Positions 1 to 46,483 of a DNA stretch of 46,483 bases are shown here, one piece after another (positions within the stretch are counted from its first letter, which is position 1; every line of letters starts with the position of its first letter). This stretch comes from an uncultured Clostridia bacterium. Lineage in GTDB: Bacteria > Bacillota > Clostridia > Oscillospirales > Ruminococcaceae. Made by a program: the position numbers and the translations under genes. Below the pieces are notes generated by a model that was not told the DNA's origin, ran no database searches, and saw only the letters and a program-made list of their open reading frames with translations. Location of the stretch: contig CANQLR010000022.1 of NCBI GenBank assembly GCA_947624745.1, forward strand, positions 1 to 46,483, written 5' to 3'.

Positions 1-31
1 TATACATTTCCGAAAACAGGAGAGTTGCTCA

Positions 32-1123
32 ATGGAATCTCAAAGAAAATGTTACATTATAAGTCCCGAGGAATCCGAGCGGATCCAGATCCTTAAGATC
101 TGGTTTACCATTATGGTAATATTTATCCATTCGTATGCCGAGGAGGTGCACTTCGCCGGAGGAGACCTTGTGATGCAGGTTCCTTTGTGGCTTGACGGCA
201 TAAAGTATTTAATTTCTCAAATTATTTCTCGCTGTGCGGTCCCGGGATATTTTTTTATTTCCGCAGTGCTTCTATATAAAAAGGAATTTACTTGGGTGGA
301 AAACGTTAAAAAGAAAATAAAGACCCTGCTCATCCCGTATCTCATATTCAACACAGTATGGATCATTTTCTATTTTGTCGCTCAGCATATTTCGGTTTTC
401 AGACCGTACTTCGCTCAAGAGGAAAACATTATTTCCAACTGGGGCATTGTGCAGTATGCAGACGCATATCTCGGCTTTATTAACGGATATCCCACGCTTT
501 ATCCGTTATGGTTTATAAGAGACCTAATAGTGCTTAACCTTTTGGCAGTAGTTATTAAAAAGCTGATAGACAGATTCCCGAAAATCATTCTTATACTTTT
601 GTCGATTATGGTTGCTTTGAATATTCAAACGCACCTTTTCTTCCTAAGCCAACAAGCCCTTGTGTTCTTCTGTTTAGGATATTACTTTGTAAAATATTCA
701 ATCAGATTTAACGACGCTTATAAAATTAAAGCCCCGTATATCGTTATAGTATACCTTGTAGGAATAATTCTGGATTTTCTTACAAGAGACACCGTAATAC
801 ATTATCTGCCTCATTTTGTTACTATTGTTGCCGGCCTTGTTTTCTTTTACCGCTTTACGACAAAAATAACAGCCGAAAAGCCACACAACATACTTATGTA
901 CATAGCAAAATACAGCTTCCCGATCTATCTTTTCCATGAAAAGAACCTATCAATTCTGAGAAAGCTGCTTGTCAAGCTTTTTCCGCAAACGGCTTTGTGG
1001 CAGACTGTGCTGTATTTTGGATTACCGGTCATTATTTTCTGCCTGTGCCTGCTTTTGAGCATTGTTTTGGATAAGTATTTCCATAAAATATATCTTGTTT
1101 TGGTTGGAAGCAGAAGCAGGTAA
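32..1123 (+). CDS. Acyltransferase family 3 integral membrane protein
   Basis: This 363-residue protein is almost entirely hydrophobic, with about ten predicted membrane segments. It resembles the acyltransferase 3 family, which transfers acetyl or other acyl groups from a cytoplasmic donor to surface polysaccharides, lipids or other extracytoplasmic acceptors. The N-terminal segment near residues 20-37 carries an IHSY motif, and His33 is a candidate for the His conserved at this place in the family. The start is preceded by a good ribosome-binding site (caggagag, about 8 bases upstream). The gene is visibly AT-richer than everything to its right, with many AT-ending codons, which suggests acquisition from elsewhere or membership of a surface-polysaccharide locus extending left of the window. 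The substrate cannot be told from sequence. Confidence 0.8.
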   Translation: MESQRKCYIISPEESERIQILKIWFTIMVIFIHSYAEEVHFAGGDLVMQVPLWLDGIKYLISQIISRCAVPGYFFISAVLLYKKEFTWVENVKKKIKTLLIPYLIFNTVWIIFYFVAQHISVFRPYFAQEENIISNWGIVQYADAYLGFINGYPTLYPLWFIRDLIVLNLLAVVIKKLIDRFPKIILILLSIMVALNIQTHLFFLSQQALVFFCLGYYFVKYSIRFNDAYKIKAPYIVIVYLVGIILDFLTRDTVIHYLPHFVTIVAGLVFFYRFTTKITAEKPHNILMYIAKYSFPIYLFHEKNLSILRKLLVKLFPQTALWQTVLYFGLPVIIFCLCLLLSIVLDKYFHKIYLVLVGSRSR

Positions 1124-1789
1124 GGTAATTAAAGCTTAAATAACTCCCTCTCCCTGGCGGGAGGGGCACCCACATCCGGGCGAAGCCCCATGCGCGGGGC
1201 TTCGCTGCGCACGACCGGGAGGCTCCGCCTCCCGGCCCGCCGTCTGCTCCGCATCTGGCGGGGGCTTCGCCCCCCACAAGCGTGCCTTACGATTTTCAGC
1301 TATCCCCACACTTGCTCAAAGTTCGCCTCGCTCATCGCTCGGCAAATAAAGAGGAAACCCCCGGCGAGAACGCAACGGCAGAGCGAGTGCTGACCCGTAA
1401 CTTAGTGCCCGTTGCGTAGCGAACTCGCCGGAGCGGCGGCTTCGCCCGGGGCGAGATCCCTCTTGCGCTCGCTGACGCGTAGGGGGTGTTTCGCGACTGC
1501 GGTCGCAACCAAGGGCTCTGCCCTATGCACGCGGGGTTTTGTCTGCAAGACAACCGAAGCGATCGTTTAACAACGCGATTAAAACTCTTTGAGCCGACCG
1601 AGGCGGTCGTTTTTGCCGAGGGAAGGCGAAAAGATAGTTTTAACGCTTTGTTTACCGAGGGCAGTCGAGCAGTAACAAAACCAGCTTGCATTTGAATCCT
1701 GCGGCCTTTTGAGGAGGAAAGGCCGGCGAAACCTTTTGGTTTGTTTCTCGCAGGCAAGTGCGGATTCATCTACTATCCCCTCCCCCGCC
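1124..1789. repeat. Hairpin-packed non-coding region
   Basis: No convincing gene lies here. The stretch is dense with short perfect inverted repeats. Examples are GCGAAGCCCC/GGGGCTTCGC near 1175-1200, CCGGGAGGC/GCCTCCCGG with a 3-base loop near 1220-1240, GGGGGC-TTC-GCCCCC near 1260-1275, ACGCAACGG/CCGTTGCGT inside a GGCGAG/CTCGCC frame near 1360-1430, GCGAC/GTCGC near 1494-1507, AGGGC-TCT-GCCCT, TTGTCT/AAGACAA near 1540-1555 and CGACC/GGTCG near 1597-1611. Many share the pattern GGC-T[T/C]C-GCC. Open frames across it have no ribosome-binding site and no recognisable family. Confidence 0.6.
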
Positions 1790-1818
1790 TTGACAACTCC
1801 CGTTATCAGTGCTATACT
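1790..1818 (+). promoter_or_regulatory. Sigma-A promoter of the lrp operon
   Basis: A perfect TTGACA at 1790-1795, a 17-base spacer and TATACT at 1813-1818. Transcription would start near 1825, giving a leader of about 25 bases before the start codon at 1849. Confidence 0.85.
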
Positions 1819-1848
1819 ATAAAAAAACTATTTCAGGAGGGGCTTTTT

Positions 1849-2322
1849 ATGGATAAACTGATAAAGCTTTTGCGGACGAACGCCCGCATTTCCGATTCGG
1901 AGCTTGCGGTGATGCTCGGCACGACCGAGGAGGAAGTGAAGGCGCGCATCAAAGAGCTCGAGGATAAAAAAATAATCAAGGGCTACAGCACCGTTTTCGA
2001 CGAGGACTTTGTCTCGAAAGACTACGTCCGCGCGATAATCGAGCTGAAGGTCACCCCCAAGGCGCAGGTCGGCTATGACGAGATCGCACGGGAGATCGCG
2101 CAGTACAGCGAGGTCGAGAGCGTTTATCTCGTCTCGGGGGGCTACGACCTTTCGGTGATGCTGCGCTGCCACAGCTTAAAGGAGGTCTCCGACTACGTCG
2201 CCCAGCGACTCGCGACCATCGACGGCGTCGTGTCGACGACCACCCACTTCTTCCTCCAAAAATACAAGGAAAGCGGCATTATGCTCATCGACGAGGATAA
2301 GGACGAGAGGGTCTTGCAGTGA
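1849..2322 (+). CDS. Lrp/AsnC family transcriptional regulator
   Basis: This 157-residue protein has the Lrp/AsnC layout: an N-terminal winged helix-turn-helix (about residues 1-50, containing the ISDSELAVMLG segment) and a C-terminal RAM/AsnC effector-binding domain (about 65-145, with the VSGGYDLSVML strand-turn). Such proteins sense amino acids and control amino-acid metabolism. The start at 1849 is chosen because it follows an ideal AGGAGG site and a consensus promoter; the longer frame opening at 1741 would run across that promoter. Its stop overlaps the start of the aminotransferase (TGATG), implying translational coupling and suggesting it regulates amino-acid turnover, possibly its own operon. 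The effector is unknown. Confidence 0.9.
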   Translation: MDKLIKLLRTNARISDSELAVMLGTTEEEVKARIKELEDKKIIKGYSTVFDEDFVSKDYVRAIIELKVTPKAQVGYDEIAREIAQYSEVESVYLVSGGYDLSVMLRCHSLKEVSDYVAQRLATIDGVVSTTTHFFLQKYKESGIMLIDEDKDERVLQ

Positions 2323-3491
2323 TGGACTATTCTAAGATCGTCAGCAAAAAGGCCGCCGCGCTGAAGCCCTCGGGGATAAGAAAATATTTCGACATCGCCG
2401 CGAAAATGGACGGCGTTATCTCTTTGGGAGTCGGAGAGCCGGACTTTTCCACCCCTTGGGCGGTCCGCAGAGAGGCCATAAAGACCCTCGAACGCAGAAA
2501 GACCATCTATACCGCCAACCCCGGGCTTATGTCCCTTCGCGAGGCTGTTTCCGAATATACCGCGGACAGGACCGGGATAAAATACGACCCCGACGGCGAA
2601 ATTATCGTGACGGTCGGCGGGTCGGAGGCTATTGATCTGACCGTTCGGGCGCTCGTCGAGCCGGGGGACGAGGTCATTATCCCCGAGCCAAGCTTTGTCT
2701 GCTACAAGCCGATAGTCGAACTTACCGGCGGCGTTCCGGTCATCATCGAGACCCGCGAGGAGGACGGCTTCAAGCTTAAAGCAAAGGCGCTCGCCGAAAA
2801 GATCACCCAAAAAACCAAGCTTCTTATACTCCCCTACCCCAACAACCCCACCGGCGCGGTCATGACCAAAGAGGACTTAGAGCCGCTGGCCGAGGCCCTT
2901 CGCGGAACGGACATAATGGTCCTGACCGACGAGATCTATTCCGAGCTTACATACGATCACACCCACTTTTCGGTGATATCGCTCCCGGAAATGAAGGAGC
3001 GCTGCATATATGTGAACGGCTTTTCAAAGACGTTTGCGATGACCGGCTGGCGGCTCGGCTATATGTGCGGGCCGAGGGAGATCTTAAAGCACGCGCTCAA
3101 GATCCACCAGTTCGGGATAATGTCCTCGCCGACGGTCAGCCAGTACGCGGCCATCGAGGCGCTCAGGTCCTGCGCCGAGGACGTCGAGAACATGAGAAAC
3201 GAATACGACATGAGGCGGCGGCTTCTGGTCGACGGGTTCAACCGCCTGGGGCTGAAATGCTTCATGCCGCAGGGCGCGTTCTACGTTTTCCCGAACATCC
3301 GATCCACCGGCCTCACGAGCGACGAATTCTGCGAGCGACTTTTATACTCGAAAAAGGTCGCCGTGGTGCCCGGCACTGCCTTCGGCGATTCCGGCGAGGG
3401 CTATATACGCGTGTCGTATGCCTATTCGCTCAATCACCTTAAGACCGCGCTCGAAAAGATCGGCGAATTTGTTAAGGAGTTAAAATGCTGA
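2322..3491 (+). CDS. Class I/II pyridoxal-phosphate aminotransferase
   Basis: A fold-type I aminotransferase of 389 residues, the usual length. The substrate-binding N-terminal arm carries SLGVGEPDF, the cofactor region carries PYPNNPTGAV and the TDEIYSELTY strand, the PLP-binding lysine lies in NGFSKTFAMTGWRLGY, and the C-terminal arginine lies in YIRVSYAYS. These are typical of aspartate or aromatic aminotransferases of the AraT/PatA kind. ATG 2322 overlaps the lrp stop by one base; an in-frame GTG at 2319 is an alternative. Coupling to an Lrp regulator suggests amino-acid-responsive expression. It could supply the transamination that converts 4-hydroxyphenylpyruvate to tyrosine, but its substrate cannot be fixed from sequence. 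Confidence 0.88.
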   Translation: MDYSKIVSKKAAALKPSGIRKYFDIAAKMDGVISLGVGEPDFSTPWAVRREAIKTLERRKTIYTANPGLMSLREAVSEYTADRTGIKYDPDGEIIVTVGGSEAIDLTVRALVEPGDEVIIPEPSFVCYKPIVELTGGVPVIIETREEDGFKLKAKALAEKITQKTKLLILPYPNNPTGAVMTKEDLEPLAEALRGTDIMVLTDEIYSELTYDHTHFSVISLPEMKERCIYVNGFSKTFAMTGWRLGYMCGPREILKHALKIHQFGIMSSPTVSQYAAIEALRSCAEDVENMRNEYDMRRRLLVDGFNRLGLKCFMPQGAFYVFPNIRSTGLTSDEFCERLLYSKKVAVVPGTAFGDSGEGYIRVSYAYSLNHLKTALEKIGEFVKELKC

Positions 3492-4306
3492 CCCAAAAGG
3501 CCTTTGCCAAAATCAACCTCACCCTCGACGTCACCGGGAAAAAGCCGGACGGCTACCACACCCTCGAAACGGTGATGCAGGCGATAACCTTTTACGACGT
3601 CGTTTCGGCCGAAAAGGCGGAGGAGATAAAGATCACGACCACGCTGCCGTGGCTGCCGACGGATAGGCGGAACACCTGCTTTAAGGCGGCGGAGCGCTTT
3701 TTCGAGCGCACAGGGATCTCGGGAGGCGTGAGGCTTCACATCGAAAAGAAGATACCCTCGCAGGCGGGGCTGGGCGGAGGCTCGGCGGACGCGGCGGCGG
3801 TCCTGCGGCTTCTGAACGAGCTTTACGATACGAGGCTCAGCTATCAGGAGCTCATCGAAATAGCCGCAAAGGTCGGGGCGGACGTGCCGTTTTTGATAGA
3901 AAACCGGGCGGCGGTCTGCCGCGGGATAGGCGAGGAGTTAAGCTTTATCCCCTTAAAAAGCATGCCGGTACTCATCGTCAAGCCGGGCTACGGGGTGTCG
4001 ACCCCGGAGGCGTACAGGCTCTTCGACGAGCGGCGCGGGGTCTCAAAACATGGGACGGAGAAGTTTTTGGAGGCCGTAAATTCGCACAAAAGCTGGTTCG
4101 GCTGCCTCTCGAACGATCTGGAGGACGCGCTTGAGGACAGGCGGATCGCCAAAATAAGAATGGCGCTTTACGATGCCGGGGCGGAGGCCGCGCAGATGAG
4201 CGGGAGCGGCTCGGCGGTGTTCGGGCTGTTTCGGGACAAGGGCGCGGCGGTGCGCGCTTCAAAGCTCATAAAAGAGCCGCTGGTGAAGCTATGCAGGACT
4301 ATCTGA
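3485..4306 (+). CDS. ispE: 4-diphosphocytidyl-2-C-methyl-D-erythritol kinase
   Basis: A GHMP-family kinase of 273 residues that phosphorylates CDP-methylerythritol in the MEP (non-mevalonate) isoprenoid pathway. The N-terminus has the IspE signature AKINLTLDVTGKKPDGYH, the ATP-binding glycine loop is GLGGGSADAAA near residues 95-105, and the C-terminal GHMP motif is SGSGSAVFGLF. Length is slightly short for the family (about 280-300) but all three motifs are present. The start overlaps the aminotransferase stop by seven bases and has an AAGGAG site just upstream, so it is part of the same coupled operon. In many Clostridia ispE sits beside regulatory genes, so this pairing need not be functional. 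Confidence 0.93.
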   Translation: MLTQKAFAKINLTLDVTGKKPDGYHTLETVMQAITFYDVVSAEKAEEIKITTTLPWLPTDRRNTCFKAAERFFERTGISGGVRLHIEKKIPSQAGLGGGSADAAAVLRLLNELYDTRLSYQELIEIAAKVGADVPFLIENRAAVCRGIGEELSFIPLKSMPVLIVKPGYGVSTPEAYRLFDERRGVSKHGTEKFLEAVNSHKSWFGCLSNDLEDALEDRRIAKIRMALYDAGAEAAQMSGSGSAVFGLFRDKGAAVRASKLIKEPLVKLCRTI

Positions 4307-5181
4307 ATTGCAGGCTCTGCCCGCGGCAGTGCGGGGCGGACAGGGCCGCTTCGAGGGGCTTTTGCGGCCTCGGGAGCGATGTACGCATAGCCCGGGCGGG
4401 GCTTCATATGTGGGAGGAGCCGCCTATTTCGGGCGAGCGCGGCGCGGGGACGGTGTTTTTCTCGGGCTGCACGCTGAAATGCGTTTTCTGCCAGAATTAT
4501 GAAATCTCACAGCTCAAAAAGGGCAGAAATATCACCGAGAGCGAGCTTGCCGACGAGTTTTTGCGGCTTCGGGACATCGGCGCGGAGAATATCGAGCTGG
4601 TATCGCCCACGCCGTTTCTGCCTTCTATAATTAACGTGCTTGATAAAATCAAGCCTCGGCTCGGGATACCGATAGTCATGAACACCGGCGGGTATGAACG
4701 GGTCGAGACGATCAAGCGGCTTAAGGGTTATGTCGACGTTTATCTGCCGGACATAAAGTACTTCGACCCCGTAAGGTCGAAAAAATATTCCGGAGCGGAG
4801 GATTATTTCGAGATCGCCTTGGAGGCGGTAAAGGAGATGGTCTCCCAGACCGGGAAGCCCCTGATCGACAGGCGCGGGGTGATGCAAAGGGGCGTTATAA
4901 TCCGGCACCTTGTAATGCCGGGCGGGAGGGCGGACAGCGCAAAGATCATCGGGGAGCTCGGAAAATGCTTCTCGGCGGACGACATTCTGATCTCGCTGAT
5001 GAGCCAGTACACGCCGATGTATCGCGCAGGGGAATTTAGGGAGATAAACCGGCGGGTCTCGACCTTCGAGTATAACTTTGTGCTCGATAGGTGCTTGGAG
5101 GCGGGATTTGGGGGCTTCATGCAGGAGCGGGAGAGCGCCACGGACAGCTATCTGCCGGAATTTGAAGGGAATTATTTATAG
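4291..5181 (+). CDS. PflA-like radical SAM protein (PflX type)
   Basis: A 296-residue radical S-adenosylmethionine protein. The radical-SAM cluster motif CxxxCxxC is at Cys60, Cys64 and Cys67, inside SGCTLKCVFCQNYEIS. Ahead of it is an N-terminal cysteine group (Cys7, Cys10, Cys14, Cys25) typical of the PflX/YgiQ-neighbour subgroup annotated as pyruvate formate-lyase activating enzyme-like. No glycyl-radical enzyme partner is encoded nearby, so a classical PFL activation role is not supported here and the true substrate is unknown. It overlaps the end of ispE by 16 bases and is the last gene of the lrp operon, followed by a hairpin and a T-run. Confidence 0.85.
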   Translation: MQDYLNCRLCPRQCGADRAASRGFCGLGSDVRIARAGLHMWEEPPISGERGAGTVFFSGCTLKCVFCQNYEISQLKKGRNITESELADEFLRLRDIGAENIELVSPTPFLPSIINVLDKIKPRLGIPIVMNTGGYERVETIKRLKGYVDVYLPDIKYFDPVRSKKYSGAEDYFEIALEAVKEMVSQTGKPLIDRRGVMQRGVIIRHLVMPGGRADSAKIIGELGKCFSADDILISLMSQYTPMYRAGEFREINRRVSTFEYNFVLDRCLEAGFGGFMQERESATDSYLPEFEGNYL

Positions 5182-5204
5182 CTCCGCCGAAAGCGGGGCT
5201 TTTA
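5181..5204 (+). terminator. Terminator of the lrp-ispE operon
   Basis: GCTCCGC paired with GCGGGGC (one G-U pair) around a short CGAAA-type loop, followed by TTTT. It begins at the last base of the radical SAM stop codon. The stem is modest. Confidence 0.6.
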
Positions 5205-5237
5205 ATTTGTAATTTAAGTGAAAATTGCGAAAGTCAC

Positions 5238-5265
5238 TTGATTTTTTCTGCGGACGTGCTAAAAT
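5238..5265 (+). promoter_or_regulatory. htpG promoter with extended -10
   Basis: TTGATT at 5238-5243, a 16-base spacer and TAAAAT at 5260-5265, with a TG dinucleotide one base before the -10 (extended -10). No CIRCE-like inverted repeat was seen, so HrcA control is not supported. Confidence 0.65.
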
Positions 5266-5345
5266 ATATATTACGGCTCCCGAACAGGCGGCTTTTTTTG
5301 GCGCTGACGCCTTAATGTCAATTATTATTTAAGGAGATATACAAA

Positions 5346-7223
5346 ATGAAAAAGAAACAGTTTCAGACGGAATCAAAAAAGCTCCTTGACATGATGATCA
5401 ACTCGATCTACACTCACAAGGAAATTTTTCTTCGGGAGCTCATATCGAACGCCTCCGACGCTATCGATAAGCGCTATTTCCGCTCGCTGACCGAGCCCGA
5501 GACGGGGCTCAAGCGGGACGAGTACGAGATAACCCTGTCGGTCGACAAGGACGCGGGAACGCTCACCGTTTCGGACAACGGCTGCGGCATGAGCATGGAG
5601 GAGCTGGAAAAGAACCTCGGCACCATCGCAAAAAGCGGCTCGCTCGACTTCAAGACCGAGAATCAGTCGGACAACGTCGACATCATCGGACAGTTCGGCG
5701 TCGGGTTCTACTCGGCGTTCATGGTCGCTGACAAGGTTAGCGTGAGCTCAAAGGTCTACGGCGCCGAGACGGGCTATCGCTGGGAGTCGGAGGGGGTCGA
5801 CGGATACACCGTAGAGCCCTGCGACAAGGAAACGGTCGGCACCGACATAGTTTTGCACATCAAGCCGGACACCGAGGAGGAGGACTACTGCGAATACCTC
5901 GACCCCTACTCGATCCAAAGGCTCGTGAAGAAGTATTCCGACTATATCCACCACCCGATAAGAATGGACTTCGAGACCGAAAAGCCGGTCGAGGGGGACG
6001 ACAAGAAGACCGAAAAGGTCATCGAGCACCGCACCCTCAACTCGATAACCCCGCTTTGGAAGAAGCAGCCGGCAGAGGTCACAGAGGAGGAATACAAGAG
6101 CTTTTACAGCCAGAAATACTACGACTACGAGGCCCCTCTCAAGACCATACACTACCGCCAGGAGGGCACGGTAGAATACACCGCGCTTTTGTATATACCC
6201 TCCCACGCGCCGTTTGACTACTACTCCAAAAACTATGAAAAGGGGCTGACCCTCTATTCGAGCGGGGTCATGATAATGGAGCGCTGCGCGGATATGCTGC
6301 CCGACTATTTCAGCTTCGTTAAGGGGCTCATCGACAGCTCGGACATCTCGCTCAACATCTCGCGCGAGACGCTTCAGCAGGATCACCAGCTGAAAACGAT
6401 CGCAAAGGCGGTCGAGAAGAAGATCAAAAACGAACTGTCTAAACTCATGGAGACCGACCGTGAAAAGTACGAGACATTTTTCAAGGCGTTCGGCTCGCAG
6501 CTCAAATTCGGCGTTTATTCCGACTACGGAATGCACAAGGAGCTCCTGCAGGACCTCATAATGTTCATAAGCTCGGCGGAGATGAAATACACCACCCTCA
6601 AGGAGTACGTCGCGAGAATGCCCGAGGGACAGAAGTCAATCTATTACGCCTGCGGTGAGACTCCCGAAAAGGCGCTAAAGCTGCCTCAGGCCGCCGCCGT
6701 CACCTCAAAGGGGTATGAGCTTTTGCTTCTTTCGGAGGACATCGACGAGTTCACCCTGCAAACGCTGATGAGCTATGAGGACAAGAAGTTCGTGAACGTC
6801 GCGACCGACGGGCTCGACCTTTCGAGCGAGGAGGAGACCAAGAAGCTTGAGGAGGAAAACACCTCGAAAAAGGAGCTTTTGGACTTCGTGAAGGAGAGCG
6901 TCGGCGGGCTCAGCGCGGTAAGGTTCTCGAACACACTCGGCGGCCACCCGGCAGCGCTTTCGAGCGAGAGCGGAATGTCCATCGAGATGGCGAAGGTGCT
7001 CTCGAAGATGCCTGACGCGGGCGAGGGGCTCAAGGCTTCGCTGGTGCTGGAGCTCAACTCGGACCACCCCGTGACCGCGAAGATAAAGGAGCTCTTCGGC
7101 ACGGATAAGGATAAGTGCGCGAGGTATGCAAAGCTTCTGTACGCGCAGGCAAGACTGCTCTCGGGGCTCGAAATAGAGGACCCGGAGGACCTGAGCAGGA
7201 TGATCTGCGAGATGATGGTGTAA
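5346..7223 (+). CDS. htpG: Molecular chaperone HtpG (bacterial Hsp90)
   Basis: A 625-residue Hsp90 chaperone, full length for bacteria. The GHKL ATPase motifs are in order in the N-terminal domain: ELISNASDAIDK, DNGCGM, GTIAKSGS and the lid-associated GQFGVGFYSAF. The middle domain carries the catalytic-loop region around SRETLQQD, and the C-terminal dimerisation domain follows. It acts in the cytoplasm as an ATP-driven dimeric chaperone for stress-damaged and client proteins. It is transcribed alone, from a promoter about 80 bases upstream, with a strong AAGGAG site, and ends at a terminator shared with the convergent pnp gene. Confidence 0.96.
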   Translation: MKKKQFQTESKKLLDMMINSIYTHKEIFLRELISNASDAIDKRYFRSLTEPETGLKRDEYEITLSVDKDAGTLTVSDNGCGMSMEELEKNLGTIAKSGSLDFKTENQSDNVDIIGQFGVGFYSAFMVADKVSVSSKVYGAETGYRWESEGVDGYTVEPCDKETVGTDIVLHIKPDTEEEDYCEYLDPYSIQRLVKKYSDYIHHPIRMDFETEKPVEGDDKKTEKVIEHRTLNSITPLWKKQPAEVTEEEYKSFYSQKYYDYEAPLKTIHYRQEGTVEYTALLYIPSHAPFDYYSKNYEKGLTLYSSGVMIMERCADMLPDYFSFVKGLIDSSDISLNISRETLQQDHQLKTIAKAVEKKIKNELSKLMETDREKYETFFKAFGSQLKFGVYSDYGMHKELLQDLIMFISSAEMKYTTLKEYVARMPEGQKSIYYACGETPEKALKLPQAAAVTSKGYELLLLSEDIDEFTLQTLMSYEDKKFVNVATDGLDLSSEEETKKLEEENTSKKELLDFVKESVGGLSAVRFSNTLGGHPAALSSESGMSIEMAKVLSKMPDAGEGLKASLVLELNSDHPVTAKIKELFGTDKDKCARYAKLLYAQARLLSGLEIEDPEDLSRMICEMMV

Positions 7224-7234
7224 ATTTTGATAAG

Positions 7235-7266
7235 AAAAAAGCCCCCACTCGGGGGGCTTTATTTTG
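7235..7266. terminator. Bidirectional terminator between htpG and pnp
   Basis: A run of A, then AGCCCCC-actc-GGGGGGCT, then a T-rich run. The A-run and T-run flank the same stem, so it can end transcription from htpG rightward and from pnp leftward. Confidence 0.85.
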
Positions 7267-7294
7267 CTATAATTTCCTCTGTGCCTAACTTATC

Positions 7295-9430
7295 TTACTT
7301 ATTCTTCTTCCTCGCCTCGAGCTCCATGAGCGCGTCCTTGCGGCTGAGGTTTATCCTCCCTTGGTCGTCGATCTCGGTGACCTTGACGATGATCTCATCG
7401 CCCAGCGAAACGACGTCCTCGACCCGCTCGACGCGGTGGGTCTCGAGCTTCGAGATATGCACCATGCCGTCGACGCCGGGAACGATCTCGACAAACGCGC
7501 CGAAGTTCATGATCTTTACGACCTTGCCGCGGTAGATAGAGCCGATCTCCGGGCCGTTCGCGATGGTGTTGACGATGTCGATGACCGCCCTTGCGCTGTC
7601 GGCGTTCAGGCCGCTGACGAACACCGAGCCGTCCTCCTCGACGTCGATCTGCACGCCGAAGTCGGACTGGAGCTTCTGGATGACCTTGCCGCTCTTGCCG
7701 ATGACGTCGCCGATCTTCTCGACTGGGATCTTGGTGTTGAACATCTTGGGAGCCCACTGCGAGACCTCCGGCCTCGGCTCGGCGATGGCCTTTGCCATGA
7801 TCTCGTCAAGGATATAGTCGCGCGCCTTGTGAGTCTTCGCGAAGGCCTCCTCGATGATGTCATATGTCAGTCCGTCGACCTTTATATCCACCTGAATGGC
7901 GGTGATTCCCTTGTGGGTGCCGCCGACCTTGAAGTCCATGTCGCCGAAGAAGTCCTCAAGACCCTGAATGTCGACCATGGTCTGGAAGCTTCCGTCGTCG
8001 CGGGTGATAAGTCCGCAGGAAATGCCTGCTACAGGCGCCTTTATAGGCACGCCGGCGTCCATAAGGGCGAGGGTCGAGCCGCAGATAGAGCCCTGCGAGG
8101 TCGAGCCGTTGGAAGAAAGCACCTCGGACACCACGCGAATAGCGTAGGGGAACTCCTCGACCGAGGGAAGGACCGGAACGAGCGCCTTCTCGGCGAGAGC
8201 GCCATGGCCTATCTCGCGGCGGCCGGGCCCGCGTGAGGGCTTTGTCTCGCCTACCGAGTAGCTCGGGAAGTTGTAGTGGTGCATATAGCGCTTCTCTTCC
8301 TCGTCGTCGATGCCGTCGAGCTTCTGCGCGTCGCTGACCGAGGCAAGGGTAACGACCGAGAGAACCTGCGTCTGACCTCTTGTGAACAGTCCGGAGCCGT
8401 GCACTCTCGGAAGCACCGCGACCTCCGCCGCGAGCGGGCGGATCTGATCGAGCGTTCTGCCGTCGACGCGCTTGCCCTCATAGAGCCAGTTTCTGACGAT
8501 CTTCTTCTGGAGCTTATAGATGCACTCGTCGATCATAGCGCCCTGCTCGGGATACTGCTCGTCGTACTTCGCGTGTATTGCGTCCTTGATGGGCTGCAGG
8601 CGCGCCTCTCTTACGTTCTTGTCGTCGGTGTCAAGCGCCTTCTTTACGTCCTCTGCGGCCATTTCCTCGATGGCGTCAAATAGGTCGTGGTCGACGTCCA
8701 TCGACTCGAACTCGAACTTCGGCTTGCCGATCTCGGCCTTTATACCGTTAATGAATTCAACCATTTTCTTGATCTCGGCATGGCCCTGCTTGATGCACTC
8801 GAGCATAAGGTCGTCCGGGACCTCGTCGGCCCCCGCCTCGATCATGACTATCTTTTCCATAGTGCCCGCGACGGTGAGGTTCAGGTGGCTCACTGCCTTC
8901 TGCTCCTGGGTCGGGTTAAGGATTATCTCGCCGTCGATAAGCCCGACGTTCACTCCCGCGATAGGCCCCGCCCACGGTATATCCGAGATGGATATCGCGA
9001 CCGATGTGCCGAGCATGCCCGCGATCTCGGGGCTGCACTCGGGGTCGACCGACAAAACGGTCATGACCACCGACACGTCGTTGCGCATATCCTTCGGGAA
9101 GAGCGGCCTGATCGGCCTGTCCACCATTCGGGAGGTCAGTATCGCCTTATCCGAGGGCTTACCCTCGCGCTTTGTGAAGCTTCCGGGTATCTTACCGACC
9201 GAGTAGAGCTTCTCCTCGAAGTCCACCGAAAGCGGGAAGAAATCTATCCCGTCCCTCGGCTTGACCGAGGCGGTAACGTTGCACATAACGGTGGTGTCGC
9301 CGTAGCGCACCCAGCAGGAGCCGTTCGAGAGCTCGCAGGTCTTACCCGTCTCGATGACGAGGGGCCTGCCCGCAAACACGGTCTCGAACCTTCTGTACCT
9401 ATCAAACTGCTTGATCTCTGACATTGCCAT
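7295..9430 (-). CDS. pnp: Polyribonucleotide nucleotidyltransferase (PNPase)
   Basis: A 711-residue phosphorolytic 3'-to-5' exoribonuclease, a trimeric core enzyme of RNA decay. Two RNase PH-like domains are visible: the first with FTKREGKPS and the RPIRPLF segment, the second with TRGQTQVLSVVTL and the EVLSSNGSTSQGSICG active-site region. A KH domain (about residues 560-620, with IGDVIGKSGKVIQ) and a C-terminal S1 domain (about 630-700, with GSIYRGKVVKIMNFGAFVEI) follow. The start at 9430 has a GGAGG site eight bases upstream; an in-frame ATG at 9424 is a second choice. It lies downstream of rpsO, the widely conserved rpsO-pnp arrangement. Confidence 0.97.
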   Translation of the reverse strand: MAMSEIKQFDRYRRFETVFAGRPLVIETGKTCELSNGSCWVRYGDTTVMCNVTASVKPRDGIDFFPLSVDFEEKLYSVGKIPGSFTKREGKPSDKAILTSRMVDRPIRPLFPKDMRNDVSVVMTVLSVDPECSPEIAGMLGTSVAISISDIPWAGPIAGVNVGLIDGEIILNPTQEQKAVSHLNLTVAGTMEKIVMIEAGADEVPDDLMLECIKQGHAEIKKMVEFINGIKAEIGKPKFEFESMDVDHDLFDAIEEMAAEDVKKALDTDDKNVREARLQPIKDAIHAKYDEQYPEQGAMIDECIYKLQKKIVRNWLYEGKRVDGRTLDQIRPLAAEVAVLPRVHGSGLFTRGQTQVLSVVTLASVSDAQKLDGIDDEEEKRYMHHYNFPSYSVGETKPSRGPGRREIGHGALAEKALVPVLPSVEEFPYAIRVVSEVLSSNGSTSQGSICGSTLALMDAGVPIKAPVAGISCGLITRDDGSFQTMVDIQGLEDFFGDMDFKVGGTHKGITAIQVDIKVDGLTYDIIEEAFAKTHKARDYILDEIMAKAIAEPRPEVSQWAPKMFNTKIPVEKIGDVIGKSGKVIQKLQSDFGVQIDVEEDGSVFVSGLNADSARAVIDIVNTIANGPEIGSIYRGKVVKIMNFGAFVEIVPGVDGMVHISKLETHRVERVEDVVSLGDEIIVKVTEIDDQGRINLSRKDALMELEARKKNK

Positions 9431-9495
9431 AAAAAATTCCTCCGTTTTAAAATTTTTACGGTATCCTCAAGCGCGTTTTAGCAATAAATTCAGCT

Positions 9496-9597
9496 CCCGA
9501 AGTCTCTCGGGCACTCAACTTATTACTAAAAAACGCCGCCTGAAAATACGCTTTTGACATAGACGCACCCTGCGGCACGCCTATGTCAAACAAAAGC
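9496..9597 (-). promoter_or_regulatory. rpsO-pnp intergenic RNA hairpins
   Basis: In the leftward transcript the space between rpsO and pnp holds two hairpins. The larger (9550-9597) pairs TTTGACATAG with CTATGTCAAA over 10 perfect base pairs, extended by GCTTTT/AAAAGC with a small bulge. The smaller (about 9496-9511) pairs CCCGA with TCGGG. In enteric bacteria the equivalent hairpin is an RNase III/PNPase autoregulation site. A similar role here is inference; no T-run follows, so a terminator is less likely. Confidence 0.5.
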
Positions 9598-9602
9598 CTG
9601 TT

Positions 9603-9869
9603 TTACTTTCTTAGGCCAAGCTTTTCAACGATAGCTCTGTAGCGCTCGATATCGGTGCGCTGGAGGTAGTTGAGAAGGTTGCGCCTGCGGCCTACCATTT
9701 TCAGGAGGCCTCTGCGGGAGTGATGGTCGTTCTTGTGGAACTTAAGGTGTTCGGTAAGATCGGCTATCCTCTTGGAGAGTATCGCGATCTGGACCTCGGG
9801 CGAGCCGGTGTCATTCTCGGAAAGCCGGTTAGCTTCGATGATCGCGGTCTTTTCTTCCTTCAAAAGCAT
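9603..9869 (-). CDS. rpsO: 30S ribosomal protein S15
   Basis: An 88-residue ribosomal protein, exactly the usual S15 length. The family signature is clear: the [22 protein letters not shown] helix region (residues about 22-43) and the [21 protein letters not shown] segment (about 48-68), which contacts 16S rRNA helices. It binds 16S rRNA early in 30S assembly. It has its own upstream promoter and a 120-base leader, and is followed by pnp in the same direction. Confidence 0.98.
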
Positions 9870-10027
9870 CTTTTTTATCCCCTTTCACAAAATTTTCCCG
9901 ACCGACATAGGCCGCGGGCGGATAAATTCCCGTTCGGGCTTGATCCGCGGTCCAAGTACGGCGGCGAGCCGAGGCGATAAATTGCCTCAACTTTTTATAT
10001 TGTATCATAATCGGAGCGATTTGTAAA
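9870..10027 (-). promoter_or_regulatory. rpsO promoter and structured leader
   Basis: The leftward promoter is TTTACA (10022-10027), 17 bases, then TACAAT (9999-10004). Transcription would start near 9992, giving a leader of roughly 120 bases. The leader contains several short inverted repeats, including GAGGC/GCCTC at about 9971-9988, CTTG/CAAG around CCGCGG, and CCCG/CGGG. Autoregulation by S15 binding its own leader is known in several bacteria; the structures are consistent with that, but no specific S15 motif class was identified. Confidence 0.65.
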
Positions 10028-10055
10028 CCCCTTTTTGAAATTTTTTTGCCGAAAT

Positions 10056-10913
10056 TTAACCTTTGATCCCGATCGCCTTTTTATAGGCGGTAAAGGTGTT
10101 TTTCATGAGCATCGCCCTTGTCATCGGCCCGACTCCCCCGGGAACGGGAGTGATGTAGGAAGCTTTTTCCTTTACCTCCTCGAAGTCCACGTCGCCGCAG
10201 AGCTTTCCGTTTTCGTCCCGGTTCATTCCCACGTCGATGACCACCGCCCCGGGCTTCACCATGTCCGCCTTTATCATCTTCGCCTTGCCCACCGCCGCGA
10301 CTAAAATGTCGGCGCGAAGGGTCTCGGCCTTAAGGTCCTTGGTCTTAGAGTGGCAGGTAGTCACGGTGCCGTTTTCGTGAAGTAAAAGCATCGACATCGG
10401 CTTACCGACGATGTTCGAGCGGCCGACAACTACGCAGTTTTTGCCCTCGACGCACACCCCGGTCGAGTGAATGAGCTCCATGACCCCCGCCGGCGTGCAG
10501 GGCAGAAAGTCATACTCCCCTATCATTATCCGCCCGACGTTCACAGGGTGGAACGCGTCGACGTCCTTGTCCGGGTCTATGGCGTTTATGACCTCGCGCT
10601 CGTCAAGGTGCTTCGGCAGCGGCAGCTGGCAGAGTATCCCGTGGACCGTTTCGTCCTCGTTGAGCTCCTTAACGAGCTTCATCAGCTCCTCCTGCGTGGT
10701 GCTTTCGGGCAGGATGCACTCGCGTGAGATAAACCCGACCTCCGCGCAGTCCTTGGTCTTGTTTTTGACATAGACCGCCGAGGCAGGGTCGTCGCCGACA
10801 AGAATTACCGCGAGACACGGCGTTATCCCGACGTGATACGAAAGATATTCCGCGTCCGCCTTTACCTGTCCCTTGATCCTCGCCGCGACCTCTTTTCCGT
10901 TAATTATTTCCAT
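10056..10913 (-). CDS. folD: Bifunctional methylenetetrahydrofolate dehydrogenase/cyclohydrolase
   Basis: A 285-residue FolD, which interconverts 5,10-methylene-, methenyl- and 10-formyl-tetrahydrofolate using NADP. Visible motifs are ASAVYVKNKTKDC, with the catalytic Tyr and Lys, the QLPLPKHLDE stretch, GRSNIVGKPM of the Rossmann domain and the C-terminal PVPGGVGPMTRAML. The frame is open further upstream to 11087, but the FolD start at 10913 is supported by the family N-terminus (MEIINGKEVA) and by a GGGGAGGA site. It overlaps the end of lgt by 14 bases, so the two form one operon. Confidence 0.96.
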   Translation of the reverse strand: MEIINGKEVAARIKGQVKADAEYLSYHVGITPCLAVILVGDDPASAVYVKNKTKDCAEVGFISRECILPESTTQEELMKLVKELNEDETVHGILCQLPLPKHLDEREVINAIDPDKDVDAFHPVNVGRIMIGEYDFLPCTPAGVMELIHSTGVCVEGKNCVVVGRSNIVGKPMSMLLLHENGTVTTCHSKTKDLKAETLRADILVAAVGKAKMIKADMVKPGAVVIDVGMNRDENGKLCGDVDFEEVKEKASYITPVPGGVGPMTRAMLMKNTFTAYKKAIGIKG

Positions 10914-12072
10914 CGCTGTCCTCCCCTTCCGGCTCGCCGTTGTTTTCCTCGGGAGCGCTCTGCTCCTCGGCGTCTTCGGTATTGTCATCAGACTCTTCGA
11001 GGCTTTCGGGAGCCTCCTCCCGCTCGCTTTCGGAAAGGATATGCTCCGAAAGCTCGGCGTTTTTGTCGACCTTCCTGTTTTTCTCATCGTGAATCCGCAA
11101 AAGCTCTGCCGACTCCTCGGTGCCGCTGTAAAGCCTTACGCCGTTCTTTCTGACCGACAAATGATTTATTATCAGGAGCACCGCCGAGAAGATGACGCAG
11201 GTGCCCGCGACGAGCTGCGATACCTTGAAGGGCGTGTTCGGAATATAGAGCGAGTCGGTGCGAAGCGCCTCAATCCAGAACCTGCCAAGGCCGTACCAGC
11301 CGATATACATCAAGAATATCTCGCCGTCGAACTTGCGGAATTTCTTGGAATAAAAATGCAGAATGAGAAATCCTATAAGGCACCAGAGCGACTCGTACAA
11401 AAAGCAGGGGTGCGCGACCATCTCTGTGGCGCGGTTGGTGACGATGCTCGTGTTGTCGGGATAGTAGAAGAAGTAAAGATAGTTAATTATCGAGCTTGAT
11501 GTCATGCCCCACGGCAGCGTTGTCTTCGAGCCGAACGCCTCCTGGTTGAAGAAGTTCCCCCACCTGCCTATGCACTGGCCGATCAGTAGCCCGAGGCCGG
11601 CTATGTCGAGCATAGGAAGGAGCCTTACCTTCCGTATTTTCGCGACGATAGCGCCGAAGATGAGCGCGCCGATGACTCCCCCGTATATCGCGAGGCCGCC
11701 GTCGCGTATTCTCAGCACCGCGCCGATGTCGAGCCCGCCCTCGTCGGTCATATACCGCGGCAGGCTGAAGATGACGTAATAGGCCCTTGCTCCGAGTATC
11801 CCCCCGACGAGTCCGCAGAGGACGACGTCCAGCACCCTGTCCGGGTCGAGCCCGAAGGAGCGGGTGCGGCAGGAGGCGTAGATGACCGCCAAAAGCATAC
11901 CGAAGGCGATAAGAAAGCCGTACCAGTAGACGTCGATGGCGTTTCCGCCGAACCACGGTATAGTAAAGAGCACGTTATTTATTTTAAGCCCGTTCGGGAA
12001 CAGCCAGTCGCAGAACGGGAAGTACAGGACATTTTCGGTGTCCAGCACCTGACGGACAAATTCTTGCGTCAT
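10900..12072 (-). CDS. lgt: Prolipoprotein diacylglyceryl transferase with acidic C-terminal tail
   Basis: A polytopic membrane enzyme that adds diacylglycerol from phosphatidylglycerol to the lipobox cysteine of pre-lipoproteins. The N-terminal part (about residues 20-300) shows the Lgt features: IDVYWYGFLIAFG, RDGGLAIYGGVIGA and the signature GRWGNFFNQEAFG with its conserved Arg and Asn. The protein is 390 residues, about 100 longer than many Lgt proteins. The extra C-terminus, after the last membrane helix, is very rich in Glu, Asp, Ser and Asn and looks disordered and cytoplasmic. The start at 12072 has a GGAGGAGC site and a consensus promoter; folD overlaps its stop. Confidence 0.95.
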   Translation of the reverse strand: MTQEFVRQVLDTENVLYFPFCDWLFPNGLKINNVLFTIPWFGGNAIDVYWYGFLIAFGMLLAVIYASCRTRSFGLDPDRVLDVVLCGLVGGILGARAYYVIFSLPRYMTDEGGLDIGAVLRIRDGGLAIYGGVIGALIFGAIVAKIRKVRLLPMLDIAGLGLLIGQCIGRWGNFFNQEAFGSKTTLPWGMTSSSIINYLYFFYYPDNTSIVTNRATEMVAHPCFLYESLWCLIGFLILHFYSKKFRKFDGEIFLMYIGWYGLGRFWIEALRTDSLYIPNTPFKVSQLVAGTCVIFSAVLLIINHLSVRKNGVRLYSGTEESAELLRIHDEKNRKVDKNAELSEHILSESEREEAPESLEESDDNTEDAEEQSAPEENNGEPEGEDSDGNN

Positions 12073-12105
12073 AAAAAAGCTCCTCCATAAAAAATTATCA
12101 TCCCT

Positions 12106-12134
12106 ATTTTATCACAAACGCCTCGAATATGCAA
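12106..12134 (-). promoter_or_regulatory. lgt-folD promoter
   Basis: TTGCAT (12129-12134), a 17-base spacer and TAAAAT (12106-12111), leftward. The expected start is about 25 bases upstream of the lgt start codon. Confidence 0.75.
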
Positions 12135-12156
12135 GAGATATGTAAAATTTTTCGGG

Positions 12157-12186
12157 CAAAAAATATCGCCCCGTAAAGGAGCGATA
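12157..12186 (-). terminator. abrB terminator
   Basis: Leftward hairpin ATCGCTCC-ttta-CGGGGCGAT (one G-U pair) followed by a run of six T, 40 bases after the abrB stop codon. Confidence 0.85.
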
Positions 12187-12226
12187 GTCCGTAATAAAAT
12201 TGTCCGCAGTCGAATATGCTTATGTA

Positions 12227-12469
12227 TCAGAAGTTTTTAAGCTTTGAAAGGCACTTCTTGCAGACGATCTTGCCCTCATAGCGGACGGCGTCGTCATTGT
12301 CGCCGCAGAAAATGCAGCTGTCGCTGAACTTGCGGAGAATGATGGTGTCGCCCTCGGTAAAGATCTCAATGGGATCCTTTTCCTTGATGTCGAGGGTCTT
12401 TCTGAGCTCCATCGGGACTACTATCCTTCCGAGCTCGTCTACTTTTCTTACGATTCCGGTTGATTTCAT
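12227..12469 (-). CDS. abrB: AbrB family transition-state regulator
   Basis: An 80-residue protein whose first 50 residues are a SpoVT/AbrB DNA-binding domain nearly matching the Bacillus AbrB N-terminus (MKSTGIVRKVDELGRIVVP, then ELRKTLDIKEKDPIEIF). This domain dimerises as a swapped-hairpin barrel and binds DNA with low sequence specificity to repress post-exponential genes. The C-terminal part differs from Bacillus AbrB. It holds two CxxC pairs (CIFC and CKKC), a likely zinc ribbon common in clostridial members. The gene is transcribed alone, with its own promoter, leader and terminator. Confidence 0.92.
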   Translation of the reverse strand: MKSTGIVRKVDELGRIVVPMELRKTLDIKEKDPIEIFTEGDTIILRKFSDSCIFCGDNDDAVRYEGKIVCKKCLSKLKNF

Positions 12470-12631
12470 GGTCTTGTCCTCCTGTCCAATATTGATACAT
12501 AATAATGTCGGCCGTCTTTTTCCAATTCTGAAAAGTGAGTTTTTGCGAATATATTTTTATCGAATCGGCATTTTTCCTGCCGATTTCGCGTCCGGAAAAT
12601 TAGCACTACACATTAAGTATCTGTTTGTGTC

Positions 12632-12660
12632 ATATTAACATATATTTCTTCATTTGTCAA
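12632..12660 (-). promoter_or_regulatory. abrB promoter and long leader
   Basis: TTGACA (12655-12660), 17 bases, TAATAT (12632-12637), leftward. It leaves an untranslated leader of about 155 bases before abrB. The leader has a perfect ATCGGCA/TGCCGAT hairpin near 12563-12583 (7-base loop). No T-run follows, so this is not a terminator. The rest of 12470-12702 shows nothing else recognisable. Confidence 0.7.
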
Positions 12661-12702
12661 TACTGAAAATTATACAAAAAAATTCTGAAAAGAGGTAAAA
12701 TA

Positions 12703-13275
12703 GTGGGAAAATTGCCGATTTTTTTGATAATTTGTTCAACAGTTTACGGTGTTAAAGCAGGCACACTCCCCTCTGTCGCCTCCGCGGTAACGGAATGCGG
12801 GGGCGCCGCGGTGTCTTTAGTTATCGGGCTTTCGGGGGTGATGGCGGTGTGGGGAGGTTTGATAAATATAGCTAACCGTTCGGGTTTCAGCGCGTTATTG
12901 ACAAAAACTGCGAAACCGATAATCTGCAAAATTTTTAAAGGTTTAAACTACGACAGCGCCGCCTTAAACGCGATCACAATGAACATAACCGCGAACCTCC
13001 TCGGCCTCGGAAACGCGGCCACGCCGCTGGGACTTAAGGCCATGAAGCTTCTGGAAGAGGAGGAGGGCGCCGCCGATCGGCCAAGCAAAAACATGACCCT
13101 TCTGGCGGTAATAAACGCCTGTTCGATACAAATTATCCCGACCACTGTCGCCGCCGTCCGTTCGGGCGCAGGCAGCAAAAGCCCGATGGAGATACTGCCC
13201 TGCGTGCTTGCTGTTTCGGCGATATCGCTTTCGGTCGCGCTTTTGGCGGCGGAGGTGCTTGAGCTTGGACGTTAG
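12703..13275 (+). CDS. spmA: Spore maturation protein A
   Basis: A 190-residue membrane protein of the nucleoside-recognition (Gate) domain family, needed with SpmB for full dehydration of the spore core in Bacillus. Family landmarks are SGVMAVWGGLINIANRSG and the highly conserved NLLGLGNAATPLGLKAM (about residues 94-110), plus INACSIQIIPTTVAAVRS. The start is a GTG at 12703 with an AGAGGT site six bases upstream; no earlier start codon lies in the open frame. Its stop overlaps the start of spmB. Presence of this pair implies that the organism can form endospores. Confidence 0.93.
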   Translation: MGKLPIFLIICSTVYGVKAGTLPSVASAVTECGGAAVSLVIGLSGVMAVWGGLINIANRSGFSALLTKTAKPIICKIFKGLNYDSAALNAITMNITANLLGLGNAATPLGLKAMKLLEEEEGAADRPSKNMTLLAVINACSIQIIPTTVAAVRSGAGSKSPMEILPCVLAVSAISLSVALLAAEVLELGR

Positions 13276-13783
13276 CTCGATAGCCGTCGTCGGGATAGTT
13301 TTACTCATCTTCGGCTATGGGCTCTTTAAGCGAACCGATGTTTCGGACGCGTTCTGCGAGGGCGCCAAGGACGGCGTTAAGACCGCCTTTGAGCTTCTGC
13401 CCACGCTTTGCTATCTTATGCTCGCGATATCAATGCTTCGCGCCTCGGGCGCTTTGGAGGCGCTGGTGAGGGCTGTTTCGCCTCTCACCGAAAAAATAGG
13501 TTTTCCCGCCGAGGTGCTGCCGCTCGCTATTCTCCGCCCCGTTTCGGGAAGCGGCGCTCTGTCGCTTTTGGAGGACATCCTGAATCGGTTCGGCGCGGAC
13601 AGCTTTGTCGGAAGGACCGCCTCGGTGCTTATGGCCTCGACCGAGACCACCTTTTACACCGTTGCCGTTTACTTCGGCGCGGTGAAGGCCAAAAAGCCCC
13701 GGAAGGCGCTCGCGGCCTCTCTTGCGGGAGATTTGAGCGCGTTTATGCTCTCGGCGCTCGCGGTAAGGCTTATTTTCGGCTGA
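13265..13783 (+). CDS. spmB: Spore maturation protein B
   Basis: A 172-residue membrane protein, partner of SpmA. Conserved features are the GAKDGVKTAFELLPTLCYLMLAISMLR stretch, LAILRPVSGSGAL, and MASTETTFYTVAVYFGAV. The frame is open from 13208, but the start is best placed at TTG 13265. An exact GGAGGT lies eight bases upstream, the start overlaps the spmA stop by 11 bases, and the resulting length fits the family. It ends 14 bases inside the convergent small membrane-anchored gene. Confidence 0.92.
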   Translation: MDVSSIAVVGIVLLIFGYGLFKRTDVSDAFCEGAKDGVKTAFELLPTLCYLMLAISMLRASGALEALVRAVSPLTEKIGFPAEVLPLAILRPVSGSGALSLLEDILNRFGADSFVGRTASVLMASTETTFYTVAVYFGAVKAKKPRKALAASLAGDLSAFMLSALAVRLIFG

Positions 13784-14174
13784 ATCTGACCTCGGCCGAG
13801 GCGGGATAATCCCCCGAATATCCCAAAGCCCCCGAGCGGTTTATCACCAAAACGCATCCGTCTTTATTGCAGCTTTTGCGCAGCCACGTGTCGCTCCCGC
13901 CGTCCCCCGAGACGGTGAGAGCGCCGTTTTGCTCGGAGTATACCTCGTATGCAGCGCCGTTATAGGTGATCTCGGAACGGCACATAAGTTCGTTTTTGTC
14001 GTATTCGCCGACGGTGAGGGTGAACGCGCCGTCCTCCGAGAGCCAGACGGTGTTTTCATAGTCGGTCGGCATATGCGAGAACGCGGAGAAAAGGCTCATT
14101 GTTAAAAGCGTGACGAGCGCCACCGCCGCGCAGGCGAATATCCCCGCAAATACCGCTATCAAGGTCTTTTTCAT
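13770..14174 (-). CDS. Small membrane-anchored extracytoplasmic protein, unknown function
   Basis: A 134-residue protein with one N-terminal hydrophobic segment (about residues 5-30), which is either an uncleaved anchor or a signal peptide. A polar domain of beta-rich character follows, with the pair CNKDGC near residues 102-107. No family was recognised. It overlaps the end of ymdB by four bases (ATGA) and is the third gene of the ttcA-like/ymdB operon. Its 3' end overlaps convergent spmB by 14 bases. The coupling argues that it is real; the function is unknown. Confidence 0.7.
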   Translation of the reverse strand: MKKTLIAVFAGIFACAAVALVTLLTMSLFSAFSHMPTDYENTVWLSEDGAFTLTVGEYDKNELMCRSEITYNGAAYEVYSEQNGALTVSGDGGSDTWLRKSCNKDGCVLVINRSGALGYSGDYPASAEVRFSRK

Positions 14175-14938
14175 CTTTCACAGATCCTTTCTATGCTTCT
14201 TGCCCTGCCGGTTTTTTCGTCGAAATCCACCACCGCGCCGCAGATGAAGCAGGGCGTTTCCGCCTCGGTGAAGCGAACGGGTATCTTTAGGCGCATTCTT
14301 TTTATCGCGATGCTTTTCTCGACCCCGAGGACCGACTCCTCCGGGCCGGTCATTCCGACGTCGGTGATGTAGGCGGTGCCGCCGGGAAGGACCGTCTCGT
14401 CGGCGGTCTGAACGTGGGTGTGGGTCCCGAAAACTGCGGTCACGCGGCCGTCAAGATAATAGCCCATCGCCTTTTTTTCGGAGGTCGCCTCGGCATGAAA
14501 ATCTACAAAAATATTCTTGGCGGAGATCCCCGCGAGCATTCTGTCTATGCAGTCAAACGGGTTTTCGAGAGGCTCCATATAGGCGCTGCCGAGGACGTTC
14601 ACGACCGCTATCTGCGCGCGGCCCATGTCGAGGGTATACGCTCCCCTGCCGTAGACCCCGTCCGAATAGTTCGCCGGGCGGATAAGGTGCGGCGTATCGT
14701 CGAAAATGTGCTGGGCCTCGTGGCGCTTGAAGGCGTGATTGCCGGTGGTTATGACGTCGGCGCCGAGGCTCGTGAGCATGTCCGCCGAGACCTTTGTTAT
14801 GCCGTTTCCGGTGGCCGAGTTCTCGCCGTTCACGACCAAGACGTCGGCAGAATATTTCGCGCGGAGCTGTTTGATCTTTGAGGCTAAAAAGCTGCAGCCG
14901 ACCGCGCCCACGACGTCCCCGATAAACATAAGCTTCAT
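14171..14938 (-). CDS. ymdB: YmdB-family metallophosphoesterase (cyclic-nucleotide phosphodiesterase)
   Basis: A 255-residue calcineurin-like phosphoesterase of the YmdB type, dimetal enzymes that hydrolyse 2',3'-cyclic nucleotides and, in Bacillus, affect biofilm and motility decisions. The metal-ligand motifs are in order: MFIGDVVG (Asp8), NGENSATGNGIT (Asn39-Glu40), TTGNHAF, VDFHAEATSEK and GTHTHVQTADE. Length matches the family. It overlaps ttcA-like upstream and the small anchored gene downstream by four bases each. In many Firmicutes ymdB sits beside rny; here it does not. Confidence 0.94.
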   Translation of the reverse strand: MKLMFIGDVVGAVGCSFLASKIKQLRAKYSADVLVVNGENSATGNGITKVSADMLTSLGADVITTGNHAFKRHEAQHIFDDTPHLIRPANYSDGVYGRGAYTLDMGRAQIAVVNVLGSAYMEPLENPFDCIDRMLAGISAKNIFVDFHAEATSEKKAMGYYLDGRVTAVFGTHTHVQTADETVLPGGTAYITDVGMTGPEESVLGVEKSIAIKRMRLKIPVRFTEAETPCFICGAVVDFDEKTGRARSIERICER

Positions 14939-15678
14939 GGCTTAAACCTCCCCGAATTTTCCGTTATTCCCCAGCCGTCGACCCCCGAGCGGCGCAGCGC
15001 CCCGAAGATACGATCGGAAAAGCCGCGGTCGCTCTTATCTGCCGCCGCGATGAATTCCTTCATTTCCTCGCGCTTGGTCTTTCCGTCGGCGGGGCAGACC
15101 GACTTCACGACCTCTATCCCCTCGCGGCGTATTGCACGCCTGATCTCGCTCTCCGGCGCGAAAACGAGGGGGCGTATGACCGTGATGTCGCGGCGGTCGA
15201 GATAGCTTTTCGGGGCGAAGCAGCCTACCCGCCCCTCGATGAAAAGGTTCATTAAAAACGTCTCGACGACGTCGTTGAAGTGGTGCCCGAGGGCGACCTT
15301 ATTGCAGCCCGCTTTTTTCGCGGCGTTATGTAAAGCCCCGCGGCGAAGCTTCGCGCAGAGGGAGCAGGGGTGCTCCTCCTTTCTTACGTCGAAGACTATC
15401 TCCCCTATTTTGGTGCGCTCCAAGACATACGGAACGCCTAATTTTCGGCAGAGAGCCTCCACCGCCGAATAGTCGCCCTCTATCCCGCCGAAGCAGGGGT
15501 CGAGGGTTATCGCCGTGACGTCGTAGTCGATGCCGATGAAGCCCCGAAGGCGCGAAAGCCCGACAAGAAGCGCCAGACTGTCCTTTCCGCCAGAAACGCC
15601 GACCGCGATTTTATCGCCGTTTGAGATGAGGTCGAACTCCTGCACGGCGCGGCGCATATATCCTAAAATTTTCTGCAT
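14935..15678 (-). CDS. TtcA-like tRNA 2-thiocytidine biosynthesis protein
   Basis: A 247-residue PP-loop ATPase. The ATP-binding SGGKDS motif lies in KIAVGVSGGKDSLALL near residue 30, a CxxC pair (CSLC) is followed by AKLRRGALHNAAKKAG, and then GHHFNDVVETFLMNL. This is the TtcA layout, where an iron-sulfur cluster helps thiolate cytidine 32 of some tRNAs. Related subgroups modify other bases, so the exact target is inferred. The frame is open to 15801, but ATG 15678 is chosen because it follows an AAGGGTG site and a promoter 30-60 bases upstream. It overlaps ymdB by four bases. Confidence 0.87.
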   Translation of the reverse strand: MQKILGYMRRAVQEFDLISNGDKIAVGVSGGKDSLALLVGLSRLRGFIGIDYDVTAITLDPCFGGIEGDYSAVEALCRKLGVPYVLERTKIGEIVFDVRKEEHPCSLCAKLRRGALHNAAKKAGCNKVALGHHFNDVVETFLMNLFIEGRVGCFAPKSYLDRRDITVIRPLVFAPESEIRRAIRREGIEVVKSVCPADGKTKREEMKEFIAAADKSDRGFSDRIFGALRRSGVDGWGITENSGRFKP

Positions 15679-15706
15679 GATATCACCCTTGACAAAATAT
15701 AGAATA

Positions 15707-15735
15707 ATTATACTACATTTTTCGCCGCTTGAAAA
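15707..15735 (-). promoter_or_regulatory. Promoter of the ttcA-like/ymdB operon
   Basis: TTTTCA (15730-15735), 17 bases, perfect TATAAT (15707-15712), leftward. A second possible leftward promoter lies further up: TTTACT at 15968-15973, 16 bases, TATAAT at 15946-15951. A transcript from there would cross the dispersed repeat. Confidence 0.6.
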
Positions 15736-15830
15736 GCCCTTTTTTAAAAATTTTTCCGAAAGCAAAACGGGAGGACGTTTGCCGTTCTCCCGTTCCGCCA
15801 TTTACTTGGAACATTATATTATGAAGATGT

Positions 15831-15905
15831 CTGATAAGAAAACAGAGGTAAGAGGTCAGAAGTCAGATATTCGAGGTGTCGCCTTGCGACGGCGGGTTTT
15901 AAAAT
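15831..15905 (+). repeat. Dispersed AGAGGTC repeat, copy 1
   Basis: Short direct repeats of the type AGAGGTCAGA/AGTCAGA, then a core AGGTGTCGCCTTGCGACGGCGG ending in GGTTTT. The core contains the hairpin GTCGC-CTT-GCGAC. Copy 2 at 18345-18409, read on the other strand, has the same order of elements. The element lies in the otherwise gene-free space 15679-16072. Confidence 0.7.
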
Positions 15906-16029
15906 TCGCGACCCTTGCCGGCTCACCTTTTACCCTACGATATATATTATACTCCGAATTTTCAAAAAGTAAACCGGCAAAATATAAGAAAATATATCAA
16001 AGTTTCATGCAAAAAAGTTAAAAGTTGCA

Positions 16030-16065
16030 CAAAGAAAAGATGAGCCCCGCCGGTTGACGGGGCTT
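16030..16065 (-). terminator. pckG terminator
   Basis: Leftward AGCCCCG/CGGGGCT hairpin right after the pckG stop, followed by CTTTTCTTT. Confidence 0.8.
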
Positions 16066-16072
16066 AGTGTTA

Positions 16073-17863
16073 TTACTTGGAAAGTCTTGCCTTGAGGTTT
16101 GCAAGCTCCTCGGACAGCTCCTTCGGGAGCTTTTCGCCGAATTTCTTGTAGAATTCCTCGATACCGGCGGCCTCTTCCTTCCAGAGGTCCTTATCGACCG
16201 AGAGGAGGTCTGCGACGGTTTCGGTGGTGATGCCGTCGAGGCCCTCGACGTTGATGTCCTCCGGCTTCGGCTCATAGCCGATCGGGGTCTCTACCGCGTC
16301 GACGGCGCCCTCGCAGCGCTCGATGATCCAGTCAAGAACGCGCATATTGTCGCCGTAGCCCGGCCAGATGAAATCGCCGTTCTCATCGGTGCGGAACCAG
16401 TTGACGTTGAAGATCTTCGGAGCCTTGTCGCCTAAGATCTTGCCCATTTCGAGCCAGTGCGCCCAGTAATCGCCCATGTGGTAGCCGCAGAACGGGAGCA
16501 TAGCCATCGGGTCGCGGCGCACTACGCCGACTGCGCCGGTAGCGGCGGCGGTGGTCTCGGAGGCCATTATCGAGCCGACGAAGGTGCCATGCTGCCAGTT
16601 GAAGGACTGGTATACCAGCGGAGCGGTCTTGGCGCGTCTGCCGCCGAAGATCATCGCACTGATCGGCACGCCCTGCGGGTTATTGAACTCGGGAGAGATG
16701 CAGGGGCAGTTCTCGGCAGGGGCGGTGAAGCGGGAGTTCGGGTGGGCGAGCTTGTTGCCGGCGGCGACATACTCGGGGCCGTTGACCTTTTCGCCCTTCC
16801 ACTCGGTCGCGTTGACCGGCGGGTTCTTGTCGAGCTTCTCCCACCAAACGGTCATATCGTCGTTGTTGATGGCGACGTTGGTGAAGATGGTGTTCTTTCT
16901 TGTCGAGGCAAGAGCATTGAAGTTGGACTTTTCGTTGGTGCCGGGGGCAACGCCGAAGAAGCCGTTTTCGGGGTTGATGGCATAGAGCCTGCCGTCGGGG
17001 CCGGGCTTTAACCATGCGATGTCGTCGCCGACAGTCCAGACCTTATAGCCGCGCTTGGTGTAGCCCTCCGGCGGGATAAGCATTGCGAGGTTTGTCTTGC
17101 CGCAGGCGGACGGGAATGCCGCGGTGACGTACTTGATCTCGCCGTTCGGCTTCTCGATGCCGAGGATCAGCATATGCTCGGCCATCCAGCCCTCGTTCTT
17201 GCCCTGATAGGAGGCAATTCTTAAGGCGAAGCACTTTTTGCCGAGGAGGACGTTTCCGCCGTATGCCGAGTTGATCGACCAGATAGTGTTATCCTCGGGG
17301 AACTGGACGATGTAGCGCTTCTCGGGGTCGACGTCGGCCTTGGAGTGGAGTCCGCGGACGAAATCGTCGGAGGTGTCGCCGAGGTTCTTGAAGGCGTCGG
17401 CGCCCATGCGGGTCATTATCGCCATGTTGAGGACGACGTAGATGGAGTCGGTGACCTCAACGCCGACCTTTGCAAGCGGCGAGCCGATGGGGCCCATGGA
17501 GTAGGGAATGATATACATGGTGCGGTTTTTCATCACGCCGTCATACATCGGGGTGAGCTTTGCGTACATCTCCTTCGGGTCGCACCAGTTGTTGGTCGGG
17601 CCGGCGTCCTCCTTCTTGCGGGAGCAGATGAAGGTGCGGTCCTCAACGCGCGCGACGTCGTTCGGCTTGGTGCGGTGATAGAGGCAGCCGGGGAGCTTTT
17701 CCTCGTTGAGCTTTATCATCTCGCCGGTGGAGATAGCCTCGGCGCGGAGGGCGTCGAGCTGCTCCTTGGAGCCGTCGATCCACATAACCTTTTCGGGCTT
17801 GCAGAGCGCGATCATTTCGTCGACCCACTTGTTTACGTTAGGGTTTTTGGTCAAGCTTGCCAT
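16073..17863 (-). CDS. pckG: Phosphoenolpyruvate carboxykinase (GTP)
   Basis: A 596-residue GTP-dependent PEPCK, which interconverts oxaloacetate plus GTP with PEP, CO2 and GDP. The kinase loop motif FPSACGKTNLAM (near residues 227-238) with the mobile-loop cysteine is diagnostic of the GTP class; the ATP class uses a different loop. Other conserved parts are RTMYIIPYSMGP, MTRMG and FGGRRAKTAPLVYQ. Length matches the family. In fermentative anaerobes it often runs toward oxaloacetate for succinate or gluconeogenesis. It is monocistronic, with a strong AAGGAGAG site, tandem promoters, a leader of about 110 bases and its own terminator. Confidence 0.96.
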   Translation of the reverse strand: MASLTKNPNVNKWVDEMIALCKPEKVMWIDGSKEQLDALRAEAISTGEMIKLNEEKLPGCLYHRTKPNDVARVEDRTFICSRKKEDAGPTNNWCDPKEMYAKLTPMYDGVMKNRTMYIIPYSMGPIGSPLAKVGVEVTDSIYVVLNMAIMTRMGADAFKNLGDTSDDFVRGLHSKADVDPEKRYIVQFPEDNTIWSINSAYGGNVLLGKKCFALRIASYQGKNEGWMAEHMLILGIEKPNGEIKYVTAAFPSACGKTNLAMLIPPEGYTKRGYKVWTVGDDIAWLKPGPDGRLYAINPENGFFGVAPGTNEKSNFNALASTRKNTIFTNVAINNDDMTVWWEKLDKNPPVNATEWKGEKVNGPEYVAAGNKLAHPNSRFTAPAENCPCISPEFNNPQGVPISAMIFGGRRAKTAPLVYQSFNWQHGTFVGSIMASETTAAATGAVGVVRRDPMAMLPFCGYHMGDYWAHWLEMGKILGDKAPKIFNVNWFRTDENGDFIWPGYGDNMRVLDWIIERCEGAVDAVETPIGYEPKPEDINVEGLDGITTETVADLLSVDKDLWKEEAAGIEEFYKKFGEKLPKELSEELANLKARLSK

Positions 17864-17977
17864 ATGATTACTCTCCTTTATAAGATATATTAAGTAATTT
17901 TTGCCTTGGGAAAAAGCCGGTTACCTGACTTTTTCGGGACGTCTGATACCGTTTCTCGGGAAAGTCCAACTTTTCCT

Positions 17978-18014
17978 CATATACTATTTTATTATCATTT
18001 TGTCAAGATGTCAA
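17978..18014 (-). promoter_or_regulatory. Two overlapping pckG promoters
   Basis: Two leftward promoters are interleaved, offset by eight bases. The distal one is TTGACA (18009-18014)-17-TAAAAT (17986-17991). The proximal one is TTGACA (18001-18006)-17-TATATG (17978-17983). The roughly 110-base leader holds GACTTT/AAAGTC pairing that competes with a downstream AAAAAG/CTTTTT pairing. Confidence 0.7.
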
Positions 18015-18126
18015 GCGAATTGAGAAAGTTTTCACAGAATTTTCAGCAACGGATACGGAAATCATAAAAGTGTTGCGATATACTGTGTATATTGACAATT
18101 TGAAATATGGAATTGGAGGCAAAATT

Positions 18127-18336
18127 ATGAAATACCTCATAAAAGACACCACCCGCGAGGAGCGGGAGGCTATCGTCAGAAAGGGTCTTGGCTGCGACGG
18201 GAACGAGTGCGAGAACTGCTCGGCCTGCGGGCTTTACGGCGCGGGGGATATGCTTAAGCTGTATAAGCCGTATATCGACGGCGAGCGGGAACTGAGCGAG
18301 ATAAGCGCGACGTTTAACGGAGGAATTGTTCACTAA
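18127..18336 (+). CDS. Small cysteine-cluster protein, unknown function
   Basis: A 69-residue soluble protein with four cysteines packed near the middle (Cys23, Cys28, Cys31, Cys34; spacing C-x4-C-x2-C-x2-C), a likely zinc or iron-sulfur site, followed by YKPYIDGERELSEI. Similar short proteins seem common in gut Clostridia, but no function was recognised. The start at 18127 has a good GGAGG site eight bases upstream. A longer open frame from 18070 has no such site. It is divergent from pckG and followed by a repeat copy and a terminator. Confidence 0.72.
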   Translation: MKYLIKDTTREEREAIVRKGLGCDGNECENCSACGLYGAGDMLKLYKPYIDGERELSEISATFNGGIVH

Positions 18337-18344
18337 AGTGAATC

Positions 18345-18409
18345 AAAACCGCCGCCGAAGGCGACACCTTGTAAATCTGACCTCTGATCTCTGACCTCTG
18401 TCTTCTGTT
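18345..18409 (-). repeat. Dispersed AGAGGTC repeat, copy 2
   Basis: Read leftward: AACAGAAGACAGAGGTCAGA, further AGATC and AGGTC repeats, then AGGTGTCGCCTTCGGCGGCGG and TTTT. The core hairpin is CGCC-TTC-GGCG, where copy 1 has GTCGC-CTT-GCGAC, so the stem is kept while bases change. It lies between the cysteine-cluster gene and a terminator. Confidence 0.7.
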
Positions 18410-18425
18410 TGCCCGCTCCGGCCAA

Positions 18426-18477
18426 ACCAAAACGGGCCGCCCTGCTTAGTGCAAGGCGGTCCTTTTGGTTATTTTGC
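18426..18477. terminator. Strong hairpin terminator, probably bidirectional
   Basis: AACCAAAA plus a GC-rich arm pairs with its complement ending TTTTGGTT around a TTAGT loop (18426-18470), followed rightward by ATTTTGCTTTTTTT. Leftward it closes the carA-carB unit right at the stop of the 66-residue gene. Rightward it can end the cysteine-cluster transcript. Confidence 0.75.
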
Positions 18478-18669
18478 TTTTTTTGCACTGATCGCTCCGA
18501 CAATGCCGACGACGATGAGGACAATGCCCGCGAAGAACATTATCTTTATGACGGCGGCCATGAACGGAGGGCCGGAAAGGGTCGGGTTTGACAGTCCGAA
18601 GACGAACATTCCGGCGGAGAGGAGCACTAAGAGCACTCCTATGGCGGAAATCGCAAGCGATACCTTCAT
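18469..18669 (-). CDS. Small two-helix membrane protein, unknown function
   Basis: A 66-residue protein with two predicted membrane helices (about 5-25 and 38-60), joined by a short polar loop (NPTLSGPP), and a basic C-terminus (AKKAK). An excellent AAGGAGG site lies seven bases before the start, and the gene follows carB-dapF by 15 bases, so it is likely the last gene of that operon. No family was recognised. It could be a small-molecule exporter component or a regulatory microprotein, but nothing in the sequence decides this. Confidence 0.65.
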   Translation of the reverse strand: MKVSLAISAIGVLLVLLSAGMFVFGLSNPTLSGPPFMAAVIKIMFFAGIVLIVVGIVGAISAKKAK

Positions 18670-18684
18670 GTGCTGCCTCCTTAT

Positions 18685-21600
18685 TTAAAACTCGAATTCG
18701 CCGTCAAAGACCTTGACGACGTTGCCTGTGAGGGTGACTTGGTCGTCGGTGTAATTCACGGTCAGGTCTCCGCCTTTGAGCTTCACCGTGACGTCGGTGC
18801 CCTTGTCGCAGAAGCCGTTTTCGACGGCGGCTATGACCGCGGCGCAGGCCCCGGTGCCGCAGGCGAGGGTCTCGCCGTTGCCGCGCTCCCAGACGCGCAT
18901 TCTCAGGGTGTGGCGGTTGACTATCCTGACAAATTCGGTGTTTATCCTCTCGGGAAAGAGGCGGTGGTATTCAAACTTCGGGCCGAGCTTTTCGAGGTCG
19001 AGCCGGTCGATGTCCTCCATAAAGAGAACGCAGTGGGGATTTCCTATCCCGACGCAGGTCGCGCGGTACTCCATGCCGTCAACCTTGATCGGAACGTCTA
19101 TCATCGTTTCGGTATCGCTTATCGCGGGGAGGTTCGCGGCCTTAAGCTCGGCTTTTCCCATCGCGACCGAGACGGAGTTGACGAGCCCGTCGCGGATATA
19201 GAGCTTTAAGCTGTGAACGCCGCTGACAGTCTCTATCGTGATGTCCTCGGAGTTGACAAGCCCGTTGTCGTAGAGGTACTTCGCCACGCAGCGGATATTG
19301 TTGCCCGCCATTTTGCCCTCCGAGCCGTCGCGGTTGAAGGTGCGCATTTTCGCGTCGGCGACGTCGGAGTGCTCAATTAAGACTATGCCGCTCGCGCCGA
19401 TCCCGTAGTGCTCGGGGCAGAGGCTCACGCAGAGGCTCTCGGGGTATGTTATCGCGCCGTCGAAGTTCGGGAGGAAGATATAGTCGTTTCCCGCGGACTG
19501 CATCTTCGAGAATTTTATCTTCGAGCGGCTGGTGCGCATCCTGTTGATGTTCACAAGCTCGGTGTTTAAGCAGTTGAAGCGGCTCGCGATTATGTCTGCG
19601 AGGGCGTTCGCGGTGTCAAGCGACGTCAGGCAGGGTATACCGAGCTGCATCGCGCGGCGGTGAAGGGCGATATAGTCGCCGACGGAGCGGTCGTGTATCG
19701 CGCCGGTGTAGATGATGTAGCCGATCTTGCCGCTCTCCAAAAGCTCGGTCAGCTCGCCCGAGTCCTCGGCGTCCTTTACATAGTGGACGGGTATGCCGAG
19801 CTGGGCGATGTCCTTCGCGGTGCCGCCGGTGGCGTAAAGCTCGACCCCGAGGTCGTAAAAGCGCTTGGCAAGGCTTATGGTGTCGTTGTAATCGGCCTCC
19901 TCGACGCTTATTAAGATACCCTTTTCGGAGGCGTTGGAGGAATCGGTGCGGAACCCTGCCGCAGTTAAGCCCTTGAAGAGCGCCTCGGGCATGGTCTTGC
20001 CTATACCTAAGACCTCGCCGGTGGATTTCATCTCGGGTCCTAAGATGGAGTTTGCGTCGGTGAGCTTTTCAAAGCTGAACACCGGCACCTTGACCGCGTA
20101 GTACGGGGGCGACTTGTGAAGGCCGGTGCCGTAGCCGAGGTCTTTCAGCTTTGCGCCGAGCATGACCTTGGAGGCGATATCGACCATCGGGACGTTCGTG
20201 ACCTTCGAGATGTAGGGGACCGTCCTTGAAGCGCGGGGGTTGACCTCGATGACGTAGAGCTCGTTGTCGTAGATGAGATACTGTATATTCACAAGGCCCT
20301 TTGTCTTAAGTCCGAGGGCGAGCTTTTCGGAACAGTCGCAGATTATCTTTAAGAAGCGGTCGCTCAGGTTATACGGCGGATAGACCGCGATGGAGTCGCC
20401 CGAGTGTATCCCCGCGCGCTCGATATGCTCCATGATGCCGGGGATCAGAACGTCCTCGCCGTCAGAGATGACGTCGACCTCGAGCTCTATCCCGGGCATA
20501 TATTTATCGACCAAAACCGGGTTTTCGATACCCTGCGCGAGTATCGCCTTCATGTATTTCGAGGTGTGGGAGGGCGTGCGGGAGATGGTCATGTTCTGAC
20601 CGCCGATGACGTAGGACGGGCGAAGAAGTACGGGATAACCAAGCCTTTCGGCGGCGGAAAGAGCCTCCTCTTCGGTGAGAACCCCCATGCCGCGGGGGCG
20701 CTTTATCGCGAGGGATTCCAGCAGCTCGTCAAAGCGCGCCCTGTCCTCGGCGATGTCGATGCTCTCGGCGGAGGTGCCGAGTATGCGAATGCCCTTTTCG
20801 TCCAAAAATTTGGTGAGTTTTATCGCCGTCTGTCCGCCGAACGCCACCACAACGCCGACCGGGTGCTCGACGTTTATGATGTTCATGACGTCCTCGGGGC
20901 AAAGCGGCTCAAAGTAGAGCCTGTCCGCGGTGTCATAGTCGGTCGAGACGGTCTCGGGGTTGTTGTTTACGATAACGACGTCGTAGCCGAGATCTCTTAA
21001 AGTCCAGACGCAGTGGACCGAGCTGTAGTCGAACTCTATCCCCTGCCCTATTCTAATCGGGCCGGAACCGAGGACCATTACGACCGGCTTTCCGCTGCGT
21101 TCAAATGTCCTTGCCTCGCAGGCGGCTTCGCAGGTCGAATAGAAGTAAGGGGTCACGGCGTCGAATTCGGCTCCGCAGGTGTCGACCATTTTATAGCCGA
21201 AGCGAAGCGCCGGGAGCTCCTTTTCGCCCGAGAGGCGCTTTATCGCTTCGTCGGTGTAGCCGAGCTTCTTGGCTCTTTCGTAGTCGCCCGGCTTGAGGCC
21301 GTTTGCGATAGACTTTTCAAATTCGGCGAGGCCCTTGAACTTTTCGAGGAACCACTCGTCGATCATGGTTATTTCGTGGATAGTTTCGACCGAAACTCCC
21401 GCCTTCAAAGCCTCGAAAACGGTGAAGATGCGGCGGTCGTTCTGCTCGTGAAGGCGCTCAAGGACCGGCTTATCGCTCAACGGCGCGGCGTTCAGGGTAT
21501 CAAGAGAAATTTCCGCGCCGCGAACGGCCTTTAGCATCGCCATTTCAAAGCTCGGGGCAATACTCATGACCTCGCCGGTGGCCTTCATCTGGGTGCCGAG

Positions 21601-22713
21601 GGTGCGGGTCGAGCCGGAGAATTTATCGAACGGGAACTTCGGCATTTTCACGACCACATAGTCGAGCGTCGGCTCGAAGCAGGCGCAGGTCTTGCCGGTT
21701 ATCTCGTTTTTGATCTCGTCCAGGGAGTAGCCGAGGGCTATTTTGGTGGTGATCTTCGCGATCGGGTAGCCGGTTGCCTTTGAGGCAAGGGCGGACGAGC
21801 GCGAAACGCGGGGGTTGACCTCGATGACGGCGTATTCAAAGCTCTCGGGGTTCAGGGCGAACTGGCAGTTGCAGCCGCCGACGATGCCTATCGAGCTTAT
21901 TATGTCGAGCGAGGCGGTGCGGAGCATCTGATACTCCTTATCGGAAAGGGTGAGCGCCGGGGCGACGACTATCGAGTCGCCGGTGTGGACGCCGACCGGG
22001 TCGATGTTTTCCATCGAGCAGACCGCGATGACGTTCCCGAGGGCGTCGCGCATCGTCTCAAATTCAATTTCCTTCCAGCCCGAGATGCACTTTTCTATAA
22101 GCACCTGCGTGATCGGCGAGGCGTCGAGGCCGGTCTTTGCGATTATTTTCAGCTCGTCCTTATCGGCGGCGATACCACCGCCCGAGCCTCCGAGGGTGAA
22201 CGCCGGGCGGACTATCACGGGGTATCCTATCCTGTCGGCGATCTCGAGCGCGCCGTCGACGGTGTTCGTGATGTCGGACGGGACTACCGGCTGGCCGATC
22301 GCCTTCATGGTGTCGCGGAAAAGCTCCCTGTCCTCGGCCTTGTCTATCGCGTCGATGTCCGAGCCCAAGAGCCTCACGCAGTATTTTTCAAGCACGCCCA
22401 TCTTCGAGAGCTGCATGGCGACGGTGAGGCCGGTCTGCCCGCCGAGACCCGCCAAAAGGCCGTCGGGGCGCTCCTTCTCGATTATCCTTGCGACCGTTTC
22501 GGCGTTTAAGGGTTCAAGATAAATTTCGTCGGCTAAGTTTTTGTCGGTCATTATCGTCGCGGGGTTGGAGTTGACAAGTACGACGTTTATCCCCTCCTGC
22601 CGTAAAACGCGGCAGGCCTGAGCGCCGGCGTAGTCAAACTCCGCCGCCTGGCCTATGATTATCGGCCCCGAGCCTATCACGAGGACTTTTTTTACTGTCA
22701 GATCCTTAGGCAT
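18685..22713 (-). CDS. carB: Carbamoyl-phosphate synthase large subunit fused to a diaminopimelate epimerase-like domain
   Basis: One uninterrupted 1342-residue frame. Residues 1 to about 1060 are a complete CarB: two ATP-grasp halves (first with GSGPIIIGQAAEFDYAG and IVRPAFTLGGSGGG, second with GSGPIRIGQGIEFDYSS and LLRPSYVIGGQNM) and the C-terminal allosteric MGS domain (YATGGTAKDIA). Residues from about 1065 to 1342 match DapF: KMQSAGNDYIF, NRDGSEGKM, GNPHCVLF and ERGNGETLACGTGACA. The second catalytic cysteine is present (Cys1285). The first, normally in CGNG, is replaced (Ala1136 in MAGNNIRC), and GIGADG reads GIGASG. The start overlaps carA by eight bases. CarB makes carbamoyl phosphate for arginine and pyrimidines. 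Whether the DapF-like part is an active epimerase is doubtful. Confidence 0.93.
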   Translation of the reverse strand: MPKDLTVKKVLVIGSGPIIIGQAAEFDYAGAQACRVLRQEGINVVLVNSNPATIMTDKNLADEIYLEPLNAETVARIIEKERPDGLLAGLGGQTGLTVAMQLSKMGVLEKYCVRLLGSDIDAIDKAEDRELFRDTMKAIGQPVVPSDITNTVDGALEIADRIGYPVIVRPAFTLGGSGGGIAADKDELKIIAKTGLDASPITQVLIEKCISGWKEIEFETMRDALGNVIAVCSMENIDPVGVHTGDSIVVAPALTLSDKEYQMLRTASLDIISSIGIVGGCNCQFALNPESFEYAVIEVNPRVSRSSALASKATGYPIAKITTKIALGYSLDEIKNEITGKTCACFEPTLDYVVVKMPKFPFDKFSGSTRTLGTQMKATGEVMSIAPSFEMAMLKAVRGAEISLDTLNAAPLSDKPVLERLHEQNDRRIFTVFEALKAGVSVETIHEITMIDEWFLEKFKGLAEFEKSIANGLKPGDYERAKKLGYTDEAIKRLSGEKELPALRFGYKMVDTCGAEFDAVTPYFYSTCEAACEARTFERSGKPVVMVLGSGPIRIGQGIEFDYSSVHCVWTLRDLGYDVVIVNNNPETVSTDYDTADRLYFEPLCPEDVMNIINVEHPVGVVVAFGGQTAIKLTKFLDEKGIRILGTSAESIDIAEDRARFDELLESLAIKRPRGMGVLTEEEALSAAERLGYPVLLRPSYVIGGQNMTISRTPSHTSKYMKAILAQGIENPVLVDKYMPGIELEVDVISDGEDVLIPGIMEHIERAGIHSGDSIAVYPPYNLSDRFLKIICDCSEKLALGLKTKGLVNIQYLIYDNELYVIEVNPRASRTVPYISKVTNVPMVDIASKVMLGAKLKDLGYGTGLHKSPPYYAVKVPVFSFEKLTDANSILGPEMKSTGEVLGIGKTMPEALFKGLTAAGFRTDSSNASEKGILISVEEADYNDTISLAKRFYDLGVELYATGGTAKDIAQLGIPVHYVKDAEDSGELTELLESGKIGYIIYTGAIHDRSVGDYIALHRRAMQLGIPCLTSLDTANALADIIASRFNCLNTELVNINRMRTSRSKIKFSKMQSAGNDYIFLPNFDGAITYPESLCVSLCPEHYGIGASGIVLIEHSDVADAKMRTFNRDGSEGKMAGNNIRCVAKYLYDNGLVNSEDITIETVSGVHSLKLYIRDGLVNSVSVAMGKAELKAANLPAISDTETMIDVPIKVDGMEYRATCVGIGNPHCVLFMEDIDRLDLEKLGPKFEYHRLFPERINTEFVRIVNRHTLRMRVWERGNGETLACGTGACAAVIAAVENGFCDKGTDVTVKLKGGDLTVNYTDDQVTLTGNVVKVFDGEFEF

Positions 22714-23794
22714 TTTCGCTGCCTCCCATCATTTTAATAAAGCGGTCGAACAAAAATCCGGTGTCGCGGGGGCCTCCGCAGGCCTCGGGGTGGAACTGCA
22801 CCGTGAAGCAGTTTTTGCCGGGGTATTCCATTCCCTCGCAGCTCTGATCGTTGGCGTTTACGAAGGTCTCGCGGCCGATCCCCTTAAGGCTGTCCGACAC
22901 GACCGCGTAGCCGTGGTTCTGGCTGGTGATGTATGTCCTGCCGCCGATGAGGTCCTTGACAGGCTGGTTCGCGCCGCGGTGGCCGTATTTGAGCTTCACC
23001 GTCTTTCCGCCCATGGCGAGCGCCGTGAGCTGGTGGCCGAGGCATATCCCGAAGACCGGGACCTTTCCTATCATCTTTTTGAGCTCCTCTATCGGGCCGA
23101 CGTTCTCCTCGGGGTCTCCCGGGCCGTTCGAGAGCATTATGCCGTCGGGGTTTATCCCCAAGACCTCCTCGGCCTTCGCGCTCTCGGGGAAGCAGGTGAC
23201 CTCGCAGCCGCGCTGCTGAAGGCTCCTGATTATATTCATCTTCGCGCCGTAGTCCATGAGCGCCACGCGGTAGAGCTTTTGCCCCTCGGCGGGATAGACC
23301 TTTACCTCTCCCCCGCTGACCGTTTTTACGGCGTTTCTCATGGCATAGCTCTTTATCTCATCAAGACCGTTCGGCACCTCGGAGCAGATCATGGCGTTCA
23401 TCACGCCCTCCTCGCGGATCGTCCTTGTGATCTCGCGGGTGTCGACCCCGGCTATCCCGGGGATGTCGTTTTCTATGAGGAATTTTTCCAGCTCGCCCTC
23501 GGAGCGGAAGTTCGAGGGCGTTTCGCAGAGCTCGCGGACGACGTAGCCCCGAACGGCGGTCTTTCCCTCGAAATCGGGGGAGATCACGCCGTAATTTCCG
23601 ATGAGCGGGAAGGTGTGCATGACTATCTGCCCGCAGTAGCTCGGGTCGGTAAGGGTCTCGAGGTACCCGGTCATGCCGGTCGTGAAAACAAGCTCTCCTA
23701 TGCTGTCGCGGCAGGAGCCTATCCGCCGCCCCTCGTAAACGGTGCCGTTTGAAAGAACAAGATACGCCTTTTTCGATTCTTTTTGGGTGTTCAT
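22706..23794 (-). CDS. carA: Carbamoyl-phosphate synthase small subunit
   Basis: A 362-residue glutamine-hydrolysing subunit that feeds ammonia to CarB. The N-terminal CarA-specific domain has GELVFTTGMTGYLETLTDPSY. The C-terminal class I amidotransferase domain has SNGPGDPEE, the nucleophile cysteine in GICLGHQLTALA, and the His-Glu of FHPEA. Length fits the family. It has its own promoter and a leader of about 50 bases, and overlaps carB by eight bases. The unit lies directly downstream of argGHF, consistent with a main role in arginine synthesis. Confidence 0.96.
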   Translation of the reverse strand: MNTQKESKKAYLVLSNGTVYEGRRIGSCRDSIGELVFTTGMTGYLETLTDPSYCGQIVMHTFPLIGNYGVISPDFEGKTAVRGYVVRELCETPSNFRSEGELEKFLIENDIPGIAGVDTREITRTIREEGVMNAMICSEVPNGLDEIKSYAMRNAVKTVSGGEVKVYPAEGQKLYRVALMDYGAKMNIIRSLQQRGCEVTCFPESAKAEEVLGINPDGIMLSNGPGDPEENVGPIEELKKMIGKVPVFGICLGHQLTALAMGGKTVKLKYGHRGANQPVKDLIGGRTYITSQNHGYAVVSDSLKGIGRETFVNANDQSCEGMEYPGKNCFTVQFHPEACGGPRDTGFLFDRFIKMMGGSENA

Positions 23795-23852
23795 ACAGTT
23801 TTCCGTCCTTTATATACTTTTATGCCCTTCGGGCTTGCACTTTATCCTTTTG

Positions 23853-23881
23853 AGTATATCATATCGCGGTGTGCTTTTCAA
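23853..23881 (-). promoter_or_regulatory. carA-carB promoter
   Basis: TTGAAA (23876-23881), 17 bases, TATACT (23853-23858), leftward. A small GCCC-GAA-GGGC hairpin lies in the leader near 23824-23834. Confidence 0.8.
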
Positions 23882-23933
23882 TAGGTTATTAAAGCTTTTT
23901 AACAATTATTTTTTATGTAATTCTTTGCATTTT

Positions 23934-23964
23934 CTTCAAAAAAATCACCGCCAAGGCGGTGATA
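23934..23964 (-). terminator. Terminator after argF
   Basis: Leftward perfect hairpin ATCACCGCC/GGCGGTGAT followed by seven T, just after argF. It separates argGHF from carAB. Confidence 0.9.
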
Positions 23965-23973
23965 GGAAAAATG

Positions 23974-24963
23974 CTAAATAAGGGTGGTCGCCATGACCGC
24001 CTTAATTGTGTGGAGCCTGTTTTCCGCCTCGTCGAAAACGACCGAAGCCTTCGATTCAAACACCTCGTCGGTGACCTCTAAGCAGTCATAGCCGAATTTA
24101 TTGAACATCTCGACGCCGATCTCGGTCTTAAGGTCGTGGAACGCGGGCAGGCAGTGCATGAAAAGGGTGTCCCTGCCGGTCATCGACATCAGCTCGGAAT
24201 TGACCTGATAGGGCATCAGGTCCTTTATCCTCTCGGCCCAGACCTCGTCCGGCTCTCCCATTGATACCCATACGTCGGTGTAGATGACGTCGGCGTCCTT
24301 TACCGCCTGCCGCCTGTCCTCGGAAAATTCGAGGGTCGCGCCGGTGGACTTAGCTATCTCGCGGCACTGCTTCACAAGCTCGCCGTCGGGGAAATAGCCC
24401 TTCGGGGAGCAGGCGGTGAAGTGCATTCCCATCTTCGCGCAGCCGACCATCAGGGAGTTTCCCATGTTGTATCTCGCGTCGCCCATATAGACGAGCCTGA
24501 CGTCCTTTAACTTGCCGAGGTGTTCCTTTATGGTCAGGAAGTCGGCAAGTATCTGCGTCGGGTGAAATTCGTTGGTGAGGCCGTTCCAGACCGGCACCTT
24601 CGAGTAGTAGGCAAGGCTCTCGGCGCGCTCCTGCTCGAAGCCGCGGTACTCTATGCCGTCGAACATTCTGCCCAAGACGCGGGCGGTGTCGGGGATAGAC
24701 TCCTTCTTGCCTATCTGGGAGGATTTGGGGTCGAGATAAACGGCGTGCATACCGAGATCCGCCGCCGCGACCTCGAACGAGCAGCGGGTGCGGGTAGAGG
24801 TCTTTTCAAAGATGAGGGCGACGTTCTTGCCCTCTAAATAGCGGTGGGGTATGCCGGCTTTTTTCAGGGATTTGAGCTCCGTCGCGGCGCTTAAAAGCCC
24901 GTCTATTTCCTTGGGGGTGAAATCCAGAAGCTTCAAAAAGCTCCTGCCCTTGAGTGATATCAT
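23974..24963 (-). CDS. argF: Ornithine carbamoyltransferase
   Basis: A 329-residue enzyme that joins carbamoyl phosphate to ornithine to form citrulline. The carbamoyl-phosphate-binding motif is STRTRCSFE, the ornithine-side motif is MHCLPAF, and [10 protein letters not shown] completes the active site. Substituted Asn and Arg positions typical of the aspartate enzyme are absent. Length is normal. It is the last gene of argG-argH-argF, 11 bases after argH, and is followed by a strong terminator. Biosynthetic rather than catabolic use is supported by the operon. Confidence 0.96.
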
Positions 24964-24974
24964 ACCTTTCCTCC

Positions 24975-26354
24975 TTAATATTTTGAAAGTTCCTGTTTAA
25001 CGTATTCTATCTGCCCATCTACCGAGGCGTAACCGGTTCCGCCCTCCGAGATGCGGCGTTTTACGCACTCGGAAAGGGAGATGTCGGTATAGACGTCCTC
25101 GGAGATGAGATCCGAAATTGATCTATACTCCTCTATCGGCAGGGACTCAAGATCAAGACCGAGATCGGTGCACCTTTTGACTGCCTGCCCCGCGGCCTTA
25201 TAGGCGGAGCGGAACGGGAGCCCCTTTCTCACCAGATAGTCGGCGAGATCCGTCGCGTTTATGAAGCCCTTTTTCGCCGCCGAGAGCATATTTTCTCGGT
25301 TAGCCTTCATCTCGCGTATCATCGGGGCGAGAACCGTAAGGCAGGCAGCAACGGCGTCTACGCAATCGAACACCGCCTCCTTGTCCTCCTGCATATCCTT
25401 GTTGTAGGCAAGAGGCGTGCCCTTTAATGCGGTCAGAAGGGTCATCAGATCGCCGTATACGCGCCCCGTCTTTCCTCGGATAAGCTCGGCCATGTCGGGG
25501 TTTTTCTTCTGCGGCATTATCGAGGAGCCGGTCGTGAAGCTGTCCGAAAGGGAGATAAAGCGAAACTCCCAGCTCGACCAGAGTATAAGCTCCTCGCAGA
25601 GGCGGGAGAGGTGGGTCTGAAGGATCGAGAGGCAGCTCATCAGCTCCAGCGCGAAGTCGCGGTCGCTCACCGCGTCGACCGAGTTGCGGCAGATGTCCGA
25701 AAAGCCCAGAAGCCCGGCTTCATAGCGGCGGTCGGTCGAATATGTCGTCCCCGCGAGCGCGCAGGCGCCGATGGGGCTTATGTTCATTCGCTTGCGGCAG
25801 TCCTTGAGCCTGTCAAGGTCGCGAAGGAGCATCATGCAGTAGGCCAGAAGCCAGTGCCCGAAGAGGACGGGCTGGGCGCGCTGCAAATGCGTATAGCCCG
25901 GCATGACGGCGTCCTTGTATTCCTCGGCCTTTTGAAGCAGCGCCTCGGCGGCGTCCTTTAATAGCAGGGTCAGGCTGTCGGTCTGCCCGCGAAGATAAAG
26001 CCGAAGATCCAGAGCCACCTGGTCGTTTCGCGAGCGGGCGGTGTGGAGCTTTTTCCCGCTCTCGCCGATGCGCTCGGTCAGGACCTGCTCGACGAACATG
26101 TGGATATCCTCGCAGTCGGGATCAAATCTCAGAGCGCCCGAGTCGATATCGCGAAGTATCCCCTCGAGGCCCGAGACTATCTCGTCCCGCTCGCTGTCTG
26201 TAATTATCCCCTGCTTCGCGAGCATTTTCGCGTGAGCCTGTGATCCCGTGATGTCCTCGCGATACATTCTCGAGTCGAAGGATATCGAGGAATTGAAATC
26301 GTCGGCAATTTTTGAGGTGATACCGTCGGTCACCCCCGCCCACATCTTGGCCAT
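24975..26354 (-). CDS. argH: Argininosuccinate lyase
   Basis: A 459-residue member of the fumarase/aspartase superfamily that splits argininosuccinate to arginine and fumarate. The superfamily signature [12 protein letters not shown] is present near residue 285, with [16 protein letters not shown] near 110-125 and [10 protein letters not shown] near 155-165. The start at 26354 has an AAGGAG site that overlaps the argG stop, giving a 10-base gap and close coupling to argG. Confidence 0.97.
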
Positions 26355-26364
26355 AGAAAGCTCC

Positions 26365-27588
26365 TTACTTCTTGTTCTTTTCGTCGACGACCGACTGGAC
26401 CTTTATCGGCAGGCCGTAGAGGTTGATGAAGCCCGTGCTGTCCTTCTGGTCGTAGTCGGACTCGCCGAAGGTCGCGATCTCCTCGCTGTAGAGGCTGTAG
26501 TCGCTCCATACGCCGGCGTTTATCATGTTGCCCTTGTAGAGCTTTAAGCGAACCTTGCCGGTCACGCGCTCCTGGGTCTTGTCGACGAACGCGGAGAGCG
26601 CCTCGCGAAGCGGTGTGAACCACTGGCCGTTGTAGACGAGCTCGGCAAAGGTGATGGATATCCTCTGCTTCTCGTGAAGGGTCATCTTGTCGAGGCACAA
26701 AGATTCCAGAACGCTGTGGGCCTTATAAAGGACCGTTCCGCCGGGGGTCTCGTATACGCCGCGGCACTTCATTCCGACAAGGCGGTCCTCGACGATGTCG
26801 ATGATGCCGATGCCGTTGCGGCCGCCTATTTCGTTGAGCTTTAGGATGATGTTCTTGGCGCTCATCTTCTCGCCGTTTAAGGCTACGGGAACGCCCTTGT
26901 CAAATTCCAGCTCGATATATTCCGGCTTGTCGGGGGCCTGAATGGGGCTGACTCCCATCTCCAAAAAGCCGGGCTTTTCATACTGCGGCTCGTTGCCGGT
27001 GTCCTCCAAATCCAAGCCCTCGTGGCTTAAATGCCAGAGGTTTTTGTCCTTCGAGTAGTTGGTCTCGCGGTTGATTTTCAGGGGGATATTATGCGCCTCG
27101 GCGTAGTCTATCTCCTCGTCTCTCGATTTAATGCTCCACTCGCGCCAAGGGGCGATTATCGGCATATTCGGGGCGAAGTGCTTTATCGCGAGCTCGAACC
27201 GAACCTGATCGTTTCCTTTTCCGGTGCAGCCGTGAACGATGGCGTCGGCGTGCTCCTTCTTCGCGATCTCGACCAAGCCCTTAGCTATGCAGGGGCGGGC
27301 GTGAGAGGTGCCGAGGAGGTACTCCTCATACACCGCGCCGGCCTTCATGGTCGGGATAATGTATTCGTCGACGTACTCGTCGGTAAGATCAAGAACATAG
27401 AGCTTCGAGGCGCCGGTCTTAAGCGCCTTTTCCTCGAGGCCCTCCAGCTCGTCGGCCTGACCGACATTTCCCGAGACCGCGATGACCTCGCAGTTGTTGT
27501 AGTTTTCCTTGAGCCACGGAATGATGATCGAGGTGTCAAGTCCTCCCGAGTATGCAAGTACGACCTTTTTTATGCAATCTTTATTCAT
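26365..27588 (-). CDS. argG: Argininosuccinate synthase
   Basis: A 407-residue enzyme that condenses citrulline and aspartate using ATP. The N-terminal PP-loop is [15 protein letters not shown], with [11 protein letters not shown] and [13 protein letters not shown] following; these are diagnostic of ArgG. It is the first gene of argG-argH-argF. The start has a GGAGCG site, with a consensus promoter 40-70 bases upstream that overlaps an imperfect palindrome, a possible ArgR site. Confidence 0.97.
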
Positions 27589-27623
27589 AATTACGCTCCT
27601 TTATGCAAAATTTAATTTTCTTT

Positions 27624-27658
27624 GTGAATATTATGCACGATTTATGCGCGTTTGTCAA
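27624..27658 (-). promoter_or_regulatory. argG promoter with possible ArgR operator
   Basis: TTGACA (27653-27658), 17 bases, CATAAT (27630-27635), leftward. The palindrome-like GTGAATATTATGCAC (27624-27638) covers the -10. It resembles an ARG-box half-site pair (TGaAT...ATgCA) but has a three-base rather than four-base centre, so ArgR binding is tentative. Around it, 27659-27724 holds AGCTT/AAGCT pairing but no T-run. Confidence 0.6.
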
Positions 27659-27724
27659 GCCCCTGCGGCAAATTTGTAGAGCTTATCATATGAAGCTTTA
27701 AAGCTACCGCAAATTTTGGGCAGT

Positions 27725-28753
27725 TTAGACAAGCTCGGCGATGTCGTAGATCAGCCTCTCCGACTTTTCCCAGCCGAGGCAGGGGTCGGTGATCGACTTG
27801 CCGTAAACGCACTCCCCTATCTTCTGCGCGCCGTCCTCGATATAGCTCTCGATCATGAAGCCCTTGACCAGCTTTTTGATGTCCTCGGAGTGGCGGCAGC
27901 TGTAGAGGACTTCCTTGCAGATCCTCGGCTGCTGGAGCGCCTGCTTGCCCGAGTTAGAGTGGTTGGTGTCGATGATGACCGCGGGGTTAGAAAGCCCCGA
28001 GGCTGCGTAGCTCTCGCAGAGGTGGAGAAGGTCCTCGTAGTGGTAGTTCGGCATGTTCTGGCCGTGACGGTTGACGTATCCGCGAAGGATAGCGTGTGAG
28101 AGCGGGTTGCCCTGCGAGTGGACCTCCCAGCCGCGGTAGATGAAGGTGTGGGGGTGCTGGGCGGCGTTTATGGCGTTGAGCATGACCGAGATGTCGCCGC
28201 TCATCGGGTTTTTCATGCCGACCGGGATATTAAGCCCCGAGGCGGTGAGGCGGTGGTGCTGATCCTCAACGGAGCGAGCCCCCACGGCGACGTAGCCCAG
28301 AATATCGCTTAAGTAGCGGTGGTTCTCGGGGTACAGCATCTCGTCAGCGCAGGAGAAGCCGTACTCCGAAAGGGCCTTCATATGCAGCTGACGTATCGCG
28401 ACGATGCCCTTGAACATATCCGGCTTTTCGTTCGGGTCGGGCTGATGCAGCAGCCCCTTGTAGCCGTCGCCGGTGGTGCGGGGCTTGCCGGTGTAGATCC
28501 TCGGAATGATGAAAATTTTGTCCTTCACCTTTTCCTGAACCTCGCGGAGCCGCCCGATATAATCGAGTACGCTCGCCGCGTTGTCGGCCGAGCAGGGCCC
28601 GATGATGAGGACAAACTTGTCGGAGCGCCCGGCAAAGATGTCCGCGAGCTCGTCTGCGCGCGCCTTGACGACCTTCGCGAGCCCGTCGGAGAGCGGGAAC
28701 ATTTTTTTACATTCCTGCGGTATCGGGAGCTTCCGCTCAAATACCATATTCAT
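27725..28753 (-). CDS. aroF: 3-deoxy-7-phosphoheptulonate (DAHP) synthase, class I alpha
   Basis: A 342-residue enzyme for the first step of the shikimate pathway, condensing PEP with erythrose-4-phosphate. It is of the AroF/G/H type: IGPCSADNAASVLDY (PEP site), YTGKPRTTGDGYKGL, GARSVEDQHHR, PVGMKNPMSGD and VIIDTNHSNSGK. Metal ligands Cys and His are in these segments. It is the last gene of the aromatic operon, 26 bases after tyrA. Enzymes of this type are usually feedback-inhibited by a single aromatic amino acid; which one cannot be read here. Confidence 0.95.
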   Translation of the reverse strand: MNMVFERKLPIPQECKKMFPLSDGLAKVVKARADELADIFAGRSDKFVLIIGPCSADNAASVLDYIGRLREVQEKVKDKIFIIPRIYTGKPRTTGDGYKGLLHQPDPNEKPDMFKGIVAIRQLHMKALSEYGFSCADEMLYPENHRYLSDILGYVAVGARSVEDQHHRLTASGLNIPVGMKNPMSGDISVMLNAINAAQHPHTFIYRGWEVHSQGNPLSHAILRGYVNRHGQNMPNYHYEDLLHLCESYAASGLSNPAVIIDTNHSNSGKQALQQPRICKEVLYSCRHSEDIKKLVKGFMIESYIEDGAQKIGECVYGKSITDPCLGWEKSERLIYDIAELV

Positions 28754-28779
28754 ATGAATTACATCCTTTCAGACAGAAA

Positions 28780-29640
28780 TTACTGTTTTTTGTCAAATTT
28801 GGCGCGGCGCTCGCTCGAACGCTGCATCATGCCGCGCATTCCCTCGACGTCGCCCTGCTCGATCATGTCGCGAAGCTTTTTGAACTGCTTATCGAAAAGG
28901 TCCATCTGCTCAAGGAGCGCCTTTTTGTTCGCCATGAAAAGCTCGGACCACATAAGATCGTTTATCCTCGCGATGCGGGTGAGGTCGCGGAAGGAATCAC
29001 CGGTGAATTTTTCGATGTTTTCGGCGTCGTTGCAGGTCATGAGGGTGACCGCGATGCAGTGCGTGAGCTGGCTGACAAAGCCTATCATCTCATCGTGCTC
29101 CTCAGGTGAAAGCTCCGCCACCTGCGCAAAGCCCAGAAGCAGCCCGAGCTCGCGGCAGGTCTCTATCGCCTCGGGGGTGTTTTTGCCGGTCGGGGTAACG
29201 ATATAGTTCGCGCCATGGAAGATCTTGGTCGTGGCGTTCTCTACGCCGTAGACCTCGCGTCCCGCCATCGGGTGGGCGGCGATAAATTCGCAGTCGGGGC
29301 GAAGTATCTCCTGAACCTTATAGACCACCGAGCCCTTGACGCCGGTGACGTCGGTGATGAGCGCGCCGGGCTTGAAAAGGTGCTGGTTAGTCTCGATCCA
29401 CTCGATGAAAACGTGCGGATAAAGCGCGAAAACGACGATGTCCGCCTCGCCGACAAGATCACGCCTCACCTCCGCCGCACCGTCGTCTATCATACCGTGC
29501 TCAAGCGCGTAGTCGATCGAGCGCTGCGAACGGGTTATCGCGGTGACTCTGAACCCGTAGCGCTTCAGAGCCTCGGCGTAGGAGCCGCCGATGAGCCCGA
29601 GCCCGACTATCAGGATATTTTTTCTCACATCAATTATCAT
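28780..29640 (-). CDS. tyrA: Prephenate dehydrogenase
   Basis: A 286-residue NAD(P)-dependent enzyme that oxidises prephenate to 4-hydroxyphenylpyruvate for tyrosine synthesis. The Rossmann motif is ILIVGLGLIGGSYAEAL at the N-terminus. The active-site His is in AAHPMAGRE, with DVTGVKGSV before it and SQLTHCIAVTLM after. No ACT domain follows, unlike some Firmicute TyrA proteins. The start at 29640 is chosen because it lies four bases after the aroA stop with an AAGGA site; the frame opens earlier, inside aroA. Confidence 0.94.
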   Translation of the reverse strand: MIIDVRKNILIVGLGLIGGSYAEALKRYGFRVTAITRSQRSIDYALEHGMIDDGAAEVRRDLVGEADIVVFALYPHVFIEWIETNQHLFKPGALITDVTGVKGSVVYKVQEILRPDCEFIAAHPMAGREVYGVENATTKIFHGANYIVTPTGKNTPEAIETCRELGLLLGFAQVAELSPEEHDEMIGFVSQLTHCIAVTLMTCNDAENIEKFTGDSFRDLTRIARINDLMWSELFMANKKALLEQMDLFDKQFKKLRDMIEQGDVEGMRGMMQRSSERRAKFDKKQ

Positions 29641-29644
29641 TTTA

Positions 29645-30850
29645 TCAGTCCTTAATTTTAACATCACAGCCAAGCCGTGCTATTGCCTCAAAAAAGTCGG
29701 GGAATGTCTTCGATACCGCCTCGCAGCCCGTGATCTCGCCGCCGGTTAGGCTTAAAAGCAGCGACAGGGACATGACAATTCGGTGGTCGTTATGCCCGTA
29801 AAGCGGCTCGGTGGGAGCATGTAAGCCTCCGCCGAAGACCTCTATCTCGTTTTCACGGCGATCTAAGCGGCAACCGAGCTTTGAAAGCTCCTTTTCCATC
29901 GCCTCGCCGCGGTCGCTCTCCTTCATCGCAAGGCGGCGGGTGCCGGTGAGCTTACAGCCCGATTTCGCGCAGCCGAGCGCCATCAGCACCGGACCGAGGT
30001 CGGGGCAGTCGGTTATATTAAGCGTAGGAGTACCCTCCGAAAAAGCCGCGAAATAGCTTTTATAGACCCTGTCGCCCTGCTTTGAATCGGGGTCGAGGCC
30101 GCAAAGAGTTACGTCTCCCCCGATGAGGTTGAACGCGTCCAGAAACGCGGCGTTAGAGTAATCTCCCTCGCAGGTTACGTCGGCGGGCCTAAGCGAGCGG
30201 CCGACGACCTTTACCGTCAGATCGTCCTCGAAATACGCCCTGCCGCCGAATTTTTCAACCGCCGAAAGGGTCAGATCAATATATGAGCGGCTCTCGAACG
30301 GCGGGATTATTTTTATCTCCGACTCGCCGGGAAGGCTCAAAAGCGCGAAGATCATTCCGCTTATGAACTGGCTCGAGACCGAGCCGTCGAGCGCGTATTT
30401 CCCGGGTTTCAGGCTCCCCCGGACGGTTATCGACTCCCCGTCGGAGTTATACATGAAGCCCTCTTTTTCGCAGAGCTCTCGGTAGACGCTCTGCGGGCGC
30501 TCCATCAGCCTTTTCGAGCCGCGAAGGCTGACCGTTTTTTCGGTCGTGAGGCAGAGCGGTATCAGAAAGCGGAGCGTGTTTCCGCTCTCGCGGCAGTAAA
30601 GGCTCTCGGGGACGGTCTTTAAAAAGCCCGCGCTGTCAACGGTTGTTTCGTCACCGTTTCGCGTAATTTTCGCGCCGAGCGCCGTGAGGCAGTCGGTCAT
30701 CGCGGAGACGTCCTCCGACGTCCCGAGGTTTTTTATAAGGCACTTTCCCCCGCTCAGCGCGGATAAGAGCAGCAGCCTGTGGCTCATGCTCTTCGACGGG
30801 GGCGCGCCTGCTTTTCCCGAAAGCCGGGAAGGTTTGAATACGGCTGTCAT
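29645..30850 (-). CDS. aroA: 3-phosphoshikimate 1-carboxyvinyltransferase (EPSP synthase)
   Basis: A 401-residue EPSP synthase, which transfers enolpyruvate from PEP to shikimate-3-phosphate. Motifs are GAPPSKSMSHRLLLLSAL near the N-terminus, ESGNTLRFLIPL, and DGSVSSQFISGMIFALL, with the late MKESDRGEAM and NDHRIVMSLSLL. Length is a little short of the 420-430 average. It overlaps aroQ by four bases and is four bases from tyrA. Confidence 0.96.
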   Translation of the reverse strand: MTAVFKPSRLSGKAGAPPSKSMSHRLLLLSALSGGKCLIKNLGTSEDVSAMTDCLTALGAKITRNGDETTVDSAGFLKTVPESLYCRESGNTLRFLIPLCLTTEKTVSLRGSKRLMERPQSVYRELCEKEGFMYNSDGESITVRGSLKPGKYALDGSVSSQFISGMIFALLSLPGESEIKIIPPFESRSYIDLTLSAVEKFGGRAYFEDDLTVKVVGRSLRPADVTCEGDYSNAAFLDAFNLIGGDVTLCGLDPDSKQGDRVYKSYFAAFSEGTPTLNITDCPDLGPVLMALGCAKSGCKLTGTRRLAMKESDRGEAMEKELSKLGCRLDRRENEIEVFGGGLHAPTEPLYGHNDHRIVMSLSLLLSLTGGEITGCEAVSKTFPDFFEAIARLGCDVKIKD

Positions 30851-31275
30851 TTTCCCTCCGCTAAAAAGTCCACGGCGTCAAGATACCCGGCAAAGCCCCT
30901 GCCCGAGATAGTCTTTTTGCAGGCAAGGCGGATATAGCTCGTTTTTCTGAACTCCTCCCGCGAGTCGACGTCGGATATATGCACTTCTACCGTCGGCACT
31001 CCCACAGCCTTGACGGCGTCAAGTATCGCGACCGAGGTGTGGGTGTACGCGCCGGGGTTTATCACGATCCCGTCGGCGTTTTTATAGGCCGACTGGATAT
31101 AGTCTACGAGGTCTCCCTCGTGGTTTGATTGGTAAAATTCGGCCTCTATCCCCTTTTTCAGGCAGTGCTCCCGTATCATTTCGACGAGCGAGGCGTAGGT
31201 CTTATTCCCGTAGATATCCGGCTCGCGGATACCGAGCATATTAAGGTTAGCTCCGTTAATTATAAATATCTTCAT
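30847..31275 (-). CDS. aroQ: 3-dehydroquinate dehydratase, type II
   Basis: A 142-residue type II dehydroquinase, a dodecameric enzyme unrelated to the type I AroD. Motifs are INGANLNMLGIREPDIYG with the catalytic Tyr, the flexible loop, YQSNHEGDLVDYI, NPGAYTHTSVAI, and EVHISDVDSREEFR with the catalytic His. It overlaps the end of the aroE-aroK gene by 20 bases and the start of aroA by four. Confidence 0.97.
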   Translation of the reverse strand: MKIFIINGANLNMLGIREPDIYGNKTYASLVEMIREHCLKKGIEAEFYQSNHEGDLVDYIQSAYKNADGIVINPGAYTHTSVAILDAVKAVGVPTVEVHISDVDSREEFRKTSYIRLACKKTISGRGFAGYLDAVDFLAEGK

Positions 31276-32518
31276 TCAAAAACCTCTCGGCTATGTATTT
31301 CGCGGTCTCGTCAGGCTGCTCTGACGGCTTTATCACCCTGTCCGCCGTCGAAACGTAGCGGCCGTAACGCTCATCAAATCTCTTTTTTATCGCTTCAAAA
31401 TCGCTCGCGGTAGGTCTGTCCGAGGTCGGCCTGAGCCATTCGAGCGGCCTGTCAAGGAAATAGATCTTGCCGTTTTGACGAAGCGCAGTGACGTTTTCCT
31501 CCCGAAGTATCGCCCCGCCGCCGGTCGAGATCACGACCCCCGAGCGGCGCGAAACGTCCTTTATGACCTCGGTCTCGATGCCGCGAAAGCCCTCCTCGCC
31601 GAGCTCGGCAAATATCTCGGGAATGGGTCTGCCCACTCGCGCAACTATCTCGCGGTCGGTGTCTATAAGCTCGCGCCCCAGAAGCTTTGCGAGCCGCTCC
31701 CCCGCCGTGGTCTTTCCCGAGGCGGGCATTCCGGTCAGAACGATGTTTATCTTCATTCCCCGAACGCCGGCGTAGACCCTGTCGGTCTCGGTCTTGGGGA
31801 TAGAAACGTCCCGGAAAATTTCGGAAGCCCTTACCGCCTGCGCCGCGAGCATATAAAGCCCACCGACGGCCTTCGCGCCCGCGTTCAGCGCCTTTTGCAC
31901 CAAAAGCGTGCGGTCGGGGTTGAACACCGCGTCCATCAGCCCCTCGAGCTTCGGAAAGTCCGCAGGCTCAAGCGGCAGCTGCGAATAGTCGTAATTATCG
32001 GGATACATCCCCGCAGGCGAGGTGTTTATTATCACCTGCGCGTCGCGGTGAAGCTCCCTCGCCTCGGCGTATGTGACTACCCCCTCACGTTTAGTTCGGG
32101 AAACGGTGATTATCTCGCGCGCACCAAGATCCTCTGCGACGACCCTTGCCGTCACCGACGTTCCCCCGGTGCCGAGTATCAGAACCTTTCGCCCCGAAAG
32201 CTCTATGCCGCTTTTTTTAAGGAGCTCGGTCATGCCGTAGCAGTCGGTGTTGTATCCCAAGAGCCTGCCGCCGCGGTTTATGACAGTGTTCACCGAGCCT
32301 ATACGCCGCGCGCCGTCCGAGATCTCGTCAAGGTACTTCATGACCTCTTTTTTATAAGGGATCGTGACGTTTATCCCCAAAAAATCCCGCTTTTGCATGA
32401 ACCCGGGAAGTTCGTCTCTTGAGAGCTCCCGAAGCTCGTATTCGTACCCGCCGATGAGCGAGTGTATCTCGCCGGAATAGCTGTGCCCCAGCCGCTCGGC
32501 GATAAGTCCGTATTTCAT
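31256..32518 (-). CDS. aroE: Bifunctional shikimate dehydrogenase / shikimate kinase
   Basis: One 420-residue protein with two complete catalytic domains. Residues about 1-250 are AroE: substrate and catalytic Lys56 in NVTIPYKKEV, Asp92 in GYNTD, and the NADP loop ILGTGGTS. Residues about 255-420 are AroK: the Walker A motif is GMPASGKTT (263-271), DTD near 286-288, FRGIE for shikimate binding, and STGGGAIL. Fusing the reductase and kinase joins two successive steps (dehydroshikimate to shikimate to shikimate-3-phosphate). The gene starts 5 bases after the aroC stop. Confidence 0.94.
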   Translation of the reverse strand: MKYGLIAERLGHSYSGEIHSLIGGYEYELRELSRDELPGFMQKRDFLGINVTIPYKKEVMKYLDEISDGARRIGSVNTVINRGGRLLGYNTDCYGMTELLKKSGIELSGRKVLILGTGGTSVTARVVAEDLGAREIITVSRTKREGVVTYAEARELHRDAQVIINTSPAGMYPDNYDYSQLPLEPADFPKLEGLMDAVFNPDRTLLVQKALNAGAKAVGGLYMLAAQAVRASEIFRDVSIPKTETDRVYAGVRGMKINIVLTGMPASGKTTAGERLAKLLGRELIDTDREIVARVGRPIPEIFAELGEEGFRGIETEVIKDVSRRSGVVISTGGGAILREENVTALRQNGKIYFLDRPLEWLRPTSDRPTASDFEAIKKRFDERYGRYVSTADRVIKPSEQPDETAKYIAERFLNEDIYN

Positions 32519-32523
32519 AAAAT

Positions 32524-33630
32524 TTACCTCATACCGTTTACCTTGTTAATGAAATCCCCGCCGAACCGCGCCGCGAGCATATCCATGAGCGTGAGCGCAG
32601 CAACGCTGTCCGCGACCACCCTCGCGCGGTGGATTATCGCGGGGTCGTGCCTGCCCCGAAGGGTCAGCTCGGCGTTTTCAAGCTTAAGATAGTCTATCGT
32701 TTTCTGGGTCTTGAATATCGACGGCGTGGGCTTTACCGCGAGGCGGAAAATTATCGGCATACCGTTCGTGATGCCGCCGTTTATGCCGCCGTTTCGGTTG
32801 GTCTCAAAGACGACTTTGCCGCCCTCGACCCTGATGGGGTCGTTGGCCTCGCTGCCGAAAAGCTTTGCAAAGCCGAAGCCCTCGCCAAACTCGACCCCCT
32901 TCACCCCGGGAATAGAAAAGAGCGCGTGTGATAAAAGCGATTCAACGCTGTCGTAAAACGGCTCGCCGACCCCTGCGGGGAAGCCGACTACCGCGGTCTC
33001 CAAGATCCCGCCGACGCTGTCCCCCTCCGAGGCGGCCTTTTCTATCTCGGCGATCATTCTTTCGCCGGCCTCGCTGTCCAAAACGGCAAAGTTAAGCGAA
33101 TTAAGCTTATCTATGTCTCCCGGGAGCTCCGAAAAGTCCCGATCAAAAATTCCGTGAACCGATTTTATGTGGGTGCCGATCTTTATCCCGCACCCGTCAA
33201 GCGCGGATATCGCTATCGCCCCTGCGGCGACGACGGCCGCGGTCAGGCGTCCCGAGAAGTGCCCCCCGCCGCGAAAATCCTCAAACCCCGAGTAGCGGAT
33301 ATGCGCGGTATAATCGGCGTGCCCCGGCCTTGCGAGCCGCGAAACGTCCGAATAATCGCCGCTTTTCACGTTTTTGTTGGGAATGGATATCGCGAGCGGC
33401 GTGCCGGTGGTCTTTCCGTTGAAAACTCCGCTTAAGATTTCGAACTCGTCCGCCTCGACCCTTGCGGTCGATATTTTCCCGGCGGGGCGGCGCTTACCGA
33501 GCTGCGCCTCGATAAAGCCCCTGTCCACCGCTATCCCGGACGGCAGCCCGTCTATGACCGCGCCGACGGCGGGGCCGTGGCTCTCGCCGAAAATTGTCAG
33601 GGCAACGCTCTGCCCGAAGGTGTTTTTCAT
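32524..33630 (-). CDS. aroC: Chorismate synthase
   Basis: A 368-residue FMN-dependent enzyme that makes chorismate from EPSP. Signature segments are GESHGPAVGAVIDGLPSG near the N-terminus, RPGHADYTAHIRYSG in the middle, and GRHDPAIIHRARVVADSV near the C-terminus. Length is normal. It overlaps the upstream aroB gene by four bases (ATGA) and is followed by the aroE-aroK fusion. Confidence 0.97.
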   Translation of the reverse strand: MKNTFGQSVALTIFGESHGPAVGAVIDGLPSGIAVDRGFIEAQLGKRRPAGKISTARVEADEFEILSGVFNGKTTGTPLAISIPNKNVKSGDYSDVSRLARPGHADYTAHIRYSGFEDFRGGGHFSGRLTAAVVAAGAIAISALDGCGIKIGTHIKSVHGIFDRDFSELPGDIDKLNSLNFAVLDSEAGERMIAEIEKAASEGDSVGGILETAVVGFPAGVGEPFYDSVESLLSHALFSIPGVKGVEFGEGFGFAKLFGSEANDPIRVEGGKVVFETNRNGGINGGITNGMPIIFRLAVKPTPSIFKTQKTIDYLKLENAELTLRGRHDPAIIHRARVVADSVAALTLMDMLAARFGGDFINKVNGMR

Positions 33631-34919
33631 CCGATACCCTCCGCCAAAAATTTATCCAAAAGATCATCAAGCTCCGAAAAGCTCATTTTTTCGATCTCAT
33701 ACTCCCCCGCGCGCTTCACCCTGACGACGTTCACTCCGCCCGCCTCCGACTTTTTGTCGTGGCTCATCGCCCTTTTGATGTCCTCGGCCGGGGCTTTTAC
33801 CTCGAGCGGCAGCCCGAGCTTTTTCATGACCCCTAAAAGCCGCTCTCTGACGTCATGCGAGCACATCGGCAGCATTCCTATCGCGACGCACTCGCCGTGA
33901 ATGAGCCTTCCGTTTTCGGCGGTCTCGATCCCGTGGCCGACGGTGTGCCCGAAGTTCAGGACCTTTCGCAGTCCCCCCTCGGTCTCGTCCTTTTCGACGA
34001 CCGTCTTTTTTATCATCAGCGAGCGGCGGATTATCTCGTCGATATTTTCAAGCGGGTCGGCGCTCTCGAAAAGCTCAAACAGCTCTTTATCGAAGCAAAG
34101 CGCCATCTTTACGGCCTCCGCAAGGCCCGCGCTGACCTGCCGCCCGTCGAGGGTCTTAAGAACGTCAGGGTCGACGAGCACGAATTTCGGCTGATAAAAC
34201 GCCCCGACGGTGTTTTTGTAGCCATCAAGGTCGACCGCTACCTTTCCGCCTATCGAGGAGTCTATCTGCGAGAGTGTGGTGGTCGGGATATTGTAAAAAT
34301 CGATCCCGCGCATATAGGAGGCCGCGGCGTAACCCGCAAGATCGCCTATCACACCTCCGCCGACCGCGACAACGCAGTCCTTTCTCGTAAAGCCCCGCCC
34401 GAGCATTTCTTTCAGAAGCGCCCTGAAGCTGTCCAAGTTTTTGGTCTGCTCGCCCTGCTTGAGGGTGACTATCGCCGCCTCGGCGCACTGCTCCGCCACG
34501 GTTTTTGCATACTCGCCCGGAACTCCGTCGTCGGTGACGACAAGGACCCGGCGGTCAAGGTCCATAAATTCCCGGGCATTTTTTAGCGCTCCCCGGCGAA
34601 TTAAAATTTCATAGCTTCTCTCGCCCAGATCAAGGGTCAGAGCGTCAGGCGGGCAGGAAAGCAGCTTTCTTTGGTATCTCTTCGAGACCCCCACCACCGC
34701 GCGGTGAAAATCGCTGTAAAGTCCCCGAAGCTCCTCGGGGATAAGCATAAGATTTTTCTCCAAAAGCGCCGCCTCGCGGGACTTGTCGACGACCGACAGC
34801 CCGTGCTCGCTCTTATATTCCGCGACGTCCCTGACGGCCTCGGTCCTTTCGAGCCAGAGCCGCGCCATCTCCTCGTCTATTCGGTTGATCTCTGCCCGTG
34901 CGTTTTCAAGCTTGTTCAT
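33627..34919 (-). CDS. aroB: Chorismate mutase - 3-dehydroquinate synthase fusion
   Basis: A 430-residue fusion. Residues 1 to about 86 form an AroQ-class (all-helical) chorismate mutase with the full active-site set seen in the E. coli enzyme: Arg8, Arg25, Lys36, Asp45, Arg48 and Glu49. Residues about 92-430 are DHQ synthase: GGGVIGDLAGYAAASYMRG, PTTTLSQIDSSIGGK, and the zinc and substrate segment NFGHTVGHGIE. It thus joins the second shikimate step with the first step after chorismate toward prephenate. It is the first structural gene of the aromatic operon, directly after the attenuator. Confidence 0.94.
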   Translation of the reverse strand: MNKLENARAEINRIDEEMARLWLERTEAVRDVAEYKSEHGLSVVDKSREAALLEKNLMLIPEELRGLYSDFHRAVVGVSKRYQRKLLSCPPDALTLDLGERSYEILIRRGALKNAREFMDLDRRVLVVTDDGVPGEYAKTVAEQCAEAAIVTLKQGEQTKNLDSFRALLKEMLGRGFTRKDCVVAVGGGVIGDLAGYAAASYMRGIDFYNIPTTTLSQIDSSIGGKVAVDLDGYKNTVGAFYQPKFVLVDPDVLKTLDGRQVSAGLAEAVKMALCFDKELFELFESADPLENIDEIIRRSLMIKKTVVEKDETEGGLRKVLNFGHTVGHGIETAENGRLIHGECVAIGMLPMCSHDVRERLLGVMKKLGLPLEVKAPAEDIKRAMSHDKKSEAGGVNVVRVKRAGEYEIEKMSFSELDDLLDKFLAEGIG

Positions 34920-34933
34920 ATATACTCCGTTTC

Positions 34934-35001
34934 AAAAAAGCCTCCACGGCTATTCACGACGAATAGACAGTGGAGGAAGATCATTTCAAGCGATCTCCGC
35001 C
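34934..35001 (-). promoter_or_regulatory. Transcription attenuator of the aromatic operon
   Basis: Two mutually exclusive RNA hairpins (leftward). The terminator pairs CCTCCAC (34970-34976) with GTGGAGG (34941-34947), with inner CTATTC/GAATAG, followed by TTTTTT (34934-34939). The antiterminator pairs GGCGGAGATC (34992-35001) with GATCTTCCTCC (34972-34982), with one mismatch and one bulge; it ties up five of the seven bases of the terminator's 5' arm. The leader peptide stop is 9 bases upstream of the antiterminator, so a ribosome at the stop would cover the strand and let the terminator form. Confidence 0.85.
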
Positions 35002-35009
35002 ATTGCCTC

Positions 35010-35045
35010 TTAGGTAAAATAATAATATCCGAAATATGTATTCAT
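35010..35045 (-). CDS. Aromatic amino acid leader peptide (MNTYFGYYYFT)
   Basis: An 11-residue frame with an AGGAGG site seven bases before its ATG. The codons are ATG AAT ACA TAT TTC GGA TAT TAT TAT TTT ACC TAA: four tyrosine and two phenylalanine codons of eleven, with three Tyr in a row. It starts about 22 bases after the expected transcription start and precedes the terminator/antiterminator pair. This is the arrangement of ribosome-mediated attenuation, where scarcity of charged tRNA-Tyr (and tRNA-Phe) stalls the ribosome and permits read-through into the aromatic genes. There is no tryptophan codon, matching an operon that leads to tyrosine rather than tryptophan. Confidence 0.85.
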   Translation of the reverse strand: MNTYFGYYYFT

Positions 35046-35073
35046 ACATATTCCTCCTATTAAAGATATGTAT

Positions 35074-35102
35074 ATGATACGCTTTTGGGCGGCGAAAGTC
35101 AA
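35074..35102 (-). promoter_or_regulatory. Aromatic operon promoter
   Basis: TTGACT (35097-35102), 17 bases, TATCAT (35074-35079), leftward. The predicted start near 35067 leaves about 22 bases before the leader peptide. Confidence 0.75.
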
Positions 35103-35185
35103 GAGTTTTTTATACCGGCGAAAAATTTTCGGCAGATTTTAGGCTCTTTTAACATATTTCAACATTGCCGCCCCTTTCGCCTCGG

Positions 35186-35224
35186 AAAAAATGCCCAAGA
35201 AAATGCCCGGGAAACCTCCCGGGC
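35186..35224 (-). terminator. pyrG terminator
   Basis: Leftward GCCCGGGA-GGTT-TCCCGGGC hairpin (35205-35224) seven bases after the pyrG stop, followed by ATTTTCTT and, further on, TTTTTT. Confidence 0.85.
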
Positions 35225-35230
35225 GAGCTG

Positions 35231-36850
<1,620 letters not shown>

Positions 36851-36864
36851 TTAAGCCCGGGCGA

Positions 36865-37449
36865 TCACCCGTACTGCTCTATTATGTCCTCCGCGACCTT
36901 TTTTCTGGTGAGGCATCGGTTCATCGCGGTCTTCTCGATATATCTGTGCGCCTCCTGCTCGCTCATTCCCTCGTTCGAGATTAGCTTCCACTTGGCGCGG
37001 TTGACTATTCTTATCTCCTCCATCTTTTCCTCCAAGGACGCGGTCTTCGACTCCATTCTTCGCAGCCGCTCCCTCGTCGCGCACAAAAGATAGAATGACT
37101 GTACCACCGCCTGCGGGCTGGCCGGCTTTGAAAGGGTCAGAACCCCGAACTCGGTCACCTGCCCCGTTACCTCGGCGGCGTTTTCGGATCTGACAAAAAG
37201 CATCACCCCGACGCCTATCTCTCCCGAGAGATCAATCGCGAGCCGGGTGCCGAAATCGTCCGGCAGGGGCGTGTTCACGACGACTATGTCGTAGCTTCGC
37301 TCCGAAAGCTCTCTGCGCGCCGCCGTCACTCCCGAAACTATCCTGATCGGGTAGCACCGATGCGACGGCAGTGTGTCAAGAAGTCCGCGGTTGAATTTTT
37401 CCGAAGCCGATACCAAAAGCACGCTGTAGACCTGTTCGCGCAGTGCCAT
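36865..37449 (-). CDS. ANTAR-domain RNA-binding antiterminator with degenerate receiver
   Basis: A 194-residue protein. Residues about 1-125 form a receiver-like domain that has lost key residues: SA at 14-15 replaces the usual acidic pair, and Asn59 (DIVVVNTPLP) replaces the phospho-acceptor Asp, while Lys108 remains. A coiled linker (about 125-145) leads to a C-terminal ANTAR domain (about 138-190; RAKWKLISNEGMSEQEAHRYIEKTAM). ANTAR domains bind paired hairpins in nascent RNA and block terminators. ATG 37449 has a GGAGG site; a TTG at 37467 is less likely. Position after glutamine synthetase recalls the NitR arrangement of solventogenic Clostridium, suggesting control of nitrogen assimilation. 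The signal cannot be phosphorylation at the usual site. Confidence 0.88.
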   Translation of the reverse strand: MALREQVYSVLLVSASEKFNRGLLDTLPSHRCYPIRIVSGVTAARRELSERSYDIVVVNTPLPDDFGTRLAIDLSGEIGVGVMLFVRSENAAEVTGQVTEFGVLTLSKPASPQAVVQSFYLLCATRERLRRMESKTASLEEKMEEIRIVNRAKWKLISNEGMSEQEAHRYIEKTAMNRCLTRKKVAEDIIEQYG

Positions 37450-37482
37450 ACCCGACCCTCCTTTCAAGCTTGGCGCCGCTTC

Positions 37483-38703
37483 TCATATCCCGAGATACCC
37501 CTTTAAGATGTCCTCGGGAAGGTGCTTTTTTATAAACTCCGAGGCAGAGGCGTTCTTTTTCGCCTCTTCAAGATCCCTCGGCAGCGCGGTATATTTCGCC
37601 GAGGTCTTTTCGTCTGCGGTGTAAAGGTCGATATCCGCCGGAAGGGGCAGCTCGGCGTTCTCCCGAAGCCCCTCGAGCCCGGCATAAATGAGGAGTCCGA
37701 AGCAAAGATAGGGGTTCGCGAGGGTGTCGGGGCTTCTGAGCTCTGCGACCGACTCGTCCGGGTCGTCGCTCACGGGAGCCGGTATTCTTATCAGCTGCGA
37801 GCGGTTTTCAGACGACCAAGTGATATACTTCGGCGCCTTGTTCGCCCCGAGCCTGAAATATGAGCTCTCGGAGGAGTTCATAAACAGCGTCATATCGGGG
37901 ACTCTTTTAAGTATCCCCGCGATTATCTTCGGCAGCTTTTCGCCGCGCGTGTTGTCCTTAATTGAGATCCCGACGTGGAAGCCGTTTCCGGGGCGGGATT
38001 TCGCCGGCTTCGGAGAGAAGTCCGCCCAAAGCCCGTTTCTCGGGGCGACGGTCGACACCACCGAGCGGAAGGTCACCGCGTCGTCGGCGGCTTTAAGAGG
38101 CTCGGATGGGCAGAGGTCTATCTGGTTCTGCCCGGGGCCCTCGGCATGAAAAGAGCCCTTTGTGACTATCCCCATGTCCTCAAGGTCGAGGCATATCTCA
38201 CGCCTTACGTTTTCGCCCCTGTCGAGCGGCGCTATGTCCATATACCCCGCCCCGTCGTAGGGAGAGTAGGTCGAACGCCCCTCCTCGTCGGTGTTGAAAA
38301 GATAAAATTCGCTCTCGGAGGAGAATCTGAAGTCGAAGCCCTCTTTTTTGGCCGCCTCGACGGCGTTTATGAGAAAGCTCCTCGTGTCGCACAAAAACGG
38401 CCTGCCGTCGGCGTGGGTGAGGGTGCAGAACATTCTCACCACCCGCCCGTGCTCGGGTCTCCATGGGAGCACCGCCAGCGTCGAGGGGTCGGGGTGGAGC
38501 ATAAGGTCGGAATGAACGCTTCCCCCGAAGCCGTCTATCGCCGAAGCGTCGATGGCGACGCCCCGCTCGAAGGCTCTTTTAAGCTCGTTAGGCATTATCG
38601 AAATATTCTTCTGCCTGCCGAAAAGGTCGACGAACGCAAGACGTATAAACTTAACGTCCTCCTCCATAACATATTGAAGTGTCTCGGTGGCGGTATAGCT
38701 CAT
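37483..38703 (-). CDS. glnA: Glutamine synthetase, type I-like
   Basis: A 406-residue protein of the glutamine synthetase family, shorter than typical GSI (about 440-470). Catalytic landmarks are SESEFYLF (metal ligands Glu130, Glu132), FHAEGPGQ (Glu188), GNGFHVGISI (His243), SENRSQLIRIPA and ELRSPDTLANPYLCF. One metal-site position differs: GQNQI (Gln194) where GSI proteins usually have GQNE or GQHE. This could lower activity or alter substrate, so a role as a regulatory or gamma-glutamyl ligase variant is possible. It sits between the glutamate synthase modules and the ANTAR regulator. Confidence 0.85.
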   Translation of the reverse strand: MSYTATETLQYVMEEDVKFIRLAFVDLFGRQKNISIMPNELKRAFERGVAIDASAIDGFGGSVHSDLMLHPDPSTLAVLPWRPEHGRVVRMFCTLTHADGRPFLCDTRSFLINAVEAAKKEGFDFRFSSESEFYLFNTDEEGRSTYSPYDGAGYMDIAPLDRGENVRREICLDLEDMGIVTKGSFHAEGPGQNQIDLCPSEPLKAADDAVTFRSVVSTVAPRNGLWADFSPKPAKSRPGNGFHVGISIKDNTRGEKLPKIIAGILKRVPDMTLFMNSSESSYFRLGANKAPKYITWSSENRSQLIRIPAPVSDDPDESVAELRSPDTLANPYLCFGLLIYAGLEGLRENAELPLPADIDLYTADEKTSAKYTALPRDLEEAKKNASASEFIKKHLPEDILKGYLGI

Positions 38704-38719
38704 ATTCTCCTCCTATCGG

Positions 38720-39448
38720 TCAGTTCTGAACGTACATCTGCTTGTACGGGTTTTTTGAATCCGGCGTGACGACGGTGAAATCCGACTTCCTCACCGTTTT
38801 ATAGTCCGCCGAGAAAAGCTCGCAGTAGCGCTTTAAATATGTCTCGATCCCGGCGATGTCCTCATCGGTCGCGGGCCTTGCCGTGACCTGCTTCGGGAAG
38901 ATTATATCCCGGCAGTCGGACCGAAGAAACATCTTTCCCCCGTGCATACCGGTGCAGGGGAAGTTACCGACGATAGGCTTTCCGTCGGTATGAAGCCCTA
39001 AGACGATAAGAAGTCCCCCGGCCTGATACTCTCCCAAAAAGCTGCCGGTCCTTCCGCCGATCACCATGACCGGGACCTTTTCCTTATAGGCCTTCATATG
39101 TATCCCCGCGCGGTAGCCCGCGTCGGTCTTGACATAGATCTCTCCCCCGCGCATCGCATACCCCGCGGCGTCGCCTATCGAGCCGTGGATTATTATGCTG
39201 CCGTCGTTCATGGTGTCGCCGACGGCGTCCTGCGCGTTGCCGTATACCTCGATGGAGCCGCCGTTGAGGTAAGCTCCGAGGGCGTTGCCGGGGGTGCCCT
39301 TTATCTTTATGTCGCGATAGCTCATTCCCGCGGCTATAAATCTCTGCCCCAGCACGTTTTCGACGGTGCAGTCTCCCGATTCTCTTATTATAGCATTTAA
39401 TTCCGAAAATTCCAAGCCCTCTGCGTTAATATTTTGAATTTTTTTCAT
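38720..39448 (-). CDS. Glutamate synthase GXGXG (alpha subunit C-terminal) domain protein
   Basis: A 242-residue protein formed of the beta-helix GXGXG repeat domain that ends GltB and also occurs in formylmethanofuran dehydrogenase. Repeats such as GTPGNALGAYLNGGSI, GNAQDAVGDTMNDGSI and GSIGDAAGYAMRGGEI are visible, each a turn of the helix. In split glutamate synthases this structural domain is a separate gene. It overlaps the oxidoreductase gene (ATGA) and precedes glnA by 16 bases. Confidence 0.9.
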   Translation of the reverse strand: MKKIQNINAEGLEFSELNAIIRESGDCTVENVLGQRFIAAGMSYRDIKIKGTPGNALGAYLNGGSIEVYGNAQDAVGDTMNDGSIIIHGSIGDAAGYAMRGGEIYVKTDAGYRAGIHMKAYKEKVPVMVIGGRTGSFLGEYQAGGLLIVLGLHTDGKPIVGNFPCTGMHGGKMFLRSDCRDIIFPKQVTARPATDEDIAGIETYLKRYCELFSADYKTVRKSDFTVVTPDSKNPYKQMYVQN

Positions 39449-40680
39449 CAGACGGCGCCCCCTAATTTCTCTGTTCTGTAATTTTTACCCATCGGTGCGA
39501 GCCCGGGAGTCTTCTTAAGCGTCTCGAAATCGATCTCCGAAAGCGGCGTTCTGTTCCGGATAAGCGCGGTGTATATGCCCGCTCTTTCGTTTCTTCCGAT
39601 GAGCATAAAGCCTATGAGCCTGCCGTCCTTGACGTAGAGCCGCTTTATGGTACCCTCGCCCTTTTCCTCATAGCACTCGCCCTCATAGCTCCCCGCGCTC
39701 ATGCAGTGGAGTCCGAAGAACCCTATCGAGTTAAAGGGCATGCAGCTGTCAAGCGTCTCCCCGCCGCCGGCCATATTCACCCCGGCGCAGTGCCCCTGCA
39801 TATACGCGAGCGGCATTATCGCCATGACCTTTTTTGTCTGCGAGGTGATGTCGAAGCTCTCGGCGCAGTCCCCCGCGGCAAAAACCCCGGGGAGGGTGGT
39901 CCTCATCTTCTCATCGACCGAAATACCCCTGCCGCACTCCCCTCCCGCGTCCTTCACAAGAGAGATGTTCGGCCGAACGCCCACCGCGGTCACCAAGATA
40001 TCGAAATCTACCGTCTTTCCGCTTTTCATGATCGCTTTTTGCCCCTCGAACCTCTCGACCGTGTCCCCGAGCAGGAATTTCACCCCGTGCTCTTTAAGCC
40101 TTTCCTCCATCAGCGCCGCGCACTCCTCGTCAAGGATCGAGGAAAGCACCCTCGGCGCGAGGTCGCAGACCGTTACCGAGCCTACGCGCTCCAAAATCCC
40201 CTCGGCGCATTTTAACCCTATGAGCCCCGCGCCGATTATGAACACTTTTTTGTCGGGCGCAAGGTCCTTTTCGAGCGCCTGCGCGTCCGAAAGGGTCATG
40301 AACGGGTGAACGTTTTTAACTCCGTCCAAGCCCTCGAACGGCGGCACAAACGGGGTCGAGCCGGCGGCGCACAAAAGAGCGTCATAGCCTATCTCCTCCC
40401 CCGAATCGAGGGTCACCGTCCTTTTCTCCGGGTCTATTTTAACTGCGGACTTGCCGTAAAGCACCTCGGCGCGGTTTTTTTCGTAAAAATCCTCGGGGCG
40501 GTAGAGCATTCTCTTAAGGTCGGTCTTACCCTCCAAAAGATATGATATGAGCGGCCTTGCGTATACATGGCAGGCCTCGCGGGAGATAACGGTGATACGG
40601 CTGTCCCTGTCCGCCGAGCGTATGCCCTCTATGGCTCCGACCGCCGCCGCGCCGTTTCCGATGATAACGTAATTTTTCAT
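39448..40680 (-). CDS. FAD/NAD(P)-dependent oxidoreductase, glutamate synthase associated
   Basis: A 410-residue two-dinucleotide-binding flavoprotein. The FAD motif is YVIIGNGAAAVGAIEGIR at the N-terminus, the NAD(P) motif is FIIGAGLIGLKCAEGI near residues 148-164, and the second FAD motif is PGVFAAGDCAES near 265. It belongs to the NADH-rubredoxin reductase/nitrite reductase-like group. Between the Fe-S protein and the GXGXG protein it most likely delivers electrons from NAD(P)H to the FMN subunit, replacing GltD. Confidence 0.85.
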   Translation of the reverse strand: MKNYVIIGNGAAAVGAIEGIRSADRDSRITVISREACHVYARPLISYLLEGKTDLKRMLYRPEDFYEKNRAEVLYGKSAVKIDPEKRTVTLDSGEEIGYDALLCAAGSTPFVPPFEGLDGVKNVHPFMTLSDAQALEKDLAPDKKVFIIGAGLIGLKCAEGILERVGSVTVCDLAPRVLSSILDEECAALMEERLKEHGVKFLLGDTVERFEGQKAIMKSGKTVDFDILVTAVGVRPNISLVKDAGGECGRGISVDEKMRTTLPGVFAAGDCAESFDITSQTKKVMAIMPLAYMQGHCAGVNMAGGGETLDSCMPFNSIGFFGLHCMSAGSYEGECYEEKGEGTIKRLYVKDGRLIGFMLIGRNERAGIYTALIRNRTPLSEIDFETLKKTPGLAPMGKNYRTEKLGGAV

Positions 40681-40684
40681 GCGC

Positions 40685-41116
40685 TTACCCCCTGTCCTCG
40701 TATACTATCGCCCTGTTCGGGCAGCCCTTTACGCAGGCGGGCTCGCCGCAGGAATTTTCAAGGCAGAGCTCGCACTTCGTCGCCGCGCCGTTTTCGCCCT
40801 CGCGGATACAGCCGTAGGGGCAGACCAGCACGCAGGTCAGGCAGCCGACGCATTTTTCCTTATCTATCTTCACCGCTCCGTCCTCGATCGAGAGCGCTCC
40901 CGAAATGCAGGATTTAACGCAGATTGGATCCTTGCAGTGGCGGCAGGACACCGCGAAGTTGATGTCCCCCGCCTCCTCGACGACGATGTTCGGGACTATC
41001 TTTTTGCCCTTTAACGCCCTCACCATGTCGGTGTCGCCCGAATTTGCAAAGGCGCAGTTATATTCGCAGAGGTGGCAGCCGAGGCACCACTTTTCGTTTA
41101 CATAAACTCTTTTCAT
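40685..41116 (-). CDS. 4Fe-4S ferredoxin-type electron transfer protein
   Basis: A 143-residue protein with four cysteine clusters typical of HycB/DmsB-like iron-sulfur proteins. There is CLGCHLCEYNC near the start, CRHCKDPICVKSC, CVGCLTCVLVCPYGC and CELCLENSCGEPACVKGCP, enough for three or four 4Fe-4S clusters. It probably carries electrons between the flavoprotein and the FMN glutamate synthase subunit. ATG 41116 is preferred, one base after the upstream stop; GTG 41125 is an alternative. Confidence 0.87.
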   Translation of the reverse strand: MKRVYVNEKWCLGCHLCEYNCAFANSGDTDMVRALKGKKIVPNIVVEEAGDINFAVSCRHCKDPICVKSCISGALSIEDGAVKIDKEKCVGCLTCVLVCPYGCIREGENGAATKCELCLENSCGEPACVKGCPNRAIVYEDRG

Positions 41117-41117
41117 A

Positions 41118-42623
41118 TCACTCACCCGCGTGGGAGATACCGAGTATCTCCAGCTCCTTTCCGGTAAGATTTACGCCCCGAAGCATAAGCCTGTTGCCCT
41201 TTAAAGCCTCTATCGAGTTGATGCCCATGCCGCCCATAAGCTCCATTATCTCGTGCCGCCAAGCGGTCATGAGATTTATAAGCCTCTCCGAGCCGATGTC
41301 GGGATTGAGCCTCTTTACGAGCTCGGGGCGCTGGGTCGCTATGCCCCAATTGCACTTGCCGGTCTGGCAGGTCCTGCAAAGGTGGCACCCGAGCGCCAAA
41401 AGCGCCGCAGTCGCGATATAGCAGGCGTCCGCGCCCAAGGCCACTGCCTTTACGACGTCCGAGGCCGAGCGTATCGACCCTCCGACCACAAGGCTGACGT
41501 TTCCTCTTATGCCCTCGTCGCGAAGCCTCTTGTCGACCGAGGCAAGGGCGAGCTCTATCGGTATGCCGACGTTGTCGCGGATCCTTGTCGGGGCTGCTCC
41601 CGTTCCTCCGCGGAAGCCGTCGATGGCGATGATATCCGCGCCGGATCTTGCGATTCCCGAAGCTATCGCCGCGATATTATGCACCGCCGCGACCTTGACG
41701 ATGACCGGCTTTTTGTACTCGGTCGCCTCTTTTAAAGAGTAGACGAGCTGCCGCAGGTCCTCGATGGAATAGATGTCGTGGTGAGGCGCGGGGGATATGG
41801 CGTCCGAGCCCTCGGGTATCATTCTTGTGCGGCTCACGTCGCCGACTATCTTCGCCCCCGGGAGGTGTCCGCCGATACCCGGCTTCGCGCCCTGTCCCAT
41901 CTTTATCTCTATGGCCGCGCCCGCGTTGAGATACCCCTCGTGAACGCCGAAGCGCCCCGAAGCGACCTGAACGACGGTGTTCGGCCCGTACTTGTAAAAG
42001 TCCTCGTGAAGCCCGCCCTCGCCGGTGTTGTAATAGATGCCGAGCTCCGTCGCCGCTCTTGCCAAGCTCTCGTGCGCGTTATAGCTTATCGAGCCGTAAC
42101 TCATCGCCGAGAACATCACCGGCATTGAAAGCTCCAACTGCGGGGAAAGCTTTGTCTTAAGCGCTCCGCTTTCGTCTCTCTCCATTTTGGACGGCTTTTT
42201 CCCGAGAAATACCTTCGTCTCCATAGGCTCTCTCAGAGGGTCTATCGAGGGGTTCGTCACCTGCGAGGCGTTAATGAGGATCTTGTCCCAGTACACCGGC
42301 AGCGGGTTCGGATTTCCCATCGACGAGAGCAGCACCCCTCCCGAGGAAGCCTGCTTATATACCTCCTTGATGGTGTCCTGCGGCCAGTTGGCGTTTTGCC
42401 GAAGCGCGCAGTCGCTCTTGACTATCTTTAAAGCCCTCGTCGGGCAGAGCGCAACGCACCTCTGGCAGTCGACGCACTTCGTCTCGTCTGATATCATGCA
42501 GTCCCCCGCCTCGTTGTACGAATGAACGAGGTTCGAGCACTGCCTCTCGCAAACGCGGCACCGAATGCAGCGCGAGTCGTTTCTTACGACCTCGAACTCG
42601 GGGTAGATATATTCAATGCCCAT
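41118..42623 (-). CDS. Glutamate synthase FMN-binding subunit with N-terminal ferredoxin domain
   Basis: A 501-residue protein. Residues about 15-70 hold two 4Fe-4S motifs (CIRCRVCERQC and CVDCQRCVALCP). The rest is the FMN-binding central domain of GltB: AMSYGSISYNAHESLARAA, NTGEGG, IKMGQGAKPGIGG, IAIDGFRGGTGAAP, and the 3Fe-4S cysteines in CHLCRTCQTGKCNWGI. It reductively transfers ammonia to 2-oxoglutarate. This short form with its own ferredoxin domain is the archaeal/clostridial type. It overlaps the amidotransferase gene by one base (TGATG). Confidence 0.93.
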   Translation of the reverse strand: MGIEYIYPEFEVVRNDSRCIRCRVCERQCSNLVHSYNEAGDCMISDETKCVDCQRCVALCPTRALKIVKSDCALRQNANWPQDTIKEVYKQASSGGVLLSSMGNPNPLPVYWDKILINASQVTNPSIDPLREPMETKVFLGKKPSKMERDESGALKTKLSPQLELSMPVMFSAMSYGSISYNAHESLARAATELGIYYNTGEGGLHEDFYKYGPNTVVQVASGRFGVHEGYLNAGAAIEIKMGQGAKPGIGGHLPGAKIVGDVSRTRMIPEGSDAISPAPHHDIYSIEDLRQLVYSLKEATEYKKPVIVKVAAVHNIAAIASGIARSGADIIAIDGFRGGTGAAPTRIRDNVGIPIELALASVDKRLRDEGIRGNVSLVVGGSIRSASDVVKAVALGADACYIATAALLALGCHLCRTCQTGKCNWGIATQRPELVKRLNPDIGSERLINLMTAWRHEIMELMGGMGINSIEALKGNRLMLRGVNLTGKELEILGISHAGE

Positions 42624-43744
42624 CAGAACGCGCCCTCCTTTACCTTAACTATTACCGGCTCTCCCCCGGCGGGAGCATAAAGCCGATCGAGCGCCGGCTC
42701 CATGACCCTTATCGCCGCCTCCTCCGAGGCCGCGTATACCATGTCGTCCTTCTCGCCGATGACCATCGAGCGGAGCTTGAGCCTGTCGTTTAAGGCCATC
42801 ATTCCGCCCTCAAAGCCGAGTATTATCGAGAACGGCCCGGTGACAAGAAGGCTCGAATATACCGTCCGCAGGAATTTAAGCTTTTCCTGCTCCTCCTTCG
42901 GCTTTCTTTCGATGGTCGACCAGAACGGCGCCGCGATAACCGAAGCGGTCTCCTCCAAGGTCAGCCCCTGCTTTCTTAAAAGATAGTCCGCTATGTAGGT
43001 GATGACCTCGGTGTCGGTCTTGAGCGTGCATTTATACCCGAACATCTCGATATAGCGGCGGTTCGCGTCGTAGGAGCTGATCTCGCCGTTATGCACTATA
43101 GAATAGTTGAGCAGCGCGAACGGGTGAGCGCCGCCCCACCAGCCCGGCGTGTTTGTCGGATATCTTCCGTGCGCCGTCCAAAGGTAAGCCTCGTACTCGT
43201 CGAGCTTATAGAACCTTCCCACGTCCTCCGGGAAGCCCACAGCCTTGAACGCGCCCATGTTCTTTCCGCTCGAAAAGACATACGCGCCCTTGAGCTCTGC
43301 ATTCACGCGGGTCACGCACCTCGCCACGAATTCGTCGGCCGAAAGCTGCGAGGCGGCGAGCCGATTGTGCTCGGGATAGACGAAGTATCTCCAAATAAGC
43401 GGGCAGTCGGTTATCTCCGGCATTTTACGGGTCGGGATTATCTCGCTCCTTAAGATGTCGAAGTGCCGCGCCAGAAACTTCTCGCAGTCGAACCGGCAGT
43501 CGTTGTCGTCGTAAAAAACGTGCAGGGCGTAATAGTCCTTGTAGTCGGGGTATATCCCGTATGCCGCAAAGCCGCCTCCCAAGCCGTTCGAGCGGTCGTG
43601 CATCGGCACCATGGAGTTGATTATCCCCTCGCCGCTGAACTTTCTGCCGTCGCGTGATATTGCCGCCGAGATCGCGCAGCCGGAGGGTATTCTTACCTCT
43701 CCCTCCATCGGCGGGCGAAGATCAAAGCTGATTTCGGGTCTCAT
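42623..43744 (-). CDS. Glutamate synthase glutamine amidotransferase (class II) subunit
   Basis: A 373-residue class II (Ntn) glutaminase, the N-terminal module of GltB as a separate protein. The presumed nucleophile is the cysteine in IPSGCAISAAIS near residue 23, so a propeptide of about 22 residues would be removed to expose it. Other landmarks are MHDRSNGLGGGFAAYGIYP, WTAHGRYPTN and SIVHNGEISSYDANRRY. ATG 43744 is chosen for its AAAGGA site; a TTG at 43762 is in frame. It leads the operon and lies downstream of a promoter and a terminator-like hairpin. Confidence 0.92.
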   Translation of the reverse strand: MRPEISFDLRPPMEGEVRIPSGCAISAAISRDGRKFSGEGIINSMVPMHDRSNGLGGGFAAYGIYPDYKDYYALHVFYDDNDCRFDCEKFLARHFDILRSEIIPTRKMPEITDCPLIWRYFVYPEHNRLAASQLSADEFVARCVTRVNAELKGAYVFSSGKNMGAFKAVGFPEDVGRFYKLDEYEAYLWTAHGRYPTNTPGWWGGAHPFALLNYSIVHNGEISSYDANRRYIEMFGYKCTLKTDTEVITYIADYLLRKQGLTLEETASVIAAPFWSTIERKPKEEQEKLKFLRTVYSSLLVTGPFSIILGFEGGMMALNDRLKLRSMVIGEKDDMVYAASEEAAIRVMEPALDRLYAPAGGEPVIVKVKEGAF

Positions 43745-43760
43745 AAGACCAGTCCTTTCC

Positions 43761-43816
43761 AAAAAAATACGGCGTACATGAATAAAGGGTCGTAAGGCCC
43801 CTTAAAAATGAACGCC
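43761..43816 (-). promoter_or_regulatory. Leader terminator (attenuator) of the glutamate synthase operon
   Basis: Leftward stem GGCGT...CAT...AAGGG paired with CCCTT...ATG...ACGCC (43771-43816), with internal mismatches, followed by GTA and seven T. It lies between the promoter and the first gene. Upstream in the leader are AGGC-GCGA-GCCT and CCTAT/ATAGG hairpins (about 43821-43850). The order (hairpins, then terminator) fits ANTAR-type or other antitermination control, but no exact paired hexaloop motif is present. Confidence 0.65.
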
Positions 43817-43864
43817 ATTGCTCCTATTTAATAAAGATAGGCTCGCGCCTGTCGCAATGCAGAT

Positions 43865-43893
43865 ATTTTAGCATATAATAATTTGGTTGTCAA
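43865..43893 (-). promoter_or_regulatory. Glutamate synthase operon promoter
   Basis: TTGACA (43888-43893), 17 bases, TAAAAT (43865-43870) with a TG extended -10, leftward. It gives a leader of about 115 bases. Confidence 0.85.
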
Positions 43894-44007
43894 GGGGTTT
43901 TGAAAAAATTCTTTCGTAAAAATGAAAGAAATTTGCCTTCGTCCTGCAAAATTTTTTATGAAAAATGCAAAAACTTAAAATTTTCAGGAATTTTTGCAAT
44001 TTTGGGG

Positions 44008-44036
44008 TTGACAAATCATCAAAAATGTGATAGACT
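44008..44036 (+). promoter_or_regulatory. glnN promoter
   Basis: TTGACA (44008-44013), 17 bases, TAGACT (44031-44036), rightward. It is back to back with the glutamate synthase promoter, 114 bases apart. Confidence 0.8.
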
Positions 44037-44052
44037 GTAACGCGTTGAAGGC

Positions 44053-44094
44053 AAAGGAGTCTTTACGGGATAATACCCGCAAAGGCTCCTTTTT
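44053..44094 (+). promoter_or_regulatory. glnN leader terminator (attenuator)
   Basis: A 17-base-pair stem with one mismatch and one G-U pair: AAAGGAGTCTTTACGGG with CCCGCAAAGGCTCCTTT around an ATAATA hexaloop. T follows directly (total run of five). It begins about 10 bases after the expected transcription start and ends 30 bases before the glnN start codon. Such a strong hairpin plus T-run should stop most transcripts unless relieved. Confidence 0.75.
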
Positions 44095-44124
44095 CAATTT
44101 TTCACCTAAACAGGAGGTAGCAAA

Positions 44125-46212
44125 ATGTCACAGGTAACAGAAATCTTCGGCTCAAACGTTTTTGACGACAGAGTCATGAAAGCGAACCTCTCCGCGTCGG
44201 TCTACAAGTCCCTCAAAAAGACTATAGACGAGGGCGCGCGGCTCGATATCTCGGTGGCGAACGCCGTCGCCGAGGCTATGAAGGAGTGGGCGGTCTCGAA
44301 GGGCGCGACCCACTACACCCACTGGTTCCAGCCGCTGACCGGCATCACCGCCGAAAAGCACGACTCGTTCATCTCCCCCGCCCCGGACGGCAGGGTCATC
44401 ATGGAATTTTCCGGCAAGGAGCTCATCAAGGGCGAGCCTGACGCGTCAAGCTTCCCCTCCGGCGGACTACGCGCCACCTTCGAGGCGAGAGGCTACACCG
44501 CCTGGGATCCGACCTCATACGCTTTTATAAAGGGCAAGACCCTCTGCATCCCGACCGCATTCTGCTCCTACGGCGGCGAGGCGCTCGATAAAAAGACCCC
44601 GCTCCTGCGCTCGATGGAGGCTTTAAACAAGCAGGCGATGAGAATACTCAAGCTCTTCGGCAACACCGACGTAAAGTGCGTAAAGACCTCGGTCGGCCCC
44701 GAGCAGGAATACTTCCTCGTCGACAAGGCCCTTTACGACCAGCGCCCCGACCTCATCTACACCGGCCGCACGCTGTTCGGCTGCCTGCCGCCTAAGGGTC
44801 AGGAGCTCGACGACCACTACTTCGGCGTTATCAAGCCCCGCGTCGCGGCCTACATGGAGGACCTCAACGAGGAGCTCTGGAAGTTAGGCATCTTGGCTAA
44901 GACCGAGCACAACGAGGTCGCCCCCGCGCAGCACGAGCTGGCGCCCATTTACACCACGACAAACATCGCGACCGACCACAACCAGCTTATGATGGAGATC
45001 ATGCAGAAGGTCGCCGCAAAGCACGGTCTCGTCTGCCTGCTGCATGAAAAGCCCTTCGCCGGCGTAAACGGCTCGGGCAAGCACAATAACTGGTCTATCG
45101 CCACCGACACCGGCGTGAACCTCCTCTCTCCCGGCGACACCCCCTATGAGAACGCGCAGTTCCTGCTGTTCCTGGTCGCGGTCATCAAGGCTGTAGATGA
45201 TTATCAGGATCTTCTGAGGCTCGCCGTCGCCACCGCCGGCAACGACCACCGTCTCGGCGCGAACGAGGCTCCTCCGGCCGTGGTCTCCATGTTCCTCGGC
45301 GACGAGCTCCAGGCGGTTTTGGACGCCATCGAGGAGGATAAACCCTACGGCGGCTCCGAAAAGACCACGATGAAGCTCGGCGTGCACGTTCTGCCCCGCT
45401 TCCAGCGCGACAACACCGATAGAAACCGCACCTCGCCGTTCGCCTTTACCGGCAACAAGTTCGAGTTCAGAATGCTCGGCTCCTCAAACTCCATCGCCTG
45501 CGCGAACATCATGCTCAACTCCGCCGTCGCGGAAAGCCTTAAGCAGTTCGCCGACGAGTTAGAGCCCGCCGCCGACTTCGACGCCGCCCTGCACGACCTC
45601 ATCAAGAGGACGGTCAGAGAGCACAAGAGGATAATCTTCAACGGCAACGGCTACGACGACAGCTGGATCGCCGAGGCGGAAAAGAGAGGGCTTTTGAACC
45701 TCAAGACCACCCCCGACGCCATGCCAAAGCTTCTTGACAAGAAAAACGTCGATATGCTCATGGCCCACAAGGTCTACTCTAAGGCCGAGATCGAATCGCG
45801 CACCGAGATAATGCTCGAAAACTACGTCAAGACGGTGAACATCGAGGCCCTCACGATGACGGATATGTCGAAAAAGATGATAATGCCCGCCATCGAGGAC
45901 TATGTCGCCTCTCTTGCGAGAGCCGCGAAGAATAAAGTCGACATCGGCGTAGAACCGAAGTATGAGAAATCTCTCATCGAAAAGCTCAGCTCGCTTCTTT
46001 CCGAGGTCGCCGACGCGACCGACAAATTAGATGAAAAGATCGCCGAGTACAAAAAGATCTCCGACGTCACCGAGGCCTCCTACTTCATTCGCGACGAGAT
46101 AATCCCCGCGATGGACGCCTTAAGGGCTCCCGCCGACAAGGCCGAGGCCATCACCGACGAAAAGTTCTGGAGATATCCGACATACGGCAAGCTTCTTTTC
46201 GGGGTAAGATAA
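44125..46212 (+). CDS. glnN: Glutamine synthetase type III
   Basis: A 695-residue GSIII, the large dodecameric form found in Bacteroidetes, cyanobacteria and many gut Clostridia. Its N-terminal GSIII-specific region contains [23 protein letters not shown]. The catalytic core has [19 protein letters not shown], the [10 protein letters not shown] His segment, and [21 protein letters not shown]. Length matches the family (about 700). It assimilates ammonia into glutamine. It is transcribed away from the glutamate synthase operon and has a strong AGGAGG site; its leader holds a terminator-like hairpin. Confidence 0.96.
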
Positions 46213-46269
46213 CTCCCCTCTTGCAGCTTTAAAAGTTTATAAACTGCGGGTCCTTTGCGGGCAAACCGA

Positions 46270-46345
46270 GTCAGAGGTCAGAGGTCAGAAGTCAGATATC
46301 AGAGGTGCTCCTCTGACGGTCTGATATCTGATTTCTGTCTTCTGA
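46270..46345 (+). repeat. Dispersed AGAGGTC repeat, copy 3, with large palindrome
   Basis: Direct repeats TCAGAGGTCAGAGGTCAGA lead into a palindrome. CAGAAGTCAGATATCAGA (46286-46303) is the reverse complement of 46320-46337 with one mismatch. An inner AGAGG-tgct-CCTCT lies between the arms. It shares the AGAGGTC repeats and the AGGTG motif with copies 1 and 2 but lacks their GGCGGCGG core. The flanking bases 46213-46269 and 46346-46483 hold no recognisable gene. AGTTTATAAACT near 46231-46242 is a short palindrome, not a clear terminator. Confidence 0.7.
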
Positions 46346-46483
46346 TAGGTGGGGCTTTGCTCTGGAGCGCGGTTATAAATAAATTACCTTAGTTTCCTTA
46401 AGATAAGAAACCTGCAAATAAAAGTCAATAGGAAAAATGAAAAAATATATGAAGAAGAAAAAGGCATAGCAAAGCAGGCGATG

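Follow-up and report, generated by a model that had tools for sequence, protein, structure and literature searches.

The segment upstream of the shikimate-to-tyrosine genes of an uncultured Clostridia bacterium (35102–34920, minus strand, in the 46,483-nucleotide stretch of DNA analysed here, hereafter the window) raises the question of how these genes are controlled. Control of the aromatic amino-acid genes in Firmicutes is generally attributed to T-boxes and TRAP. In classical attenuators, such as the his, trp, and pheA leaders of E. coli, a promoter is followed by a short frame rich in product codons, an antiterminator overlapping a terminator, and the operon. The leader in the window has the same layout of promoter, frame, overlapping hairpins, and operon. 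It differs from the E. coli leaders in its host, a member of the Clostridia, in its mixed Tyr and Phe frame, in the genes that follow (shikimate genes and tyrA), and in having no Rfam match. The comparisons described below make it highly likely that this leader is a ribosome-mediated transcription attenuator sensing the charging of tRNA-Tyr, and probably that of tRNA-Phe.

Anatomy of the leader and its operon

All features described here lie on the minus strand. The leader starts with a promoter of the sigma-70 type (35102–35074), in which TTGACT (35102–35097) and TATCAT (35079–35074) are separated by a 17-nt spacer; it matches the consensus at 10 of 12 positions, and between 27550 and 35250 a single other promoter-like site reaches 10 or more matches of 12. 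The Shine-Dalgarno sequence AGGAGG (35058–35053) is located 7 nt before the ATG (35045) of the leader frame and 15 nt past the −10 hexamer, not 22 bases past the promoter as the sequence-only reading had stated. The frame (35045–35010) consists of 11 codons, four of them for Tyr and two for Phe, and encodes MNTYFGYYYFT followed by a stop. The two strands of the 46-kb window together contain 223 short frames preceded by a Shine-Dalgarno sequence, and this frame is the only one with at least five F/Y in eight residues. The antiterminator 5′ arm (35001–34992) begins 8 nt past the leader stop, and the 3′ arm (34982–34972) overlaps the 5′ arm of the terminator. The lower stem of the terminator, delimited by folding and by comparison of the genus leaders, is formed by CCTCCAC (34976–34970) and GTGGAGG (34947–34941), which is followed by C and then by a T6 tract (34939–34934). 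Apart from the spacing of AGGAGG, the earlier description of the promoter, the Shine-Dalgarno sequence, the frame, the arm coordinates, and the T6 tract agrees with the sequence, and the observation of a promoter, AGGAGG, a Tyr/Phe frame, and overlapping hairpins is real.

The leader therefore presents the parts by which an attenuator is recognized: a short frame, preceded by a Shine-Dalgarno sequence and enriched in end-product codons, between the promoter and the first gene; an intrinsic terminator that follows this frame and precedes the operon; and an antiterminator with bases common to the terminator. Folding energies were computed for both hairpins, as had been suggested. Folding in isolation gave −18.6 kcal/mol (z −5.35) for the terminator and −15.0 kcal/mol (z −3.27) for the antiterminator region. 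The two hairpins had been described as mutually exclusive. Their arms do overlap, but in the minimum-energy fold of the window RNA eight inner pairs of the first hairpin coexist with the terminator, and competition with the terminator is thus limited to the outer antiterminator. The same fold contains a predicted 10-bp hairpin (35054–35031) over the end of AGGAGG and the leader start codon.

Pfam searches agreed with the proposed seven-gene operon. The first gene encodes a chorismate mutase–3-dehydroquinate synthase fusion (CM-AroB, 34919–33627; CM_2, DHQ_synthase, and DHQS_C), and it is followed by genes for chorismate synthase (AroC, 33630–32524; Chorismate_synt), a shikimate dehydrogenase–shikimate kinase fusion (AroE-AroK, 32518–31256; Shikimate_dh_N and SKI), 3-dehydroquinate dehydratase type II (31275–30847; DHquinase_II), EPSP synthase (AroA, 30850–29645; EPSP_synthase), prephenate dehydrogenase (TyrA, 29673–28780; PDH_N and PDH_C), and, as the final gene of the unit, DAHP synthase (28753–27725; DAHP_synth_1). 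A separate promoter-like site (27658–27630) precedes the next gene, which encodes argininosuccinate synthase; this supports the seven-gene unit. The gene upstream of the leader encodes CTP synthase, also by Pfam.

From this anatomy we infer that the leader is translated, that the ribosome can stall in it and switch termination, and which tRNA is dominant. Under a shortage of charged tRNA, the ribosome would stall at the Tyr/Phe codons, and the arm just past the stop would stay free and pair with the terminator 5′ arm; the antiterminator formed in this way would let RNA polymerase continue into the seven genes of the operon. With charged tRNA in ample supply, the ribosome would reach the stop and cover the antiterminator 5′ arm, the terminator would form, and transcription would end near 34934. 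Expression would in this manner be set by charged tRNA-Tyr and tRNA-Phe.

Conservation in the genus

When 60 relatives were searched by protein sequence, the full CM-AroB fusion was found in 13 genomes, including that of the window (66–70% identity for the other 12). In 12 of the 13 orthologous operons, a Tyr/Phe-rich short frame and both hairpins are present upstream of CM-AroB; examples of the leader peptides are MKSNNYYYFYYKS.., MSGRFYFYYYR, MLRFSGYYYYFNS, MKRYGYYYFYNS, and MAITNASFFYYYND. The exception is G018 (L003), in which the promoter and the gene are there and no such leader was found. The peptides have little in common beyond Tyr and Phe, which interchange with each other, and the other residues vary. 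The 69 aromatic codons of the genus frames are a mixture of 37 TAT, 10 TAC, 15 TTT, and 7 TTC, indicating that the third bases drift while the Tyr/Phe residues stay. When the 31 genus genomes analysed were searched with a covariance model, no further strong copy was detected; only the 12 aro leaders scored strongly (E ≤ 5.1e-11), a match by construction because the model was built from them. Eight weaker rows had E values from 4.6e-4 to 0.08. Four of these repeated the leader sites on the opposite strand, and the remaining four were in G013, G026, G012, and G023 (loci L090–L093), among which L093 alone showed a weak Tyr/Phe candidate, near its edge.

Both hairpins are possible in all 12 genus leaders and are alternatives of similar predicted strength, with energies of −10.1 to −14.9 kcal/mol for the antiterminator and −13.1 to −18.5 kcal/mol for the terminator. 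The two structures overlap in CTCCAC, which belongs to the 3′ arm of the antiterminator and to the 5′ arm of the terminator alike. Standard pairs occupy 93.5% of the cells of the antiterminator (27–64% when the arms are slid) and 92.4% of those of the terminator (33–46% when slid). Covariation was weak for the terminator, with 47 of 500 shuffles as high; for the antiterminator only 4 of 500 were as high, but few changes underlie the score, and the shuffles ignore relatedness in both cases. The weakness of the antiterminator covariation results from the 3′ arm being common to the terminator and nearly invariant. The sharing of bases between antiterminator and terminator is thus supported by complementarity and energy and weakly by covariation.

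The antiterminator 5′ arm begins at most 8 nt past the leader stop in nine of the 12 genus leaders, including that of the window. The stop is lost in the other three (L004, L010, and L012), which are alike and have CGA where four others have TGA. In L012, the Tyr frame runs to a stop in the antiterminator loop, and a ribosome halting there would still block the antiterminator. The Tyr frames of L004 and L010 run to a stop in the terminator loop; as these two leaders read, the simple textbook attenuation logic needs modification for them. The comparison of orthologues proposed in the sequence-only reading accordingly upheld the frame and the stems in 12 of 13 operons, but it also disclosed the weak antiterminator covariation, one leaderless member, and three stop-less ones.

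Besides the leader itself, the promoter has conserved features. The sequence GCGTA leads into the −10 hexamer in all 13 genus promoters, with GGCGTA in 12 of them. The spacers of several, even that of the leaderless G018, resemble TTACGGCTTTAACGGCG, an imperfect palindrome (35096–35074 in the window; L002–L013). A spacer of this GCGTA type is a possible operator for a transcription factor. The spacer motif ending in RGCGTA has two sites in the genome of the window, the second of which precedes a gene starting MRVYNFSAGPAMLPEEV that we take to be phosphoserine aminotransferase-like; with these two sites, a common operator of a clear regulon was rejected.

The inner hairpin of the terminator (34950–34966 in the window) reads approximately TTATTCGTG.TGAATA in the genus and CTATTCGTCGTGAATAG in the window. 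In the genus alignment (A2), the mean column identity of this hairpin and its loop (columns 55–68) is 0.90, versus 0.41 for the antiterminator loop. The near-invariance may reflect a pause site or be a mark of common descent. A polymerase-pause consensus is matched in the terminator hairpin by four of six bases at one position in seven of the 12 leaders. The sequence CTCCACCACTTATTCGTTATG, found in another family (f24; L141 and L146), looks like the inner terminator hairpin of the genus.

The near-invariance of this inner hairpin and loop, which goes beyond the needs of base pairing in the genus, would also be expected if the hairpins were a riboswitch or a protein-binding attenuator, for example a TRAP-like one, with the Tyr/Phe frame being incidental, and the lack of an Rfam match leaves room for an unknown ligand. 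However, what the leaders of many families have in common is a Tyr/Phe-rich frame immediately ahead of the arms, no compact conserved aptamer was seen in the leaders compared, and the third codon positions drift. We regard a riboswitch or a binding protein as quite improbable in comparison with attenuation by the ribosome.

Leaders beyond the genus

The order was sampled with 394 genomes, 107 of which contain a close AroB; four of these are genus members. From the 103 non-genus genomes, 100 loci (5 kb upstream of AroB) were included in the main scan, 16 of them shorter than 5201 bases owing to contig ends; G177 was left out, and no leader was flagged in two further genomes scanned separately. 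The fixed rules were a frame of 7–34 codons, a Shine-Dalgarno word, at least four F/Y in eight residues, and, no farther than about 125 nt away, a terminator below −9 kcal/mol. A Tyr/Phe leader with a terminator was found in 37 of the 100 aro loci, versus three of 100 on the opposite strand. The candidates, one in each of the 37 loci, are located 1.1–1.5 kb or 2.2–2.6 kb before AroB. Among the 190 residue pairs, F+Y ranked first at every threshold: requiring four, five, and six of eight residues gave 37, 31, and 19 loci, respectively, against 3, 1, and 0 on the opposite strand.

Relaxed rules combined with inspection increased the number to 41 of the 100 loci, distributed over 10 families besides that of the window. 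The relaxed scan flagged seven of the 63 missed loci, and four (L125, L150, L159, and L162) were accepted and three (L135, L140, and L156) dismissed by eye. The other 59 loci have no leader by the criteria used, but 11 of them are cut by contig ends, and absence from such shortened loci says little. In addition, the scan rule misses some true leaders, as it left unflagged L061 (a record of the genus member G010), whose leader has only three Tyr. Of the 919 residues in the 41 order leaders, 157 are Tyr, 128 are Phe, and none is Trp. The Tyr:Phe ratio is 47:22 in the genus leaders versus 157:128 in the order leaders (p = 0.057, with sequences that are not independent), and a Tyr bias of the genus was rejected. 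By Pfam, the first gene past the terminator in eight loci encodes a chorismate mutase–prephenate dehydratase (three loci), an aminotransferase (three), a DAHP synthase (one), or a DUF554 protein (one, L150). The presence of the leader in 12 of 13 genus orthologues and in 41 of 100 distant aro loci lends support to the ribosome-mediated attenuation proposed in the sequence-only reading.

These results also bear on a plainer explanation, in which an ordinary leader and terminator serve polarity or basal control and the peptide sets a constant level with no amino-acid sensing. The operon of G018 manages without a leader, as it might under such control. A constant level would nevertheless give no account of Tyr and Phe being kept while other residues change, of F+Y standing out among all residue pairs in the 100 aro loci, or of the absence of Trp from the 41 leaders. 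We consider basal control very improbable and retain attenuation sensing tRNA charging as the preferred explanation.

Leaders were also found outside the order and in named loci. In the class-level set (flanks of 1.5 kb), four of 22 loci outside the order have a leader by eye (L231, L241, L242, and L245), and the flagged L229 and L233 were dismissed. Sixteen of 17 named loci were scanned (L074 was left out); leaders were identified in L062 (Ruminococcus sp. RGIG2380) and L063 (Clostridiales RUG041), and the flagged rows of L068, L069, L070, and L073 were dismissed. The leaders of L062, L063, and L150 (about 2.0–2.15 kb before AroB in the last) have in common a longer peptide pattern similar to FTxARFYAGFYC, which suggests a constraint on the peptide or the RNA beyond Tyr/Phe content. 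By eye, the leader regions of L129 and L143 seem to contain two tandem terminator-like hairpins. A second Tyr/Phe leader candidate was flagged in L082. In L084 (G048:C14), from a genome outside the close-AroB set, a short frame containing Tyr and Phe, MARLSAHNFMAYYGFTRFTGYGKFVVEQCGI, occurs with a terminator about 1.6 kb before AroB.

Hairpin architecture in other families

In many leaders of other families, the antiterminator 5′ arm seems to lie within the frame, directly past the Tyr/Phe run, where the Asp-Cys codons (GGACTGC) pair with GCAGTCC, which overlaps the terminator 5′ arm. Because the arm is inside the frame, the peptide sequence would be shaped by the RNA switch in several families. 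The best duplex between the stretch past the Tyr/Phe run and the terminator 5′ arm was compared with base shuffles in 40 of the 41 leaders (L125 was left out, the script finding no terminator hairpin in it). The duplex reached p < 0.05 in 21 leaders, where two were expected, with a mean z of −1.7; the other 19 missed this level. An alignment (A3) was made of 23 of the 41 leaders, picked for a GGACTGC-like arm inside the frame and including L127 and L128, which have the arm in another register. On this alignment the terminator covaries, with 15 cells changed on both sides, and none of 500 shuffles scored as high. For the antiterminator, pairs fill 80% of the cells, versus 10–49% when slid, and its covariation was not above that of the shuffles (362 of 500 as high). 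The shuffles ignore relatedness in both tests.

Relation to published leaders

The sequence-only reading had described leader-peptide attenuation as best known in proteobacteria, which needs correcting in view of the published Firmicutes cases (PMC2965389, PMC5794164, PMC8632094). According to the accessible portions of these sources, a His leader-peptide attenuator exists in bacilli (PMC2965389) and a Leu attenuator peptide precedes the ilv genes of S. aureus (PMC5794164). In both, as proposed here, a leader peptide takes the place of a T-box in Firmicutes; the amino acids, the genes, and the lineages differ from those of the window leader.

For shikimate genes, the uORFC-13-1 motif occurs before aroF in Acholeplasma and environmental sequences (24 representatives); in the text available, it has a U run coding for at least one Phe and a terminator, and attenuation was proposed (PMC8632094). 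It resembles the window leader in combining an upstream short frame containing one or more Phe codons, a terminator, and a shikimate gene. Compared by text alone, it differs in preceding aroF only and in having no Tyr/Phe block in its description (PMC8632094). An analysis of five genomes, one of them a Clostridium, presented two uORF candidates that are notable for F and Y and precede shikimate genes (Fig. 6b of PMC6429828, as far as that source was available). They are short F/Y frames like that of the window, and overlap with the class in Clostridia is possible. Predicted attenuators, taken from a prediction database and of a type unstated in the part of the source consulted, precede the Phe/Tyr supraoperons of Enterococcus faecalis and Streptococcus pneumoniae (PMC1173090). 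They are similar in that attenuation is proposed for large aromatic operons in Firmicutes, and unlike the window leader in that no leader peptide is described in that part (PMC1173090). The available text of PMC11109978 contains no such element.

Firmicutes thus have published peptide attenuators for His and for Leu, and uORFs containing Phe or Phe/Tyr have been proposed before shikimate genes. Full-text literature searches, mostly covering sources other than subscription journals, gave no recognisable account of a Tyr/Phe leader class in these Clostridia among the matches listed. The mechanism is of a known kind, and this element, which is far wider than one genome, appears to be undescribed.

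T-boxes and the leader in one genome

A T-box, or a degenerate one, reading tRNA-Tyr directly is an explanation that the genome of the window itself brings to mind, as it contains T-boxes, including those before tyrS and trpE. However, the search for T-boxes found none in the window at the gathering score and none at E ≤ 0.5 in seven loci with leaders. About 155 nt separate the −10 hexamer from the gene, less than the T-box model (RF00230), which has 219 positions. The T-box core motif occurs in three of the 100 aro loci, only one of which (L125) has a leader, with the motif about 2 kb upstream of it. On the basis of the RF00230 and core-motif searches, the T-box identity of the leader was rejected, and we assign it a negligible probability beside the ribosome-mediated attenuator.

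Phe_leader is one of the amino-acid leader families of Rfam. These families gave no match in the window at the gathering score, and the search of the seven leader loci at E ≤ 0.5 returned one tRNA only. Since the leaders examined match no Rfam family, leaders of this kind would go unannotated.

The genome of the window has 10 T-box matches, four of them above the cut-off. By Pfam, applied to six of the 10 loci, those above the cut-off precede, among others, hisS, tyrS, and the gene for 2-isopropylmalate synthase, and those below it precede trpE (E 5.7e-20), a class I (I/L/M/V) synthetase gene, and alaS. The gene past a further T-box below the cut-off (L038) is presumably pheS, judging from its start. 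Among L032, L035, and L038, the tyrS T-box alone was confirmed at the gathering score. The tyr operon and tyrS probably read tRNA-Tyr by different RNA devices, a leader peptide and a T-box, respectively, so that the charging of one tRNA would probably be read by two RNA devices in one cell.

Taken together, these observations incline us, somewhat more than not, to a joint reading: the Tyr/Phe leader-peptide attenuators would form a class, undescribed and spread across the order, that governs aromatic operons in 11 or more families of uncultured Clostridia and, in the genome of the window, coexists with the tyrS and trpE T-boxes as one of two unrelated devices for tRNA-Tyr; the peptide would be shaped by the switch in several families, and the nearly invariant inner terminator hairpin may contain a polymerase pause site. 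If the peptide attenuator truly recurs before aromatic genes across this order, it would be a normal rival to the T-box there, and the control of tyrS by a T-box and of the tyr operon by a peptide would provide a natural comparison within one genome.

Three minor observations concern the same genome. The prephenate dehydratase gene belongs to another operon, in which no Tyr/Phe leader was found; the gene ahead of it, directly past another frame, is presumably a DAHP synthase gene, judging from its start. A weak T-box match lies near a contig end (L040, G000:C15:55407–55522), and no frame of at least 80 codons follows it. The core of the tyrS T-box reads GGUGGUACC, and UAC occurs in its presumed specifier stretch.
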